Shown: one piece after another, positions 1-64,000 of the stretch
Numbering within the stretch: the first letter of the stretch is position 1
Layout of the letters: every line of letters starts with the position of its first letter
Assembly: GCA_009841255.1 (NCBI GenBank)
Contig: VXMD01000032.1
Coordinates: forward strand, 124,001-188,000
Source: Candidatus Poribacteria bacterium
GTDB lineage: Bacteria; Poribacteria; WGA-4E; WGA-3G
Direction: 5' to 3'
Length of the DNA: 64,000 nt
Made by a program: the position numbers and the translations under genes
The notes under the pieces: model-generated
Told to the model about the DNA's origin: nothing
The model's database searches: none
The model's input: only the letters and a program-made list of their open reading frames with translations

Positions 1-750
<750 letters not shown>

Positions 751-828
751 TTAATCTGGTCACCGTTCCACTTCGTTTCACGGTGGTTTTCGGTTAATTC
801 CAACCGTCTTTGAATTATGAATGGTTTT

Positions 829-2019
829 TTAAAAATCTGTTAAAGCAACAATGCCGGGTAGGGGTTTCCCTTCTAAGAACTCCAAGGAGGCACCACCCCC
901 AGTTGAGATATGCGTCATTCGATCCGCGACACCGGCTTGCTGTATCGCCGCGACACAGTCGCCACCGCCAATAACACTCACTGACTCCGAATCTGCAATC
1001 TGCTTGGCAATCGCGATTGTACCTTGTGCAAACTTCTTAAACTCATAGACGCCTAAAGGTCCGTTCCAAACGACAGTTTTTGCTGTTGCGATCTGTTTAC
1101 CAAAAACCGATACGGTTTCGGGACCGATATCCAATCCTTGCCAACCCTCCGGGATATTTTCTTCGTCCACAATATGTGATTCAGTCTCAGGATCAAAGGT
1201 TTTTCCTACGACATGGTCTACCGGTAATAGGACAGCATCCGAGAAACCCTCCCTTTCGACTAACGATTTTGCAACATCAAGTTTTTCAGTTTCGACAATT
1301 GAGTTACCGATACCGAAGCCCATCGCCGACAGAAATGTATATGCCATACCGCCACCGATGAGAAGTTTATCCACCTTTCCTAGGAGGTTCTCAATCAGCG
1401 TAATTTTGTCGGATATTTTTGCACCACCGAGGATAGCAACATAGGGACGCGCAGGATCTTCAAGGGTGGTGCTGAGATAATAGATTTCGCGTGCCATTAA
1501 AAGCCCGGCGGCACATGGACTGAGATAGTGCGTCACTCCCTCCGTTGAGGCGTGGGCACGATGTGCTGTACCGAATGCGTCGTTCACATAGACGTCGGCG
1601 AGTGAGGCAAGTTGCGCAGCGAATGCTGGGTCGTTCTCAGTTTCCTCGGCATAGAATCGGACATTCTCAAGGAGTAAAACCTCTCCGTTACGCATTGACG
1701 CAACAGCACTTTGCGCCGACGCACCGATGCAATCGTTGACATGTGCGACACGTGTACCGATTTTACGGCTAAGAGCTACAGCGATGGGTTCCGTCGAAAG
1801 CGTTTTCCGGTCAGCCGCTGAACCTATCTCCGGTCTACCCAAATGTGTTACGAGGATAATTTTGGCATCGGCGTTGACGAGTGCTAAAAGTGTGGGCAAA
1901 GCGGCAGTAATACGGGTTTCATCTGTGATCTTCCCATCCTTCATTGGAACATTGAAGTCCACCCGTACGAGAACGCGTTTCCCACTAACGTCTATATCCT
2001 TTAATTCAAGTTTTTCCAT
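829..2019 (-). CDS. pgk: Phosphoglycerate kinase
   Basis: Transfers phosphate from 1,3-bisphosphoglycerate to ADP in glycolysis; cytosolic. The 396 aa match the usual bacterial length. The substrate-binding VDFNVP is at about residues 21-26, HLGRPE follows near 59, and the nucleotide site has GGAKISDKI, GGGMAYTFL and GGGDCVAAI. It sits between sucC upstream and proS downstream on the same strand, 93 and 90 bp apart. No clear Shine-Dalgarno is seen: the start codon directly follows a copy of the dispersed AGTTATCAG repeat (2031-2057), so the 5' leader appears to be repeat-derived. Confidence 0.97.
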   Translation of the reverse strand: MEKLELKDIDVSGKRVLVRVDFNVPMKDGKITDETRITAALPTLLALVNADAKIILVTHLGRPEIGSAADRKTLSTEPIAVALSRKIGTRVAHVNDCIGASAQSAVASMRNGEVLLLENVRFYAEETENDPAFAAQLASLADVYVNDAFGTAHRAHASTEGVTHYLSPCAAGLLMAREIYYLSTTLEDPARPYVAILGGAKISDKITLIENLLGKVDKLLIGGGMAYTFLSAMGFGIGNSIVETEKLDVAKSLVEREGFSDAVLLPVDHVVGKTFDPETESHIVDEENIPEGWQGLDIGPETVSVFGKQIATAKTVVWNGPLGVYEFKKFAQGTIAIAKQIADSESVSVIGGGDCVAAIQQAGVADRMTHISTGGGASLEFLEGKPLPGIVALTDF

Positions 2020-2030
2020 ATTTTTTAGAA

Positions 2031-2057
2031 GTTATCAGTTAACAGTTGTCAGTAACC
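2031..2057. repeat. AGTTATCAG/TTGTCAGT dispersed repeat before pgk
   Basis: A copy of a short repeat made of AGTTATCAG and TTGTCAGT blocks, lying 12 bp upstream of the pgk start. It shares the string AACTGATAACTTCTAAAAAA (pgk strand) with the copy at 13164-13191. Confidence 0.7.
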
Positions 2058-2112
2058 TTCGACAACAGATAGTGTTCTCGCTCGAACGATTATACCGCCA
2101 ATTGCCTTATTC

Positions 2113-3297
2113 TCATGCGGGGTTCGCCGCTTCTACTGCCAGTTGCGCCGCTTCAGAGAGTCCTTCTGCTTGTTGAACGTTCAAATCCGACTCGGCAATG
2201 ATCTGTTTTCCAAGCTCCACATTGGTCCCTTCTAACCGAACCACAAGCGGGACATTGAGTTCGACCTGTTTTGCTGCTTCGACGATGCCATTTGCGATTG
2301 TGTCGCATTTCATGATACCGCCAAAGATGTTAACGAGAACAGCCTTCACGTTTTCGTCTGCGAGGATGAGACGGAAAGCGTGTGCAACCGCCTCTACAGA
2401 TGCGCCACCACCGACATCAAGAAAGTTTGCCGGTTCGCCGCCGTTCTGTTTGATGATGTCCATTGTTGCCATAGCGAGTCCTGCACCGTTCACCATGCAA
2501 CCGATATCGCCATCAAGACGGATGTAACTTAAACCCGATTCGCTTGCTTCTAATTCACTCGGATCTTCTTCGTGCGGATCACGCATCTCCGCTATATCGG
2601 GATGTCGCCAGAGCGAATTGGCATCAAGGTTTACTTTGGCATCCAGAGCGACAATGTCTAATTCATCATCGATTTTTACAATTGCCAAGGGATTAATCTC
2701 TACCAGCGAACAGTCACATCCAGTAAACGCGTCATAAAGCGACAAAATCAATTGAGTGGCGTTAGAGATAACAGAGCGGTAGTTTATATCGGTAATGAGT
2801 TTGTATGCGAATTCTCGTGCTTGGAATTCGGTTAATCCGAAGGCTGGATGAATCTCCGCTCTAATAATCTTCTCAGGTGTTCGTGCTGCAACCTCCTCAA
2901 TGTTAATACCCCCCTCTTCACTCCCGATTAAGGTCAGTCGTGACGTTTCCCGATCAAGCAGTACAGCGAGGTAGAACTCTTTCTCTATCTCCGCAGCTTC
3001 AGCGATTAGCACTTTACGAACGAGTTTCCCTTCAGGGCCGGTCTGCGGTGTCACCAGTTGCATCCCGAGAATAGCGTCGGCGTGTTGCTTAACTTCGGCG
3101 GGTGAATCTGCAAGTTTGACCCCGCCGCCTTTCCCGCGCCCCCCAGCATGAATTTGTGCCTTGATGACGTAGGTGGGACAACCGAGCCCTTGCGCAATGT
3201 CTTCTGCTTCCTCTGGCGTTTCGGCGACTTTACCCGGGAGTGTATTGACACCGTAGGATTCTAAGATTTGTCTGGCTTGATATTCGTGGATGTTCAT
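2113..3297 (-). CDS. sucC: Succinate-CoA ligase (ADP-forming) beta subunit
   Basis: The 394 aa ATP-grasp beta subunit of succinyl-CoA synthetase (TCA cycle substrate-level phosphorylation). It starts with the typical [16 protein letters not shown]. The ATP-grasp loop [14 protein letters not shown] is near residues 51-64, and the C-terminal CoA-ligase-type [16 protein letters not shown] near 330. Length is normal. The alpha subunit sucD is not in the window; the genes downstream are pgk and proS. A consensus-like promoter lies upstream at 3388-3416. No strong Shine-Dalgarno is seen before the ATG. Confidence 0.97.
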
Positions 3298-3387
3298 TTT
3301 TTTTCTATGATTTTTTGGTAAGACCCCTTTGGTGCTTGTAAGTGTTGGCGTATTATGTCGGTGTATTTCGGACTCATGTATTTAGAA

Positions 3388-3416
3388 ATTATACTATACT
3401 TAAGAGAAAATTGCAA
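3388..3416 (-). promoter_or_regulatory. Sigma70-type promoter for sucC-pgk-proS
   Basis: Minus strand TTGCAA (3416-3411), 17 bp spacer, TATAAT (3393-3388). The predicted start is near 3381, giving a leader of about 85 nt before sucC. Confidence 0.6.
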
Positions 3417-3533
3417 GTTTTTCAGATTCGCTGGCATCCGTGCTAAGACCTGTTTGGACTGCATACAAAAATTCTCACTATCTTTTTTATTTTCTGGGAC
3501 TCTATAATATAAACAACTTAGGAGGTGGAAACT

Positions 3534-3953
3534 ATGTTCATCATGAAAGTTATCCAATTTTGGCACAAATTTGTAAAGATTTTTCTATTACATTGGGAAT
3601 ACCATTGGTCTTATCACCATCCAAAAACCAATCAGAACGTACAAACAATGCGGAAAATAGAGTGTCTTCGAGATAAAGCCCGTTTTCGCATTGAAGGAGG
3701 TTTTCGTATCAACGGAAGTGATGACATCCTTCGTGAACTCCTTGTCTTCAGTCCGAAAGAAAATGGACATAACAGGGATTTTTTGTTTTTGGTTGATGAC
3801 ATGACTAATACATATGCAAGTGTACCGAAAAACTGGCGATTAGTAGACTCGGACGGTGCTGAAGAACGCGGCGATGTCGTCGGTTTCTGGGATGGCAGAC
3901 GCTATCTGTTTGAGGGTGGCTCCAACCAGTTAATCGCTGTAACTGAAGAGTGA
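3534..3953 (+). CDS. Small hypothetical protein
   Basis: Not recognised. The ATG at 3534 is preceded by a perfect AGGAGG (3520-3525) at 8 nt spacing, which favours it over an in-frame GTG nine bases upstream. About 139 aa. The first third is rich in aromatic residues and His/Lys (VIQFWHKFVKIF). The rest is soluble and acidic, with the segments FRIEGGFRINGSDD, FLFLVDDMTNTYASVPKNW and VGFWDGRRYLFEGG. A TATAAT at 3503-3508 may be its -10. It stands alone, divergent from sucC. Coding status is likely from the ribosome site and length; function is unknown. Confidence 0.65.
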   Translation: MFIMKVIQFWHKFVKIFLLHWEYHWSYHHPKTNQNVQTMRKIECLRDKARFRIEGGFRINGSDDILRELLVFSPKENGHNRDFLFLVDDMTNTYASVPKNWRLVDSDGAEERGDVVGFWDGRRYLFEGGSNQLIAVTEE

Positions 3954-4129
3954 AAAGTAAAGTGGGATAAATCAATTTTGACAGTTGGATGGTAACTGCC
4001 TCACAGCGATATAACCCAAACCTGCCAATCATGGATAAGGTGGTGATGGATATATAACTTCAGATACCTACCGGAATGATAAACGATAGCTGTATAAGAG
4101 TTTGTAAGAGAAGATCGTTTCGCCTTGGG

Positions 4130-4627
4130 TTATAAGGCACAATCTTCTTTTTTGACAACGGGTTTGCTGTCTTCAAGACGATTGAGGAGGGTTTGGACAG
4201 ACTCCTGAAAGATCGGATGCACAAGATCGGGTGCGATCTGCGCTAACGGGACCAATACGAAACCGCGGAGATGCATCTCTGGGTGTGGAATGACGAGTTC
4301 CTCTGTCTGGACGCACAAATCCGCGTAGATTAATATGTCCAAATCAATTTCTCTCGGACCCCAGCGGATACGGTGTTTTCTACCAACAGCGGTCTCAATA
4401 TCTTTTAAGGTGTGTAGCAAAGAGAGGGGAGACAGGGAGGTTTGAATCGCGGCGACACCGTTCAGAAACTGTGCCTGTGCCACATAGCCTACCGGATCGG
4501 TTTTGTAAATGGAGGAAATCTTTTGCAAGGTGATTCCCTCCGTTTTCGATAGGGTATGTATGGCACTTTGGATATGTGACAGACGGTCACCAATGTTGCT
4601 TCCGAAGCCGATGTAGACTACGTGCAT
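4130..4627 (-). CDS. folK: 6-hydroxymethyl-7,8-dihydropterin pyrophosphokinase (HPPK)
   Basis: Transfers pyrophosphate from ATP to 6-hydroxymethyl-dihydropterin in folate synthesis. I start it at the ATG at 4627 ([15 protein letters not shown]) because HPPK proteins begin with this YIGLGSNLGD strand; longer in-frame starts at 4651 and 4696 only add unrelated residues. The family motifs [15 protein letters not shown] and the catalytic stretch [14 protein letters not shown] (about residues 90-103) are intact, followed by [15 protein letters not shown]. About 165 aa, normal length. It is the last gene of the fab block, 61 bp after the HicB-like gene. The usual folate partners (folB, folP) are absent here. 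Confidence 0.93.
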
Positions 4628-4688
4628 GGAGTTTGAGGTTGATAACAACATGGCTGAACCCGGGTGATTCGCGAATGCCTTAAACTGA

Positions 4689-4925
4689 TTAAGCACTCAC
4701 TAAGAGTTCCTCAAGGTTCCTACCGACGGTTGGATGCGGAAGAGGTTTATTTTTTCTCTGGGCGTGTACCAATAGTTCATCAACAATCTCACATAATTGC
4801 CGATAGACTTCTACCTCATTATCACCATGACAGCACGGACCAATGACTCCCGGACAATATCCAATGAAACATTCATCCTCATCTGACCATTCGACGATTT
4901 TAATGTATTTCGCGCTTTCGCTCAT
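4689..4925 (-). CDS. HicB-like small protein (orphan antitoxin-type)
   Basis: A 78 aa protein starting at the ATG at 4925 ([18 protein letters not shown]), 4 bp after the fabF stop. The sequence [23 protein letters not shown] followed by a helix ([15 protein letters not shown]) is the HicB/YcfA-partner partial RNase H-like fold. The C-terminal DNA-binding part common in HicB antitoxins is absent, and no HicA toxin is next to it. It may be a solitary regulator or a non-TA member of the family. The tight spacing implies co-transcription and coupling with fabF. Confidence 0.7.
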
Positions 4926-4929
4926 CTTT

Positions 4930-6168
4930 CTAATCCGAGAATTTGCGGATGGCGATTGAGGTGTTGTGTCCACCGAAACCGAATGCGTTAGAGAGTGCGA
5001 CATCAATCGTCGCATCCCGACTTTCGTTTGGGACATAGTCCAAGTCACAGGCTTCGTCCGGCATATCGTAGTTGATCGTTGGAGGTAGGAAGCCTTTTTG
5101 CATTCCGCCTAAGCAAGCGATGAGTTCTACGGCTCCGGCAGCCCCGAGCAAATGCCCGATCATGGATTTGGTAGAACTGACAGGAATTTTATACGCATGT
5201 TCACCGAAGAGCGTTTTAATGGCGTTCGTCTCAGCAACATCGCCAATCGGTGTCGAAGTGCCGTGAGCGTTGATATAGTCGACAGCCTCCAGTGGTAATT
5301 CCGCATCTTGGAGTGCAAATTCCATCGCTTTCACTGCTCCTTCACCATTTTCGGGGGGGCTTACCATATCGTGTGCATCCGATGTCATTCCGTAACCGAG
5401 TACTTCGGCGTAGATATAGGCACCGCGCTTTTTAGCGTGTGATAGCGATTCGAGAATGAGGACACCCGCACCGTCGCCCATAACGAAACCGTCGCGGTCC
5501 TTCGTAAACGGGCGCGAGGCGCGTTCAGGCTCATGATTTCGCGCCGACATGGCGCGCATTGAACAGAATCCAGCAAAAGCTAAAGGGGTAATCGCCGATT
5601 CCGTGCCGCCAGTAAACATTACGTCTGCTTCACCGCGTTGAATGATACGAAACGAATCCCCGATAGAATGGTTCGCACTCGCACAGGCAGTAACGGACGT
5701 CGCATTAGGACCTCTGAGGTTAAAATGGATTGAGATCTGCCCTGCCGCCATGTTAATAATCATGTAGGGGACAAGGAATGGACTCACACGTTTGGCTCCC
5801 TTTTCAGCGAGGATTTTCGCGTTGTCTTCAAGGACGCCAATGCCGCCGATTCCAGAACCGATTTGAACCCCTGCCCGGTACGGGTCAACTTCATCGAGTT
5901 CTAAACCTGCATCTTCGCGTGCCATAATTGAAGCGGCAAGCGCGTACTGAATGAACAACGGCAGCCTGGACGCAGCTCGACGGTCCATATACTGTTCCGC
6001 TTGGAAGTTTTTGACCTCTCCGGCGATTTGGGTGCGATGCTCAGAGGCATCAAAATAGGTCAAAGGTCCGATTCCGTTTTTACCGATAGCAAGCGCATCC
6101 CAATATTCTTCTTTCGTATTGCCAATCGCATTGACAACACCGATTCCTGTAATAACTACACGCTCCAC
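4930..6168 (-). CDS. fabF: Beta-ketoacyl-ACP synthase II
   Basis: Elongating condensing enzyme of type II fatty acid synthesis: condenses malonyl-ACP with acyl-ACP. 412 aa, standard length. The Cys-His-His catalytic triad is present: C162 in [10 protein letters not shown]302 in [12 protein letters not shown]339 in [11 protein letters not shown]. It is preceded by acpP on the same strand, separated by 184 bp that hold a strong hairpin and repeat (6222-6349). The start [10 protein letters not shown] is canonical. Confidence 0.97.
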
Positions 6169-6221
6169 GAGACCGATCCTTTTTTATTGAATAGTTATGG
6201 GTTCGCCTGCTACGCAGGCTT

Positions 6222-6349
6222 TCAGTCATCGGTTATCAGTTAAAAGAGAGCGTTATTAAACGAGAGCCTCTTAACTTTAACCATCAACTCGCCTCCGGTA
6301 TAAATGTTAAGGCACGAGTTGATGGTTAAAACTGATGACTGATAACTAA
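6222..6349. repeat. Palindromic repeat with a 16-bp perfect hairpin between acpP and fabF
   Basis: Outer blocks of the AGTTATCAG/CAGTCATC repeat flank an inner perfect 16-bp inverted repeat (arms 6276-6291 and 6315-6330, 23-nt loop; arm TTTAACCATCAACTCG). It lies inside the operon and could lower fabF relative to acpP or act as an mRNA processing/attenuation hairpin. There is no U-tract. Confidence 0.75.
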
Positions 6350-6352
6350 AAT

Positions 6353-6586
6353 CTATACGTGTTCGTCCAGGTAACTCAGGGCATCTTGAACAGTCTGGAT
6401 TTTCTCTGCGTCACTGTCCGGAATTTCGATATCGAATTCCTCTTCAAGCGCCATGACCAGTTCAACAGTATCAAGTGAATCAGCCCCCAGGTCTTCCATA
6501 AAGGAGGCATCCGGGGTAACATTCTCTTCTTCAACACCGAGTTGTTTCGCAATAATTTCGATAAGGCGTTCTTGGTTTGTTGCCAT
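6353..6586 (-). CDS. acpP: Acyl carrier protein
   Basis: A 77 aa carrier of acyl chains on a 4'-phosphopantetheine arm. I start it at the ATG at 6586 ([12 protein letters not shown]); the 24-residue in-frame extension upstream is not ACP-like. The DSL attachment motif is [10 protein letters not shown] with Ser at residue 37. An AGGAG lies about 13 nt upstream. Strongly acidic helices II-III ([18 protein letters not shown]) are typical. It sits between fabG and fabF. Confidence 0.97.
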
Positions 6587-6619
6587 AAGCGTTTCTTTGA
6601 TCTCCTTTTTAGAGTTTAC

Positions 6620-6683
6620 AGTTGTCAGTTGAAAGAGGCTTTGGGTTAAACAACACACCTTTTGTGGCCGTTAACTGACAACT
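6620..6683. repeat. 11-bp inverted repeat of the TTGTCAGT family between fabG and acpP
   Basis: The arms AGTTGTCAGTT (6620-6630) and AACTGACAACT (6673-6683) enclose 42 nt. Same family as the copies at 2031, 8403, 13164 and 46493; palindromic, MITE-like. Confidence 0.7.
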
Positions 6684-6689
6684 TTTGAA

Positions 6690-7466
6690 TTACATCACCA
6701 TGCCACCGTCAACTTGAAGTGTTTGGCCGGTGATATAGCGTGCAGCATCCGATGCCAAAAAACAGACGGCATCTGCCACATCTTCTGGGTGCCCAAACGC
6801 CCGCAACGGAATCAGTTCCAGCAGTTGCTGCTGATTCTGTTCCGGTATTTGTGCTGTCATATCCGTCGTGATAAAGCCCGGGGCGATAGCATTGACCGTG
6901 ATGCCGCGGGCCCCGACCTCTTTCGCGATAGCCTTTGTGAAACCGATGATGCCCGCTTTCGCCGCAGCATAATTCGCCTGTCCTGCGTTTCCGGATAATC
7001 CAACAACTGACGAAATGTTGATGATCCGTCCGCTTTTCTGACGTATCATAGGACGGAGGACTGCCCGGGTGCAGTACATCGTGCCGGTTAAATTTGTCTG
7101 TAACACGGCATCCCAGTCTTCATCTTTGAGGCGCATGAGCAGCATATCACGGGTGATCCCTGCGTTGTTTACGAGAATATCGATATGCGAAAACTGTGCA
7201 ATCGTTTTTTCAATGAGTGCGTCAACATCTGACTTTTGAGAGATATCAGCAGCCATTGAAAGCACGGTATAGCCTTTCCCTTGCAGTATATCAGCACTCT
7301 GACTGACCGCTTCAGCGGAACGAGAGCAGAGAACCACATTTGCTCCGGCTTCGCAGAGTCTATGTGCGATCGCTGCGCCAATACCTCGAGATGCCCCTGT
7401 AACGATTGCGGTTTTGCCACTCAGTACATCTGTTCTAAAGGCACTTTGTTCTATTGTCTCACTCAT
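6690..7466 (-). CDS. fabG: 3-oxoacyl-ACP reductase
   Basis: NADPH-dependent SDR that reduces beta-ketoacyl-ACP. 258 aa. The cofactor loop TGASRGIG is at residues 23-30 and NNAGITRD near 100. The catalytic Ser153, Tyr166 and Lys170 are in ISSVVGLSG and YAAAK. The C-terminus ITGQTLQVDGGMVM is typical of FabG. The gene begins 3 bp after the fabD stop, so the two are translationally linked. The N-terminus is about 12 residues longer than in E. coli. Confidence 0.96.
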   Translation of the reverse strand: MSETIEQSAFRTDVLSGKTAIVTGASRGIGAAIAHRLCEAGANVVLCSRSAEAVSQSADILQGKGYTVLSMAADISQKSDVDALIEKTIAQFSHIDILVNNAGITRDMLLMRLKDEDWDAVLQTNLTGTMYCTRAVLRPMIRQKSGRIINISSVVGLSGNAGQANYAAAKAGIIGFTKAIAKEVGARGITVNAIAPGFITTDMTAQIPEQNQQQLLELIPLRAFGHPEDVADAVCFLASDAARYITGQTLQVDGGMVM

Positions 7467-7469
7467 TCT

Positions 7470-8414
7470 TTATCCACCGTTTCCGTGTTCATCTGTCACA
7501 AGAGATAGCGTCTCAATATCTTCAACGTTCATGGCACTACTTTCTGGCAAAGTTCGCTTCACCAAACCGGACAAAACTTTGCCCGGTCCGACCTCTATAA
7601 AATGCCTGATGCCGGTTTTCTCAAGAATCCGCAGTGTTTTTTCCCATTGGACAGGTCGTGTTATCTGCTGGAATAGGAGATCCCTGATACCATCTGCATC
7701 TGTGGCAAACTCACCCGTTACATTCATCGCAATGTCGACCTGCGGTGGTTGGATCGCCACCGATTCGAGTCGAGATGCGAATTTCTGTTGTGCGGGTGCC
7801 ATAAGCGGCGAATGAAACGCCCCACTGACCGGCAACGGGCGACACCGCCTCGCACCAATTTCGGCTTTAGCACACTCGAGAACTTGGTTGACTGCCTCGA
7901 CTTCTCCAGAAATTACCAGTTGTCCGGGGCAGTTGTAATTGGCGATGTTCACAATACCTTCAGCCGTGTCACAAAGTTCATGCAACCGCTCCGTTTCCAT
8001 TCCGAGGATTGCCGCCATTGTGCCTTGTTGGATTCTCCCTGCGTCCGCCATGAAACTCGCTCGTGCGTGTACCAAGTGCAGTGCATCCGCGAAGTCGATC
8101 ACCCCTGCTGCCACGAGTGCGGAGTACTCTCCGAGACTGTGTCCGGCGACCGCGCTCGGCGTAACCCCATATCCCTTTAAAATTTGCAACGTTGCCACGC
8201 TACAGGTTAGAATCACCAGTTGTGTATTCTCGGTCTGCTTTAAGTCTGCTTCGGGTCCCTCAAAACAGAGTTGGCGCAACTCGCGTCCGAGCACCGCATC
8301 CGCTTCCTGAAAAACAGCATCAGCGACTGGATAAGTTCGTGCGAGTTCTGCTCCCATGCCGACCTGTTGTGAACCTTGTCCTGGGAAAATGAATGCCAAA
8401 GGGTTATCAGTCAT
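7470..8414 (-). CDS. fabD: Malonyl-CoA:ACP transacylase
   Basis: Loads malonyl groups onto ACP. 314 aa. GQGSQQVGMG is near the start, the nucleophile Ser93 is in GHSLGEYSAL, the paired His201 is in GAFHSPLM, and QITRPVQWEKTL is in the C-terminal half. The start codon lies inside a copy of the dispersed AGTTATCAG repeat (8403-8440), which also encodes MTDN. No Shine-Dalgarno is visible and no other start fits the family, so translation probably depends on coupling to fabH, 58 bp upstream. Confidence 0.96.
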   Translation of the reverse strand: MTDNPLAFIFPGQGSQQVGMGAELARTYPVADAVFQEADAVLGRELRQLCFEGPEADLKQTENTQLVILTCSVATLQILKGYGVTPSAVAGHSLGEYSALVAAGVIDFADALHLVHARASFMADAGRIQQGTMAAILGMETERLHELCDTAEGIVNIANYNCPGQLVISGEVEAVNQVLECAKAEIGARRCRPLPVSGAFHSPLMAPAQQKFASRLESVAIQPPQVDIAMNVTGEFATDADGIRDLLFQQITRPVQWEKTLRILEKTGIRHFIEVGPGKVLSGLVKRTLPESSAMNVEDIETLSLVTDEHGNGG

Positions 8415-8440
8415 GAGTTATCAGCTATCAGTTGTCAGTA
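8403..8440. repeat. AGTTATCAG repeat overlapping the fabD start
   Basis: Three AGTTATCAG-like heptad blocks plus TTGTCAGT. The ATG of fabD (8414-8412) falls within it. Confidence 0.7.
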
Positions 8441-8472
8441 GAAGAGGGGTTTGATCGCACGAAGACTGAAAA

Positions 8473-9468
8473 CTATAATTGCAGGAGCGTGCTTCCCCAT
8501 GTCAAGCCTGCACCAAAAGTCACAAACAGAAGTAAATCCCCCGGCTTCGCGCGGCCCTCGCGAATTGCCTCATCCAACGCGATGATCACTGTTGCTGCAG
8601 AGGTATTGCCATACTTATCAACGTTGATATAGACCTTCTCTTTCGGCATACCGAGTCTATCGCCAACAGCCTCAATGATGCGCAGATTTGCTTGATGTGG
8701 GATTAACAAATCCACCTCCTCAATACTAACGTTTGCCTGACGGAGCACACGTTGCGCGGCTTCGGGCATAAGGCGAACACCCAATTTGAAGACTTCGCGC
8801 CCATTCATCTGAAGTTTGTCTAACTTCTGATCGATCGCTTCTTGAGTGATCGGCATCCTGGAGCCACCTGCGGGAATACCGAGAAGATCGATGTCGGCGT
8901 AATCTCCATCCGATCCGATATAAGATGCCAGGATACCCTTCGGTTCATCCGTAGCTTGGACAACAGCGGCACCTGCTCCATCACCAAAAAGGACACAGGT
9001 ACTTCTATCGTTCCAATCAACAATTTTGTTGAAAATTTCGCCGCCGACGACAAGAATCGTATTGTATCGTCCAGATCGGATCATTCCATCAGCTAAATCC
9101 AATCCATAAACGAATCCGGCGCAGGCAGCGGAAAGATCCATTGCGGCGGCGTTCTTCGCACCGATACCTTTCTGAACATAGCACGCCGTTGAGGGAAAGA
9201 ACCTATCGGGTGTAACGGTAGCCACGAGGATCATCTCAACATCAAGTGGATCAATGTGCGCGTTTTTGATAGCCCATCGTGCGGCATGTATACAGAGATC
9301 AGAGGTGGCTACAGCGTCTTCAGCGATACGCCTCTCAGCGATCCCTGTCCGTTGGCGAATCCATTCGTCGCTTGTATCGACCAATTTCTCAAGGTCAAAA
9401 TTAGTGACAACCCGCTCAGGGAGATAGGATCCTGTCCCTGTGATGGTTGCATATCGAAGTCGCGTCAT
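8473..9468 (-). CDS. fabH: Beta-ketoacyl-ACP synthase III
   Basis: Starts fatty acid chains by condensing acetyl-CoA with malonyl-ACP. 331 aa. The Cys116-His258-Asn288 triad sits in MDLSAACAGF, LIPHQANLRI and YGNTSAATV. The Shine-Dalgarno AAGGA lies 11 nt upstream and is supplied by the 3' end of a dispersed repeat (9469-9560). The usual plsX gene that separates rpmF and fabH in many bacteria is missing. Confidence 0.97.
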   Translation of the reverse strand: MTRLRYATITGTGSYLPERVVTNFDLEKLVDTSDEWIRQRTGIAERRIAEDAVATSDLCIHAARWAIKNAHIDPLDVEMILVATVTPDRFFPSTACYVQKGIGAKNAAAMDLSAACAGFVYGLDLADGMIRSGRYNTILVVGGEIFNKIVDWNDRSTCVLFGDGAGAAVVQATDEPKGILASYIGSDGDYADIDLLGIPAGGSRMPITQEAIDQKLDKLQMNGREVFKLGVRLMPEAAQRVLRQANVSIEEVDLLIPHQANLRIIEAVGDRLGMPKEKVYINVDKYGNTSAATVIIALDEAIREGRAKPGDLLLFVTFGAGLTWGSTLLQL

Positions 9469-9560
9469 TTTTTAATTATTCCTTGCGGTTCAGTCAGGTG
9501 AATTAGGCAAATACCGTTAATTGACGTATATCTGAAGAAACACCCCACGGAATGCCACAC
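9469..9560 (-). repeat. Leader repeat (CCGCAAGG family) upstream of fabH
   Basis: Minus strand. It resembles the 32690-32822 and 34648-34860 copies: a GTGTGGCATTC block, then CACCTGACTGAACCGCAAGG, then AATAATTAAAAA directly before ATG. The AAGGA within it is the apparent ribosome site of fabH. Confidence 0.7.
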
Positions 9561-9596
9561 GCGCAGTCCAGGAGCCAATAGATTAAAAACCTTTAT

Positions 9597-9782
9597 CTAT
9601 GCTTCATCCGCAGATTTTAACACCGGTCGTCCATTGTAATGCCCACATTCGGAACAGACTCGGTGAGAGATCATCGTCTCTCCACAGTATGAACAGACGC
9701 TTGTGGCTTTGTCATGGAGCGCGTTATGACTCCGCCGCATTCTTTTTTTCGATTTTGACGTTTTCCGTTTTGGATGCGCCAT
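9597..9782 (-). CDS. rpmF: 50S ribosomal protein L32
   Basis: A 61 aa basic large-subunit protein: AHPKRKTSKSKKRMRRSHN at the N-terminus, then a four-cysteine zinc ribbon (CSYCG and CSECGHYNG). A strong AAGGAG precedes the ATG by 8 nt. Preceded by the YceD/DUF177 gene, the usual yceD-rpmF pair. Confidence 0.96.
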   Translation of the reverse strand: MAHPKRKTSKSKKRMRRSHNALHDKATSVCSYCGETMISHRVCSECGHYNGRPVLKSADEA

Positions 9783-9842
9783 GGGTTGTCTCCTTCATTT
9801 TACAAAATCGCGATTGGTGAATCACGTTCACAATTCAAGTAT

Positions 9843-10436
9843 TTATTTTGATTTCAACTGTTTTTCAGTATTTTTCAGAGAACCGACCTTAGAAAATGCG
9901 CTTTCGAGCTGCGCGCTCAGGGAGTTAGGAGCACGGACTGGCGTCTCATCCATTATTTCACAAGCGCATTCTGTCGTGTTGAGATCCGTCCCACATCCCG
10001 GACATAAACCTTTACATGTTTCAGAACAGAGCGACCATGTCGGTATTTCAAGAACGAGTGCCCGTCGCACATCTTCTGAAATATCCAAAATTTCTCCGTC
10101 ATAGTATCGCTCATCATTTTCATCCGGCTCCGAGGATTCATCACCCATAGAGAATAGCAAATCGAGTGTTGTTGTTATATCCACCTCAAACGGGTTGATA
10201 CAGCGTCGACACTCCACCCAAATAGTCGTATCAACATCAGCCGTCACATAGATGCTGTCGCCACCTTGGCGAAAGAGACCGACTGTGCAGGACAACGGGT
10301 TAATAAATTTTGCTTCCTCGTAAGTCAAACCGAGAGGCTCGGGCGGCACAAGCACTTCGTATTCTTTGAAGTCCTCGTGTCGGAGATCTCTCACGTTGAA
10401 CACCAAAGTATCTTTCACGCCTTCCTGCCTATCCAT
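9843..10436 (-). CDS. DUF177/YceD-family protein
   Basis: A 197 aa member of the YceD family, commonly encoded just before rpmF and implicated in 23S rRNA/large-subunit homeostasis in plants and bacteria. It shows the typical CRRCINPFEV (about residue 78) and the C-terminal cysteine cluster CSETCKGLCPGCGTDLNTTEC. A GAGG ribosome site lies 5 nt before the start. The role in ribosome biogenesis is inferred from family and context. Confidence 0.88.
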   Translation of the reverse strand: MDRQEGVKDTLVFNVRDLRHEDFKEYEVLVPPEPLGLTYEEAKFINPLSCTVGLFRQGGDSIYVTADVDTTIWVECRRCINPFEVDITTTLDLLFSMGDESSEPDENDERYYDGEILDISEDVRRALVLEIPTWSLCSETCKGLCPGCGTDLNTTECACEIMDETPVRAPNSLSAQLESAFSKVGSLKNTEKQLKSK

Positions 10437-10483
10437 TTTTACCTCAAAAACTCAGAGAAGCGTCCACCAAAACCAAAACGCCC

Positions 10484-10617
10484 GTTAGTTAACCGCAAGG
10501 AAAATTCAGAGATTCGCAAGTTTCATAACGTCAAAAACGGCAGCCTGCAACAACGGCGCAGGCGGGTTTGAGAAACGACTATCAACATCAAAACACTGTT
10601 AGTTAACCGCAAGGAAA
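10484..10617 (+). repeat. Leader-repeat cluster between hom and yceD
   Basis: Two direct copies of GTTAGTTAACCGCAAGGAAA (10484-10503 and 10598-10617). Between them is a hairpin GCCTGC...GCAGGC followed by GGGTTTGAGAAAC. Same family as the elements before fabH, rpoC and others, but here no gene starts downstream on the plus strand, so this is an orphan copy. Confidence 0.7.
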
Positions 10618-10619
10618 GC

Positions 10620-11942
10620 TTAAAAGTCGACTTCTTCTTCGATTCTGATAAGTTGTGCTTCGTCCTTTACGTCTTCGAGCGTGTAAATCTGTGTGAGCGC
10701 GGCTTTCATATTTTTTTCCCGTGCTTTATGCGTCAACATCACCAGTGACACTGTCTCCATGCCGTGCGGATCTTTTTGGATGACAGACGCGATGCTAATT
10801 TGCCAGTTCCCCAAAATCGTCCCGATTTTTGCGAGAACACCGGGTCGGTCAGCAACCACAAAACGGATGTAATACCGCGTCTCAATATCATCAATAGGAC
10901 ATACACCGACTTCCGCCTGTGCTCCTGCAAGCCACGCCTGCGAAACCGGGGTGCTTATACCTTGTTGCACAGATTTCGCGGCGTCAATGATGTCAGCGAC
11001 AACAGCACTCGCCGTTGGCATCTCACCAGCACCTTGCCCATAAAAGAGGGTCGGACCGACTGCGTCACCGATCACACAAACAGCGTTGAATGCCCCGCCG
11101 ACGTTCGCTAATAAACTCCGCTCTGGCACGAGTGTCGGATGTACACGTGCCTCTACACGATTTCCGTCGGTGAGTTTCGCGATAGCCAGCAGTTTAATGA
11201 CGTAACCGAGTTCGCGAGCGTATTGAATCTCTTTTTGGGTGATACCTGTAATACCTTCGACATGGAATTGCGACAGTGAGATATTACTCCGATAGGCGAG
11301 GGCAATCAGGAGAATGAGTTTTTGTGCGGCATCAATGCCTTCAACGTCAAGCGTTGGGTCCGCTTCGGCGTACCCTTTATCCTGTGCGACTTTGAGTACA
11401 TCTGAAAAGTCTACAGCACGCTCGTGCATTTCGGTCAAAATGTAGTTGCATGTCCCGTTTACAATACCGTAAAGAGAGTGGATCTGGTTGCCGGCGAAAC
11501 TTTCTTGTAAGGTTTTAATGATCGGGATACCGCCTGCCGTGCTCGCTTCGAAATTGAGACTGACTTGATGTTCTGAAGCCAGTTGGAACAATTCGCCACC
11601 ATGCTCGGCAAGAAGTGCTTTATTTGCGGTGACGACGTGTTTACCATTTTGGAGTGCACGTTTAATAAGGGAGTGTGCTGTTGTGACACCACCGATAAGT
11701 TCAACAACAATATCAATCTCTGGGTTGTCAACGACCGCTGTGGGATCAGTTGTTAGACAATCCGCAGGAAGTTCAACGCCCTGCCGCGTCGCCGGTAACG
11801 TCCGTTTCACTATTTTTTTCAGGCATAATTCGGTGCCACTATTTTTGGCGATGAGGGAATTCTGATTCACCAGGATTTTGGAAACGCCTGTCCCGACAGT
11901 ACCCCATCCTAAAATTCCAACATTAATACACGACTTGTCCAC
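10620..11942 (-). CDS. hom: Homoserine dehydrogenase with ACT domain
   Basis: NAD(P)-dependent reduction of aspartate semialdehyde to homoserine for Thr/Met synthesis. 440 aa. Rossmann motif GILGWGTVGTGV near residues 9-20; catalytic-region GIVNGTCNYILTEM and the substrate motif GYAEADPTLDVEGIDAAQK; a C-terminal ACT domain (RYYIRFVVADRPGVLAKIG, about residues 355 on) for feedback control. It starts with GTG at 11942, preceded by an AGGGGG Shine-Dalgarno. tRNA-Pro lies 80 bp upstream on the same strand. Confidence 0.96.
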   Translation of the reverse strand: MDKSCINVGILGWGTVGTGVSKILVNQNSLIAKNSGTELCLKKIVKRTLPATRQGVELPADCLTTDPTAVVDNPEIDIVVELIGGVTTAHSLIKRALQNGKHVVTANKALLAEHGGELFQLASEHQVSLNFEASTAGGIPIIKTLQESFAGNQIHSLYGIVNGTCNYILTEMHERAVDFSDVLKVAQDKGYAEADPTLDVEGIDAAQKLILLIALAYRSNISLSQFHVEGITGITQKEIQYARELGYVIKLLAIAKLTDGNRVEARVHPTLVPERSLLANVGGAFNAVCVIGDAVGPTLFYGQGAGEMPTASAVVADIIDAAKSVQQGISTPVSQAWLAGAQAEVGVCPIDDIETRYYIRFVVADRPGVLAKIGTILGNWQISIASVIQKDPHGMETVSLVMLTHKAREKNMKAALTQIYTLEDVKDEAQLIRIEEEVDF

Positions 11943-12022
11943 TACTGCAACCCCCTCCCTTCTTTACGATTTATTGCGCGGCTTATATACGCCACTTATA
12001 AGACGATACTGTATATCAGAGA

Positions 12023-12096
12023 TCGGGGCGACTGGATTCGAACCAGCGACCTCTTGAACCCCATTCAAGCGCGCTTCCGGGCTGCGCCACGCCCCG
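12023..12096 (-). tRNA. tRNA-Pro (anticodon GGG)
   Basis: The 74-nt cloverleaf reads on the minus strand. Acceptor CGGGGCG/CGCCCCG, D-arm GCGC...GCGC, anticodon stem CTTGA/TCAAG with loop ATGGGGT (anticodon GGG), T-arm GCTGG-TTCGAAT-CCAGT and discriminator A. CCA is not encoded. Confidence 0.95.
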
Positions 12097-12151
12097 TTCG
12101 TAGCATCAATTTCCTTATACTGATATCAAATCTTAATTGTATCAAGTCTTA

Positions 12152-12181
12152 ATTGTATCACAACTTCCTGTATAATGTCAA
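12152..12181 (-). promoter_or_regulatory. Promoter upstream of tRNA-Pro/hom
   Basis: Minus strand TTGACA (12181-12176), 18-bp spacer, TACAAT (12157-12152). A direct repeat of TCTTAATTGTATCA, period 16, places a second TACAAT at 12141-12136. The rest of the 12097-12309 gap shows no gene. Confidence 0.45.
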
Positions 12182-12309
12182 AAAAAATTGAGCGGTGCTT
12201 GAGATTTGTATCTGTATCCGATTAAAATGTAAGGCAAAATCTCCGTATCTCACTGTTATGTTGGAATCAACACGGAGACTTGCCTTCCATTAGATCAGAC
12301 GCAATATAT

Positions 12310-13095
12310 TTAGGAAAAACCCATCTCTTTGAGGTTTCTGAGACTGATCCCTAAACTGTCAAACGGATCCCGTTCGTAACAGGTGTCCTGCTCAATAATA
12401 TACCACTCAACCTCTGCGTAGATACAAGCGTCCAGGATAGCCTCCCAATTCAGATTGCCTTCACCGACTTCTGCGAAACGTTGTGTAGAGCCTTGCATCG
12501 CCATATCCTTGAGATGGATGATGTCGGCGCGTCCCTTCAACTGACGAATCCACGCGGCTGGATCGCCACCACCGTGCTGAATCCAGTAGGTATCCAGTTC
12601 ACTCTTGAAGTAATTCGGATCGCTTTCCGCATATAAGATCTCCAACCCAGTCCGCCCGTTATAGCGTTCCAATTCAAAACTGTGGTTATGATAGGAGAAA
12701 GTCAAGCCGCCCTCAGCAAGGCGTGCCGCGACTTCCGATGCCTCCCTCGCAAATCTGGCATACCCTTCAGCAGTCCGGTATTCACCGGGAAGTCCACCGA
12801 TTGCGGCATGTTTGCATCCCCACAATTGATGTTCATCAATAACAGATTGCGGTTCGTCACGCATCTGTTCGTAACTTGTATGCGTCGCAATGATACTGAG
12901 ACCTTCACCGTCAACGATGTTTTTCAATGCCGCGGGTTCAATGGGACCGAGTGCAGAACATTGCACCGTCTCATATCCGAGTTGCCGAACTTTTTTCATC
13001 GTTTCTGCGATATCAGTTTCGGTTTTGGTAAATTCCCGAACAGTGTAAAGCTGGGCAGCGATTTGCTTGGCCGATAGTGCGTTTTGTGTTGCCAT
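12310..13095 (-). CDS. Sugar phosphate isomerase/epimerase-like TIM barrel
   Basis: A 261 aa AP-endonuclease-2/xylose-isomerase-type TIM barrel. The start at 13095 (MATQNALSAK) is chosen because GAAGGAG lies 6 nt upstream; an ATG five codons earlier lacks a ribosome site. Metal-site-type segments are visible: YHNHSFELER, KSELDTYWIQHGG, IIHLKDM and YIIEQDTCY. These proteins interconvert or dehydrate sugars and inositols; the substrate cannot be read from the sequence. It stands alone with its own promoter at 13132-13160. Confidence 0.85.
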   Translation of the reverse strand: MATQNALSAKQIAAQLYTVREFTKTETDIAETMKKVRQLGYETVQCSALGPIEPAALKNIVDGEGLSIIATHTSYEQMRDEPQSVIDEHQLWGCKHAAIGGLPGEYRTAEGYARFAREASEVAARLAEGGLTFSYHNHSFELERYNGRTGLEILYAESDPNYFKSELDTYWIQHGGGDPAAWIRQLKGRADIIHLKDMAMQGSTQRFAEVGEGNLNWEAILDACIYAEVEWYIIEQDTCYERDPFDSLGISLRNLKEMGFS

Positions 13096-13131
13096 AAGTA
13101 CTCCTTCCATCTGGCATATTCTACTTGCGGT

Positions 13132-13160
13132 AGTATACCAAAAAGAAACATAACGGTCAA
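13132..13160 (-). promoter_or_regulatory. Promoter of the TIM-barrel gene
   Basis: Minus strand TTGACC (13160-13155), 17-bp spacer ending TGG, TATACT (13137-13132). The leader is about 30 nt. Confidence 0.65.
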
Positions 13161-13163
13161 GTT

Positions 13164-13191
13164 AAACTGACAACTGATAACTTCTAAAAAA
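13164..13191. repeat. AGTTATCAG-family repeat half
   Basis: Reads ACTGACAACTGATAACTTCT plus an A-run. Identical over 20 bases to the block upstream of pgk. Confidence 0.6.
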
Positions 13192-13233
13192 TTGATTTGC
13201 ACAGAAAAAAAGGTTTTGGTAAACTTTATAAGT

Positions 13234-13584
13234 ATGATGAATTCTTTTTTCTTCGGCGGTAACAAACCCGGCTCTTTTCGCCTTTTCCGCCTGCTTCTTC
13301 ATTTCCCAAATTTCATCAAACTGGCATGGCGGCTGTTTGTCGATGAACGCGTCCCTATCTATCGGAAGGCGATTCTTATCCTTGCCGAATTATTGGCAGT
13401 TATCTTCGCTATCGCCTACTTGGTGAATCCGCTTGATTTCGATTTTATCCCTATCTTTGGTCGGATTGACGATCTTCTCATTGGAGCGTTTGTGATTCTC
13501 GTACCCGGTGCATGGTTATTCATTCGACTGTCTCCTGAACACATCGTCCGCGAACACGTAGAACGGATTTCACGCGGGGAATGA
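13234..13584 (+). CDS. YkvA/DUF1232 membrane protein
   Basis: About 116 aa. The core VPIYRKAILILAELLAVIF...YLVNPLDFDFIPIFGRIDDLLIG matches DUF1232 (YkvA), which has the pattern YLxxPxDxIPDxIPxxGxxDD. One or two membrane helices flank it (about residues 50-70 and 85-105). The start is one of two adjacent ATGs (13234/13237); a TTG at 13192 would add 14 residues and is less likely. No clear ribosome site. The function of the family is unknown. Confidence 0.75.
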   Translation: MMNSFFFGGNKPGSFRLFRLLLHFPNFIKLAWRLFVDERVPIYRKAILILAELLAVIFAIAYLVNPLDFDFIPIFGRIDDLLIGAFVILVPGAWLFIRLSPEHIVREHVERISRGE

Positions 13585-13673
13585 ATAGGTTCACTCGACA
13601 CACCGTATTTTTTTCGACAATCACATTTTTCCCAACTTTTTTGCAACTTTATTATCTAATAGGTGTGTCTTTA

Positions 13674-13724
13674 GAACGTGAGGAGAAAAAATGAAAAAAG
13701 AACGTGAGGAGAAAAAATGAAAAA
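13674..13724 (+). repeat. Tandem duplication of an SD-ATG segment before htrA
   Basis: A 25-bp unit (GAACGTGAGGAGAAAAAATG plus five A) occurs twice with a 26-bp period. Each copy carries GAGGAG and an ATG. The first encodes a 9-codon peptide (MKKEREEKK); the second opens a 38-codon frame that overlaps the htrA start out of frame. It may be a leader peptide or a duplication accident. Confidence 0.7.
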
Positions 13725-13790
13725 TAAATCGTTCCGATCGTCTCCAGCATCGGACCTAACACTTAATATTATATTCGGAGGTTTTACATC

Positions 13791-15488
13791 ATGTTCAGAC
13801 GCAACACCACACTGCGTAACACTGTACGGGTAATTCTGGTTTTAGCAGTTCTTATTATCGCCGCAGGGGTTATCATTGACCGGAATACAAATGAGTTCAC
13901 GTTCCAGACTGCGGTCGGAGAGACGGACGACACCGTTCAAGCGGCAGCAAATCAAGGATTAGATTTCGAGTATTTAGAACGTGCAAATCGAGCCTTTATT
14001 GATTTGGTAGCACGGACGCGCCCTGCTGTTGTCCAAATTACAACGACAACAGAACGAATTAGAGTTAATACACCACAAAGACAGCAGCTGTCCCCTGACG
14101 AGGAAAGGCAATTTAGACGCTTTTTCCCCGAGGATTCCCCGTTCAGATTCTTTTTTGAAGAACGTCCACCGCGCCTGCAACAAGACCCGCGCCAACCACT
14201 CCCGGATCTGCCACCTACACACGGAATCGGTTCCGGTGTGATTGTCAGTGAGGATGGCTATATCCTTACCAACAACCATGTCATTGAGCGGACCGATGAA
14301 ATCAGAGTCACCTTATCAAATGGAAAAGAATATCCAGCGAAGTTAGTTGGACGCGATGCCGCTGGGACTCAAGTCAGTGGCACCGATTTGGCACTTCTCA
14401 AAATTGACGCTGAAGGGCTTCCCACCCTTCCTTTCGGTGATTCAGATCAACTTGAAGTCGGTGAATGGGTGATTGCCATTGGAACCCCACTTAATTTTTC
14501 GCAAACCGTAACACGCGGCATCGTGAGTGCGAAAGGGCGACCTGGATATCGTAGCGGTATTAAGTACGGCAATTTTATCCAAACGGATGCACCGATCAAT
14601 CGAGGGAACAGTGGGGGTGCCCTGATTAACATCCGCGGCGAATTGGTTGGCATTAATACCGCGATTATCACCGGCGGTCTTTCCACAGGAAACATCGGTA
14701 TCGGCTTCGCCGTTCCCAGTAAAATGGCACAACAGGTCTTACCGCAACTTATTAAACACGGCAAAGTTGAGCGCGGTTGGCTCGGTATCAGCATGAGAAA
14801 TGTCGATCCAGATTTGACAGAAAAATTGAACTTTGATACACCTCGCGGTGTCTCTGTCCGTGGTGTTAGCAAAGATAGTCCTGCAGACAAAGCTGGAATT
14901 AGACGTTCGGATGTCATCATTGAATTTAATGGCGAAACAATCCGAGATAGCAATCATCTGATGCACGTTGTAGCGGCAACAGAGGTCGGTAAATCCGTTG
15001 AAATAACAGTGCGCCGAGGGAACAATCACCGTCAAGAAAAACGGTTGACTGTCAAACTCGGCAAACGGACCGAAGAGGCTATTGCCAAGCTCAATACTCA
15101 GTTAGCAGAAGAAGTCGAAAATATGCGGTCAGAAGTTGAAAGGGTACAACTAAATCCTGATGAAAATGAACATGAAGCGTTTGCCGGACTTCAGGTCCAA
15201 AATCTGACCCCCGAGATTGCGGAGCGTTACGGCTACGCGCCAGATGAGAAAGGTGTCGTTGTCACACAGATTGAAAGTGGGAGCACTGCAGAGGAAAAAG
15301 GTATCGTCCCGGGATCCCTCATTCAAGAAATGGAGTGGACATCGATTGACGACCTTGCGTCCTATTCCCGTCTTGCGGAGCAACTCACAAACGAAAAGAA
15401 GAAGCAGGTGCTTCTCTACGTTAAATCGCCGAATGGACAAGGCGGTGCGTACGTAACAATAAGAGTTCCCACATCAGACAATAATTAA
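13791..15488 (+). CDS. HtrA/DegP-family periplasmic serine protease, two PDZ domains
   Basis: A 565 aa envelope quality-control protease. The N-terminus is an uncleaved or signal-anchor helix (about residues 11-30). The trypsin-like domain spans about 55-310 with the His163 (TNNHVIE), Asp199 (GTDLALL) and Ser274 (RGNSGGAL) triad. PDZ1 is about 320-415 (GWLGISMRNVDPDL) and PDZ2 about 465-560 (FAGLQVQNLTPEIAERYG). A proline/acid-rich loop at about 95-140 takes the place of the LA-loop. Start chosen at 13791 with GGAGG 10 nt upstream. It is followed by a separate promoter for the next gene. Confidence 0.95.
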   Translation: MFRRNTTLRNTVRVILVLAVLIIAAGVIIDRNTNEFTFQTAVGETDDTVQAAANQGLDFEYLERANRAFIDLVARTRPAVVQITTTTERIRVNTPQRQQLSPDEERQFRRFFPEDSPFRFFFEERPPRLQQDPRQPLPDLPPTHGIGSGVIVSEDGYILTNNHVIERTDEIRVTLSNGKEYPAKLVGRDAAGTQVSGTDLALLKIDAEGLPTLPFGDSDQLEVGEWVIAIGTPLNFSQTVTRGIVSAKGRPGYRSGIKYGNFIQTDAPINRGNSGGALINIRGELVGINTAIITGGLSTGNIGIGFAVPSKMAQQVLPQLIKHGKVERGWLGISMRNVDPDLTEKLNFDTPRGVSVRGVSKDSPADKAGIRRSDVIIEFNGETIRDSNHLMHVVAATEVGKSVEITVRRGNNHRQEKRLTVKLGKRTEEAIAKLNTQLAEEVENMRSEVERVQLNPDENEHEAFAGLQVQNLTPEIAERYGYAPDEKGVVVTQIESGSTAEEKGIVPGSLIQEMEWTSIDDLASYSRLAEQLTNEKKKQVLLYVKSPNGQGGAYVTIRVPTSDNN

Positions 15489-15533
15489 CACGATGGATCC
15501 ACTCTATTGGATGTTCAGGGATTAATTTAATGC

Positions 15534-15580
15534 TTGACGGATAGTTGTTCTTCTGGTATACTGCCCGAAAACAACTATCC
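15534..15580 (+). promoter_or_regulatory. Promoter with an 11-bp dyad around the -10
   Basis: TTGACG (15534-15539), 17-bp spacer, TATACT (15557-15562). A perfect inverted repeat GGATAGTTGTT (15539-15549) / AACAACTATCC (15570-15580) flanks the -10 and the predicted start. This arrangement fits an operator or a 5'-end hairpin controlling the dehydrogenase at 15611. Confidence 0.65.
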
Positions 15581-15610
15581 TTTCTTTTATTAATGAGGTC
15601 GAGATTGGAA

Positions 15611-16612
15611 ATGAAGGCACAACGGGTTGTTTGGCCCGATCGCGCCACAGTTGACGTTGAGACGTTTATGCTATCCCCTGTCGGTGATGACGAAGTGCTT
15701 GTCGCTACAGAATGCACACTCATCAGTCCCGGCACGGAACGGGCGTTTTTATTAGGGCTTCCGAATGCCCAAGGCAGGTATCCGACCCGTCCGGGTTACA
15801 GCAATATCGGAACGATCATAGAGGTCGGAAAAGCGGTCACAGATTGGGAAGTAGGGGACCGCGTCGCTTCAACACAGGGACATACCAGCCACTTTGTGAC
15901 GTCGCCGAGTCGCTTGCTAAGGATAGCGTCTGCCGATGTGCCTGCTGAAGAGGCGGTTTTCTTCAATCTCGGCGCGATTGCGCTACAAGGCGTTCGGAAA
16001 GCGCGGATTGAATTGGGAGAAGCGACACTCATTCTGGGACAGGGACTCATCGGCTTGCTGGCACTGCAACTCTCAAAACTGAGCGGCGCCCTGCCGCTTA
16101 TCGCTGCTGATCTCACCGACAGTCGTCTCGAAATCGCTAAAACGGTGGGAGCAGACTGGACCCTCAACTCCGAAAATACCGATTTCTCCGAACAGTTAGG
16201 TGATGCGACGCAAGGCGATGGACCCGCGGTTGTTATTGAGGCGACTGGACACCCTGACGCAATCAGCACCGCTTTAGATGTTGCGGGACGCGGCGCGCGG
16301 GTGGTGTTGCTGGCGAGTACCCGTGGAGAAACACCGAGCGTGAACTTCTATCGCGATGTACATAAAAAAGGGCTCATCCTGTATGGTGCGCACAATTCTA
16401 TCCGTCCGCGTCAGGACTCCACATCGAATTTCTGGACGCTTGAAGAGGACAGTCTCTTGCTGTTATCGCTTATCGCACAGAAACGGTTCAACGTTATTCC
16501 GTTGATTAGCCATCGCGTCCCCGGAGAAGATGCAGCAAAAGCATACCAACTCCTCATGGCGTGGAACCCGGACTTACTCGGCGTTGTGCTTCAATGGAAC
16601 GATAGCATATAG
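15611..16612 (+). CDS. Medium-chain dehydrogenase/reductase without zinc ligands
   Basis: 333 aa starting at the ATG at 15611 (MKAQRVVWPDRATVDVE); the longer frame adds unrelated residues. N-terminal GroES-like fold with CTLISPGTERA, then a Rossmann domain with LILGQGLIGLLALQLSKLSG. The cysteine and histidine ligands of zinc alcohol dehydrogenases are replaced, as in the ISPGTE subgroup of MDR proteins. The substrate is unknown. 21 bp separate it from fusA, so they may share the promoter at 15534. Confidence 0.82.
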   Translation: MKAQRVVWPDRATVDVETFMLSPVGDDEVLVATECTLISPGTERAFLLGLPNAQGRYPTRPGYSNIGTIIEVGKAVTDWEVGDRVASTQGHTSHFVTSPSRLLRIASADVPAEEAVFFNLGAIALQGVRKARIELGEATLILGQGLIGLLALQLSKLSGALPLIAADLTDSRLEIAKTVGADWTLNSENTDFSEQLGDATQGDGPAVVIEATGHPDAISTALDVAGRGARVVLLASTRGETPSVNFYRDVHKKGLILYGAHNSIRPRQDSTSNFWTLEEDSLLLLSLIAQKRFNVIPLISHRVPGEDAAKAYQLLMAWNPDLLGVVLQWNDSI

Positions 16613-16633
16613 GCACGAATCTGCAAGGAAAAA

Positions 16634-18793
16634 ATGGCACGCGAATATCTAATTGAAAACGTGCGCAATATCGGTATTGCGGCGCACATTGATGCTGGCA
16701 AAACAACAACGACGGAACGGATCCTTTTCTACACCGGTAAAAAGCATAAAATCGGTGCTGTGGATGAGGGTACGGCTGAGATGGATTGGATGGTACAAGA
16801 ACGAGAACGCGGCGTAACGATTACCGCCGCTGCGACCACCTGTTTCTGGCACGAACACGCAATCCACCTTATTGACACCCCTGGACATGTCGATTTCACA
16901 GTAGAGGTAGAACGATCCTTGCGCGTTTTGGATGGTGCGATTGCCCTTTTCTGTGCCGTCGGTGGGGTCGAACCGCAGTCAGAAACGGTTTGGCGGCAAG
17001 CTGAACGCTATGATGTGCCACGCATCGTTTTTGTTAATAAAATGGACAGGGTTGGTGCGAATTTCACTCGCGTTCTGGAAATGATGCAGGAACAGTTAGG
17101 CGCCAATCCATTACCCCTTCAATTACCGATGGGTGAAGGTGCCGATTTCGCGGGTGTTATTGATTTAGTGACACAGAAGGCGATGCGCTGGGATGCAACC
17201 GATCTCGGACAGACATACATAGAGGCAGAGATTCCGTCTGAGTTTCAAGATGCAGTGGCGCAAGCGCGGGAAACCCTCTACGAGAGTGTCGCCGTTGAAG
17301 ATGAGGCGTTGTTTGAGAAATACTTGGCGGGTGAAGAGATAACCCATACCGAGTTACTAACGGTTATTCGCGCAGCTACACTGCGCGGGACACTTTTCCC
17401 TGTGCTTTGTGGCAGTTCTTTAAAGAATCAAGGCGTTCAACCGCTATTGGACGCCGTAATTGATTTTCTGCCGTCCCCTGCTGACGTTCCCCCTATTGAA
17501 GGGACTGTACCACATTCGGCTTCCAACGGTGCGCGTTCCAAGCGAGCGAAAAAGGCATCCGCAGAGCAGGACATAGTGACGCGCATCGCAAATGACAATG
17601 CCCCATTTTCGGCTTTGGCATTTAAAGTGGTAAGCCATCCAACGGTAGACAAACTCGTATACTGTCGTATCTATTCAGGCGTACTCAAGCGCGGGGAGGT
17701 CGTCTATAACGTCCGTTCCGAAAAACGGGAACGGATTAATCGTATCTTACAGATGCACGCCAATAAAGAAGCAGTCTGTGATGCGGCTTACGCCGGTGAT
17801 ATTGTTGCACTCGTTGGACTTAAGGATACCAAGACCGGAGATACGCTGACGGATTCGAGAAACCCCATTCTGTTAGAGTCCATTACTTTCCCAGATCCGG
17901 TTATCTCCATTGCGATTGAACCTGAACGTGCGAGCGATGCTGATGCATTGGAGGAAACGCTCGAAAAATTGATGGATGAGGATCCAACCTTCACCGTAGG
18001 GATCGACAAAGAGACCGGACAACGGATCATCTCCGGCATGGGTGAACTCCATTTAGAGATTCTCACAGACCGTATGATACGCGAATTCGGGGTCAACGCC
18101 CGGGTCAGCAAACTGCAAGTCGCCTATCGTGAAACCATCAGTACGCTTGCAGAGGCACGTGGGACACACATCCATAAAACAGATGAAGAAGGGATATATG
18201 GTGATGTCCTGCTAACGGTTGAGCCGTTAGCGCGTGCGGAAGGCTTTCAGTTTGAGGATAATACAGACGAAACGCAAATTCCGCGGCAGTACGTCCCGTT
18301 TATTGAGAAGGCGTTGGAAGGCGCTATGGGAACAGGTCCCCGCATCGGATATCCGATGCAGGGCATAAAGGTTACGCTCACAGGCGGTTCCTATCATTCA
18401 ACGGATTCTTCGGAAGTCGCGTTTGAAGCCGCAGCCGTCTTGGCGTTTGAAAATGCGACCCGAAAGGCGAATCCTTTGTTGTTAGAACCGATTATGCGGA
18501 TGCATATTACGATCCCTGATGAACATGTTGGCAAAGTCATTGGGGACTTGAATTCACGTCGAGCACAAATTAACGAGAGCACAACTCAGGGGGCGTCGGA
18601 TAATACAGGACGCCCGTCGCAATCGCCACGAACCGTCATCAATGCCTTTATACCGCTTTCAGAGACGTTTCAGTACACAACGCGACTTCGCTCAATGACC
18701 CAGGGACGTGGGGCATTTACATTGGAATTCTCACATTATGAAGTCGTGCCGTCCGCTCTTGCCCCGGACCTGAATCGTGTCGGTTCGGCTTAG
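16634..18793 (+). CDS. fusA: Elongation factor G
   Basis: Translocase GTPase of the ribosome, 719 aa. P-loop [12 protein letters not shown] near residues 17-28, switch [19 protein letters not shown] near 81-85, and NKMDR near 136. Domain IV has [25 protein letters not shown] and domain [14 protein letters not shown] short low-complexity patch ([18 protein letters not shown], about residues 295-312) is added in domain II. The classical rpsL-rpsG-fusA-tuf linkage is absent. SD AAGGAA lies close to the ATG. Confidence 0.97.
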
Positions 18794-18798
18794 CGTAT

Positions 18799-19959
18799 TC
18801 AATCTCCGTATGTTTTCATTACCTTTTGCAGCTCCGTCAATGGAATCGCGTACATCGTTCTACCGTTGCGTCCGGTGGTTGTAGTCGCCATTGTCATGGA
18901 ATTGACAATAGCCTCCTCTGTGGCTTCGATCACCGCCTGAAAGAGTGAATTGAGCCGCCCATTGACGAGCATCTGAATTTGGAAGGTGCCGGTTTCGGTT
19001 CGACTCGGAAAAATGTTCGCCGTGGAGAACGCAATGACGAACTCGCCACTACCGTCTGTACTCGGTGTGCCTGTGCGGGCAAGCCCATGCGTAGCACGAA
19101 TCGTTAATTGTTTCAATTGGCGGTGTGTCAACGGGGCATCCGTTGCGATAACAATAATAAACGAACCATCTCTCCCGGGTTTCGGCGGGGATCTGGTAAT
19201 TTCCGTACCGACAGGGACCCCATCAATTCGCAGTTGCGAACGACGACCGCCGTTGGAATTAACGAGGACCCCGACTGTCCATCCACCGCGTTCTTCAGGG
19301 AGGACACGGGACGCGGTGCCGATACCGGCTTTAAACCCGTAGCATCGCATGCCAGTGCCGCCGCCAACGCTTCCTTCGGTTACGGGACCATCGGTGGCAC
19401 TCTCAATCGCTTCAATCGCATGCTGTGCTGTGACGTGGAGTCCGCTGATGTCGTTCAAACCCCCATCGTAGCATTCCGCTACAATGGGTAGCACAATGTT
19501 GTTATCTGGATAGCGTTTCACAATGTAACGCACAACACCGTCGTGGACCGCCCCGACACTGAGTGTATTCGTCAGTAAAATTGGAGATTCAATCCACCCG
19601 GCTTGATCGATCCGGGCAATGCCGGTGGCTTCACCATTGCCGTGAATGACATGTGCCGCGCCGAAGAGGCGTGCCGTCCAAATATCATCACTTGGAAGGA
19701 TAGCGGTAACACCCGTCCGAATTGAATCGCCTTCGTTCAGCGTAACGTGTCCGACTTTCACACCCTCCACATCGGTGATGGCATTGTGTGTACCGGTTGG
19801 AAGGGTCCCGATCTCGATACCGATGTCGCGTGCCCTAGCACGCTGGTTTGGGTCTGTGACTTCAGCATCGGTACCACATAGAATATACGTCCAAAGCGCA
19901 CCAATGAGAACGGCGCGGAATAGCATTCTCGTGTCGTATGAGGATCCGAGATCTCGCAT
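18799..19959 (-). CDS. P1-family (DmpA/BapA-type) aminopeptidase
   Basis: Self-processing N-terminal-nucleophile peptidase. I start at the ATG at 19959, 4 bp after the DUF4416 stop; the longer frame would overlap that gene. A possible signal helix (MLFRAVLIGALWTYILCG, about residues 12-29) suggests export. Family marks: NAITDVEGVKVGHVTL, GSVGGGTGMRCYGFKAGIGTASR, VGVLVNSNGGRRSQLRI and RDGSFIIVIATDAPL, where the DGS serine is the expected nucleophile generated by autocleavage. The C-terminal GSGEFVIAFSTAN is typical. It converges on fusA with only 5 bp between. Confidence 0.88.
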   Translation of the reverse strand: MRDLGSSYDTRMLFRAVLIGALWTYILCGTDAEVTDPNQRARARDIGIEIGTLPTGTHNAITDVEGVKVGHVTLNEGDSIRTGVTAILPSDDIWTARLFGAAHVIHGNGEATGIARIDQAGWIESPILLTNTLSVGAVHDGVVRYIVKRYPDNNIVLPIVAECYDGGLNDISGLHVTAQHAIEAIESATDGPVTEGSVGGGTGMRCYGFKAGIGTASRVLPEERGGWTVGVLVNSNGGRRSQLRIDGVPVGTEITRSPPKPGRDGSFIIVIATDAPLTHRQLKQLTIRATHGLARTGTPSTDGSGEFVIAFSTANIFPSRTETGTFQIQMLVNGRLNSLFQAVIEATEEAIVNSMTMATTTTGRNGRTMYAIPLTELQKVMKTYGD

Positions 19960-19963
19960 CTTT

Positions 19964-20515
19964 TTAGTAAGAAATTTCTGCATCTTCCAATTGATTCCTA
20001 TAGATTTTACGAATGTGGTTAAAAATAGCGATATATGTTGGTAAGCGGTAGTCGGGATAACTCCACTCCCACGGTTGGAACGTTTTGCGATAGAAGCGGA
20101 GTGTGATTTCGGCGTAAATACCGTCGTTGAGATAGATACGGTGGGCATGGTCCTTCGTTGAGGCAAGCACCAGTTTTGCTAAGCAGATGTAACCCGCGTC
20201 CAAATTGACACGCCGCGCATCGCCTTTGGATTTTTTTATTGCAAAAGCCTGCTCCACTTGATTCGTGAACAACTTCATCTCTGCCAGCGTACCGGCATCG
20301 ATAAGTCTTTCAAAACTGATAAATTGTCGTTGGATGTCTGGTCCCATTTCAGCCTCGTAGTAGGCTGTGCTCGTGAAAGGCATTAATTCACTTGCGTAAT
20401 CAATAGGTCCAAGACGATGTGCCAACTCCGTATAAGTGGTTGACAGGAGGTGAGGGTCTGCTGTCAACACACCGATGATTGCTTTAACCGGTAGCGGTGT
20501 TGTAATTGCTCCCAT
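19964..20515 (-). CDS. DUF4416 family protein
   Basis: A 183 aa protein of the DUF4416 family: VKAIIGVLTADPHLLSTTYTELAHRLGPIDYAS at the N-terminus, YYEAEMGPDIQRQFISFERLID in the middle, and the characteristic RRVNLDAGYICLAKLVLASTKDHAHRIYLNDGIYAEITL toward the end. Function unknown; probably cytosolic. It forms an operon with the peptidase downstream and is divergent from rpoB. Confidence 0.85.
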   Translation of the reverse strand: MGAITTPLPVKAIIGVLTADPHLLSTTYTELAHRLGPIDYASELMPFTSTAYYEAEMGPDIQRQFISFERLIDAGTLAEMKLFTNQVEQAFAIKKSKGDARRVNLDAGYICLAKLVLASTKDHAHRIYLNDGIYAEITLRFYRKTFQPWEWSYPDYRLPTYIAIFNHIRKIYRNQLEDAEISY

Positions 20516-20727
20516 GTTATCCTCCAGAGTCCAAAACCTACGGTATAATCTTTATAAAAATTGCAGGTACCATCTTCAATCGCGTAAATTTCAACTTCAT
20601 CGAGGGTCGTGAATCGCATTTAATGTATCAACGCTTCATTTATCTCTATAAAAATTGCGATTTTAAAGGCTAATATCATATATTATTGCATTAAATTAGA
20701 AAAAAATGTGATTTTTTTATTTTTTTC

Positions 20728-20756
20728 TTGACATTCCAGGAAAAATAATGTATAAT
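20728..20756 (+). promoter_or_regulatory. Consensus sigma70 promoter of rpoBC
   Basis: Perfect TTGACA (20728-20733), 17-bp spacer, perfect TATAAT (20751-20756), in an AT-rich stretch. The predicted start is near 20763, leaving a leader of about 127 nt. The rest of the 20516-20889 gap holds only this promoter and the hairpin at 20811. Confidence 0.85.
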
Positions 20757-20810
20757 ATTTTGTTATGCTATTTTACTTATCTTAAGACCGATTAAGACGA
20801 AAAAATCAGT

Positions 20811-20838
20811 TTGAAGAAGCAGGCTTTTTCTTCTTCAA
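20811..20838 (+). promoter_or_regulatory. Leader hairpin upstream of rpoB
   Basis: Perfect 9-bp stem TTGAAGAAG/CTTCTTCAA with a 10-nt loop, in the rpoB 5' UTR about 50 nt before the start. It may be an attenuator or stability element; a terminator is less likely because no U-run follows. Confidence 0.55.
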
Positions 20839-20889
20839 AAGTCTATTCATAAACTGCCTAACCACCGCCAAGTAAGGAGACTTCATTCA

Positions 20890-23800
20890 GTGAACAAAAA
20901 GCCCAGCCAGAAAAATGAAAGAATGTCTTTTGCCAAAACGCAGGTTCAAACCCCGCTCCCAAACCTTATAGAGACCCAAAAACTTGCATATGATGCCTTC
21001 TTACAACGAGATATCCCACCTGAAGAACGTCCGGATACTGGCCTCCAAGCGGTGTTTAAGGAAGTATTTCCGATTCGCGATTTCTCGGAGGTCAACAGTC
21101 TTGAATTTGTTAGTTACGACCTTGGCACACCGAAATATACGCTCCAAGAATGTGTTGCGCGCGGTGTAACATATCAAGTCTCCCTTACCGCTCGTATCAT
21201 GCTTGTCCTGCGTGAGGCAGACTCGGATGCAGATGAACCTCACGTTGTAGATATCCGAGAATCCGAGGTATATCTCGGTGAAGTTCCTTTAATGACTGAA
21301 AACGGTAGTTTCATTGTCAATGGCAGTGAACGCGTGATCGTGAGCCAGTTACACCGTTCACCGGGTGTTATCTTTCTTGAAAAGGCATTACCGACAGGAC
21401 GGCGTACACCGACCGCCCAAATTATTCCCTATCGGGGCGCATGGGTCGAATTTGAGATAGATACCAAAGATCAGATTTATGTGCGCATTGACAAACGTAG
21501 AAAATTACCGGCTACCGTACTGCTTCGTGCCCTCGGTTGGGAGTCGGACGCCGACATCCTGCAACTTTACGCTAAGACAGAGCGCCTTGTGCTTGCCGGA
21601 TGGCAGGTTACCCATGTAGAAGGTCCCGCAAAGCAAGTCGAGCCAGGGGATTTGTTGAATGCAGCGGACTTTCGGCAGGCGAACAAAGACTACCCTGACC
21701 TTGAAGTAGAGAATTGTTATCGCGTCACAGAGGTAGATACAGACACCGACGATGACTACCCACTGAAACTCGGACAAGAACTTACAGAGAGGGAACGGAC
21801 CCGGTTTCGTAGAAAATGGAAGGGCTTTAAAACTGAACTTTTTCGACGTGTCATTGATACCCACAACAGTGGGTGTGAGTTCACTCCGGGACAAGTGTTA
21901 ACGAATTCGGAATATGAGGAGGCACGTGCCCGCTACGGGAGTAAAGCATTCACAACTGAACAACTTTCATCCCAAGATACTGTCCCACAAGCCTCTATAG
22001 GCGTGCATAATGAAAGTGTCAATAGGGTCTGCGCTGAAGACGTTATCCACCAAGAAACCGGCGAAGTGCTCCTGACAGCGAATACATTGCTCACTGAAAC
22101 GGAATTGGAACGCCTTAGTGAATCCGGCGTTGAGGCAATCACAGTTCTGGATGAAGAAGACTGCCAGCACATTCGATTCTTACGTAATACATTGGAACGC
22201 GACCGGCAGGCGGACTATGAGGAACCATATACTTTAAAAGATGCCGCGCTGCTTACAATTTTTCGCACCTTGAGACCTGGAGATCCCGCTGGGATAGAGA
22301 ATGCTCGTAAACACCTTTCGTGGTTGCTTTTTGACGCACATCGATACGACTTAGGGGTCGTTGGACGGTACAAACTGAATCGAAAATTTCAGAATATTTC
22401 CGTTTATGGTGAGCCCCCTGAAGAGACTTTGCGCACACTCCGTCCCGAAGATATCGCCGCTACGGTAGATTATCTTCTTAAAGTCCATAACGGGGTTGCT
22501 CCGAAAGACGATCTTGATCATCTCGGGAATCGCCGTGTGCGTGTTATCGGTGAACTCCTCGAAAACCAGTTTCGAATGGGCTTATTCCAGATTCGTAGGA
22601 CGACACGCGAACGCCTCAGTACCAACAATGACCTTGCGAAGATCGTCCCGTCTTCTCTCATAAACCCGAAACCACTGATGATGGCACTCCGAGAATTCTT
22701 TGGATCGAACCAGTTGTCACAGTTTATGCAACAGATTAATCCCTTGGACGAATTAACGCATAAGCGTCGTATCTCAGCGATCGGTCCAGGCGGACTTCAC
22801 CGAGATAGGGCAACGGCAGCCGTTCGGGATGTACATCGAACACACTATGGGCGTGTCTGTCCCTTGGAAACACCTGAGGGTCCATCCATCGGTCTTATTG
22901 TTTCTTTGGCGTGTTACGGACGGATAAACCCGTATGGTTTTATAGAGACCCCCTACCATAAGGTTGTGGACGGTTCGGCACTGGGTCCAGTGGAATATCT
23001 CACAGCAGATAGTGAGGATACTGCATATATTGCTGCAAAGGCGCCCGCGAACGATGCTGAACAAACTGGAAACGGTGAGGCATCGGGGTTACAAACCCCT
23101 CCTACAGAGTATATGCTACCTGCACGGAGTGGGGAAGATGTGCTATCACTTCCGATGGAAAAAGTGGACTATATCGGTGTTTCCCCGCAGCAGATCGTTG
23201 GCATCTCTGCCGCGCTGGTCCCGTTCTTGGAACACGAGGACGCAAACCGCGCCTTGATGGGAGCTAACCACCAACGCCAGGCTGTGCCGCTTGTCCGTCC
23301 AGAAGCACCACTCGTCGGAACAGGGATGGAAGCACCGGCGGCACTGTATTCAGGCGCACTCATCACCGCTCAGCGAGCCGGAACTGTCACAAGCGTTTCC
23401 GCCGATGAGATTCTCATATATACCGGTGAAACACTTCACCACGACAAGGGTGAAAACACATTCAGCGAAATGGGCTACGATGTTTACAAACTCCAAACAT
23501 TCAAACGGAGTAACAGTGGCACCTGTATCCACCAGCGTCCCATTGTCGCCGTAGGCGATAAAGTTGAAGCCGGACAGGTTATTGTCGATGGCACCTCTAC
23601 GGAAAGTGGTGAACTTGCTCTTGGGCGGAATGTGCTTTGTGCTTATATGCCGTGGGGTGGTCACAATTACGAGGACTCTATCCTAATAAGTGAGACACTC
23701 ATCACGGAGGATACCTTCACCTCTATCCACATTGAGGAATTTGAAGTGGAGGCACGTGAGACGAAAGTAGGTCCAGAGGAAATCACCCGTGATATCCCGA

Positions 23801-26193
23801 ACGTTAGCGAGCAACGACTTACACAACTTGATGAAGAGGGTATTATTCGCGTTGGGAGCGTCGTGGGTGCTGGAAGCATCCTTGTTGGAAAAATTACACC
23901 GAAAGGTGAAAGCGAATACGGTCCCGAAGAGAAACTCCTACGTGCGATCTTTGGTGAAAAAGTCAAAGAAGTCAGAGATGCGTCGACGTATGTACGCCCC
24001 GGAGTTGAAGGCGTCGTTATTGATGTGAAAGTGTTTTCCCGGAAGCCGGATGCAACTTCCCGCCGTGGAAGTTGGACACAAGGCGACTCAGGGTTATCAA
24101 TGGCTGACAATTTGCGATATGAATCGAAACGCAAAGAGATTGAAGAGACTTCGCGTGAGCAGATCGCTTCTATCCGTCGTCGAAAAATCGAAGAGATTCG
24201 CAAAACACTCATAGGATGTGAACTTGCTGATTCGCTTTACACAGTAGAATCGGGGGCACAAACCTCTCCTACAGGTGAGGCTGAACCCTTTGCTAACGCT
24301 GGCGATATTCTGACGGCTGAGGTTTTGGACGCTTATATTTCCGGTTTCACCGCAGATGAGTACCATCTGGTAACTGAAGATACAAACGCCGAAGCTTTTA
24401 TTGCCGAAGCAGGTTATAGAGTAACGGATGTACCTGAACCAATTCCTACGATTGTGGTCCATCCTTCGGATTCTTCAGCAGGGCAAGAATACTTCAGCGA
24501 AATGTGCAAACCAATTCTGGGAAATACTGAGCTATTCTTGCAAGAAGTCGATGGATCGGGGTTGGAAACCCCTCCTACAGAAGATGCTGATGTTGTGCTT
24601 CAGGGTCCCGATAACAGCGTGATCGCTATCGCTATATGTGAAGATGCGGACACTGAAAACGGGCATCATTCCGAGCATCTGACAGAGATGCTCGCGGCAA
24701 CAGGAGCGCGATTTGGTGTATTGATAACCAAAGGTGAGTCAGAACCCGATAACTGGGATTTCTATGAACTCGTAGATTTAACCAGCGACGCGCAGAAACA
24801 CCCAAGCAAAAACCCTCCGACACAAGACTCAGAAGCACAAGTCGCTGATCAAAATGTGTTGCAACCGTGCGCGCGTTCCGAGTTTGAGACTGGAGTTACC
24901 GAACAGATTGAAGCAACTGGATGCCCTGTCGTTGAAACACAGAGGCTGAACGAGAAAGAATGGGCGAACTTCAGTCAGGCTTATCCCGGTTTACAAGCTG
25001 AGTTATTCTGGCAAATTAAGGAAGTTTTCGATCCTGAGTGCTCCTTGACCGAAGGTCAGGAACTCTCCGACACCGATTTTTTGCGAGTATCCAGAGATTT
25101 TCCCGCGCGTCTTATAGCAGCAGGACAGCGGTTGACTGCGGATGAATTGGCACCCCTCAAACAAACCGTCAAGGATTTGAAAACCGACACTGTTTGGCAC
25201 ATCAACGCTGTCTTTGACCCAGAGTGCACACTGCCTGTTGGAGAATATGTTTCTGATGATGACTATCAACAGGCGCGTAAATCATGTAGTTTGACTTTCT
25301 CAGATATCCATGTTAGCAATGCCAATGCCAGAGAGCATATCCAGCGTGTTGAGGAGATGGCGCAAGGTAGAATAACGACTTACACTGAGGAGAAGGAACG
25401 AGCACTTCAGCAGTTGGAGATGGGTGACGAACTGAAGCCAGGAGTCATTAAACGCGTCAAAGTCTATGTCGCCAGTAAGCGTGCGATTTCTGTCGGCGAT
25501 AAGATGGCGGGTCGCTACGGCAACAAAGGTGTTGTTGCCAAAATTTTGCCTGCTGAGGACATGCCCTATCTCCCAGACGGCACTCCGGTCGAATTAGTGC
25601 TGAACCCGTTAGGTGTGCCCTCTCGAATGAACGTCGGTCAAATTTTGGAAATTCATCTCGGATGGGCGTGCCATGAACTCGGTATCCAAGTGGAATCTCC
25701 TGTATTTGATGGCGCGACAGAGGACGAAATCTTTGAAATGCTTGGTAAGACCGACCTTCCAGAACGCAGTAAACAAACCGGTAAGAGCATTCTCTTTGAT
25801 GGTAGGACGGGTGAATCATTCGCACAGGAAGTAACGGTAGGTTACGTCTATTTCCTCAAGTTGAACCACCTTGTTGCTGATAAGATGCACGCTCGCTCAA
25901 CAGGACCTTACTCTCTCGTTACACAGCAACCGTTGGGGGGTAAAGCACAACACGGAGGGCAACGACTCGGTGAGATGGAGGTTTGGGCTCTGGAGGCTTA
26001 CGGTGCTGCCCATACGCTCCAAGAAATGCTCACACTCAAATCAGATGACGTTCTTGGCAGAAGAGAGATTTACGAGTCGGTCGTGAAAGGGTTAAACCCT
26101 GATCCGCCCGGGACACCGGAATCATTCAAAGTCTTGGTCCGTGAACTTCAAACCCTCGGACTTCATGTATCCCTGGATAAGGATGAAGAATAG
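20890..26193 (+). CDS. rpoB: RNA polymerase beta subunit with two large insertions
   Basis: 1767 aa against about 1180-1340 in most bacteria. GTG start at 20890 with AAGGAG 10 nt upstream. Conserved core: VNGSERVIVSQLHRSPGV, the rifampicin region (SQFMQQINPLDELTHKRRIS), GLHRDRATAAVRDVH, GPSIGLI, NVLCAYMPWGGHNYEDSI, GDKMAGRYGNKG and the C-terminal GGKAQHGGQRLGEMEVWALEAYGAAHTLQEML. Insertion 1 (residues about 238-377) sits in the beta lobe at the E. coli SI1 site. Insertion 2 (about 1169-1477) sits at the SI2 (beta-i9) site, just before the MAQGR...GDELKPGVIKRVKVY block. Three short in-frame palindromes (SGLxTPPTE peptides) lie at 23083, 24249 and 24555. rplKAJL is not upstream. Confidence 0.97.
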   Translation: MNKKPSQKNERMSFAKTQVQTPLPNLIETQKLAYDAFLQRDIPPEERPDTGLQAVFKEVFPIRDFSEVNSLEFVSYDLGTPKYTLQECVARGVTYQVSLTARIMLVLREADSDADEPHVVDIRESEVYLGEVPLMTENGSFIVNGSERVIVSQLHRSPGVIFLEKALPTGRRTPTAQIIPYRGAWVEFEIDTKDQIYVRIDKRRKLPATVLLRALGWESDADILQLYAKTERLVLAGWQVTHVEGPAKQVEPGDLLNAADFRQANKDYPDLEVENCYRVTEVDTDTDDDYPLKLGQELTERERTRFRRKWKGFKTELFRRVIDTHNSGCEFTPGQVLTNSEYEEARARYGSKAFTTEQLSSQDTVPQASIGVHNESVNRVCAEDVIHQETGEVLLTANTLLTETELERLSESGVEAITVLDEEDCQHIRFLRNTLERDRQADYEEPYTLKDAALLTIFRTLRPGDPAGIENARKHLSWLLFDAHRYDLGVVGRYKLNRKFQNISVYGEPPEETLRTLRPEDIAATVDYLLKVHNGVAPKDDLDHLGNRRVRVIGELLENQFRMGLFQIRRTTRERLSTNNDLAKIVPSSLINPKPLMMALREFFGSNQLSQFMQQINPLDELTHKRRISAIGPGGLHRDRATAAVRDVHRTHYGRVCPLETPEGPSIGLIVSLACYGRINPYGFIETPYHKVVDGSALGPVEYLTADSEDTAYIAAKAPANDAEQTGNGEASGLQTPPTEYMLPARSGEDVLSLPMEKVDYIGVSPQQIVGISAALVPFLEHEDANRALMGANHQRQAVPLVRPEAPLVGTGMEAPAALYSGALITAQRAGTVTSVSADEILIYTGETLHHDKGENTFSEMGYDVYKLQTFKRSNSGTCIHQRPIVAVGDKVEAGQVIVDGTSTESGELALGRNVLCAYMPWGGHNYEDSILISETLITEDTFTSIHIEEFEVEARETKVGPEEITRDIPNVSEQRLTQLDEEGIIRVGSVVGAGSILVGKITPKGESEYGPEEKLLRAIFGEKVKEVRDASTYVRPGVEGVVIDVKVFSRKPDATSRRGSWTQGDSGLSMADNLRYESKRKEIEETSREQIASIRRRKIEEIRKTLIGCELADSLYTVESGAQTSPTGEAEPFANAGDILTAEVLDAYISGFTADEYHLVTEDTNAEAFIAEAGYRVTDVPEPIPTIVVHPSDSSAGQEYFSEMCKPILGNTELFLQEVDGSGLETPPTEDADVVLQGPDNSVIAIAICEDADTENGHHSEHLTEMLAATGARFGVLITKGESEPDNWDFYELVDLTSDAQKHPSKNPPTQDSEAQVADQNVLQPCARSEFETGVTEQIEATGCPVVETQRLNEKEWANFSQAYPGLQAELFWQIKEVFDPECSLTEGQELSDTDFLRVSRDFPARLIAAGQRLTADELAPLKQTVKDLKTDTVWHINAVFDPECTLPVGEYVSDDDYQQARKSCSLTFSDIHVSNANAREHIQRVEEMAQGRITTYTEEKERALQQLEMGDELKPGVIKRVKVYVASKRAISVGDKMAGRYGNKGVVAKILPAEDMPYLPDGTPVELVLNPLGVPSRMNVGQILEIHLGWACHELGIQVESPVFDGATEDEIFEMLGKTDLPERSKQTGKSILFDGRTGESFAQEVTVGYVYFLKLNHLVADKMHARSTGPYSLVTQQPLGGKAQHGGQRLGEMEVWALEAYGAAHTLQEMLTLKSDDVLGRREIYESVVKGLNPDPPGTPESFKVLVRELQTLGLHVSLDKDEE
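21601..22020 (+). other. RpoB SI1-position insertion: three HPxCPL-type repeats
   Basis: Residues about 238-377. Three ~38-residue units start at W238 (WQVTHVEG...), C276 (CYRVTEVD...) and L317 (LFRRVIDTH...). Each has a VTxV strand, a PL/EP-x-x-G turn, a short DL/EL/VL strand, and a helix ending in a Y or W before GF or similar. The native lobe resumes with RVCAEDVIHQETGEVL. Confidence 0.8.
23083..23107 (+). repeat. In-frame palindromic repeat in rpoB, copy 1
   Basis: GGGGTT-ACA-AACCCC followed by TCCTACAG. Translated as SGLQTPPTE inside a surface loop between YIAAKAPAN and YMLPARSGED. Confidence 0.8.
24249..24274 (+). repeat. In-frame palindromic repeat in rpoB, copy 2
   Basis: Diverged copy (CGGGGGCACAAACCTCTCC, then TACAG), translated as SGAQTSPTG. 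Confidence 0.7.
24555..24580 (+). repeat. In-frame palindromic repeat in rpoB, copy 3
   Basis: GGGGTT-GGA-AACCCC followed by TCCTACAG, translated as SGLETPPTE, just before the ADVV strand of the nuclease-like fold. Confidence 0.8.
24795..24817 (+). repeat. 23-bp repeat inside rpoB shared with 44899
   Basis: The block beginning GAAACACCCAAGCAAAAACC is identical over 23 bp to 44899-44921. Here it is read in frame as KHPSKNPP. Confidence 0.8.
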
Positions 26194-26217
26194 TTTTTAA
26201 TTAATTGGGCTCCTGGA

Positions 26218-26400
26218 CGCTTGCAGGCGTTCCTACGCAAGCGGTCTTCAGGGCGTTTCAGCCAAGATTGAGGACTTGTGCAACTCTCCGTTAAGAGTCC
26301 TCAGTTGTCAGCAGCCTGAAACGAAGTGGAAGGCGGGTTTACGGAAAGGAACGTCAAATTTCCAACCCGCGTGAACGAACCGCAAGGAAGGTTAAAAATA
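26218..26400 (+). repeat. rpoB-rpoC spacer: hairpins and leader repeat
   Basis: A hairpin CGCTTGC (26218-26224)/GCAAGCG (26237-26243), a second GAGGACT/AGTCCTC (26270-26302), then a leader-repeat copy from about 26312 (GCCTGAAACGAAGTGGAAGG...) ending CCGCAAGGAAGG 12 nt before the rpoC ATG. The repeat appears to provide the rpoC ribosome site. Confidence 0.65.
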
Positions 26401-29400
26401 ATGAATACGGCATTTGATAGCATCTCCATAAAGATAGCCTCGCCCGATCAGATTAAAGATGAATCGAAGATGACCAGTTGCAAACGTCGAAATCCCGCTC
26501 AAGCAGCAGATGAACCTTTTATCTGCCCAGAGAAAGGGACCTGTAGTTGCGGCGAGGTCAAGAAGGCGGAAACCATTAACTACCGCTCCTTTCGTCCTGA
26601 ACCCGAGGGACTCTTCTGTGAGGCGATCTTTGGACCACAGAAGGACTGGGAGTGTAACTGTGGTAAGTATAAACGGATTAAACATAAAGGGATGATATGT
26701 GACCGCTGTGGTGTTGAAATCACACAACAGCGCGTTCGCAGAGATCGACTCGGATATATCCAACTTGCCGCGCCTGTCTCTCATATATGGTACTTCAAAG
26801 GCATTCCGTCCCGCATCGGCACTTTTTGTGAACTCTCCTCACGTGATGTTGAGCGTGTGCTCTATTTTGAGGGATTTATTGTTGTTGAAGTGACCGACCC
26901 AGACTGTCCGCTGGAACGTGGGCAGGTGTTAACTGAAATTGAGTACATAGAAAACAGTAACAAGTACTGGGGTGGATTTCGGGCTGGCACGGGTGCGGAA
27001 GTTATTCGAGAATTACTCAGCGATATTGATCTTGAGGCGGAGATAGAGAAGTTAACCGCAGAACTGGAAGCAACAACGAGCCATCAGAAAAAACTCAAGA
27101 TCGCTAAGCAACTGAAACAGATAGCCGACTTTGCAGAAGTCGGTCAACGCCCCGAGTGGATGATTCTGGATGTTATTCCTGTCATTCCTCCGGATTTACG
27201 ACCTCTTGTCCCACTTGAAGGTGGACGCTTTGCTACCAGTGATTTGAACGATCTGTATCGCCGTGTTATCAATCGGAACAACCGGCTGCGTAAATTGATA
27301 CAGCTCCGCTCCCCAGAAGTCATTCTCCGTAACGAGAAACGGATGTTACAGGAGGCAGTCGATGCATTCTTCGACAATGGACGGCACGGTAGGCGTGTTA
27401 CCGGTCCGGGGAACCGACCCCTCAAATCTCTTGCCGATGTTCTCAAAGGTAAAATTGGGCGGTTCCGTCAGAATTTGCTCGGGAAGCGGGTTGACTACTC
27501 TGGACGTAGCGTCATCGTTGTTGGACCTGAATTGGGGTTGCATCAGTGCGGGATTCCCAAACGAATGGCTGTAGAGCTGTTTAAGCCATTCATTATTGAG
27601 CGACTTCAAGCATACGGCTACACACAGACAATCAAACGTGCGAAGCATATCGCTGAACACGTTGATTCCGATTCTCCTGTCTGGGAAGTCGTAGAGGAAG
27701 TCATCGCGGATCATCCGGTTTTACTCAACCGCCCGCCGACCTTGCATCGGCTCGGCATTCAGGCATTTTTGCCCGTCTTGGTAGAGGGCAAGTCGATCAG
27801 GATCCCGCCACTCGTCTGTAAAGCGTTCAACGCTGATTTTGACGGGGACCAGATGGCTGTCCATGTACCGCTCACCGTGGAAGCACAAGCTGAAGCGAAA
27901 CTCTTAATGCTCAGCAGTCATAATATTCTCAAGCCCTCACACGGCGATCCTGTTGCCGTTCCCGAACTTGATATGGTGCTCGGACCGAGTTTTCTGACAA
28001 AGACATTGCCAGAGCATGCAGCGGATGCAGCGCTTCTGCATGAAGCTTATACAACAAGCGATCCTGCTACCTTCGAGGCACTCCGTGAAAAGCCGTGGTT
28101 CCATCGCCGCTACGCCCACCCGGAAGAGGTTATTACCGCTCACGCAGCGGGTCAACTTAAACTGCACGACAGCATCCAACTTTTCTGTGCATCTAATGGG
28201 GGCTCTTCTCCAACCACGGAACCAATTCTGACGACAGTTGGTCGGGTAATTTTTAACGAAGTACTGCCGTCTGATTTAGAGTGGGAAGATGAAAATTCCC
28301 AGCAACGACTTCCGTTCTTCAATGCTGAAGCCGGAGGCAGACAACTGTCTAACTTGATCCACCGTTGTTTCAATGAATTAGGAACACGCGCCACAACTGA
28401 AGTGCTTGAGAAAGTACAGAAACTCGCTTTCGAGTATGCAACGCTGAGCGGTATTTCGCCCGGTATCATGGATTACATCACGCCCGACAATCGCGATGCC
28501 TTGGTGAAAAAAGCCCAATCAGACATTGACGAACTCCTTGGCGATGTCACAGCGACCGAGCGGGAAGAACATGAAAACGAGCAGATCCGTATCTGGTTGG
28601 ATGCCCTCAAAGAAGTTGAGGACGAGATGTTCTCAACATTGCCCGAAGAAGAAACATCCCTCGTCGAGCGCGGCGACCCTCGAAAGATTCATCCGTATGT
28701 CGATCCCCATGGGTCAGAGGTACTCGAAAGAACAGTAGAAGGCTTCAGCCCAGTACATATCATGGCAGATAGTGGCGCACGCGCACGGAAGAATCCATTT
28801 ATGCAAATCAGTGCCGTTATCGGATTGAAAGCGAAGCAGAGCGGAGAAATTCTTATCCCACCGATCACCACCTCTTATCGTGATGGTCTGGATGTTCTCG
28901 ACTACTTTAACTCTACATACGGATCCCGTAAAGGCCTGGTGGATACAGCGATGAAAACCGCTGCGTCCGGTTACCTGACTCGAAAACTTGTAGATGTCGC
29001 GCAAGATGTCCGTGTCACTACTGAAGATTGCGGCACGCTCAACAATATCCAGAAGTTCGCGACAGAGGGCGGCGATCTCGCCTTTAAGATTAGTGGACGC
29101 ACTGCCGCTGAAGATATCCCCAATCCAGAGAACGGGGATCTGCTTGTTCCATCGGGTACTGTCATATCCGCAGAGAAAGCAGATCAGATTGATGCTCTCG
29201 GCATAAGCGTCGTAAAAGTGCGCTCTGTACTCACGTGCCAAACCGCTGATGGTATCTGTGCAAAATGCTACGGAAACGATTTGACAACGAACGCTCTTGT
29301 CAATGTCGGCGAAGCCGTCGGCATCATTGCCGCCCAATCCATCGGTGAACCGGGTACGCAGCTCACGATGCGGACGTTCCACACCGGTGGTGCTGTTGAA

Positions 29401-32400
29401 GACGTTTCAGAAGCACGTCAGCGCAGAATTTTGTCTAAAGCCAATGGCACGGTGTATTTCCGAGATTTTGAACCTGATGGGACGGTCGAAAAAGAGGGTG
29501 AACTCTGGGTCGCTACCGAAAACAGAGGAAACCTCGATGGTCCGGCATATAAGGTTGAGAAAATCAATCATCCGGATTGCCAATTGCGTGAAGGTGAACT
29601 GCTCAGCGAGAAGCAGTACACAGAAAACACCGAACGTTTCAAAGGCTTTGACACTAAGACGTGGCAGTACGAGGTTACCGATATTAGGCCCTCCCCCCAC
29701 ATGCCCTCCCCCCACTACGTTGTGTCCCAGGATGTTTACAGGCCTCAGTTTGTCTACGGTGATGAGATCAAGCACAGAAGTGCCGGACCCCCTGAGTCTC
29801 CGTTTGAAGAGGAAGTCCATGATTTTCTCATCGAACACGGACATAAAGTCACTACACAGGTTAAGGTTCTAACCCCCGGAGAACCACGTCCGTACCATCG
29901 CCGAGTCGACCTCGCAATCAATGCAGACAAAGAAGGAACTTATCGGCTCGGAATTGAATGCGACGGGCAGACTTATCATCGTGATAAAAAGAAAGATAAG
30001 GATCGACAGGCGGAACTTGAAGCCTTAGGATGGAAGTTTCATCGTATTTCGTCCTATGATTGGAATAATAATGCTCAAGAGACACAGCAGAATCTCTTAG
30101 AGGTAGTCAAAAAGGTAGTTGAAGAGGATCAAATTCTGCGAAAAGTAGTTGATACTCGGCAAGAAATTATATTTCGCGAGGGGCAAGTATTATCAACTCG
30201 TGAGTACGAAGAGGCCTGTTCAAAGTATGATATGTTTGAAGCTCAAAAAATCGGGCTTGAAATCGGTGATCGCCTGTCTCATGCAGAATACGTCAAGGCA
30301 CAGATAGAATATGGTTTCCAGCGATTTGTGAACTCGAAATACCGAGTGACACGGGTGCAACACCCCAAACTCCCATTGACTGTTGGTGCCGAACTCACGG
30401 AAGACGAGATAGAGCAATTGAGAACAGAGGTCCGGCAAGGGGTTAGTGGAGAATGGCATTACTTGGATGCAGAAACAGGCGAGCGTATTGCTATTGAAAA
30501 CCTTACAGCATCTTCAAGTACTGATTCTTCCGAGCGTACGAATGGCTCCTCTGATAGTCCCGATACTGCGAATGCCTCTGGACGAGATGCCAGCTTTAAT
30601 CGTGTGTATTGTATAACCGAGATCGACAAACAAACAAGCAAAAATTTCGGGTTTAAGGTAGGAGACGAAGTTGCACCAGAGGAGATCGCTCCGTTGCTGA
30701 ATCCATTTGAGGTGGAGACAAAACCCGTCTACGTTGTCCATACAGAAATTGGTGAATTTACGGTTGATCAGACCCTAACGGCCCGCGAGTACGAGGATGC
30801 TCGAACAGAGTATCAGCAGGATGAAAGCGCATTTAAAGTTGAAAAACAGGACGTTGAACGGCACTATGTGACGAAGGTGCACCATCCCGAATGCCCGCTG
30901 ACAGAAGGCGAAGAACTGGTCGAACCCGCCTTAACCCGGTCACACAAACGGTTTACGGGTTTCGATGCACAAAGACTGCGACACCGCATCACTCAGGTTC
31001 ATCATTCTGAGTGTCCACTCAAGCTAGGAGAACTGATTAGTGAGAGCGAGTCAAAACAGCTCCATGAACGCTATCCTGGGTTCACCACTTCGGAAAGTAA
31101 GAGTACCGCCGGTGGCTTCGTTGGGGAACGCATGTACCGTGTCACATTAGTCAATCATCCTGACTGTCCACTACAAGTCGGTGATCTCTTGAAACAAAAA
31201 GAGTCATCCAAAAACCGTCGAGACTACAAGGGCTTTGAAGTCGCAGTTCACTACGAAGTGCCCCACATCGAAGATGGAACGACAGCGTTAAGTGTCGGTC
31301 AACGTCTCCCCGAGATCGAGTATAAATCACTCCGCAAGAAGGATGCTTCGTTGCCGGAGAAGGTCAAGAAACTCTACCAGGTCGTTAGCGTCCATCACCC
31401 TGACTTGGATCTGGAGGTTGATCCTGAACTCAGTGAAGAAGAGGAAGATAAGACGTACCTCAGTGAAGAGGAATATAAGACGTATAACCGCCAATTCAAA
31501 GGGTTCGATACTGAACTGGTTTATCGGATAACTGAGGATAAACGGGGTGTTGATGAACCGTTAGAAGTCGGGACGATTCTCCCTTCAAAGGAATTCCGTG
31601 CCCTTGAGAAGGCAAACTTGCAGATAACTCATACCGTTACCGAGGTGCATCATCCGAATTGCCCGCACGCTGTCGACGACGAATTGTCCGAAGAAGCTTA
31701 CGATGAAGCAGCGAAACGGTATCCCGGATTCGAGGTCGATGAACTGTCGTTGCGGATGCGTATTGAGGTAGAGACATCGGATGGGAACCGGGTGCCCCAC
31801 GTTATTCCTACAGGCTACTCCTTCTCTCTATCAGAAGGTGATCGCATTCAGAAGGGAGACACCCTGGCAGAACTCCATGAGAGGACAGCAAACCAGGACA
31901 TTGTTGCGGGTATTCCGCGTGTCACTGAATTGTTTGAAGCACGCCGTCCGAAACGCGGCGAAGCTGCAGAAATCGCTGAGATTGAAGGTTACGTCCAATC
32001 CGCGGGCACGAAGTCAGGTAACCCGGCCTACCGCATTGAGCACGGGACATATAAGAGCAAGATCTATGAGATACCTGACGAGAAGCGGCGCGTCGCTGAA
32101 GGCGATTGGGTAAACGCCGGCGAACCACTCACCGATGGCTATCTCAATCCACACGATATTTTGAGTATCGGACGTACAACTATTGAAGGTGTATCGGTTG
32201 AGGGTGAAGAGGCAGTTTGGTCATATCTCGTCGATGAAGTCCAGAAGGTCTACGGTAAAGGGACTATCAACGATAAACACGTCGAGACGATTGTTCGACA
32301 GATGTTAACTAAGATTCGTATCACCGAGCCGGGCGACACAAACTTCTATCCGAATGATGAAGTGCAACGCAAGCAATTTGAACGCGTTAACAGTGAGGTT

Positions 32401-32685
32401 GAAGAAACGGGTGGCACGCCTGCTTCAGGTGAACCGATTCTCCAGAGCATCAGTAAAGCCGCCTTGAGTACAGATAGTTTCATTTCAGCTGCTTCCTTCC
32501 AACAAACAACGAAGGTGCTAACGGATGCCGCTGTCGGTGGGCAAACCGATAGACTCTTCGGCCTGAAGGAAAACGTTATTCTCGGTAGACTGATACCCGC
32601 AGGAAGTGGATTCTCCAGTTTCCAGAACTTAGAGGTATCCGCCATTGAACCAGAAATAAGCGAAGCCGGGGACGACGATCTTTAA
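26401..32685 (+). CDS. rpoC: RNA polymerase beta' subunit with giant trigger-loop insertion
   Basis: 2094 aa against about 1200-1400 in most bacteria. The start at 26401 (MNTAFDSISIKIASP) is placed just after AAGGAAGG; a longer in-frame start reads repeat DNA. Zinc ribbon CNCGKYKR...CDRCGVE, catalytic NADFDGDQM, second zinc site (EDCGT and CQTADGICAKCYG), bridge helix/trigger region GTQLTMRTFHTGG (to residue 997) and C-terminal PRVTELFEARRPK, KASL-type SKAALSTDSFISAASFQQTT, GLKENVILGRLIPAG. Residues about 998-1832 are inserted in the trigger loop. An extra Cys cluster (C27, C42, C48, C50) is inserted near the N-terminus. Confidence 0.97.
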   Translation: MNTAFDSISIKIASPDQIKDESKMTSCKRRNPAQAADEPFICPEKGTCSCGEVKKAETINYRSFRPEPEGLFCEAIFGPQKDWECNCGKYKRIKHKGMICDRCGVEITQQRVRRDRLGYIQLAAPVSHIWYFKGIPSRIGTFCELSSRDVERVLYFEGFIVVEVTDPDCPLERGQVLTEIEYIENSNKYWGGFRAGTGAEVIRELLSDIDLEAEIEKLTAELEATTSHQKKLKIAKQLKQIADFAEVGQRPEWMILDVIPVIPPDLRPLVPLEGGRFATSDLNDLYRRVINRNNRLRKLIQLRSPEVILRNEKRMLQEAVDAFFDNGRHGRRVTGPGNRPLKSLADVLKGKIGRFRQNLLGKRVDYSGRSVIVVGPELGLHQCGIPKRMAVELFKPFIIERLQAYGYTQTIKRAKHIAEHVDSDSPVWEVVEEVIADHPVLLNRPPTLHRLGIQAFLPVLVEGKSIRIPPLVCKAFNADFDGDQMAVHVPLTVEAQAEAKLLMLSSHNILKPSHGDPVAVPELDMVLGPSFLTKTLPEHAADAALLHEAYTTSDPATFEALREKPWFHRRYAHPEEVITAHAAGQLKLHDSIQLFCASNGGSSPTTEPILTTVGRVIFNEVLPSDLEWEDENSQQRLPFFNAEAGGRQLSNLIHRCFNELGTRATTEVLEKVQKLAFEYATLSGISPGIMDYITPDNRDALVKKAQSDIDELLGDVTATEREEHENEQIRIWLDALKEVEDEMFSTLPEEETSLVERGDPRKIHPYVDPHGSEVLERTVEGFSPVHIMADSGARARKNPFMQISAVIGLKAKQSGEILIPPITTSYRDGLDVLDYFNSTYGSRKGLVDTAMKTAASGYLTRKLVDVAQDVRVTTEDCGTLNNIQKFATEGGDLAFKISGRTAAEDIPNPENGDLLVPSGTVISAEKADQIDALGISVVKVRSVLTCQTADGICAKCYGNDLTTNALVNVGEAVGIIAAQSIGEPGTQLTMRTFHTGGAVEDVSEARQRRILSKANGTVYFRDFEPDGTVEKEGELWVATENRGNLDGPAYKVEKINHPDCQLREGELLSEKQYTENTERFKGFDTKTWQYEVTDIRPSPHMPSPHYVVSQDVYRPQFVYGDEIKHRSAGPPESPFEEEVHDFLIEHGHKVTTQVKVLTPGEPRPYHRRVDLAINADKEGTYRLGIECDGQTYHRDKKKDKDRQAELEALGWKFHRISSYDWNNNAQETQQNLLEVVKKVVEEDQILRKVVDTRQEIIFREGQVLSTREYEEACSKYDMFEAQKIGLEIGDRLSHAEYVKAQIEYGFQRFVNSKYRVTRVQHPKLPLTVGAELTEDEIEQLRTEVRQGVSGEWHYLDAETGERIAIENLTASSSTDSSERTNGSSDSPDTANASGRDASFNRVYCITEIDKQTSKNFGFKVGDEVAPEEIAPLLNPFEVETKPVYVVHTEIGEFTVDQTLTAREYEDARTEYQQDESAFKVEKQDVERHYVTKVHHPECPLTEGEELVEPALTRSHKRFTGFDAQRLRHRITQVHHSECPLKLGELISESESKQLHERYPGFTTSESKSTAGGFVGERMYRVTLVNHPDCPLQVGDLLKQKESSKNRRDYKGFEVAVHYEVPHIEDGTTALSVGQRLPEIEYKSLRKKDASLPEKVKKLYQVVSVHHPDLDLEVDPELSEEEEDKTYLSEEEYKTYNRQFKGFDTELVYRITEDKRGVDEPLEVGTILPSKEFRALEKANLQITHTVTEVHHPNCPHAVDDELSEEAYDEAAKRYPGFEVDELSLRMRIEVETSDGNRVPHVIPTGYSFSLSEGDRIQKGDTLAELHERTANQDIVAGIPRVTELFEARRPKRGEAAEIAEIEGYVQSAGTKSGNPAYRIEHGTYKSKIYEIPDEKRRVAEGDWVNAGEPLTDGYLNPHDILSIGRTTIEGVSVEGEEAVWSYLVDEVQKVYGKGTINDKHVETIVRQMLTKIRITEPGDTNFYPNDEVQRKQFERVNSEVEETGGTPASGEPILQSISKAALSTDSFISAASFQQTTKVLTDAAVGGQTDRLFGLKENVILGRLIPAGSGFSSFQNLEVSAIEPEISEAGDDDL
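26881..27000 (+). other. Native beta' block resembling the inserted repeats
   Basis: Residues 161-200 (VVEVTDPDCPLERGQVLTEI, then EYIENSNKYWGGF). It aligns with the ordinary bacterial beta' segment that in E. coli reads [20 protein letters not shown]. The HPxCPL repeats in both subunits follow the same pattern, so this is the probable ancestor. Confidence 0.75.
29688..29715 (+). repeat. 15-bp tandem duplication at the edge of the nuclease domain
   Basis: GCCCTCCCCCCAC occurs at 29688-29700 and 29703-29715, read as RPSPHMPSPH. It lies about 80 bp before the nuclease module and may be a scar or slippage product. Confidence 0.7.
29797..30096 (+). other. PD-(D/E)XK (Vsr/MTES_1575-like) nuclease domain inside RpoC
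   Basis: Residues about 1133-1232. Helix ESPFEEEVHDFLIEHGHKV, then RRVDLAI (D1170), then GIECDGQTYH (E1186, D1188, H1193), then DKDRQAELEALGW (D1201, R1202) and HRISSYDW. This is the order and spacing of the endonuclease domain found in DUF4011/Vsr-like proteins, with the catalytic-type acids and His intact. Confidence 0.82.
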
Positions 32686-32689
32686 TTTT

Positions 32690-32822
32690 ACCTTGCGGTT
32701 CGGTCAGGTGGATTGAGCAGATGAAGTCCCTCTTCGTATATCCGCCTGCGTGTTTTTGCGAATCAACGGTATGAATGCCGTGTGGCATTCCTCGGGGTAT
32801 TTCTGCGTATTGTTGCCGGCTA
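32690..32822 (-). repeat. Leader-repeat copy, inverted, downstream of rpoC
   Basis: Read on the minus strand it matches 34648-34860: GCAACAATACGCAGAAATAC, GCCACACGGCAT, CACGCAGGCGG, CACCTGACCGAACCGCAAGG. No minus-strand gene starts after it. Confidence 0.75.
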
Positions 32823-32853
32823 TGCACTTTAGGTATTGATGATTAAATACTAT

Positions 32854-32886
32854 AGGGCGGGTATCCCTACCCGCCCTACTTTTTTT
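32854..32886 (+). terminator. Rho-independent terminator after rpoC
   Basis: Perfect 10-bp stem AGGGCGGGTA/TACCCGCCCT (32854-32863 and 32868-32877), TCCC loop, then a run of seven T. It serves the convergent rpoC and fumC genes. Confidence 0.8.
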
Positions 32887-32899
32887 ATAACTGCCCTAT

Positions 32900-34288
32900 C
32901 TAACCCAAGTTTGGTCGCGTCATATCCCCTGGCAAAACAAGCTCATCAAACGCCTCACCCGTTAGCACCTCAAGAGCAATCGCTGCCTCGCGCAAGGTGC
33001 TTCCATGTTCATGCGCATAGTGCGCAACTTTAGCCGCCTGATCATATCCAATATGCGGGGTTAACGCCGTCACAAGCATCAATGATTCCGAGAGATGCCG
33101 CCCTATCGCTTCAGTATTTGGCACGATACCTTCAACACAATTTTCGCGGAATGATTCACACGCATCGCCGAGGAGTTGTATCGACTGTAAAGCGTTATAA
33201 GCAATCACAGGCATGAACACATTCAGTTGCAATGCCCCATTTGCCCCAGCGAACGCCAGTGTTGTATCATTTCCCATCACCTGTGCGCATACCATCGTGA
33301 CGGCTTCACATTGTGTTGGGTTCACCTTTCCGGGCATAATCGAACTTCCGGGTTCCATCTCAGGTAACTGCAATTCACCAAGTCCACACCGTGGTCCTGA
33401 AGCAAGCCATCGGATGTCGTTTGCGATCTTAAATAGGGCAACGGCCAGCGTTTTCAAAGCACCACTCGCACTCACAACGGCATCCCGACACGCAAGTGCC
33501 TCAAACGCATTTGGTGCGCGTTTGAGTGCATAGCCTGTTGTTTCTGATAATTTTGCCACGACCCGTGCTGTATAGGCGGGATGTGTGTTCAAGCCCGTTC
33601 CAACAGCAGTTCCACCAATTGGGAGTTCAGAGAGATGTGGCAATGCGGCATTGATACGTTGTTCCGCGGCGGCGAGTTGTTGTGTATAAGCACTAAATTC
33701 CTGTCCGAGCGTGAGGGGTGTCGCGTCCATCAGGTGGGTCCGTCCAATCTTAACAATCTCCGCAAATGCAGATGTCTTTTCTGCAAATGCCTTTTGCAAG
33801 CGCGTCAGACGCGGTAAGAGATGCCCTTGGATCTGTCGGACCATTGCCAAATGGATGGCGGTTGGGAAGACATCGTTTGTGGATTGGGACTTGTTGACGT
33901 GGTCGTTTGGATGGATCGGGTCTTTACTGCCCAATTCGCCGCCAAGCATCTCAATTGCCCGATTCGAGATGACTTCATTGACATTCATGTTTGTTTGGGT
34001 TCCACTACCTGTCTGCCAAATACGGAGTGGGAAGTGATCGTCTAACGTCCCGTTGATAACTTCTTGTGCTGCGTCGCTGATGGTTTCAGCAAGCCGGTTT
34101 TCGAGCAAACCGAGATCTGCGTTAACCTGCGCGACCGCTTGTTTGATAGTGCCGAGTGCCCATATTGCGGCACGTGGCAACCGTTCTTCACCGATCTTAA
34201 AATTTTGGAGAGCACGTTGGGTTTGTGCCCCCCAATATCGGTCATCTGGGACGTGAAGCGTCCCCATACTATCTGTTTCCGTTCGCAT
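32900..34288 (-). CDS. fumC: Class II fumarate hydratase
   Basis: Reversible hydration of fumarate to malate in the TCA cycle. 462 aa, normal for the iron-independent class II enzyme. Signature [15 protein letters not shown] near residues 313-327; substrate loops [14 protein letters not shown] and [16 protein letters not shown]; catalytic His in [23 protein letters not shown] lies about 14 nt upstream. With sucC it is one of two TCA genes in the window. Flanked by leader-repeat copies. Confidence 0.96.
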
Positions 34289-34316
34289 TTTTTACTTAGG
34301 GTCCTCCAATCATCAG

Positions 34317-34345
34317 CCCCCGTAGGGGCACTATGTCTATAGAAA
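34317..34345 (+). repeat. GTAGGGG...TATGTCTATAG dispersed repeat
   Basis: CCCC-GTAGGGG palindrome followed by CACTATGTCTATAGAAA. Matches the copies at 62145 and 62196. Confidence 0.75.
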
Positions 34346-34423
34346 TTATACACAAATTCACAACGGATTGCAAGTGGAGGCGGCAGAGAACGGAAAACAG
34401 ACTGCCTTGAGTACGCTAAAAAT

Positions 34424-34452
34424 TTGCTATTTCCTTTTAGACATGGTATAGT
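34424..34452 (+). promoter_or_regulatory. Promoter upstream of the aldolase-like gene
   Basis: TTGCTA (34424-34429), 17-bp spacer ending TGG, TATAGT (34447-34452). It would give a leader of about 400 nt made largely of two leader-repeat copies. Confidence 0.5.
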
Positions 34453-34525
34453 TAAAGAACAAACAAGTCTTGGTGAGTACATTAAACGGAACCCGTAGCC
34501 TGCATTTTGCGCAAACCTATAGAGG

Positions 34526-34616
34526 AAACCTGCAGGACAATGCGAAGCAGGCGGATTTGAGAAACTAACCTCAAAGATATAACGACCGCAATTTCTCCGC
34601 AAGGTATAATTAAAAA
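34526..34616 (+). repeat. Leader-repeat copy
   Basis: Hairpin CCTGC...GCAGG, GCGGATTTGAGAAAC, ending CCGCAAGGTATAATTAAAAA. No start codon in good position follows. Confidence 0.7.
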
Positions 34617-34647
34617 CAGGCTTTGATGGGAACGTTAAACGAAACCC

Positions 34648-34860
34648 GTAGCCTGCAACAATACGCAGAAATACCCCGGTTCATGCCACACGGCATGAAT
34701 ACCCCGGTTCATGCCACACGGCATGAATACCGTTGATTTGAAGCCCACACGGGAGACCTCATACCGTTGATTCTGATTCGCAAAAACACGCAGGCGGGTC
34801 TACGGAGAGGCATCTCAGCCATCAAACCAACCTGACCGAACCGCAAGGAAACAGTAAAAT
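34648..34860 (+). repeat. Leader-repeat copy with internal tandem 28-mers
   Basis: GTAGCCTGCAACAATACGCA through CACGCAGGCGGG and CAACCTGACCGAACCGCAAG, ending 5 nt before the ATG at 34866. A 28-bp unit (ATACCCCGGTTCATGCCACA...) is repeated at 34671-34698 and 34699-34726. It is the plus-strand counterpart of 32690-32822. Confidence 0.75.
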
Positions 34861-34865
34861 AAAAA

Positions 34866-35918
34866 ATGGATCCAACATTAACCAATCCGTATCTGACAAA
34901 TGCGCTAACAGCGCCGCCACCACAAAGTTATCGCTACGAACGCTGGCGCGAACGGGGCTATCATCCCGACTTAGGTCCGATTTCACCCGACAGCGAATGT
35001 GGGACACTGATAGGGCAAATGGGCTGGGTCGGCGCGCATGCACATGCTCATGAATATTTGTGGGCAACCGCTGGCAACATGGGCGCAGTTTTAACTGAAA
35101 CGGTTGAGGATGTATGTCTCATCTCCTACAATGCATCGCCGCGCTACCAACTGCCCCCACAGATTGTTGTTAAAGGGTTAGCTGGGAGACATGTCTTACT
35201 CACAAAGTCGGGTTCACGTTTGGATATGATTGGCATTGAACATCCTGCTCTCAATTTAACGCTCATTGAAGTTGAACCCGATGGCGTGCATTATCGTATG
35301 CGCTTCGGTACGCCGGATCAGGCAACCTTAGATTTGAATCGAGAAGGTATAGCACCACCAGCACCCACAAGTGAGATGTTCCACTATCTGCTTATTTTTG
35401 AGCAATTAGAAAATCTCGGGTTTAATGCCCTTGTGCATTTGCAACCGAAGTTTTTGAATCTAATTTCTCGGACAGAACACGGGGCACCCGACCGGTTTTA
35501 TAACTTCCTCAGAGGATATGAACCGGAAACGCCCATCATATACGATGAGTCCAGTGGTATCGGGTTCGTGGAAGAGAAGGCACCTGGCATTCCAGAGTTA
35601 TCTTATGAGAGTTTACGGCTCTTCCAGAATGGCGGGAACGCCGAGCGGCACATCCTTTATTGGGTAGGACACGGAACGTTTTCGCGGGGTAAAGATCTGC
35701 TTGACGCTTACAAACACGCAGAATATTTTGAAGCCGCAGCAAGGATGGCATGGGAAGCAAATCAACAACGTGTTGACGCCCAAGCCTATACGGAGGAGAT
35801 TGTCAGTTGTATTTTACGCGAATTTAATGCCAATCGTGAGCCCTCCGCCCAACCAGACGTTGATTTTGAAGATATTGATACACCGCGACAATCTGACAAC
35901 GTTTATAATTATCCATAA
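34866..35918 (+). CDS. Class II aldolase/adducin-like protein (RhaD-like)
   Basis: 350 aa. The C-terminal half carries the class II aldolase pattern PGIPELSYES...ERHILYWVGHGTFSRGKDLLDAYKHAEYFEAAARM, closest in style to rhamnulose-1-phosphate aldolase. The usual HxH zinc pair reads VHLQP here (H then Q), so one ligand is changed while the third His (WVGHG) remains. The N-terminal half (GTLIGQMGWVGAHAHAHEY, SYNASPRYQLPP) is not one I can place. Substrate unknown. AAGGAA from a leader repeat lies 15 nt upstream. The C-terminal tail is acidic and probably disordered. Confidence 0.68.
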   Translation: MDPTLTNPYLTNALTAPPPQSYRYERWRERGYHPDLGPISPDSECGTLIGQMGWVGAHAHAHEYLWATAGNMGAVLTETVEDVCLISYNASPRYQLPPQIVVKGLAGRHVLLTKSGSRLDMIGIEHPALNLTLIEVEPDGVHYRMRFGTPDQATLDLNREGIAPPAPTSEMFHYLLIFEQLENLGFNALVHLQPKFLNLISRTEHGAPDRFYNFLRGYEPETPIIYDESSGIGFVEEKAPGIPELSYESLRLFQNGGNAERHILYWVGHGTFSRGKDLLDAYKHAEYFEAAARMAWEANQQRVDAQAYTEEIVSCILREFNANREPSAQPDVDFEDIDTPRQSDNVYNYP

Positions 35919-36005
35919 GTTTATTTCGGTAGTGAGGCGCGCATGTGCCTCAACAGTATAAGTAGACAGAACTGGCGAATTCTTAGAAACGGAGGAACAC
36001 CCTAT

Positions 36006-36677
36006 ATGCAAGATGCGATAGATGTCCAAGACGTGAAGCATGACAGTATAGAAACTGAGACAGAGCCAGCGCGGGATCAACTGGAGGCACAGCTCCGTGA
36101 TAGCATCGTCGGCAGGTATATCAGGAGTTACAACAAACGCTTGCGCACCCTCAACCAAGAATTAGAGGACATACGACAGCAGGTTGAGGACAAACTCACT
36201 CGTGTAGATCGACACGTTTCCGAGGAAGTGGCAGAGGTCAAAACTGATATTCGCAGCCTGTCCGATAAGCTGGGGGGCGAAGATTTAGGGTTAACGTTGG
36301 AAAAAATTGAGGGACTCATTGACGCGAAGCTTGATGCCAGGCTTGATGGAATTACCGCCCGCAGCGAAGCAGACCTTCAGAAATTGTCAACGCTGATAAA
36401 CGATTTCGCCAGTGAGTTGCAGAAGCAAATCGATCGGCTCACCAATGAAACGAAACTCTTGCGCGAGCAAGTGCGCCGGAATCAGGAATCCCTACGTACA
36501 GAGTTAGTTTCTGAAACCGAAACGCTTGAAACGACTAAAGTCGATCGGCTCACCTTAGCCGAAACCCTCATTATGCTCGGGATGAAATTGAAAGAAGATG
36601 ACTTGCTGGATGAATTCGGAATAAATCTGGACTTCGATGAAGTCTCAGATGGAAACTCGGAAAATGACGAAAGTTAA
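36006..36677 (+). CDS. Coiled-coil protein of unknown function
   Basis: 223 aa from the ATG at 36006 (MQDAIDVQDV), which has GGAGG 10 nt upstream; a longer frame has no ribosome site. Residues about 30-180 are highly charged heptad-rich helices (SYNKRLRTLNQELEDIRQQVEDKL, LQKQIDRLTNETKLLREQV). The end is acidic (EFGINLDFDEVSDGNSENDES). No signal peptide or membrane segment. It lies 87 bp after the aldolase-like gene and may be co-transcribed. Confidence 0.78.
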   Translation: MQDAIDVQDVKHDSIETETEPARDQLEAQLRDSIVGRYIRSYNKRLRTLNQELEDIRQQVEDKLTRVDRHVSEEVAEVKTDIRSLSDKLGGEDLGLTLEKIEGLIDAKLDARLDGITARSEADLQKLSTLINDFASELQKQIDRLTNETKLLREQVRRNQESLRTELVSETETLETTKVDRLTLAETLIMLGMKLKEDDLLDEFGINLDFDEVSDGNSENDES

Positions 36678-36757
36678 GTATACTGTTATAGCCATCAGCC
36701 ACCAGTCTTCAGTTGTCAACGGGGCATTGTGGTAGTTGAAAAGGAATTTAATTCTAA

Positions 36758-37894
36758 ATGATCTCTTTGCTGAAGGTTTCCGATAGCCGATTGCTAATAG
36801 CAATTCTGATGACGATCTTCGCTGGAATTACGGGGCGAATCGCAGCAGATGACTCAGTTGCCTCGAGCGAGATTTCGGTTCTTGTTGTCGGGGACATTAC
36901 GATCAGCAGCCGGATGACCCCATTGATTGAAAGCAAAGGGGCTGATGTATTTTTTCAGGGAACTACTGATTTGATTCGAGCCGCGGATGTCGCGACCGCT
37001 TCCCTGAATGCGAGCATCTCAGAAAGAGGTGAGCCGCGGTATGGGATTGAACACCCTTTTCAGGCAGCACCAGGACTCGGCAGAGCCATTGCAAATGCAG
37101 GATTTGATGCCGTTTCCTTAGCCACCCCACATGTAATGGACTTCGGTTTTGAAGCGTTGGAGGATACAATCACGGAACTGGAATGGTATGATGTTAAACC
37201 CATCGGTGCTGGTACGAGTGCCGAAACTGCGAAACTACCAGCATGGGTGCCAGTCCAGTTAAGTGAAACCGAAACCACACAGGTTGCGTTGTTGGCGTAT
37301 TACCGTGTGAATGAATTCACACGATACACCGAAGATCCGCTTTCCTATGCCGTTTATAGTGAGATGACAAATGCTGTTGAACAGATACAGACGAAAGCGG
37401 CACTCGTAGTTGTCTGGTTACACTGGGGAAGCAGAAGTCGTTCTACGGATGAAGCAATCGGACGACAGCAGATTTTTGCCCACGCCCTTATCGACGCAGG
37501 AGCGGACATGGTGATCTGCCAGCAACTTCATACGTATGGCGGTATTGAACTGTATCAGAACAAACCGATTGTTTACAGTCTCTCAGATTTTCTCTACGAT
37601 GCTCACGATAAACAGCATTCGCACATAGTTATCCCGAAGGCAACATTTGACGCCAAAGTTCTGAAATCAATTGAGTTAATTCCGATTTTGACGGATCCGC
37701 CGAAGACTCCAGTCCGCCCAGGAAAACCGACAGAAAGTAGGGGCGAGGTCACCTCGCCCCTACAAGTTGCGAATCAGTTTCCGAGCGTTCTCACCGGAAA
37801 GACGGCGGTGGACACTTTACAGGACTATCAGCGGCGGTGCGCAGTATTGAAAACGGAGGTGTTCATAGAAGACGAACGCGGGTGGATTCGATAG
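36758..37894 (+). CDS. CapA-like metallophosphatase-fold protein, active site altered
   Basis: 378 aa with a signal peptide (about residues 1-30). It follows the CapA/PgsA fold: VLVVGDITISSRM, ATASLNASISERGEP, GFDAVSLATPHVMDFGFEAL, VVVWLHWGSRS, ALIDAGADMVICQQLHTYGGIELY and KPIVYSLSDFLYD. At the usual metal sites the expected NLE, ANNH, HWGxE and GHHPH read NAS, ATPH, HWGSR and CQQLH, so catalysis is doubtful. A perfect palindromic DNA repeat (37737-37763) is read in frame as SRGEVTSPL near the C-terminus. SD AAGGA. Confidence 0.8.
   Translation: MISLLKVSDSRLLIAILMTIFAGITGRIAADDSVASSEISVLVVGDITISSRMTPLIESKGADVFFQGTTDLIRAADVATASLNASISERGEPRYGIEHPFQAAPGLGRAIANAGFDAVSLATPHVMDFGFEALEDTITELEWYDVKPIGAGTSAETAKLPAWVPVQLSETETTQVALLAYYRVNEFTRYTEDPLSYAVYSEMTNAVEQIQTKAALVVVWLHWGSRSRSTDEAIGRQQIFAHALIDAGADMVICQQLHTYGGIELYQNKPIVYSLSDFLYDAHDKQHSHIVIPKATFDAKVLKSIELIPILTDPPKTPVRPGKPTESRGEVTSPLQVANQFPSVLTGKTAVDTLQDYQRRCAVLKTEVFIEDERGWIR
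37737..37763 (+). repeat. In-frame 27-bp palindrome inside the CapA-like gene
   Basis: GTAGGGGCGAGGT-CACCTCGCCCCTAC style 13-bp arms around one central base. It is coding here, but the same kind of palindrome is intergenic at 32854 and 49746. Confidence 0.85.
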
Positions 37895-37944
37895 ATGGTA
37901 GAGGCAATCCCTTGTGGTTGTCCGTAGGAGCATGAGTCAGAGAT

Positions 37945-39903
37945 ATGACAAATAACACGGGGGATGTAGCGCACAACTTGTTCAGAGGTGAACGTGGATT
38001 AACGCCTAAAGCATTTCTCGTCGCAATGCTTCTGATTCCTCTTAATGTTTTCTGGATTATTGAGCTGGAGGTTGTCCGTTATACACATCCAACGCTAATT
38101 CATCCGTTGTCCAATGTCATCTTCATAATCTTCTGGCTGATGGTGTTCGGGGCAGTATTGGGAAAATTATCTCCAAAGCTACGGCTGACACCAGCGGAGT
38201 TGCTCACAGTTTATGTCATGTTGTGCATTGTTTCTTCGCTCTGTTCGCACGACATGATGGAAATCCTTGTCACTATCCTCGGACATCCATTTCGGTTCGC
38301 AACGTCTGAGAATGAATGGCAGCAGCTTTTTTGGAAGGAGCTTCCGACATGGTTAACCGTTCAAGATACCAGCGTCTTGTCGGGATATTATGAAGGACAA
38401 TCGAGTCTTTACCGAAAGGCACATCTTACGGCTTGGGCAGTTCCCGTGGTGTGGTGGACAGTTTTTATCCTTGTGTTGATGTTCGTTATGCTGTGCATCA
38501 ACACGTTACTCCGTATCCAATGGACTGAGCGAGAACGCCTGACTTATCCGATTATTCAACTTCCGCTCGCCATGACGGAGCCGAATACAAGTTTTTTCAA
38601 AAATAAACTGATGTGGTTGGGGTTTGGTATTGCCACAGCCATTAGTATCCTAAATCTACTAAATTCGATTTATCCAGCGGTTCCGTATCTACCTGTCAAA
38701 CGGCAAAACATTCATCAGTACTTCACTGGTCGTCCTTGGAATGCGATGGGGGGTGTGCGCCTTTCGTTTTATCCTTTTGCAATTGGGATTAGTTTCCTCA
38801 TTCCACTGGACCTGCTCTTTTCGTGTTGGGCGTTCTATTGGGTGTACAAATTCGAGTTAATGGCAGGTAGTATTCTTGGGGTACGGAATTTACCCGGTTT
38901 TCCTTATGCGGATGCACAGAGTTTCGGGGCATATATGGTGCTTCTGGGGACCGCTGGATGGGTTGGCAGAACGCACATCAAACGGATTTTTACTGGGGTC
39001 GTAGATGGGTTTCGAGGCACGTCTCAGATGGAGATGCAGCGTGAACCGATGCCCTATCACGTCGCTTTTCTCGGCATTGTGAGCGGGATGCTGTTTTTGT
39101 CTGTATTTTCCTATAAAGCGGGGATGTCGCTTTGGGTAATCCCCATCTTTTTCGGGCTCTATTTTCTCCTCGCGATCATGATTGCCCGACTTCGGGCAGA
39201 ATTAGGCTTTTTAGTTCACGACTTACACAGAGTCGATCCACACGGGTTAATCGTAACAGCGTTCGGCACCCAACGTTTGACAACACGTACAAAAACGGTT
39301 TTCTCGTTGTATATGTTCTTCAATCGAGCCTATCGGGCACATCCGATGCCTCAAGAATTAGAGGCATTGAAAATTTCAGAGCGGCGGCAGATCCGTCCGC
39401 AGCACACCGCCGCGGCGATTATCATCGCAACGCTCGTCGGTGCCATTGTTATATTTTGGCTACTTTTGGATAGCTACTACAGACACGGTGCAGAAACTGG
39501 CTATTACGGTCCCTGGGCATTAGGGTTCGGCAGGGGCGTTTATCGACAACTTGAAAACTGGTTGAATTATCCACAAGGCACGGATGTTCCAGCACTCGCC
39601 TTTATGGGGGGTGGCGCGGGGATCGCTCTCGGACTCATGTTATTGCGAACCCGTTTTCTCTGGTGGCCCCTACATCCACTCGGCTATGCTATGGCAAACA
39701 GTTGGGGTATGTACAACCTTTGGAGTTGTCTCTTTGTCGCATGGGTAGCAAAGGCAGTTGTATTGCATCAAGGAGGACTCAAAGCCTACAGACGTATGGT
39801 GCCGCTCTTCCTCGGACTTGCCCTCGGAGACTACATCAGTGGCAGTTTGTGGAGCATCGGTAGCATTCTCGCGAACACGACGCTCTATCAATTCTGGCCC
39901 TGA
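37945..39903 (+). CDS. DUF6785-type polytopic membrane protein
   Basis: 652 aa with about 14 predicted membrane segments (for example VAMLLIPLNVFWIIEL, VIFIIFWLMVFGAVLG, VVWWTVFILVLMFVMLCIN, AAIIIATLVGAIVIFWLLL). This family is frequent in Poribacteria and Planctomycetes and of unknown function. Family-type features are LTPAELLTVYVMLCIVSSLCSHDMMEIL near the N-terminus, TERERLTYPIIQLPLAM, and GTDVPALAFMGGGAGIALGLMLLR near the end. It follows the CapA-like gene by 50 bp. A transport or polymer-export role is only a guess. Confidence 0.8.
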   Translation: MTNNTGDVAHNLFRGERGLTPKAFLVAMLLIPLNVFWIIELEVVRYTHPTLIHPLSNVIFIIFWLMVFGAVLGKLSPKLRLTPAELLTVYVMLCIVSSLCSHDMMEILVTILGHPFRFATSENEWQQLFWKELPTWLTVQDTSVLSGYYEGQSSLYRKAHLTAWAVPVVWWTVFILVLMFVMLCINTLLRIQWTERERLTYPIIQLPLAMTEPNTSFFKNKLMWLGFGIATAISILNLLNSIYPAVPYLPVKRQNIHQYFTGRPWNAMGGVRLSFYPFAIGISFLIPLDLLFSCWAFYWVYKFELMAGSILGVRNLPGFPYADAQSFGAYMVLLGTAGWVGRTHIKRIFTGVVDGFRGTSQMEMQREPMPYHVAFLGIVSGMLFLSVFSYKAGMSLWVIPIFFGLYFLLAIMIARLRAELGFLVHDLHRVDPHGLIVTAFGTQRLTTRTKTVFSLYMFFNRAYRAHPMPQELEALKISERRQIRPQHTAAAIIIATLVGAIVIFWLLLDSYYRHGAETGYYGPWALGFGRGVYRQLENWLNYPQGTDVPALAFMGGGAGIALGLMLLRTRFLWWPLHPLGYAMANSWGMYNLWSCLFVAWVAKAVVLHQGGLKAYRRMVPLFLGLALGDYISGSLWSIGSILANTTLYQFWP

Positions 39904-40065
39904 TGTGTCTCCGACCGTGATCCTCATCTGTTCCTTATCAAGGGGTCAAATTGACCTATGGAATCACACCCTTTTTAGAGTGTGCCAGTTTGGCAGACAT
40001 TCAGCGAGAATTCTCGTTATTTCAAGCAATTGCTATTGGCACAGATATTGCATACTGTTCGGTCA

Positions 40066-40140
40066 AATGGAGGGCGGATATAAGCAAGATCCGCTAAAGT
40101 TCTAATCCACGTCATTCCCCCGCAAGGTAAAATTAAAATT
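40066..40140 (+). repeat. Leader-repeat copy upstream of lon
   Basis: AAATGGAGGGCGGATATAAG then CCCCGCAAGGTAAAATTAAA. lon has its own AAAAAGGAG downstream. The rest of the 39904-40158 gap shows no gene. Confidence 0.65.
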
Positions 40141-40158
40141 TGAAAAAGGAGAAAAAAC

Positions 40159-42576
40159 ATGGGAAATAAAGACAGAGAAGAGGAAAACAAAGACGAAAAT
40201 ACCACCGAAGAAGAACTTGTACAGGAACTCCCACTCCTCCCTTTAGACGACCTCGTTGTTTTTCCGTACATGCCCCCGGTGCCACCATTTCCGCCACATC
40301 ACGTCGCACTCACTGGAAAAATGGCGACTACGGCTGTTGAACACGCTATGGAAAACGAGAGGATGCTTTGCATCTTTCGCCCGAAAAAGGAACTCTCTAA
40401 AGAGGACATCAAGGATCTTAAAAAGAGTAACCTCAGTCCAATCGGGAGTTTAATACACATCCTTCGATACAAAACTGACGATGAAGATGTGTTGTTTCTC
40501 GCAGTTGGACGCGAACGTGTCGAAATCGAGGAGATTTTGCACACCGAACCCTTCGTTAAGGTTCGGGTTAATGCCATTAGCAGTGATAATGAAGATCCTG
40601 TTGGTAACTCAGAGATGGATTTGGAGGTGGAGGCACTCGTCCGCAGCAACGACGAAATGTTCCAGCGCATTGTTCAGATGTCCTCGCGCTACCAAGAGGA
40701 ATACGGCAGCCTCACCAAAACAATGACTGATGAACCGGGTCGCCTTGCCGACTATATCGCCGCTATGCTGGATTTAAAACCATACGATAAGCAGCGCGTT
40801 CTGGAGGCGGTATCTGTCCATGAACGTTTGAATACACTCGCTGTCATACTCGCGAAAGAGCTCGATCTCCACGAATTAGAAAGCAAAATCCAAAATAACG
40901 CACAAGCCGTCATTAACAAAGGACAGCGTGAATATTATCTCAGAGAACAACTCAAAGCTATTCAGACTGAACTTGGTGAATCGGATGACCTTGGACTTGA
41001 AATTGACGAAATGCGGGAGCAGTTAAGCGAAACTGAAATGCCCGATAAAGCGAAACAAGCCGCCGAAAAAGAACTGAAACGGCTCTCCAAAATGCAGTCA
41101 TTCTCGCCTGAATCAACTGTTTCTCGAAACTATTTGGACTGGTTGTTAAATCTTCCTTGGTGTATCAGTACCGAAGATGCGTTAGATCTCACCGTGGCAC
41201 AAGAAATTCTTGATGCGGATCACTACGATTTGGAAAAGGTCAAAGAGCGGATTTTGGAATATCTTGCCGTTCGTATGCTCAAGACCGACATGAAGGGACC
41301 TATCTTTTGTTTCGTTGGACCGCCGGGTGTCGGAAAAACCTCTCTCGGTAGGTCTATTGCTCGCTCAATGAACCGAAAATTTGTACGTATCTCGTTAGGC
41401 GGTATGCACGATGAAGCGGAAATTCGCGGGCATCGACGCACTTACATCGGTTCAATGCCCGGCCGAATCGTCAAAGGGCTTCGACAAGCTGAATCGAACA
41501 ATCCTGTCTTTATGCTCGATGAGATTGACAAACTTGGATCTGATTTTCGGGGTGACCCTGCCTCGGCACTTCTGGAAGTCCTGGATCCGGAACAGAATCA
41601 TTCATTTACCGACAACTATCTTGATGTCCCCTTCGATCTTTCAAAAGTGATGTTTGTCACGACAGCCAATCAACTCCATACCATTCCACCGCCGTTACGG
41701 GATCGGATGGAGACCATAGAACTTCCGGGCTATACTGCCAACGAGAAACGGATCATTGCCAAGCAGTATCTGATACCGCGTCAATTGAAAGAGAACGGGT
41801 TGAAAGATGAGTTAATTGACATCAAGGATAAAGCAATTGACACAGTCATCAACGAGTATACCCGCGAGGCGGGGGTACGAAATTTAGAGCGCGAACTCGG
41901 GACCGTCTGCCGAAAAGTCGCACGTCGGGTTGCTGAGGGAAATACCGAGCCGACAATTATCGCGACGAAAGACATCCAAGGGTATTTGGGACCCGCGAAG
42001 TTCGATTCTGAAATCGCGAGCCGTAAAGCCGACATCGGTGTTGCGACAGGGCTTTCTGTCACACCCGCGGGCGGCGAGATCCTCTTCATTGAGGCAGCCG
42101 CTACCAAGAAAGTAAATGCCCGCACAGAACTTCGTATTACCGGTCAGATCGGTGAAGTCATGCAGGAATCCGCGCAGGCTGCCCTCAGTTATGTCAAATC
42201 CCAGTCCGATGCGCTTAAGTTTGATCCGGGCGTATTAGAAAACGATATCCATATCCACGTGCCAGCAGGCGCGATTCCTAAGGACGGTCCTTCGGCGGGT
42301 ATTACAATTGCGACGGCACTCGCTTCAATTGCGACCCAGCGACAAATCAGTCCTGAAATCGCCATGACAGGTGAACTGACGCTCAGGGGAAGGGTGTTAC
42401 CTATCGGCGGCGTGAAAGAAAAAATCCTTGCCGCGAAGCAAGCAGGCATTAAGAAAGTCATCATGCCAGAAGGCAACAAAAAGCACTTCATTGAAGTCCC
42501 CGAAGACATTCAATCTGGTGTCGAGTTTCTATTTGTAGAACATGTCACCGAAGTTTTTACGGAGGTCCTCGCATGA
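40159..42576 (+). CDS. lon: ATP-dependent protease Lon
   Basis: 805 aa cytosolic AAA+ protease. N-terminal substrate domain (LPLLPLDDLVVFP), central coiled region (INKGQREYYLREQLKAIQTEL), Walker A GPPGVGKT at 387-394, Walker B FMLDEIDKLG, then the protease domain with Ser712 (DGPSAGIT) and Lys755 (VKEKILAAKQAG), 43 residues apart as in E. coli. SD AAAGGAG. The stop overlaps the next gene by ATGA. Confidence 0.97.
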   Translation: MGNKDREEENKDENTTEEELVQELPLLPLDDLVVFPYMPPVPPFPPHHVALTGKMATTAVEHAMENERMLCIFRPKKELSKEDIKDLKKSNLSPIGSLIHILRYKTDDEDVLFLAVGRERVEIEEILHTEPFVKVRVNAISSDNEDPVGNSEMDLEVEALVRSNDEMFQRIVQMSSRYQEEYGSLTKTMTDEPGRLADYIAAMLDLKPYDKQRVLEAVSVHERLNTLAVILAKELDLHELESKIQNNAQAVINKGQREYYLREQLKAIQTELGESDDLGLEIDEMREQLSETEMPDKAKQAAEKELKRLSKMQSFSPESTVSRNYLDWLLNLPWCISTEDALDLTVAQEILDADHYDLEKVKERILEYLAVRMLKTDMKGPIFCFVGPPGVGKTSLGRSIARSMNRKFVRISLGGMHDEAEIRGHRRTYIGSMPGRIVKGLRQAESNNPVFMLDEIDKLGSDFRGDPASALLEVLDPEQNHSFTDNYLDVPFDLSKVMFVTTANQLHTIPPPLRDRMETIELPGYTANEKRIIAKQYLIPRQLKENGLKDELIDIKDKAIDTVINEYTREAGVRNLERELGTVCRKVARRVAEGNTEPTIIATKDIQGYLGPAKFDSEIASRKADIGVATGLSVTPAGGEILFIEAAATKKVNARTELRITGQIGEVMQESAQAALSYVKSQSDALKFDPGVLENDIHIHVPAGAIPKDGPSAGITIATALASIATQRQISPEIAMTGELTLRGRVLPIGGVKEKILAAKQAGIKKVIMPEGNKKHFIEVPEDIQSGVEFLFVEHVTEVFTEVLA

Positions 42577-44879
42577 GACGTATATTGAGAACTACAGCAC
42601 GTGGGCAACCCACCGCGCACTTAATGCGTCGGGTTGCTGTATTCGCTGTTACGTTTTTGTTGGCAATGCCGTTCACAGTACAGGCGAACACAACCGACAG
42701 TGCAAATCCCGTGCCCACCACTGCCTCTTCTGAAACCGATGAAACTGACGAATCGGAACCTGCCGTTAAGTTTTTAAAGGATGTCGCACCTATCCTTGAT
42801 AAGCACGGGTGTTCAGCCGGCATGTGTCACGGAAAATTTGGTGGACAAGGTGGATTAAATCTCTCTTTGTTGACTTTAAATCCGGAATCAGATTATGAAC
42901 CGATCGTTCATCACAGTCGCGGCAGACGTATCAACCTGCTTGAACCAGATCAGAGTCTTTTTTTTCTCAAACCTACCGGACAGATAGCACACGAGGGTGG
43001 CTTACGATTTGATCCGAGTTCGGACGAAGCGTTAACGATTCTCCGTTGGATCGAAGCAGGGGCTCCTTTTTCTCACGACGAACCACGCCTCAGGAAACTT
43101 GAGGTCCAACCGGGTTCTTTTGTTCTCCCTGATGTCGGAGAGACAGCACAACTGAAAGTCCTCGCTCACTTCTCTGATGGATCCATTGCGGATGTGACCG
43201 AAAAAACCGTCTATGAATCCAAGGACGCACCTGTTGCTGAAGTATCTCCTACTGGCGAAGTGACGAGTATTCGTTGGGGAGGAACCGCCGTTATCGCGCG
43301 ATTCTTAGGGGTTGTTACTGCATCTTTTGTAACAATTCCGCGCGCAGAATCCGTGGTTTCCGGGTCACAGAGTGGGGAATTTATATCCAACAACTTTATT
43401 GATGCGTTTGTCTTTGCCAAACTCAAGAAATTGAACGTCCGTCCCTCTGCGTTGACATCTGATGATACCTTCATGCGTCGAGTCTATTTGGACACTATCG
43501 GCCGGCTTCCAACGCCCGATGAGGTGAAAGCGTTCCTTGCGGATACGCACCCTGACAAACGCGAGCACCTCATTGATATGCTTCTCGACATGGAGGAATG
43601 GGTAGACCTACGAACGTTGAAATTAGCCGATATGTTGCGCATCCACCCCCGTAGGTTAGGGAACGGTGCATTCGGTGAGCGGGGTGCGACTCTTTTTCAT
43701 GAATGGGTGCGTGATGCTGTTGCGAGAAACAGACCATACGACCAAATCGTCCGAGAACTCATCACCGCACGGGGAAGTACGTACCAGCACGGTCCTACAA
43801 ACTACTACCGTATTGAGCAGCAACCAGCGGGTAGAGCAGAAACGACGGCACAAGTGTTTCTCGGCATTCGTTTGAGTTGTGCAAGATGTCATAAACATCC
43901 ATTTGACCAGTGGACGACTGACGATTATTGGAATTTTGCCGCCTTTACTGGAAAGGTAGGTGTCCGTGGTGGCGAACTCTACAACGAGCAGGTTATCTAC
44001 TATGATCCGACAGGGCGCGTTATCAATCAATCTGTGCAAGGCAACCGCGGCGAAGTGGCAGCACCGACCTTCCTTGGTGGTGAGTCGCTCGCGCCGAATT
44101 ATCAAGGTGATGTGTTGCAAGTACTGGCAGATTGGATGACCTCCTCGACAAACCCATATTTCGCGAAGGCGACTGTGAATCGCATCTGGAGCCAATATTT
44201 CGGAAGAGGGATCGTCGATCCAGTTGACGATATGCGTGCGACGACTCCGGCGAGCGTCGAAGGGCTTTTAGAGGCACTAACAGCCGATTTTGTGCAAAGC
44301 GGGTTCGACACAAAACACATCATTCGGCGGATTCTCAACTCGCGCACATACCAACTCTCCGCAGCGCCGAATGCGACGAACCAATTGGATGATCGATTTT
44401 TCTCGCGCTTTTATCCCCGACCGATGGTGGCGCAAGTATTGTTAGACGCCCTAAACGATGTCACAGGTACCCGCGAAAAGTATGGACGTTATCCGATTGG
44501 GACGCGCTCCGTGGAGTTGCCGCTGCCAGTGAGTTCGCGTTTCTTATCGCTCTACGGACGCTCTTCCCGTGAATTCCTCGGCGATCTGGATCCGAAGCTG
44601 GAACCGACACTCGCCCAGGCACTCCACATGATTAACTCCAACTATGTGCATAAAAAATTGAAGAGTTCGGGTGGATCGCTCAGCCATCTGCTCCAGACTG
44701 AACCTGACGATCAAGAACTTATTACACAGTTGTATCTCCGTACGTTAAGTCGGTTCCCAACGGATATGGAACTTGAAACGGCTGAGACATACATCACAGA
44801 AAGCCCGGAGCGTCGTTCAGGGTCTGAAGATCTCCTATGGGCACTCATCTCATCAAGAGCGTTTCTCTTTATCCAATAG
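42573..44879 (+). CDS. Secreted DUF1549/DUF1553 protein with Ig-like domain and Cys-His motifs
   Basis: 768 aa with a signal peptide (about residues 20-38). The first module has a planctomycete cytochrome-c-like CSAGMCHG (CxxxCH), followed by a bacterial Ig-like segment (PDVGETAQLKVLAHFSDGSIADVT). Then DUF1549 (FIDAFVFAKLKKLNVRPSALTSDDTFMRRVYLDTIGRLPT) with SCARCHKHPFDQW (CxxCH), and DUF1553 (NPYFAKATVNRIWSQYFGRGIVDP). Such proteins are abundant in Planctomycetes, often beside DUF1501 proteins; function unknown. The 4-bp ATGA overlap with lon suggests translational coupling, an unusual pairing. Confidence 0.88.
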   Translation: MRRILRTTARGQPTAHLMRRVAVFAVTFLLAMPFTVQANTTDSANPVPTTASSETDETDESEPAVKFLKDVAPILDKHGCSAGMCHGKFGGQGGLNLSLLTLNPESDYEPIVHHSRGRRINLLEPDQSLFFLKPTGQIAHEGGLRFDPSSDEALTILRWIEAGAPFSHDEPRLRKLEVQPGSFVLPDVGETAQLKVLAHFSDGSIADVTEKTVYESKDAPVAEVSPTGEVTSIRWGGTAVIARFLGVVTASFVTIPRAESVVSGSQSGEFISNNFIDAFVFAKLKKLNVRPSALTSDDTFMRRVYLDTIGRLPTPDEVKAFLADTHPDKREHLIDMLLDMEEWVDLRTLKLADMLRIHPRRLGNGAFGERGATLFHEWVRDAVARNRPYDQIVRELITARGSTYQHGPTNYYRIEQQPAGRAETTAQVFLGIRLSCARCHKHPFDQWTTDDYWNFAAFTGKVGVRGGELYNEQVIYYDPTGRVINQSVQGNRGEVAAPTFLGGESLAPNYQGDVLQVLADWMTSSTNPYFAKATVNRIWSQYFGRGIVDPVDDMRATTPASVEGLLEALTADFVQSGFDTKHIIRRILNSRTYQLSAAPNATNQLDDRFFSRFYPRPMVAQVLLDALNDVTGTREKYGRYPIGTRSVELPLPVSSRFLSLYGRSSREFLGDLDPKLEPTLAQALHMINSNYVHKKLKSSGGSLSHLLQTEPDDQELITQLYLRTLSRFPTDMELETAETYITESPERRSGSEDLLWALISSRAFLFIQ

Positions 44880-44898
44880 GGGCGCGGTAACCTTAGGG

Positions 44899-44921
44899 GA
44901 AACACCCAAGCAAAAACCCTC
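44899..44921 (+). repeat. 23-bp repeat shared with rpoB
   Basis: Identical to 24795-24817. Here it lies in a GCGGTA...TACCGC hairpin downstream of the DUF1549 gene. Confidence 0.75.
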
Positions 44922-45056
44922 TACCGCAAAATAACCGTATGGTGAGGCTCGAAACCTTGCCATTTCCACTTCACAAATTAGAGAGCGGGGTCCTATCCTC
45001 GTGTCTCGTATTAACCTTGCAACCTTCAACCAGAATGAACAACGGAGGACACAACG

Positions 45057-45848
45057 ATGATACACTTTGGGCGTTATTTCGCATTGAGCTTTTCCGTGCT
45101 GTTTCTGCTCGGAAGTATAGTGGCACCAGCGTTAGGGCAGGGAGAAAAAAAGGAAGATCTGATTGGGCATTGGACATTTGAGAAAGGTGTCGAATTGGAG
45201 GACCTAACCGGACACTTTAGCGATATCGATCTCTTAGGTGCCGATGTGAAGGACGGAAAATTGCGGATCGGCAGTAATGAATGGGCGATGACCACAGGCT
45301 ATAAAGGACCTGACATCGGTCCCGATAAAACATTGGTAACGTGGCTCTACTTAGACGATTTGAACGTCACACGAGGTGCGACGCTGGCGGTCAATAAAAG
45401 CAGTGGGGATACTTTCGACGCGATCGTCTATGCAGAACGTCAACCGAAACGTTGGATGGCTGGTAGCAGTTTCTTTAGACGCACACAGGATGCGATTCCT
45501 GGATTTGAGGAAAAAGAGACAGGCAAGTTAATCCAATTGGCGATTTCGTATGAAGACGAGGGTGGAAACGCCAAAATTACGATATATAGGAACGGTGATC
45601 GTATCGGTGGTTATACGATGGGACCGATCGTATCTTGGGAAGCCGGCGATGTGGAAGCACTTTTTGGACCGCGCGCCCTCATCGGTGGCACTGCCTATGG
45701 TTGGGTCGTCGCTCGCGTGGAAGACGCACGAATCTACAATGCCGCTCTTAGCAAAAAAGAGATTAACAGTTTGGTCGAGAACACTCTCGATGTCGAAGTG
45801 CGCGGTAAACTCACGACGACATGGGGACGGTTGAAAGTTGTCAAATAG
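45057..45848 (+). CDS. Secreted LamG/concanavalin-like domain protein
   Basis: 263 aa with a signal peptide (about residues 1-27, ending APALGQ). LIGHWTFEKGVELEDLTGHFSDIDLLGADVKDGKLRIG, TLVTWLYLDDLN and YGWVVARVEDARIYNAALSKKEINSL are typical of LamG/jelly-roll carbohydrate- or protein-binding domains. The C-terminus (RGKLTTTWGRLKVVK) recalls the ends of PVC-group surface proteins. SD GGAGG 10 nt upstream. No enzyme domain. Probably extracellular or periplasmic. Confidence 0.82.
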   Translation: MIHFGRYFALSFSVLFLLGSIVAPALGQGEKKEDLIGHWTFEKGVELEDLTGHFSDIDLLGADVKDGKLRIGSNEWAMTTGYKGPDIGPDKTLVTWLYLDDLNVTRGATLAVNKSSGDTFDAIVYAERQPKRWMAGSSFFRRTQDAIPGFEEKETGKLIQLAISYEDEGGNAKITIYRNGDRIGGYTMGPIVSWEAGDVEALFGPRALIGGTAYGWVVARVEDARIYNAALSKKEINSLVENTLDVEVRGKLTTTWGRLKVVK

Positions 45849-45849
45849 A

Positions 45850-46002
45850 GGCTTGTTCAAAACTACGCCGCTTATCCGCAAAGTATCATTAAAAACGGAG
45901 ATAGCAGCGAAAACCAAGCCCGAAATGAAATGGAGGGCGACTCGATATCAATATCCTCCAGAGTTCAAAACAACGTCGTTTATCCGCAAGGTATAATTAA
46001 AG
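45850..46002 (+). repeat. Two leader-repeat 3' ends before the 46.0 kb gene
   Basis: TTATCCGCAAAGTATCATTA at about 45872 and TTATCCGCAAGGTATAATTA at 45981-46000, each after a TTCAAAACnACG block. AAGG of the second lies 11 nt before the ATG at 46003. Confidence 0.65.
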
Positions 46003-46479
46003 ATGGTTATTCGTTTCAAAAAGGGGAAAAACCGGTCGAAACACAAACCCGACACGCTCACCTGTATTCGGGACGATGGGAGTGTTACGTGGACACATCT
46101 GCATCGCGGATTTGTGCAGCACGACTTGGCACACTACGTTGTCGAAAGAAGCCTCGGCTGTGAAAACGCTTTTTTCGGTCTCGTAGCAAAGGGATACGAC
46201 ATCCCCGACTTCAGCGAACCCAAAGCGGAACGCCCTTTTGAAATTCCGGAAGAAGCGATAGATACCGAACCGATTGTTGCTCTACTACAAGCGGATTTGT
46301 TGGAGGGATTGGGTTATAGCGGTGATAGCAATGGCATATTTCAGGACCACGCTGCGTCGCTGCCAATAGGCATTACAGATGAGCAGTTGGAGAGAATGCG
46401 ACAGGAATTACGCGGGTTGTTGAGACGATGGCACGATCTGCAACCTGGAGAGTCGATGACGTTGCAGTTTAAAACATAA
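46003..46479 (+). CDS. Conserved hypothetical protein
   Basis: 158 aa. DTLTCIRDDGSVTWTHLHRGFVQHDLAHYVVERSLGCENAFFGLVAKGYDIPDF is a pattern I recognise from a widespread uncharacterised family with the motif HDLTHYAVE. The C-terminus DEQLERMRQELRGLLRRWHDLQPGESMTLQF also fits that family. No signal peptide. Two His (HDLAHY) could bind a metal, but no function is known to me. The ribosome site comes from a leader-repeat copy. Confidence 0.75.
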   Translation: MVIRFKKGKNRSKHKPDTLTCIRDDGSVTWTHLHRGFVQHDLAHYVVERSLGCENAFFGLVAKGYDIPDFSEPKAERPFEIPEEAIDTEPIVALLQADLLEGLGYSGDSNGIFQDHAASLPIGITDEQLERMRQELRGLLRRWHDLQPGESMTLQFKT

Positions 46480-46492
46480 CACGCAGTTACAA

Positions 46493-46566
46493 AGTTATCA
46501 GCCGTCAGTTACCAGTTAAGAGGTTTTCGTTTAACGACTACCTCTTGGAACTGACAACTGATAACT
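46493..46566. repeat. Long AGTTATCAG-family inverted repeat between convergent genes
   Basis: Imperfect arms AGTTATCAG...GTCAGTT...AAGAGG and CCTCTT...AACTGAC...CTGATAACT. Placed between the stops at 46479 and 46574, it may act as a bidirectional terminator. Confidence 0.7.
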
Positions 46567-46573
46567 ATGCTCT

Positions 46574-47110
46574 TTAGTCCCCGTTCTTTGTCAACCGCGC
46601 GACGATTTCCTTCACGGCACCCTCTGCCCGCTCCCGAATCTGATCGGGTGTCAGACTCTGGATCGGATGCGGGACGGTGAGCGGTTCCAAATCACCATGA
46701 CCGAGGACTCGCGCTTGGACTTTGCCTGCAGCGAAGAAGACTTCCGTACAAACGGCGACACTTGGGACACCCCGTTCCTCTAAGGCACTGCCATCGTGCA
46801 TACTGCACGATATACAAGATCCTCAGTCGGCGAGCCCTTCAATGACGAAATCTGCTTGTTCTGCTAGGTCAACAAGCAGTTCCGTCGGTGCGGGACGCGT
46901 GAACGTCGGTTTTTTGACGTGGATCACTTCAGCAAGATCGAACCGTTCCTGCATCAATTCAGCGATGCGATCGAGGAAGATATCGCTGCCGTTTTTGGTG
47001 ATGTTCAGTAAACCCATTACTTTCCCATCAAGGCTCTCAAGCCGCGGTGCGAGAAATTTCGCCGATGCATCGCCTTGAGAGGTTGGATCGAGTAAAGTCG
47101 TATTTGGCAT
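46574..47110 (-). CDS. UGSC-family selenoprotein (in-frame UGA read as Sec)
   Basis: A 178 aa protein whose frame is interrupted by one TGA at 46825-46823 (residue 96). Upstream (VIEGLAD) and downstream (GSCISCSMHDGSALEERGVPSV) are in the same frame and join to give the ADUGSC signature of the UGSC protein family, with GVPSVAVCTEVF after it as the family expects. A bSECIS-like hairpin follows the UGA. The start at 47110 (MPNTTLLDP) has GAGGG upstream; an ATG 5 codons earlier does not. The thiol/selenol motif suggests a redox role, not proven. Co-transcribed with the TPR gene, 25 bp upstream. Confidence 0.88.
46793..46825 (-). promoter_or_regulatory. Sec UGA codon and bacterial SECIS-like hairpin
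   Basis: Minus strand: TGA (46825-46823), 11 nt, then a perfect 7-bp stem ATCGTGC/GCACGAT (46811-46805 and 46799-46793) with loop AGTAT. The loop has G in its second position and lies 18 nt after the UGA, within the range expected for bacterial SECIS. Confidence 0.8.
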
Positions 47111-47135
47111 TATGGAAACCCTCAACAGTAAGACA

Positions 47136-47468
47136 TTAGGTAGATGAACGGGACGCCTCTATCTGCAACTGTTGCGACTTTGCCATCGCATCTTCTGCTT
47201 CTTGAATCATCCCCTTTCGTTGGTAACACATAGATAGACTGGTATACACAAGCGGATCCTTCGGGTTGATTTCTATCGCCTTCTGGATCGCCTCAATGGC
47301 TTCATCGTAGAGACTCATCCGTTCGTATGCGTGCCCCAGTCCCAAGAATCCTTCGATATAGTCTGGGTAAGTTTCAATCAATTCTTTAAAAGCATTAACA
47401 GCCGCTTCGAGATCGTTTTCAGCAAAATGGGTGAGCGCGGCATCGTAGAGTTCCGCTTCGGTCAGCAT
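47136..47468 (-). CDS. Small TPR protein
   Basis: 110 aa with about three tetratricopeptide repeats: LYDAALTHFAENDLEAAVNAFKELIETYPDY, IEGFLGLGHAYERMSLYDEAIEAIQKAIEINPKD, PLVYTSLSMCYQRKGMIQEAEDAMAKSQQLQ. Likely a protein-interaction scaffold; no signal peptide. AAAGGA 7 nt upstream and a near-consensus promoter at 47501-47529. It leads the transcript that contains the UGSC selenoprotein. Confidence 0.88.
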   Translation of the reverse strand: MLTEAELYDAALTHFAENDLEAAVNAFKELIETYPDYIEGFLGLGHAYERMSLYDEAIEAIQKAIEINPKDPLVYTSLSMCYQRKGMIQEAEDAMAKSQQLQIEASRSST

Positions 47469-47500
47469 CTTTTACATCCTTTAGGGTGAAGTTTAATAGA

Positions 47501-47529
47501 ATTTTATCAGAAAGGGTCGTAAATGTCAA
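47501..47529 (-). promoter_or_regulatory. Promoter of the TPR-UGSC operon
   Basis: Minus strand TTGACA (47529-47524), 17 bp, TAAAAT (47506-47501). Confidence 0.7.
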
Positions 47530-47551
47530 ACACAAAATGGTTAAAAATCGA

Positions 47552-47580
47552 TTGCACACTGCACCATTTTGCGATATGCT
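47552..47580 (+). promoter_or_regulatory. Promoter of the M14-like gene
   Basis: TTGCAC (47552-47557), 17 bp, TATGCT (47575-47580); divergent from the TPR promoter. Confidence 0.5.
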
Positions 47581-47622
47581 ATGCGTATATGCTTTACTAA
47601 CCTTGCTAAGGAGTTCTGAAGT

Positions 47623-48348
47623 TTGCGCAATTACGCTGAAGTTACGGAACGCTTAAACCATTTAGACCTGCCAATAGAACGACTCGGTACTGCCCATACT
47701 TACCCGATATATCAGATCCACTTAGCGTCTTCGGTAAGGACACCCAAACACATTCTTATCACTGGCGGTATGCACGGCGACGAACCCGCGGGTGTTGAGG
47801 CAGTTTTACAGTTCCTTGCGCGTGATAACACCGCACTCCTGAAAAACTTCTCGTTTTTAGTCCTCCCGTGCATGAATCCTTACGGCTATGTTCACCATAC
47901 GCGCGAGACGCTTGGGGGTATAGACCTCAATCGCGCCTTTGAAACAGAAGATGTCGCCGAAGTCGCTATCGTCAAAAAAGCCTTAGGTCAAACGCAGTTC
48001 TCACTCGCGATAGACTTCCACGAAGACTACGATGCGACAGGGTTTTACCTCTACGAGGGCAAACGGGATGAGCAATATATAGGTCCTAAACTCGCCACCG
48101 CCGCCAAAGCGATTGGCCCAATAGATCCCGATGATCCGGGTGAAGATGCTCCCGACCTTGCTGAAGGGGTCTACAAAGTCGCTACCGCGTGGGGAACGCA
48201 AGGGTTAACACCTTACCTATTGCATTTTCACAGTGAACATGTTATCATCTCTGAAACGCCAACAGTTTGGCACCTTGAACAACGTGTCGCGCTTCATTTA
48301 ACCATATTGGATACCGCACTCAACATTATCTCAGAAAGGGACGTATAG
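47623..48348 (+). CDS. M14 succinylglutamate desuccinylase/aspartoacylase-like metallohydrolase
   Basis: 241 aa. Starts with TTG at 47623, supported by AAGGAG 9 nt upstream. Zinc ligands are visible as H51 and E54 (TGGMHGDEPAG) and H133 (AIDFHED). The substrate-binding Asn-Arg (DLNRAF) is at 103-104, and the candidate catalytic Glu lies in VIISETPT. Family members remove acyl or amino-acid groups from small substrates or trim peptides; the substrate is not apparent. It precedes the enolase-family gene by 123 bp of leader repeat. Confidence 0.85.
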   Translation: MRNYAEVTERLNHLDLPIERLGTAHTYPIYQIHLASSVRTPKHILITGGMHGDEPAGVEAVLQFLARDNTALLKNFSFLVLPCMNPYGYVHHTRETLGGIDLNRAFETEDVAEVAIVKKALGQTQFSLAIDFHEDYDATGFYLYEGKRDEQYIGPKLATAAKAIGPIDPDDPGEDAPDLAEGVYKVATAWGTQGLTPYLLHFHSEHVIISETPTVWHLEQRVALHLTILDTALNIISERDV

Positions 48349-48382
48349 TTTGTCTGTCCAGAATGAAAATTAACTCAAGAAA

Positions 48383-48471
48383 GCAGCCCGCAACAACGGC
48401 GCGGGCGGACCAAGAGACAGGGACATCAAACACGAAACCCACTTCATCACCCCGCAAGGAACCATTAAAGA
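48383..48471 (+). repeat. Leader-repeat copy before the enolase-family gene
   Basis: Hairpin GCCCGC-AACAACG-GCGGGC region, then a spacer ending CCCCGCAAGGAACCATTAAA; AAGGA is 11 nt before the ATG at 48472. It is the closest relative of the 10538-10617 copy. Confidence 0.75.
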
Positions 48472-49731
48472 ATGGAAGATCAACAAGTACTCTCAAATGT
48501 CAGGACCGCTTCTCAGCCTTCGGCACTCAAAATTACCGACATGCGTATCGTTCGGACCCAAACGGGCGGTCCCATCTTGAAACTGGACACGAATCAAGGC
48601 ATTCACGGTCTCGGCGAGGTCCGAGATGGCGCGAGTCCGACGTATGCCCTGATGCTCAAAAGCCGTATCATCGGCGAAAATCCGTGTAACGTCGATAAAA
48701 TCTTTCGACAGATTCAGCAGTTCGGTCACCATGCGCGGCAAGGCGGCGGTGTCTGTGGGATTGAGATGGCATTGATGGACCTCGCTGGCAAGGCGTACGG
48801 GGTGCCGTGTTATCAACTCGCTGGCGGTAAATTCCGGGACAAAATCCGATGCTATAGCGATACCCCCTCCTTCAAAGATCCCGAAGAGATGGGGAAAGTC
48901 CTCCAAGAACGTATGGACAGGGGGTTCACCTTTCTGAAGATGGACATCGGCGTTGGACTGCTTCGCGGAACGCCCGGTACAATTTCTGCCCCTGCTGGAA
49001 ATTTAGATACCTCTAACCTGATGCACCCCTTTACCGGTATCCGTTTGACTGAAAAGGGCATCGGTATATTGTGCGAATATGTGGAAACGGTTCGAGACAT
49101 TATCGGCTATGAGATCCCACTCGCGGTGGACCATTTCGGGCATATCGGCATTGAGGATTGTATCCGCATCGCGCAGGCATTGGAGAAATACAACCTCGCG
49201 TGGCTTGAGGATATGGTGCCGTGGCAGTATACCGACCAATATGTGCGTCTCTCGAATTCGTGTGCAACCCCCATCTGCACGGGTGAGGACATTTACTGCA
49301 AAGAGGACTTCATGCCGCTGTTTGAGAGTCGAGGGATTGCGATAGCCCACCCAGACATTGCGACATCGGGTGGAATTTTAGAGACAAAGAAAATCGGTGA
49401 TTTGGCAGAGGATTACGGCATTGCAATGGCTATGCACATGGCAGGAACGCCTATCGCAGCGATGGCAAGCGTCCACTGCGCCGCAGCGACATCGAACTTC
49501 ATGGTGTTGGAGAACCATTCCGTTGACAATCCGTGGTGGGATGAGATGGTAACCGGCTTGCCGAACCCGATTATCCAGGACGGTTATATCAATGTTCCAG
49601 AAACCCCGGGATTAGGTATCGACCTCAACGAAGAAGTGATCCGAGAGCATCTACACGCAGAGGAAACGGACTACTTCGCACCGACGACAGAATGGGATTC
49701 CGAACGTTCACACGATAGGTTGTGGAGTTAG
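48472..49731 (+). CDS. Enolase-superfamily (mandelate racemase/muconate lactonizing type) enzyme
   Basis: 419 aa, probably a sugar-acid dehydratase or racemase. N-terminal capping domain (ITDMRIVRTQTGG), then the barrel. FLKMDIG (K156), metal ligands D220 (AVDHFG), E246 (WLEDMVP) and E272 (CTGEDIY), and a catalytic-type His322 (MHMAGTPIA) are all present. The set suggests an active enzyme. The substrate cannot be assigned; the oligogalacturonate lyase operon next door makes uronic-acid catabolism plausible. Confidence 0.85.
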   Translation: MEDQQVLSNVRTASQPSALKITDMRIVRTQTGGPILKLDTNQGIHGLGEVRDGASPTYALMLKSRIIGENPCNVDKIFRQIQQFGHHARQGGGVCGIEMALMDLAGKAYGVPCYQLAGGKFRDKIRCYSDTPSFKDPEEMGKVLQERMDRGFTFLKMDIGVGLLRGTPGTISAPAGNLDTSNLMHPFTGIRLTEKGIGILCEYVETVRDIIGYEIPLAVDHFGHIGIEDCIRIAQALEKYNLAWLEDMVPWQYTDQYVRLSNSCATPICTGEDIYCKEDFMPLFESRGIAIAHPDIATSGGILETKKIGDLAEDYGIAMAMHMAGTPIAAMASVHCAAATSNFMVLENHSVDNPWWDEMVTGLPNPIIQDGYINVPETPGLGIDLNEEVIREHLHAEETDYFAPTTEWDSERSHDRLWS

Positions 49732-49745
49732 GGTTATATTTACAA

Positions 49746-49766
49746 GGGCGGATTCCATATCCGCCC
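49746..49766. terminator. Palindromic hairpin between convergent genes
   Basis: GGGCGGAT-TCCAT-ATCCGCCC, 8-bp stem, between stops at 49731 and 49780. No long T-run, so terminator function is uncertain. Same style as 32854 and 37737. Confidence 0.5.
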
Positions 49767-49779
49767 GACCTCTATACCG

Positions 49780-51816
49780 TTACTGTCCGAACGCGTTTGC
49801 AACTGCAACCAAATCCAAGACATTGACAACGCCATCTCCATTCACATCTGGTGCATTCTTCCCAAATCCATTGGCAACTGCAACCAAATCCAGAATGTTA
49901 ACAATACCGTCCCCATTGACATCGTTTCCGTCGGTTGTTCTTTTCAGGTAAATTTCGCCATCTAAGTCGGGAATAGTATGGCTTGTATTCCGTAAATCGC
50001 TTTCTACACCTGTTACCTGTTCGGGTAGGCGAATTTCTTGTGTTTTTCCACTCCGGTTATAGACGGCCCAGCCATTGGTGAATTCTCGGATAAATAGTCC
50101 ATCTCGATTTTCGTAAAGTTGTGCTTTCTCTCCGACAGATTGTCCAAGGTCAGCATCCCAGAAATCATACCAGATATGCACGTGTTGCATATACCCATCA
50201 ATTTCGTGAGGGACCCTGAATATACAATAGCCATCTGAGTGTGTCAGTGACATCGTCGTAAAAAGTCGCATCCAACGTAAGTTATTAGGGCTTTCAAAAG
50301 GTTCAAACACACCGTGACCTTCCAGTACATTAATCCTCGGTTCACGTAGATTCTTCTCATTCCAGAGCAGAGCACCCTCAATTTCAATAAGTCCTTCGTA
50401 TGTGTAGCCGCCCGGATAATCTCTCACGGTTTCCATATAGCTACCGTTAACCCAGTCTTTATATGCAGTCAATTTTGTTCGGTTTGCATTTACGAGTATA
50501 AGAAAGTCATCTCGAACACGTTCGCGTATACCTCGCAAAATCTTTGTAGTGGCTTCTATAATTTCTTCATCGGTCGCTTTATAATTCTCCCGTCCCACAC
50601 CTCGAGTGTTATTATCCATAAAGTTATCAAAAAAAATCCCCTGAAAAAGCCCACAGTTTGCAATACCCACATGCCGATTTATGAGAAGTTGTTGGACTTC
50701 AGGATTCAGAAAGTCGATCTGATATTCATCCCAAGATACCAGCGTTTTCAAGATGTTCCCATCGGCATCTCTCAACCAGAAGTCAGAATCTGGCGGAAAG
50801 AAATCTAAGAGATGCGAAATATTGAAATTTCCATTTGTAAGATATATAAAATGGGGGTTGCGTTGGCTATATTTTTCATAGACAGCGTTCGCAACTGACA
50901 AATCCCCCTTGAGTTGCGTCGCTAATCCACGGGTCGGTTGTGAGTGTGTGAGTGCCCACGTTACCGCGTATCCTTCAGGTTCTGCAAAATATGTTATGTC
51001 ATGTTTTGCAGCGACATCATAGTAATATTCAGGGTTCTCCCATGGGAACCACCGCAGTGGATTTTCCGCAACAAGACTGCTCCCCGGCAATGCGATTGAT
51101 GGATAAGTTCTGTTATGAATACGCTCAACTATTGGCGGGTTCAATGGTGGTATTTCACAGATATCATCGTATAAAAATGTTGTGAGATTCAATTCCGTTA
51201 GCGTCCCTATATCTCCGCCGGAATTGTAGCGTATATCCAGATACGCTAAATTTGTCAGCCCTATCAATTGCGAAAAGTCCAATATCTGATTGTGTGCAAG
51301 AACGAGAGATTTAAGGTTTTTCAACCTCGCCAGTGGTGAAACGTCCACTATTTGGTTACAGCAAAGATCTAAATGCTCTAAGTTTATGAGAGCTGCAAGT
51401 GGACTTATGTCACCAATCTGATTGAGTCCCAGATTTAAACCGGTGAGTGTGCGCAATTCAATTAAGGGTGATAAATCACTTATCTGATTCCCAAACAGAC
51501 TGATGCCTGATAATTTCGACAGGTGTTGAAGTGGACTTATATCTTGGATGTGATTACCACCAAAATCGAAATTTGTTAGATTTTGAGCGAATTCTAAGCC
51601 TTGTATGTCGGTGATGCCTTTATCCCTTGCATCAAGGCTGTTCAACCCGAGAATATTCTCTTTTGTCAGTGGAACAGGGACAGGCAAGGCAAGTGCTTCT
51701 CGGATTGTGGTACGCAATGCAGCATCCGGCATCCATCCCTCTTGTGCGGATACAACGCTACACGCAACGCTAAAGAAAATAAAAATACACAAGTAGAATC
51801 TATAAACCTGTTTCAT
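49780..51816 (-). CDS. Secreted LRR - glycosidase-like - dockerin protein
   Basis: 678 aa. Signal peptide at about residues 1-24. Residues about 45-215 are internalin-type leucine-rich repeats (LTNFDFGGNHIQDISPLQHLSKL and similar, about seven units). Residues about 250-610 look like a TIM-barrel putative glycoside hydrolase (GLFQGIFFDNFMDNN, DFLILVNANRTKL, ALLWNEKNLREPR). The end (about 629-678) is a type I dockerin with two calcium loops, DVNGDGIVNILDL and DVNGDGVVNVLDL. The dockerin implies docking to a cohesin. It lies 9 bp after the oligogalacturonate lyase gene. The catalytic family is unassigned. Confidence 0.85.
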   Translation of the reverse strand: MKQVYRFYLCIFIFFSVACSVVSAQEGWMPDAALRTTIREALALPVPVPLTKENILGLNSLDARDKGITDIQGLEFAQNLTNFDFGGNHIQDISPLQHLSKLSGISLFGNQISDLSPLIELRTLTGLNLGLNQIGDISPLAALINLEHLDLCCNQIVDVSPLARLKNLKSLVLAHNQILDFSQLIGLTNLAYLDIRYNSGGDIGTLTELNLTTFLYDDICEIPPLNPPIVERIHNRTYPSIALPGSSLVAENPLRWFPWENPEYYYDVAAKHDITYFAEPEGYAVTWALTHSQPTRGLATQLKGDLSVANAVYEKYSQRNPHFIYLTNGNFNISHLLDFFPPDSDFWLRDADGNILKTLVSWDEYQIDFLNPEVQQLLINRHVGIANCGLFQGIFFDNFMDNNTRGVGRENYKATDEEIIEATTKILRGIRERVRDDFLILVNANRTKLTAYKDWVNGSYMETVRDYPGGYTYEGLIEIEGALLWNEKNLREPRINVLEGHGVFEPFESPNNLRWMRLFTTMSLTHSDGYCIFRVPHEIDGYMQHVHIWYDFWDADLGQSVGEKAQLYENRDGLFIREFTNGWAVYNRSGKTQEIRLPEQVTGVESDLRNTSHTIPDLDGEIYLKRTTDGNDVNGDGIVNILDLVAVANGFGKNAPDVNGDGVVNVLDLVAVANAFGQ

Positions 51817-51825
51817 CGTATTCTT

Positions 51826-52953
51826 CTACGGAATCACAGCAACATAAACCTGTGAATGCCCTGATACATCGGATGTATACACAACTGCCGTTTCATCTGG
51901 ACTAAAGGACGGATGCGGATGCGTCCATTGCGGTCCGTAGACCGTGTCTACCTTCATCTCCATCCAACTCAGGGCTTTTTCCCTGTCGCCTGTCTGTTGT
52001 GCCGCTGCCCAATCTTCAGCGAGCGCATATCGATCGGTTTCCCACTGGCTTCCGCTGGATGAGCTTTGCGGATAACAGATCGGCGTGTGTTCGCCTGTTT
52101 CCACATCAATGAGTCGCAAACCGATATCGGGGTGGACAGTGTCGCACAACACCTTTGTACCATCGCGATTGCTGGCGATGTGCCACGCGTTGAAATCGGC
52201 GATCGTTTGCATCTGTAGGGTTTCCAGAGACATTCGCCGAAGGGCGTAGGGCCAATGTGTCACGATCAGTTCATCCAACGCACCGAGGAAAGTCTCGTGG
52301 ACGAGAAACTCGTTATTGTCGTGCTGATAGAGTGAAAGGTTTTCTGTGCCGTCTCTTTTGATCGTCCACATCCGGGGTGCCGGATCGCCGGAATACGCGA
52401 TGAGGTCGGGGTGTTTCGGGTGAAACTGTGGATGGATAATCGTTTGGTCTGGAGAGGTATAGATAACCTCTCCGCCACTGCCATCGGTAGCGGTCACGGT
52501 AATGTGCGATTTGTCGTCGCGCTTCATCGCTGTCACGATGAACCGTTCGTCTGCACTGACGCTGCATTCACCAAGGCTCCCACCGGGGAACTCTGCAAGC
52601 ACGCGTTCATCGAGGCTATCAAGATGGATCGCTTTTATGGCATCTGCCTGGGTGTAAAACAGTTCGGTGCCGTCTTTGGAAATCACGCCAGAGTAACCGT
52701 GAATATCGTCGGCATCCGTCAACTGCACGATTTCGCCATTGGGGAATTGTAATTTGAAAAAATTTGGTTTTCCTGAACGGTAGGAGGTAAAAATGAGATG
52801 CCCTTGGTTGGGAGTAAACGAAGATGTCAAGAAGTAGAGGTTGTGGTTGATAGAGGTATCGTTTGTGAGTTGATAGATGTGCGCGCCTGTTTGGCTGTCT
52901 TGCAATTCGCGTAGTTCTGAAGGGTGAACAGACGCTTTGGCGTAGTTTGGCAT
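51826..52953 (-). CDS. Oligogalacturonate lyase-like beta-propeller
   Basis: 375 aa, no signal peptide, so probably cytosolic cleavage of pectin-derived oligogalacturonides. Seven-bladed propeller pattern (HNLYFLTSSFTPNQGHLIFTSYR, GYSGVISKDGTELFY, GECSVSADERFIVTA). His-containing motifs HPQFHPKHPDLIAYSG and WTHPHPSFSPDETAVVYTSD match the metal-site blades of the PL22 family. GAGGAG 7 nt before the ATG. Second gene of the operon HAD-lyase-LRR/dockerin. Confidence 0.85.
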   Translation of the reverse strand: MPNYAKASVHPSELRELQDSQTGAHIYQLTNDTSINHNLYFLTSSFTPNQGHLIFTSYRSGKPNFFKLQFPNGEIVQLTDADDIHGYSGVISKDGTELFYTQADAIKAIHLDSLDERVLAEFPGGSLGECSVSADERFIVTAMKRDDKSHITVTATDGSGGEVIYTSPDQTIIHPQFHPKHPDLIAYSGDPAPRMWTIKRDGTENLSLYQHDNNEFLVHETFLGALDELIVTHWPYALRRMSLETLQMQTIADFNAWHIASNRDGTKVLCDTVHPDIGLRLIDVETGEHTPICYPQSSSSGSQWETDRYALAEDWAAAQQTGDREKALSWMEMKVDTVYGPQWTHPHPSFSPDETAVVYTSDVSGHSQVYVAVIP

Positions 52954-52989
52954 AGTGTGCTCCTCGTGAGTGTGCTTATGAGATAAATT

Positions 52990-53823
52990 TTATGAATTAA
53001 ATAGGTAGCCTAACAGTTGCGCGCCTTCACGGAAATCGGGGATAATGATGTCTGCTCCCGCGCGGATAAGACGTTCCCGTTTATCGGCATTCATATTGTA
53101 TATATTGCCCTCTACAGACGCAACACCGACAGCGATGGCTCCGACTTCTTTGGCATTTTCGATTTCTACATAGCCATCCCCAACGATCAGCAATTCGTTT
53201 CCGCTAAGGTTGAAATCCGCGATGATCTTCTGGATGACCATGGCTTTGGAAAACTTCTGATATTCCCGTAATGCCCCGAAAATCCCACCGTCAAAGTATT
53301 CCGCAACACCGAGAAGCGATGCTTCGTTTTTAACGAATTCGACATCCGTGCCGCTGGCGAGATAGCAACTGATCCCCATCTCGCGCAGGCTTTGGAGAAA
53401 TTCGAGCGACATCGGCACGCGAAGCGGATCGGCTGACAGCGTTCCTGCGGCGAGTCCCGCAATCCGTTCCTCAACGACGGGCAACAATCTGCGGTTATAT
53501 TCGTCTTTATAGGCGAGTGGATCCTTCGATGTCCCGCCACGTTTCTCGATTTCTTCCCCTAACTGGATCATCTGATAGATCGTCTGTTTACCGGTCAACC
53601 GATCCACAAATTCAACGACGATTGCTTCGAGTTGTTCTTGCGTCTCGGTGGTATCCGTTTCGGTTTGGAGGCATTCAATCATCAGCGGGACCATCACATT
53701 CTGCCAACCGTCTCGGATGAGGGAGATAGTTCCGTCAAAATCGAAAACGACGTGACGAATGTTCCCCGTTTGAATTTCACGGTGGATCTCAATTGTAGTA
53801 TTGTTGAGAAAAACGTTTTGCAT
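52990..53823 (-). CDS. HAD-superfamily phosphatase
   Basis: 277 aa. Motif I VVFDFDGTIS (Asp nucleophile near residue 27), motif II SGTD, motif III lysine in FSKAMVIQKII, motif IV GDGYVEIENAKEVGA. The cap domain is helical. Phosphoglycolate-phosphatase-like; the substrate is unknown, possibly a sugar phosphate given the downstream lyase. First gene of the three-gene operon, 36 bp before the lyase. Confidence 0.85.
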   Translation of the reverse strand: MQNVFLNNTTIEIHREIQTGNIRHVVFDFDGTISLIRDGWQNVMVPLMIECLQTETDTTETQEQLEAIVVEFVDRLTGKQTIYQMIQLGEEIEKRGGTSKDPLAYKDEYNRRLLPVVEERIAGLAAGTLSADPLRVPMSLEFLQSLREMGISCYLASGTDVEFVKNEASLLGVAEYFDGGIFGALREYQKFSKAMVIQKIIADFNLSGNELLIVGDGYVEIENAKEVGAIAVGVASVEGNIYNMNADKRERLIRAGADIIIPDFREGAQLLGYLFNS

Positions 53824-53966
53824 TATGTTTTCTGAAATTGGTTATCGGCTTTCAGCCCTTGAAAAGGTATTGCTTCCATTACATTTCTTTGATAGTATAA
53901 TAGCATTTGGATAGTTAAACAAGCACTTTATAAATACATCAACACAACAAAGAGGGATAACTTAAA

Positions 53967-55031
53967 ATGCAGATCAATTTCGGACCTTTTCGTGAAATAC
54001 AAATTCGTGTTAGCTTAGTGGGCACTATCGCCATGCTGTTCGTTATCGCCTTCAGTAGTTGCGAGAGGGTTCAGAAACCTCTCATAACAGTAGATACACA
54101 GGATGCCCCCCAGACGACAGTACTTACAATTTTAGGTGGAACCCCCGGGGGCAGTTTTTCGCCTTTTGCGACTGCAGTGAGCGACATCGCGACACAGCAT
54201 GAACCTCAACTGAAGATAGTGGTTGAAACTTCACCAGGTTCTGTGGAAAACACGCGACGCGTCAATGAAAATTCGACTTATCTCGGTGTTGCATTCGCCT
54301 CAGAAAGCCATTTGGGTTACCACGGACAGGAAATTTTCGCTGAAGAAGGGGCCAAAACTAATATACGAGCAGTGACCCTACTCTATATCGCCTATGCCCA
54401 AACAGTTGTCGTTGCAGATAGTGATATTCATCAGTTTGAAGACCTCGTTGGCAAGAAAATAGCAAGTGGCAGAATGGGATCCGGTTCCGCACAAACGATA
54501 GAACGCTTGGCGAAATCAGCTGGCATCTGGAACCAAATCACACTTCTGTATAAAGGCAGTAACGAGGGAGCAGCCGCCCTCCTGGCTGGAGAAGCAGACG
54601 CTTTTCACATGCTAGTGAGTGTACCGAACGATGCAATGGCGCAACTCGCTGCAACCAACGAAATTAGAATGCTTGAAATGGACGCGCCTGCACAGGCATC
54701 CGGGTTCTACGAACAATATCCGTTTTACCTCTCCGGTCCATTGCCCGTCGAGGCATACGGCGGCAAAGTCGTACCAGTGAACACACTGCTGATGCCAACA
54801 TTGCTTATCGCTCACAAAGATGTGCCAGCAGAAATCGTCTATACAATTCTACAACAGGTTTACAGCCCAGAAGGGTTGCAAGCGATGCAGGATGCTACCG
54901 GTGCTACAGCAGATATAACAACAATTGAAAATGTGTCAAAAGCGTTTGTAATTCCGCTACACCGCGGGGCCTATCGGTTTTGGAATGAACACGGTCTCTC
55001 AATTCCTGTACACGCCATGCCGGTAGATTAA
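53967..55031 (+). CDS. TAXI-family TRAP solute-binding lipoprotein
   Basis: 354 aa. Signal sequence ending in the lipobox AFSSC (Cys32). The mature part has the TAXI pattern ILGGTPGGSFSPFATAVSDI, SVENTRRVNENSTYLGVAFAS, DLVGKKIASGRMGSGSAQTIERL and LLAGEADAFHMLV. Such proteins capture organic anions such as glutamate or C4-dicarboxylates outside the inner membrane. No TRAP membrane subunit is adjacent, so it is an orphan receptor here. SD GAGGG. Confidence 0.9.
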   Translation: MQINFGPFREIQIRVSLVGTIAMLFVIAFSSCERVQKPLITVDTQDAPQTTVLTILGGTPGGSFSPFATAVSDIATQHEPQLKIVVETSPGSVENTRRVNENSTYLGVAFASESHLGYHGQEIFAEEGAKTNIRAVTLLYIAYAQTVVVADSDIHQFEDLVGKKIASGRMGSGSAQTIERLAKSAGIWNQITLLYKGSNEGAAALLAGEADAFHMLVSVPNDAMAQLAATNEIRMLEMDAPAQASGFYEQYPFYLSGPLPVEAYGGKVVPVNTLLMPTLLIAHKDVPAEIVYTILQQVYSPEGLQAMQDATGATADITTIENVSKAFVIPLHRGAYRFWNEHGLSIPVHAMPVD

Positions 55032-55055
55032 GGAGTGGGACGTGGTTAAAAGATC

Positions 55056-55931
55056 GTGAAGGAAAAAGATATCCTCAAAAAAATCCAACGCATTGAAATA
55101 TTTACCAATCGGCTCGTAAACACTGTCTTTGCTGGGGAGTATGAAAGCGTCTTCAAGGGACAGGGGATTACCTTCGATGAGGTGCGGGAGTATCAGGTAG
55201 GCGATGAAATCCGGACGATCGATTGGAATGTCACCGCACGCATGGGGCAGGCTTACATCAAGCAGTACGTGGAAGAACGCGAACTCGTCATGATGTTGGT
55301 TGTGGATATGAGCGCCTCGACCCGTTTCGGCAGTATTGTTGAGACGAAGGCAGAAATCGCTGCCGAGATTGCCGCGCTCCTCGCCTTTTCTGCCATCAAA
55401 AACAACGACAAAGTTGGGCTGATCTGTTTTACAGATACCGTTGAACATTTCGTCGCGCCACGCAAGGGGAAAAGGCACGTCTTACGGGTCGTTCGGGATA
55501 TCCTCCATTTTCAGCCGAAACAGCGGGGGACTAATATTGAAACAGCACTGGCGTTCGTCGACCGGGTGCTCAAGCCGCACAGCGTTGTATTTCTCATCTC
55601 GGATTTCAAAGATACGGGGTATGAAAAGCAGTTACGTTTGAGCAGTAAGCGGCATTCGCTGACTGCTATTACCTTACAGGACAGGCGTGAGGTGGAATTG
55701 CCGGATGTCGGACTCATAGAACTGGAGGATGCTGAGAGCGGAGAGACGGTCATTATTGATACACGCTCTGCGGAAGCGCGACGCCTCTATACAGAATGCA
55801 ATCAGCGAGCAGATGCGGAACGTCGACAGGTCTTCCGAGCAAATCAAGTGGATTCCATTCATATCAGAACAGATGAACCGTACGTGAAACCGCTTATCCA
55901 ATTTTTCCGTCAGCGCACCACCCGACGCTAA
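55056..55931 (+). CDS. DUF58/VWA-type protein
   Basis: 291 aa from a GTG start (no better start; AGGAG lies 20 nt upstream). The DUF58 signature DEVREYQVGDEIRTIDWNVTARMG lies at about residues 41-64, then a von Willebrand A fold with MIDAS-type DMSAST. Usually encoded next to a MoxR AAA+ ATPase and linked to envelope or metal-chaperone functions; no MoxR lies in the window. 24 bp after the TAXI gene, likely the same transcript. No membrane segments. Confidence 0.88.
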   Translation: MKEKDILKKIQRIEIFTNRLVNTVFAGEYESVFKGQGITFDEVREYQVGDEIRTIDWNVTARMGQAYIKQYVEERELVMMLVVDMSASTRFGSIVETKAEIAAEIAALLAFSAIKNNDKVGLICFTDTVEHFVAPRKGKRHVLRVVRDILHFQPKQRGTNIETALAFVDRVLKPHSVVFLISDFKDTGYEKQLRLSSKRHSLTAITLQDRREVELPDVGLIELEDAESGETVIIDTRSAEARRLYTECNQRADAERRQVFRANQVDSIHIRTDEPYVKPLIQFFRQRTTRR

Positions 55932-55962
55932 AAAAATAAAATTCTTGTAGATTTACGACACC

Positions 55963-55990
55963 TGTAGGAGAGGTTTCTTACCCCAACCTG
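55963..55990 (-). repeat. Intergenic copy of the rpoB palindrome family
   Basis: Reads minus CAGGTTGGGGTAAGAAACCT followed by CTCCTACA, matching the TCGGGGTTACAAACCCCTCC pattern seen in frame in rpoB. Confidence 0.7.
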
Positions 55991-55997
55991 CATCAGA

Positions 55998-56888
55998 CTA
56001 TTTCGCGTCCGAATCCTTTGTCAATGTCCGCCAAAATGAACGCGACGGGCGATTCATGTTGTCAAACATCTCGTAATTCCCCTTTTTACAGAATTCGTAG
56101 AGTGCTTCTGTCAATGGAATGTCAAATCCAGAGGCTTCTGCGGCGGCAAGGAAATAGGGCAATTCTGGGTATTTGATAACGAGCGTTCCACCTTCCCCAT
56201 CGATGATGCGTTTGGCGATTCTATCGAACTGTCCACGCCACCCCTCACCCATACCGACTGCTTCACGAATCGCGGTTGGATCCACGCCTGCACGAACACC
56301 GAACGCCATTGCCTCCATGAAGGCGGCATCGCCGAGTCCCATCGCCAATTGATTCACACCTTTGACGATCTGTCCGGAACCGCTTGGACCGCAGTATACC
56401 ACATACCTCGGTTCCCCAAGCAATTCTAAAATCGGGCGGCATTTTTCGACGACCGTTGCATCGCCACCGACAAAGATACGGAGTGTTCCCGTTTCGGATC
56501 CATGTGTTCCACCGCTTACCGGTGCGTCTATCAGCGTGGCGCCTTTCTCGGCGAATCTCATCGCTATGTCCCGCGTCTTTTCTACTTCCGTCGTGCCTAA
56601 GTCGATAAAGACATGACCGTCGCGAGCATTAGGGATTAGATGTTGCTCCGCGACGCTGCAAAAAATATCGGAGGAACGCAAACTGGTCATGATAACATCG
56701 CTGTTTTTAACAACCTCGGTCGTATCGTTTCCTACGGTTGCTCCAGTTTCAGCGAGTGCTTCACATCTTGTGGCATCAATATCATATCCGATGAGCGGAT
56801 ATCCGGCGTTGTGAAGATTCTTCGCCATCCGTCCGCCCATGTTCCCAAGTCCAATAAAACCGATTCCGGGGAGTTGTTGAAGTTTCAT
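55998..56888 (-). CDS. 3-hydroxyisobutyrate dehydrogenase-family oxidoreductase
   Basis: 296 aa NAD(P)-dependent beta-hydroxyacid dehydrogenase. Rossmann motif GFIGLGNMGGRMAKNL near residues 9-24; substrate-site DAPVSGGTHGSETGTL near 120; the catalytic Lys sits in GQIVKGVNQLAMG near 175. Substrates in this family include 3-hydroxyisobutyrate and tartronate semialdehyde; not resolved here. Downstream of the GH32-like gene on the same strand (40 bp), so likely co-transcribed. Confidence 0.88.
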   Translation of the reverse strand: MKLQQLPGIGFIGLGNMGGRMAKNLHNAGYPLIGYDIDATRCEALAETGATVGNDTTEVVKNSDVIMTSLRSSDIFCSVAEQHLIPNARDGHVFIDLGTTEVEKTRDIAMRFAEKGATLIDAPVSGGTHGSETGTLRIFVGGDATVVEKCRPILELLGEPRYVVYCGPSGSGQIVKGVNQLAMGLGDAAFMEAMAFGVRAGVDPTAIREAVGMGEGWRGQFDRIAKRIIDGEGGTLVIKYPELPYFLAAAEASGFDIPLTEALYEFCKKGNYEMFDNMNRPSRSFWRTLTKDSDAK

Positions 56889-56928
56889 AATTTTCCTATA
56901 GTTCGGTTCCTGAGAGTCGTTAGCACAA

Positions 56929-58482
56929 TTATGCTACCGTCGGTGTGATCGTCCATGCATCTAAACCGTTTAAAATTGCCTCACCGCCGTGTGCGAAAAT
57001 TGAGACACCGAGACTGTCCGCTCGCGTCGGATAGATACGCTGGGTTAGGCACAACCGACTGTTCGCGAAAACTTCCAGCACGGATCGGTCTAAAAAGATA
57101 TGGAGTTTCAGGTGTTCCTCTTCAAGCAGTTTAAAGGGGGCTTCTTGTGAATTTGTCCAACGCTCTCCACCGTCTTCGTCTCGTGGGGTCAGGCGCGGAT
57201 ATTTCACCTCGTCATCTAAGGTTGATTTCGTGAGATCGATTTTAAGGAGTTCGTCGGATGGCGAATAGACAATGGTGGTTTCCTCCTCGCCGCCTGGGGA
57301 ACAGCGAACCTTCACACCGAATTCCGTAGCACCCTTCGGATCAATTTCGATCTGTATTTCAAGACAATCGCCGTTTACCCCTTCAATCTTGATCTCCGTA
57401 TCCGCATCGAGTTGGATTGTTTTTTTGTGATGATGCTGAGTGCGGAGTTTTTCGAGTTCCGGAACGGGTTCGATACAGAGACTTCCGTCTTCACGCAACG
57501 ATAGGATCCGCGGCAGCGTCATTACGGAAGCCCAGCCGTATGTCTCCCACGGACGGGCTTCGCGAATCCAACCGAAAAAGATACGGCGTCCCTTGTCATC
57601 AAGGAGAGTCTCGGGTCCAGAGAGTTGTCCGCCTTGCCAGTTCATACGTCCATGTGTTTCAGGATAGAACTGCTCATTCTCGTAACGTCCGAGATAATAG
57701 TGTGCCATACCGTAAGGACGGTGTCCGTGCATCAGAAGCATGTATTTATCGCCGAGCGGAAAGAAATCGGGACAGGCGCAATCTTCAACCGCATCCGTCC
57801 AACGCCGCGAAGATTTGTAAAACGGACCGAGGTATTCCCACCGAATACAATCATCTGAACGGAAAAGACTGGTCGCGTCGCCTTCGTATCCCGGTCGGCT
57901 GTTCTTGTTACCTATGAGCGCATAATAGGTACCATTCTCATACCATGCACACGGATCAAAAACGTGATATTCCTGCGGTTCGTCCGGTATTGGAATGACC
58001 GGATTTGCGGGTGACGGCGTCCAATGAATCAAATCATTGTCTTCGCTGGTTGCGATACAGGTGCCTTGATTCGGCACGTGATAAATGAAAGTCGGAAGCG
58101 GCGCGTTCTCAATAGCATCCCCGCTATATATGCCGCGCGGCATTGATCCATCAGTGGCAGGTTTTATCGCTGGTGGGTGATGTATCCAATGCACCAGATC
58201 GCAGCTGGAGGAGTGATCGAGTACCGGCAGCCACTCGTCCCCGAATGCAGAGCCAGGAGAAATTTTACCCGTGTGGGCAAAATTTGGGTTCGACATGCGT
58301 CCAAGATAAAAAACGTGATATCGCCCATTGAAAAAAATGGTACAGTTTGCATCATTAAAAAACCCATCGGGCGGGAGTAGATGATAGCGCGGTCGGTGCG
58401 GGTCGGCTGAAAGGTATTCTCGCAATTCACGTGCATTCCCGACGCGTTTATGAAGGTCTTTAATTGTAATTGCTGGTTCCAT
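56929..58482 (-). CDS. GH32-type five-bladed propeller protein (fructosidase-like)
   Basis: 517 aa, no signal peptide. N-terminal propeller starts with YHLLPPDGFFNDANC (nucleophile-type Asp44), then VFDPCAW (Asp176, the RDP motif with Phe for Arg). At the acid/base position the usual E-C-P-D reads A236-C237-P238-D239 (DCACPDFFPLGD), with E233 nearby. The C-terminal beta-sandwich has LKLHIFLDRSVLEVFANSRLCLTQRIYP, typical of GH32. Likely acts on fructosides or a related sugar; the altered acid site makes a canonical reaction uncertain. SD GAGGAG. Confidence 0.82.
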   Translation of the reverse strand: MEPAITIKDLHKRVGNARELREYLSADPHRPRYHLLPPDGFFNDANCTIFFNGRYHVFYLGRMSNPNFAHTGKISPGSAFGDEWLPVLDHSSSCDLVHWIHHPPAIKPATDGSMPRGIYSGDAIENAPLPTFIYHVPNQGTCIATSEDNDLIHWTPSPANPVIPIPDEPQEYHVFDPCAWYENGTYYALIGNKNSRPGYEGDATSLFRSDDCIRWEYLGPFYKSSRRWTDAVEDCACPDFFPLGDKYMLLMHGHRPYGMAHYYLGRYENEQFYPETHGRMNWQGGQLSGPETLLDDKGRRIFFGWIREARPWETYGWASVMTLPRILSLREDGSLCIEPVPELEKLRTQHHHKKTIQLDADTEIKIEGVNGDCLEIQIEIDPKGATEFGVKVRCSPGGEEETTIVYSPSDELLKIDLTKSTLDDEVKYPRLTPRDEDGGERWTNSQEAPFKLLEEEHLKLHIFLDRSVLEVFANSRLCLTQRIYPTRADSLGVSIFAHGGEAILNGLDAWTITPTVA

Positions 58483-58552
58483 TTGCTGTGCGTTCTCCTC
58501 GAAAACTTGCTATTCAGAAGATCGTTATTTCAAGTGTAGAAGACGGTATCAG

Positions 58553-58581
58553 AGTATAACATGTTAGGAGAGAAGTGACAA
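58553..58581 (-). promoter_or_regulatory. Promoter of the GH32-like gene
   Basis: Minus strand TTGTCA (58581-58576), 17 bp, TATACT (58558-58553). Confidence 0.65.
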
Positions 58582-58635
58582 GAGAAATCAAAACACATCA
58601 AACCCGTTTAGATACGTCTATGAAGACGTTTTTCC

Positions 58636-58664
58636 TTGAGGTATTTTACCAGACTTGGTATACT
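58636..58664 (+). promoter_or_regulatory. Promoter of the Gfo/Idh/MocA gene
   Basis: TTGAGG (58636-58641), 17 bp ending TTGG, TATACT (58659-58664). It shares TGGTATACTGCCC with the promoter at 15534. An AACTATAGTT palindrome lies at 58670-58679, near the start. Confidence 0.6.
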
Positions 58665-58702
58665 GCCCTAACTATAGTTGGTCAATAGAAAGGAATTGAG
58701 TT

Positions 58703-59683
58703 ATGCAAAAATGTGCACTTATCAGCGGTAGAGGTATGGGATTGATGCACGGCGGAAACTTCCACAGCCATCCGGACGCGGAGGTGGTCGCGGTGTGCGA
58801 TATGGATCCGGAACTCCTTGCGAAGGCAGCAGAACAATTTGGGGTCCCTGGGTATTCAACAATTGAGGATCTCTTAGCAAATTGTGATGCGGAACTCGTA
58901 CTTCTTATTGTCAATGAGACCCGGCGCATCCCACCCTTACGGCAATTGCTTGAAGCCGGACGGAACGTGTTCACTGAGAAACCGCTCTGTGGATTGGAGG
59001 GACAAGCCCGGTTGCGTGAAGAAGACCTCCGAATCGCGGCACCCGCTATTGCAACATGGCGCGACTCTCATCTTAAGTTCGGGATCGATTTCAACTACCG
59101 ATTTATGCACCATTTCCGTAAACTGCATGATGATGTTGCTGAAAATCGGTTGGGTGAGATTCGGATGGTACACGCACGTGCGCATTTCAACTGTTGGTCG
59201 CATGTCATCGATCAGATCCTCTGGACGGTCGGCAGACCGGAATGGGTGAGTGTTGTCGGAGATCCGAATGAAGCCGGGGGATGGGGACGTTTAATTCACA
59301 TGGGTTGGGAGAATGGCGTCATCGGCTCCTTGAGCGGCACAAACTTGTGGGGTTACGACGATCATCCGCTTCGAGTTAAGGTCCTTGGCGATGAATTTTA
59401 CGCCGAGGCAAAAGGATTGGAAGGCTCCTACTCCCGCCGAAAAGCGAATACTTCCGAAATAGAGGAAGTCTGGGAAGCCGAAGATGACAGCCCAGAGATG
59501 CCGGAGTCTTTCAAACGGATGGCTGATGGTGTGGTTAAGGCGATGCATGCCGACACTCCCTTCCCAGCAGACGGTGAAGCGGCATGGAACGAACTCCTGT
59601 TTGAGGCGGCAGTTCACAGGTCCGCCTTGCAGAACAATGCCCGCGTATTTCTGAAAGATGTTGAAGAAGAAGCAAGCGCTTGA
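58703..59683 (+). CDS. Gfo/Idh/MocA-family oxidoreductase
   Basis: 326 aa NAD(P)-dependent sugar or inositol dehydrogenase type. Rossmann start CALISGRGMGLMHGGNF, EKP motif in NVFTEKPLCG near residue 96, substrate-side KFGIDFNYRFMHHFRKL, then a His-rich helix (NCWSHVIDQILW). This family is expanded in sugar-degrading PVC bacteria. The exact substrate is unknown. AAAGGA before the ATG; divergent from the GH32-like gene. Confidence 0.85.
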   Translation: MQKCALISGRGMGLMHGGNFHSHPDAEVVAVCDMDPELLAKAAEQFGVPGYSTIEDLLANCDAELVLLIVNETRRIPPLRQLLEAGRNVFTEKPLCGLEGQARLREEDLRIAAPAIATWRDSHLKFGIDFNYRFMHHFRKLHDDVAENRLGEIRMVHARAHFNCWSHVIDQILWTVGRPEWVSVVGDPNEAGGWGRLIHMGWENGVIGSLSGTNLWGYDDHPLRVKVLGDEFYAEAKGLEGSYSRRKANTSEIEEVWEAEDDSPEMPESFKRMADGVVKAMHADTPFPADGEAAWNELLFEAAVHRSALQNNARVFLKDVEEEASA

Positions 59684-59691
59684 AAAAAATT

Positions 59692-59718
59692 AGAGGCGCG
59701 GTTGAAAACCGCGCCTCT
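59692..59718 (-). terminator. Terminator hairpin for the minus-strand ADH gene
   Basis: 12-bp perfect stem AGAGGCGCGGTT/AACCGCGCCTCT with a 3-nt loop. Read on the minus strand it is followed by AATTTTTTTC, a proper U-tract. It also separates the convergent Gfo gene. Confidence 0.75.
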
Positions 59719-59740
59719 ATCTCAGGGATGGTATAACGTT

Positions 59741-60793
59741 TTAAGCGGCACCACCTTCGACAGCGATCTTAATGGCGTCCTTTCCGTCCAAGTTGTAACT
59801 GCCGTGCAGTGCATCGAAACCTTTAGAAACATCTTCTAAGGGCAGCGTGTGGCTGACAAAGCCTTCAAATAAGTGCGCATGTTTCTCGAGCATCGGAATG
59901 GCGCGGATAAAATGTTTCCTCTCAAATCCCCATCCGGCTTCCAGTCGAAGGTTCTTACGCATTAGCATCTGGTTCGGATTGCAATCAAAAGAACCAACAT
60001 CCACAAAATGCCCGTATACGACGTAGGCTCCACTGTGCCTGATATAATCCAACCCTTCCGGGATAGCGGCGAGGAAACCGGTGCATTCGTAGACGACATC
60101 TGCACCGTTGCCTTGCGGTGTATTTTCTCGGACAATCCGTTTCCGTTCTTCCGGATCCGGCACTTCGGCGATGTCAATCGTCAGATCTGCCCCCAATCGT
60201 TTTGCCATCTCAAGCCTTCCGGGAGGTCCGCCGACAACGATAAGCCTTCCAGCACCGGAAACTCTCGCCCAATTAAGCGCAAGCAGACCGATCGGACCGG
60301 TTCCCTGAATTACAACCGTGTCCCCGAATTCGATTTTGCCGCGGGACACACAGTGTGCGGCACACGAAGCAGGTTCGGCGAGCACAGCGATTTCCGGTGG
60401 CAGATCGGTCTTAATGAACATATTTGTCGACGGGTTTGAGAGGTAGATGTACTCACTGAAACCGCCGCGCAAGTACGGTTCTTCTTCCGAAGGAGAGAAA
60501 CCGAGTCCCCCGCTTGGGGACAGTGCGATCCTGTCCCCCTCTTTAACCGGGTTTCCGAGATAGTCCGCTTCGACCCCTTCCCCTAAAGTCTCAATCACAC
60601 CGACGTTCTCGTGTCCGAGGATAATGTCGTGATCAATACGTTGAAATTCCCAGTTGTGAAGGTCGGTACCGCAAATACCCCCTAACTCCTGACGCACAAG
60701 TACTGTACCGGGTGCAGGATCAACAATCGGGTACTCTCGGACTTCAAAACTTTTGCCACTCATCACAGTGGCACGTGATGTTCTGGTTCCCAT
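59741..60793 (-). CDS. Zinc-type alcohol/polyol dehydrogenase (MDR)
   Basis: 350 aa from the ATG at 60793 (MGTRTSRATVM), where AAGGAG sits 7 nt upstream; the longer frame lacks one. Catalytic zinc site GGICGTDLHN and LGHENVG, Rossmann GDTVVIQGTGPIGLLALNWARVSGAG. The loop that usually holds four structural-zinc cysteines is replaced by SPSGGLGFSPSEEEP, so only one zinc is expected. Substrate probably a polyol or sugar alcohol. Converges on the Gfo/Idh/MocA gene. Confidence 0.87.
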   Translation of the reverse strand: MGTRTSRATVMSGKSFEVREYPIVDPAPGTVLVRQELGGICGTDLHNWEFQRIDHDIILGHENVGVIETLGEGVEADYLGNPVKEGDRIALSPSGGLGFSPSEEEPYLRGGFSEYIYLSNPSTNMFIKTDLPPEIAVLAEPASCAAHCVSRGKIEFGDTVVIQGTGPIGLLALNWARVSGAGRLIVVGGPPGRLEMAKRLGADLTIDIAEVPDPEERKRIVRENTPQGNGADVVYECTGFLAAIPEGLDYIRHSGAYVVYGHFVDVGSFDCNPNQMLMRKNLRLEAGWGFERKHFIRAIPMLEKHAHLFEGFVSHTLPLEDVSKGFDALHGSYNLDGKDAIKIAVEGGAA

Positions 60794-60832
60794 TGTAAAA
60801 CTCCTTTGAAATAGGTTTTTACGTTTGTAGTG

Positions 60833-60848
60833 GGGCAATTCATTGCCC
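60833..60848. repeat. Short palindrome upstream of the ADH gene
   Basis: GGGCAAT-TC-ATTGCCC inside GTAGTGGGGCAATTCATTGC. Another member of the dispersed G/C palindromes. Confidence 0.5.
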
Positions 60849-60921
60849 GTTGCCAAGCACAACAGCGGCTGGCTGGAAATATAGACGTAGGCATCTTTGC
60901 CAAAGCACCCTCAACAAATCG

Positions 60922-61908
60922 TTAAACTTTGACGATTATCTTACCGAGTTTTTCGCCTGTGAAAAGCGCGATAAACGCCTTTGGTGCATTTTCCAATCCT
61001 TCGATAATCGTCTCTTCCCATTGTATCTTGCCTTCGGATATCCACTGCCGCATATCGCTGTAAAATTCGGAGTTCCGCGCCATGAAGTCAGTCACGATAA
61101 ACCCTTGTAACCGAATCCGTTTACCGATCGCGGAACTGAGGTTTGTCGGACCTGGCGTCGGTTCGATGTCGTTGTATTGGGAAATCATCCCACACAGTGG
61201 GATACGTCCGTGCATGTTCATCACCGCGAGCGCGGCTTGTAGGTGTCTACCGCCTACATTTTCAAAGTAGACATCAAGTCCATCGGGACAGTGTTTCCTG
61301 AGTTCAGCCTCCAAGTCATCAACATTTTTATAGTTAAAAGCCGCATCAACCCCTGCTGTCTCCTGTAGCCACGCGACTTTCTGATCGGAACCTGCACTCG
61401 CAACGACTCGGCACCCTTTGATTTTGGCGATCTGGCATACAATTGAACCCACCGCACCTGCCGCTGCGGAGACAAAAACCGTTTCACCTGATTTAGGCTG
61501 ACCTATCTCCAGGAATCCGAAATAGGCGGTACGTCCGGGCATACCGACAGCCCCTAAAAACGACTGGAGTGGCGCGATCGTCAGATCGACAGCCGTCACG
61601 CTCTCTGCCGACGCGATGTAGTGGTCGCGCCACCCCTGCATCCCCGTTACATAATCTCCGACTTGAAATTGGTCACTGTTCGATGCCACGATCCGACCGG
61701 CGCACCTACCTTCTAAGGGTTTATCGAGTTCAGCGGATCGCATCCCGCCCCGCATATACGGGTCTACGGACGTGTAAAGGTTTTCAACTAACACCTCTCC
61801 TACTGCGGGTTCAGGGAGCGTCGCCTCAACGATTTCAAAATCACTTTCTTTGGGCATACCGACGATTCGGTTCTTAAGGCGAATTTGTCGGCTTACAGTA
61901 TTTGACAT
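60922..61908 (-). CDS. NADPH-dependent enone/alkenal reductase (CurA/LTB4DH type)
   Basis: 328 aa zinc-independent MDR enzyme. Starts SNTVSRQIRLKNRIVGMPKESDF, then VGEVLVENLYTSVDPYMRGGM, ESVTAVD, and the Rossmann segment VFVSAAAGAVGSIVCQIAKIKGCRVVASAG, with YFENVGG and GMISQYN following. These are diagnostic of the family that reduces alpha,beta-unsaturated ketones. Upstream promoter at 61956; SD AGGAG. It precedes the ADH gene on the same strand by 128 bp. Confidence 0.93.
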   Translation of the reverse strand: MSNTVSRQIRLKNRIVGMPKESDFEIVEATLPEPAVGEVLVENLYTSVDPYMRGGMRSAELDKPLEGRCAGRIVASNSDQFQVGDYVTGMQGWRDHYIASAESVTAVDLTIAPLQSFLGAVGMPGRTAYFGFLEIGQPKSGETVFVSAAAGAVGSIVCQIAKIKGCRVVASAGSDQKVAWLQETAGVDAAFNYKNVDDLEAELRKHCPDGLDVYFENVGGRHLQAALAVMNMHGRIPLCGMISQYNDIEPTPGPTNLSSAIGKRIRLQGFIVTDFMARNSEFYSDMRQWISEGKIQWEETIIEGLENAPKAFIALFTGEKLGKIIVKV

Positions 61909-61955
61909 TCTTTTCTCCTATCGGCTTATGATTTAATTTAATTGGCATTGATGCA

Positions 61956-61983
61956 ATAATAGCATATCTAAGAAAAAAGTCAA
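61956..61983 (-). promoter_or_regulatory. Promoter of the CurA-like gene
   Basis: Minus strand TTGACT (61983-61978), 16 bp, TATTAT (61961-61956). Confidence 0.6.
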
Positions 61984-62144
61984 GATTAGGAGTATGGGGT
62001 TTTCCATAACGGCTAAAAAGTGATAGCAACGGTGTCTGAATTGGAAATAATACATTTACACTTGTCAGAAAAAGTGCTAAAATAACCCAAGTTGCTACTA
62101 AAAAGTTTAGGGCAGTTCAAAAACGGTTTGCAGACAATTTCCCT

Positions 62145-62219
62145 ACCCTGTAGGGGTAATATGTCTATAGAAAACGGAATATTTATCTCCACCGCACCCC
62201 GTAGGGGTGCTATGTCAAA
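62145..62219 (+). repeat. Two GTAGGGG...TATGTC repeats
   Basis: Copies at 62145-62174 (CCCTGTAGGGGTAATATGTC, then TATAGAAAA) and 62196-62219 (CCCCGTAGGGGTGCTATGTC). Same family as 34317. The rest of the 61909-62312 gap shows no gene. Confidence 0.75.
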
Positions 62220-62312
62220 TAGATGGCAACTTGCGTTAAAATAGGGAATATATCATCATTCACAAGGGACCTTCCCATTAGAATTTTGTAAGGTATTAAT
62301 GAGGTGGTTGTT

Positions 62313-63152
62313 ATGAAAGCCGAAAAACCGAAAGAGAAATACGATCAATTAATCGCTGATGGCTATTGTGTCGTTGAAAATGTTTTGAAAGAAGAGATGC
62401 TTAACCGACTTCGGACGGTGACCGACGAACTACTCGATGCTCAAACGGAAGACCAACACGCAGCCTATCGCTCCTCTGGCAGTATGATCAGTGTGTATAT
62501 GCATCCACTGTTCGCAGAACTCGTCGCTTACCCGCGTGCCCTGCAGGCTCTTGACGCTTTGGGGTTCTTGAGACCGAAGTGGTCGTCGGGATATGTCATC
62601 AGTAAACCGCCTCAGAGTCCACCCCTATTTTGGCACCAAGACTGGTGGGGATGGAACGATCCGTGCAGCTACACGGCACTGCCCCAACAGTTGTTCCTCA
62701 TGTACTATCTGGTTGACACGGCACCTCACAACGGGTGTCTCCGTGTCATTAAAGGTTCACATCTCAATCGCCATCCGCTGCATGATATACTGCCCGATGC
62801 CCACGGCGAAGCGCTCCAGCGCGTAGACAATGCTGACCATCCCGCATATCAACATTTTCCGGATGAAATTGACATACCGGTGAAAGCGGGAGACCTGGTT
62901 ATCGGAGATTCTCGACTCCTACACGCCTCACACAGCAATCAGTCGGATAAACGTCGGACCGTGATTACGCTCTGGTATCATCCATTTTTTGCGCTGTTGC
63001 CTACAGAAATGCAAGCACATATCGGTAGACTCCGGCAGAGCCTCGCTTGGTCGGACGCAGAATGGGCGCGGATTGCCGAACTCGCTCCGATCTGTAAAGG
63101 CGACGTTGAACCGTTAAAATGGAACCGGAATCCGGGACCTAAGTTAAAGTAA
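62313..63152 (+). CDS. Phytanoyl-CoA dioxygenase (PhyH) family protein
   Basis: 279 aa Fe(II)/2-oxoglutarate oxygenase. Start at the ATG at 62313, GAGGTGG just upstream. Iron ligands H-x-D in FWHQDWWGW and the distal His in LLHASHSNQ; the 2-oxoglutarate Arg in KRRTVITLWYHP. N-terminus LIADGYCVVENVLKEEML is typical. The family is greatly expanded in Poribacteria and acts on varied small molecules; substrate unknown. Confidence 0.92.
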   Translation: MKAEKPKEKYDQLIADGYCVVENVLKEEMLNRLRTVTDELLDAQTEDQHAAYRSSGSMISVYMHPLFAELVAYPRALQALDALGFLRPKWSSGYVISKPPQSPPLFWHQDWWGWNDPCSYTALPQQLFLMYYLVDTAPHNGCLRVIKGSHLNRHPLHDILPDAHGEALQRVDNADHPAYQHFPDEIDIPVKAGDLVIGDSRLLHASHSNQSDKRRTVITLWYHPFFALLPTEMQAHIGRLRQSLAWSDAEWARIAELAPICKGDVEPLKWNRNPGPKLK

Positions 63153-63199
63153 TTATGCTCTGATGTAAACAGAATTCGATTTGAAAAAAGCAGTATTTC

Positions 63200-63643
63200 A
63201 TGATACACTATACAACTGAGAAACCGAAAGTCTACATTGAGACGACGGTTGTGAGTTATTTGGTGGCGCGGTATAGTTCTGATACAACTATTGCCATAGT
63301 ACATGGTGTCGAATACCTTGTATCATGGAACCATAAGCACATCGTGAATGCAAACGAGCGTGAACATATCAACAAAATTTGCCAAGCAGCAGGATTTAAA
63401 CCGATAACGATTTGCACGCCTACTGAGTTAATAAAGAAATTTGAAATGAAAGAAGCTATTGAAGATTATACAGATCCCATTCTTGAGGAATGCCTTCGGA
63501 TGAAAGCGGAGTTCAACGCCCAATTTAACTCTATGGAGGAACTCTCCGCGTATTTGAAAGCAGAAAATGAAAAATTCAAAAAACAGGGCTGGAAATACGT
63601 TTCCTACTACAAGCCCCCAGAGGAATCTGACAAGGATGCCTAA
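63200..63643 (+). CDS. Internally deleted PIN toxin fused in frame to its antitoxin
   Basis: 147 aa. Residues about 9-30 (KPKVYIETTVVSYLVARYSSD) are the start of a VapC-like PIN protein. Residues about 33-75 (VHGVEYLVSWNHKHIVNANE...ICTPTELI) are its C-terminal part. The roughly 75 residues that should lie between, with the central acidic sites, are missing. The tail from an in-frame Met at 63446 (MKEAIEDYTDPILEECLRMKAEFNAQFNSMEEL...) resembles the small antitoxin usually encoded next in such loci. Likely a decayed TA module whose antitoxin part may still be made. No strong ribosome site. Confidence 0.7.
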   Translation: MIHYTTEKPKVYIETTVVSYLVARYSSDTTIAIVHGVEYLVSWNHKHIVNANEREHINKICQAAGFKPITICTPTELIKKFEMKEAIEDYTDPILEECLRMKAEFNAQFNSMEELSAYLKAENEKFKKQGWKYVSYYKPPEESDKDA

Positions 63644-63660
63644 AGGAAAGGACTTCTGCC

Positions 63661-64000
63661 ATGCCACAAAGCCCGATTTTTCATGACTATACATTTGGTG
63701 AACAGGAGCGGAAACTGCTGGATAGCGACGGCCATTTCGTTTTACCGGGTTTACTCACGTCAGAGGCACAAGAAAAGTTGACGAACTCGCTTTCGTATAT
63801 CCACGAACTGTCTCGTACGCCAAAAGAAGGGCATGAACCGAATCGATTTTCCGCAGAATATGACAGTTATCTCGAAAGCCTGATTGCACACCCTCAGATG
63901 CTTGAACTCACACGGAAGGTGTTGGGTGAAGATATCCGATACGATCACTGTGTTAGCCTGAATCGACCCGGCGGCAATCGTGGCATTGGGTGGCACAGCC
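63661..64000 (+). CDS. Phytanoyl-CoA dioxygenase family protein, N-terminal part (cut by window end)
   Basis: First 113 codons of a second PhyH-type oxygenase, beginning at the ATG at 63661 after AAAGGAC. LLDSDGHFVLPGLLTSEAQEKL and VLGEDIRYDHCVSLNRPGGNRGIGWHS match the N-terminal half up to the first iron-ligand His (GWH). Only 17 bp separate it from the TA-fusion gene. It differs strongly from the PhyH at 62313, so it is not a recent duplicate. Confidence 0.85.
   Translation, partial: MPQSPIFHDYTFGEQERKLLDSDGHFVLPGLLTSEAQEKLTNSLSYIHELSRTPKEGHEPNRFSAEYDSYLESLIAHPQMLELTRKVLGEDIRYDHCVSLNRPGGNRGIGWHS

Follow-up and report, generated by a model that had tools for sequence, protein, structure and literature searches.

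It is almost certain, as far as the nucleotide sequence can tell, that the gene at positions 46574–47110 (minus strand) of the window, the 64,000-nucleotide stretch of poribacterial DNA analysed here, encodes a genuine UGSC-family selenoprotein in which UGA specifies selenocysteine. This reading follows from a single reading frame that passes through the UGA, a SECIS hairpin under selection, the presence of selA, selB, selC and selD, and cysteine in place of selenocysteine in some relatives. UGSC was described as a selenoprotein family in 2008 (Zhang and Gladyshev, 2008; PMC2398784), and the poribacterial gene thus joins an already described family. A 2026 review includes the family, with the motif UGSC, and treats proteins of such kind as largely uncharacterised (PMC13188914). 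The identification is correct and, as a find, fairly ordinary.

The reading frame and its in-frame TGA

The gene and its upstream neighbourhood contain the following features.

47136–47468, minus strand: gene for a 110 aa TPR-repeat protein, upstream of UGSC (PF07719, 3.5e-16, and other TPR models)
47119–47123, minus strand: probable ribosome-binding site GAGGG, 8 nt 5′ of the UGSC ATG, from a reading of the sequence only
46574–47110, minus strand: UGSC family selenoprotein gene, 178 aa (PF24696, NF041046)
46823–46825, minus strand: in-frame TGA, read as U96, which opens the UGSC motif (46814–46825)

When translated with TGA as U, the gene extends from the ATG at 47110 to a TAA at 46574–46576, with selenocysteine at residue 96. 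ADUGSC forms residues 94–99 of the read-through protein, and U96 and C99 make up a UxxC pair. The first-pass annotation had noted two minus-strand frames joined through a TGA into an ADUGSC motif. That observation is real, as there is one frame with one Pfam model and one NCBIfam model across it, and the accompanying interpretation as a UGSC selenoprotein is supported. The match to PF24696 (UGSC) has an E value of 1.2e-50 and a score of 172.5 bits (gathering score 25), and that to NF041046 (UGSC family (seleno)protein) has 156.8 bits against a curated cut-off of 125.

A mechanical listing of open reading frames divides the gene into ORFs of 100 and 75 aa, as would be expected if the TGA were an ordinary stop and the region held two genes, or else a single pseudogene or a sequencing error. 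The PF24696 and NF041046 matches each span the Sec site, however, and so cover both halves of the gene. Among distinct poribacterial sequences, drawn from about 60 genomes, 58/58 have the TGA at the Sec codon, and the half downstream of it is conserved as protein. A plain stop is refuted by this conservation, and the probability left to it is very small.

Of 85 genomes in the phylum, 63 have a PF24696 match. The 60 matches of full length each display exactly one in-frame stop, and it is always TGA; the other three are split over two contigs (G053), cut by a contig end (G026) or present as a divergent fused form (G005). Poribacterial UGSC loci of the GTDB collection have the TGA in 49 of 49 cases. 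The order and strand of the TPR gene and UGSC are conserved at 41 of these 49 loci, and the TPR gene is a probable co-transcribed neighbour; it was not found beside UGSC at the most divergent poribacterial loci (about 68% identity).

The SECIS hairpin

Three segments around and downstream of the TGA are predicted to pair in the mRNA.

46821–46826, minus strand: lower helix around the UGA, 5′ arm CUGAGG (fold, codon −1, pair counts)
46793–46811, minus strand: SECIS apical hairpin, stem ATCGTGC/GCACGAT, loop AGTAT at 46800–46804 (fold, pairing, frozen synonymous sites)
46780–46785, minus strand: lower helix, 3′ arm CCUUAG (fold, codon +14, pair counts)

The hairpin had been described in the first-pass annotation as a perfect 7-bp stem with an AGTAT loop, 11 nt after the TGA. 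All of this is found in the window: the hairpin starts exactly 11 nt 3′ of the TGA, has 7 bp and a 5-nt loop, and the conserved AGTAT lies 18 nt past the TGA. The description holds less well for relatives, where the outermost (seventh) A-U pair is not conserved: of 56 distinct Sec-type sequences (54 from Poribacteria, plus Acidovorax and Paracoccus), only 35 retain it. The conserved core consists of the inner six pairs (46794–46810), kept in 55–56 of the same 56. Relatives keep both the TGA and the hairpin, in line with the first-pass interpretation.

The folding z score of the hairpin is −4.66, and none of 200 shuffled sequences was equally stable. The window has 2,328 TGA trinucleotides, counting both strands, and 29 of them are followed by a perfect 7-bp stem with a loop of 3–8 nt at an offset of 5–25 nt. 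The UGSC hairpin alone among these 29 has an offset of 11 together with a 5-nt loop, and only three of the 29 lie between an upstream frame of at least 60 open codons and a downstream one of at least 40. As a separate observation, the TGA at 59681 (plus strand), the stop of a 326-aa ORF (58703–59683), has a perfect 7-bp stem, GGCGCGG/CCGCGCC, 11 nt on; this is probably a terminator and not a SECIS.

At the codon level, residues encoded within the hairpin are nearly fixed: Ser+5 is TCG in 57/57, Cys+6 is TGC in 57/58, Ser+7 is AGT in 58/58 and His+9 is CAC in 58/58. The mean share of the top codon is 0.61 at 86 other conserved UGSC residues (58 distinct poribacterial stretches), and Ser+2, which lies outside the hairpin, uses all four TCN codons. 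At the level of base pairing, the closing C-G pair is U-A in one homologue (L054) and G-C in Acidovorax and Paracoccus. The corresponding stems are CGTGC/GCACG in most Poribacteria, CGTGT/ACACG in L054 and CGTGG/CCACG in Acidovorax. The inner pairs that are kept, the frozen synonymous codons and the compensatory changes of the closing pair indicate that the hairpin is under selection.

The peptide SCSMHD encoded there is itself highly conserved, and the hairpin might have been kept merely as a by-product of it. Conservation of a peptide does not account for synonymous freezing that is confined to the hairpin, nor for compensatory change, and Cys homologues with similar peptides do not have the AGTRT loop, which is found in UGSC-type Sec forms and is replaced in the Cys forms. 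A by-product of the peptide is thus highly improbable.

Within Poribacteria the lower helix is supported by codon −1, which is GAC in 58/58, and codon +14, where Leu TTA is kept in 55/58. In Acidovorax and Paracoccus, the folds predicted for the sequences do not include it. Pair counts for the lower helix are from an ungapped count; a MAFFT covariation count was misregistered there by end gaps. An Rfam search of the window returned tRNA-Pro only and no SECIS match.

Selenocysteine machinery and relatives of UGSC

The genome that contains the window (G000; 87 contigs, 96% complete) has selA on contig C78 (595.8 bits, cut-off 267.9), selB on C50 (353.2 bits, cut-off 242.25) and selD on C31 (361.1 bits, cut-off 125). 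A selC tRNA-Sec gene adjoins selB (78.1, cut-off 47) and has the anticodon UCA (ARAGORN: tca). The expectation that the four genes would be present elsewhere in the genome was borne out, each lying above its cut-off. According to the proposed mechanism, the ribosome would reach the UGA at codon 96, and the mRNA hairpin 11–12 nt downstream would bind SelB with Sec-tRNA(Sec). Selenocysteine would then be inserted at codon 96 in place of termination.

In selD, a single in-frame TGA falls within the motif CAG-U-ASK. SelD and UGSC are both UGA-containing in the same genome and are unrelated as proteins. A stand-alone GrdB/PrdB-like gene (L158; G000:C83, about 134.8–135.2 kb, minus strand) has an in-frame TGA in PVUPMC, and its protein corresponds to the C-terminal part of PF07355, a model matched by 65 out of 83 genomes in the phylum. 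UGA thus stands at a Sec site in three or more genes of the genome that contains the window.

A second, chimeric selB is also present (L004, G000:C50:156364–160179; also L003 and L007). Over the first ~280 residues it is identical to selB, after which the frame continues into a LepA-like C-terminus. The locus shares 2,323 bp at 100% identity with the selB locus and 951 bp with the lepA locus, and either arose by recent tandem duplication or is an artefact of assembly.

Plasmids carry homologues of UGSC with 28–36% identity. Acidovorax and Paracoccus have Sec forms, and Cys forms are found in haloarchaea, Embleya, Roseovarius, Arthrobacter and Variovorax. The Sec form of Paracoccus ferrooxidans is located 4.4 kb from selB and is annotated as two hypothetical proteins. 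The alignment proposed with the first-pass annotation does reveal Cys forms at the column of U96 (L117, L118, L120–L123 and L125–L128), and this column is U or C in the 17 other aligned members. A reading of the UGA as tryptophan, or as non-specific read-through without selenium, has next to no probability, as Trp never occurs in this column, the genome has the full Sec machinery and the hairpin is kept at synonymous sites. A more divergent UGSC-like domain (L053; G005:C955, 597–1700) has a UGA within UxTC in place of UGSC and is fused to a second domain, that of the partner protein discussed below. This homologue lacks the AGTRT hairpin, which counts against the selenoprotein reading.

The 2008 Global Ocean Sampling survey recorded 255 Sec and 21 Cys forms of UGSC (PMC2398784). 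The poribacterial proteins have in common with that family the sequence family itself, Sec in the UGSC motif and a SECIS-type element. The survey also reported that some members are fused to another domain. The poribacterial genes are mostly stand-alone and unlinked to the partner, and do not differ in kind.

A partner protein and the possible function of UGSC

The partner is a protein family of ~320–370 aa with the signatures WTDGLPxxPPT and VMAGCxP, for which no Pfam or NCBIfam model was found. At most plasmid loci it is the neighbour of UGSC; the two are fused in L121, L116 and L053, and they lie side by side in two poribacterial genomes (G024 and G026). In the genome of the window the partner gene is on contig C7 (L157, 9071–10012), unlinked to UGSC, and no trxB was seen near either gene. 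No copy of the partner turned up in viral contigs or in the sequence flanking the retrieved GTDB loci. Within the phylum, UGSC and the partner are both present in 60 genomes and both absent in 20, with four discordant (60/2/2/20). The Fisher value of 5e-15 is uncorrected for ancestry, and the co-occurrence may reflect few independent losses. Five genomes of one genus (g4) are without UGSC and the partner, yet have kept selA. The 2008 survey reported fusion of UGSC to an unknown domain, 'Unknown_1' (PMC2398784), which may be the same partner.

Thioredoxin reductase genes are found near UGSC at plasmid loci, with TrxB proper at L120, L122 and L128 and TrxB-like flavoproteins at L121 and L125, five loci in all; trxA is also near UGSC in L122. 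Such neighbours recall the way in which glycine reductase is supplied with electrons.

An AF2 model of UGSC (pTM 0.75, mean pLDDT 74.8) displays an alternating beta-alpha domain with Sec placed after the third strand, where confidence is low (pLDDT about 60). Its fold matches are to flavodoxin, TIR and flavodiiron structures with Z of 8–10 (best Z 9.8), and no thioredoxin-fold structure is among the matches listed. The model, which is of moderate confidence, suggests a flavodoxin-like fold and does not favour a thioredoxin-like one. Sequence searches of the PDB gave no significant hit for the UGSC, partner or GrdB-like profile.

The GrdB and 'PrdB' proteins of glycine and D-proline reductases (PF07355, TIGR01917) have a UxxC and an E-x-x-G-I/V-x-S/T-V pattern similar to that of UGSC. 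Profile comparison aligns Sec to Sec in a weak match (hhalign E 0.025, probability 2%), and TIGR01917 matches L121 with an E value of 0.18. Homology between UGSC and GrdB was considered on this basis and not established, the profile match being too weak to claim it. No grd or prd operon was seen next to UGSC. The likeness between UGSC and the Sec domain of GrdB is no more than suggestive.

We know of no UGSC family member with demonstrated activity. The U96/C99 pair probably forms a redox or reductive active site. A UxxC pair is a thioredoxin-type motif, and a suggestion made in 2008 was that UGSC is a thioredoxin-fold thiol oxidoreductase, here taken to act without a partner. This is rather unlikely, since the modelled domain points instead to flavodoxin-type structures and the partner co-occurs with UGSC and is sometimes fused to it. 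The adjacency and fusion of the partner, the co-occurrence across the phylum and the TrxB neighbours lead to the function taken here as most likely, though short of an even chance. UGSC would be the Sec subunit in a two-protein reductase with the ~320–370-residue partner, and electrons would come from a donor of the thioredoxin/thioredoxin-reductase type. It is conceivable, and again short of an even chance, that UGSC (Sec or Cys) and the WTDGLPxxPPT partner constitute an undescribed two-protein reductase driven by TrxB. Perhaps this reductase is distant kin of the glycine/proline reductase Sec domain and is used by Poribacteria, proteobacteria, actinobacteria and haloarchaea.

The partner link and the flavodoxin-like model are a modest addition to a known family. 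For the window, annotation is corrected from two spurious ORFs to one selenoprotein, and for the organisms, the selenocysteine trait is seen to be retained across the poribacterial order. For the family, the findings provide a lead on UGSC function, as the consistent partner and the thioredoxin-reductase neighbours make the activity of UGSC testable.
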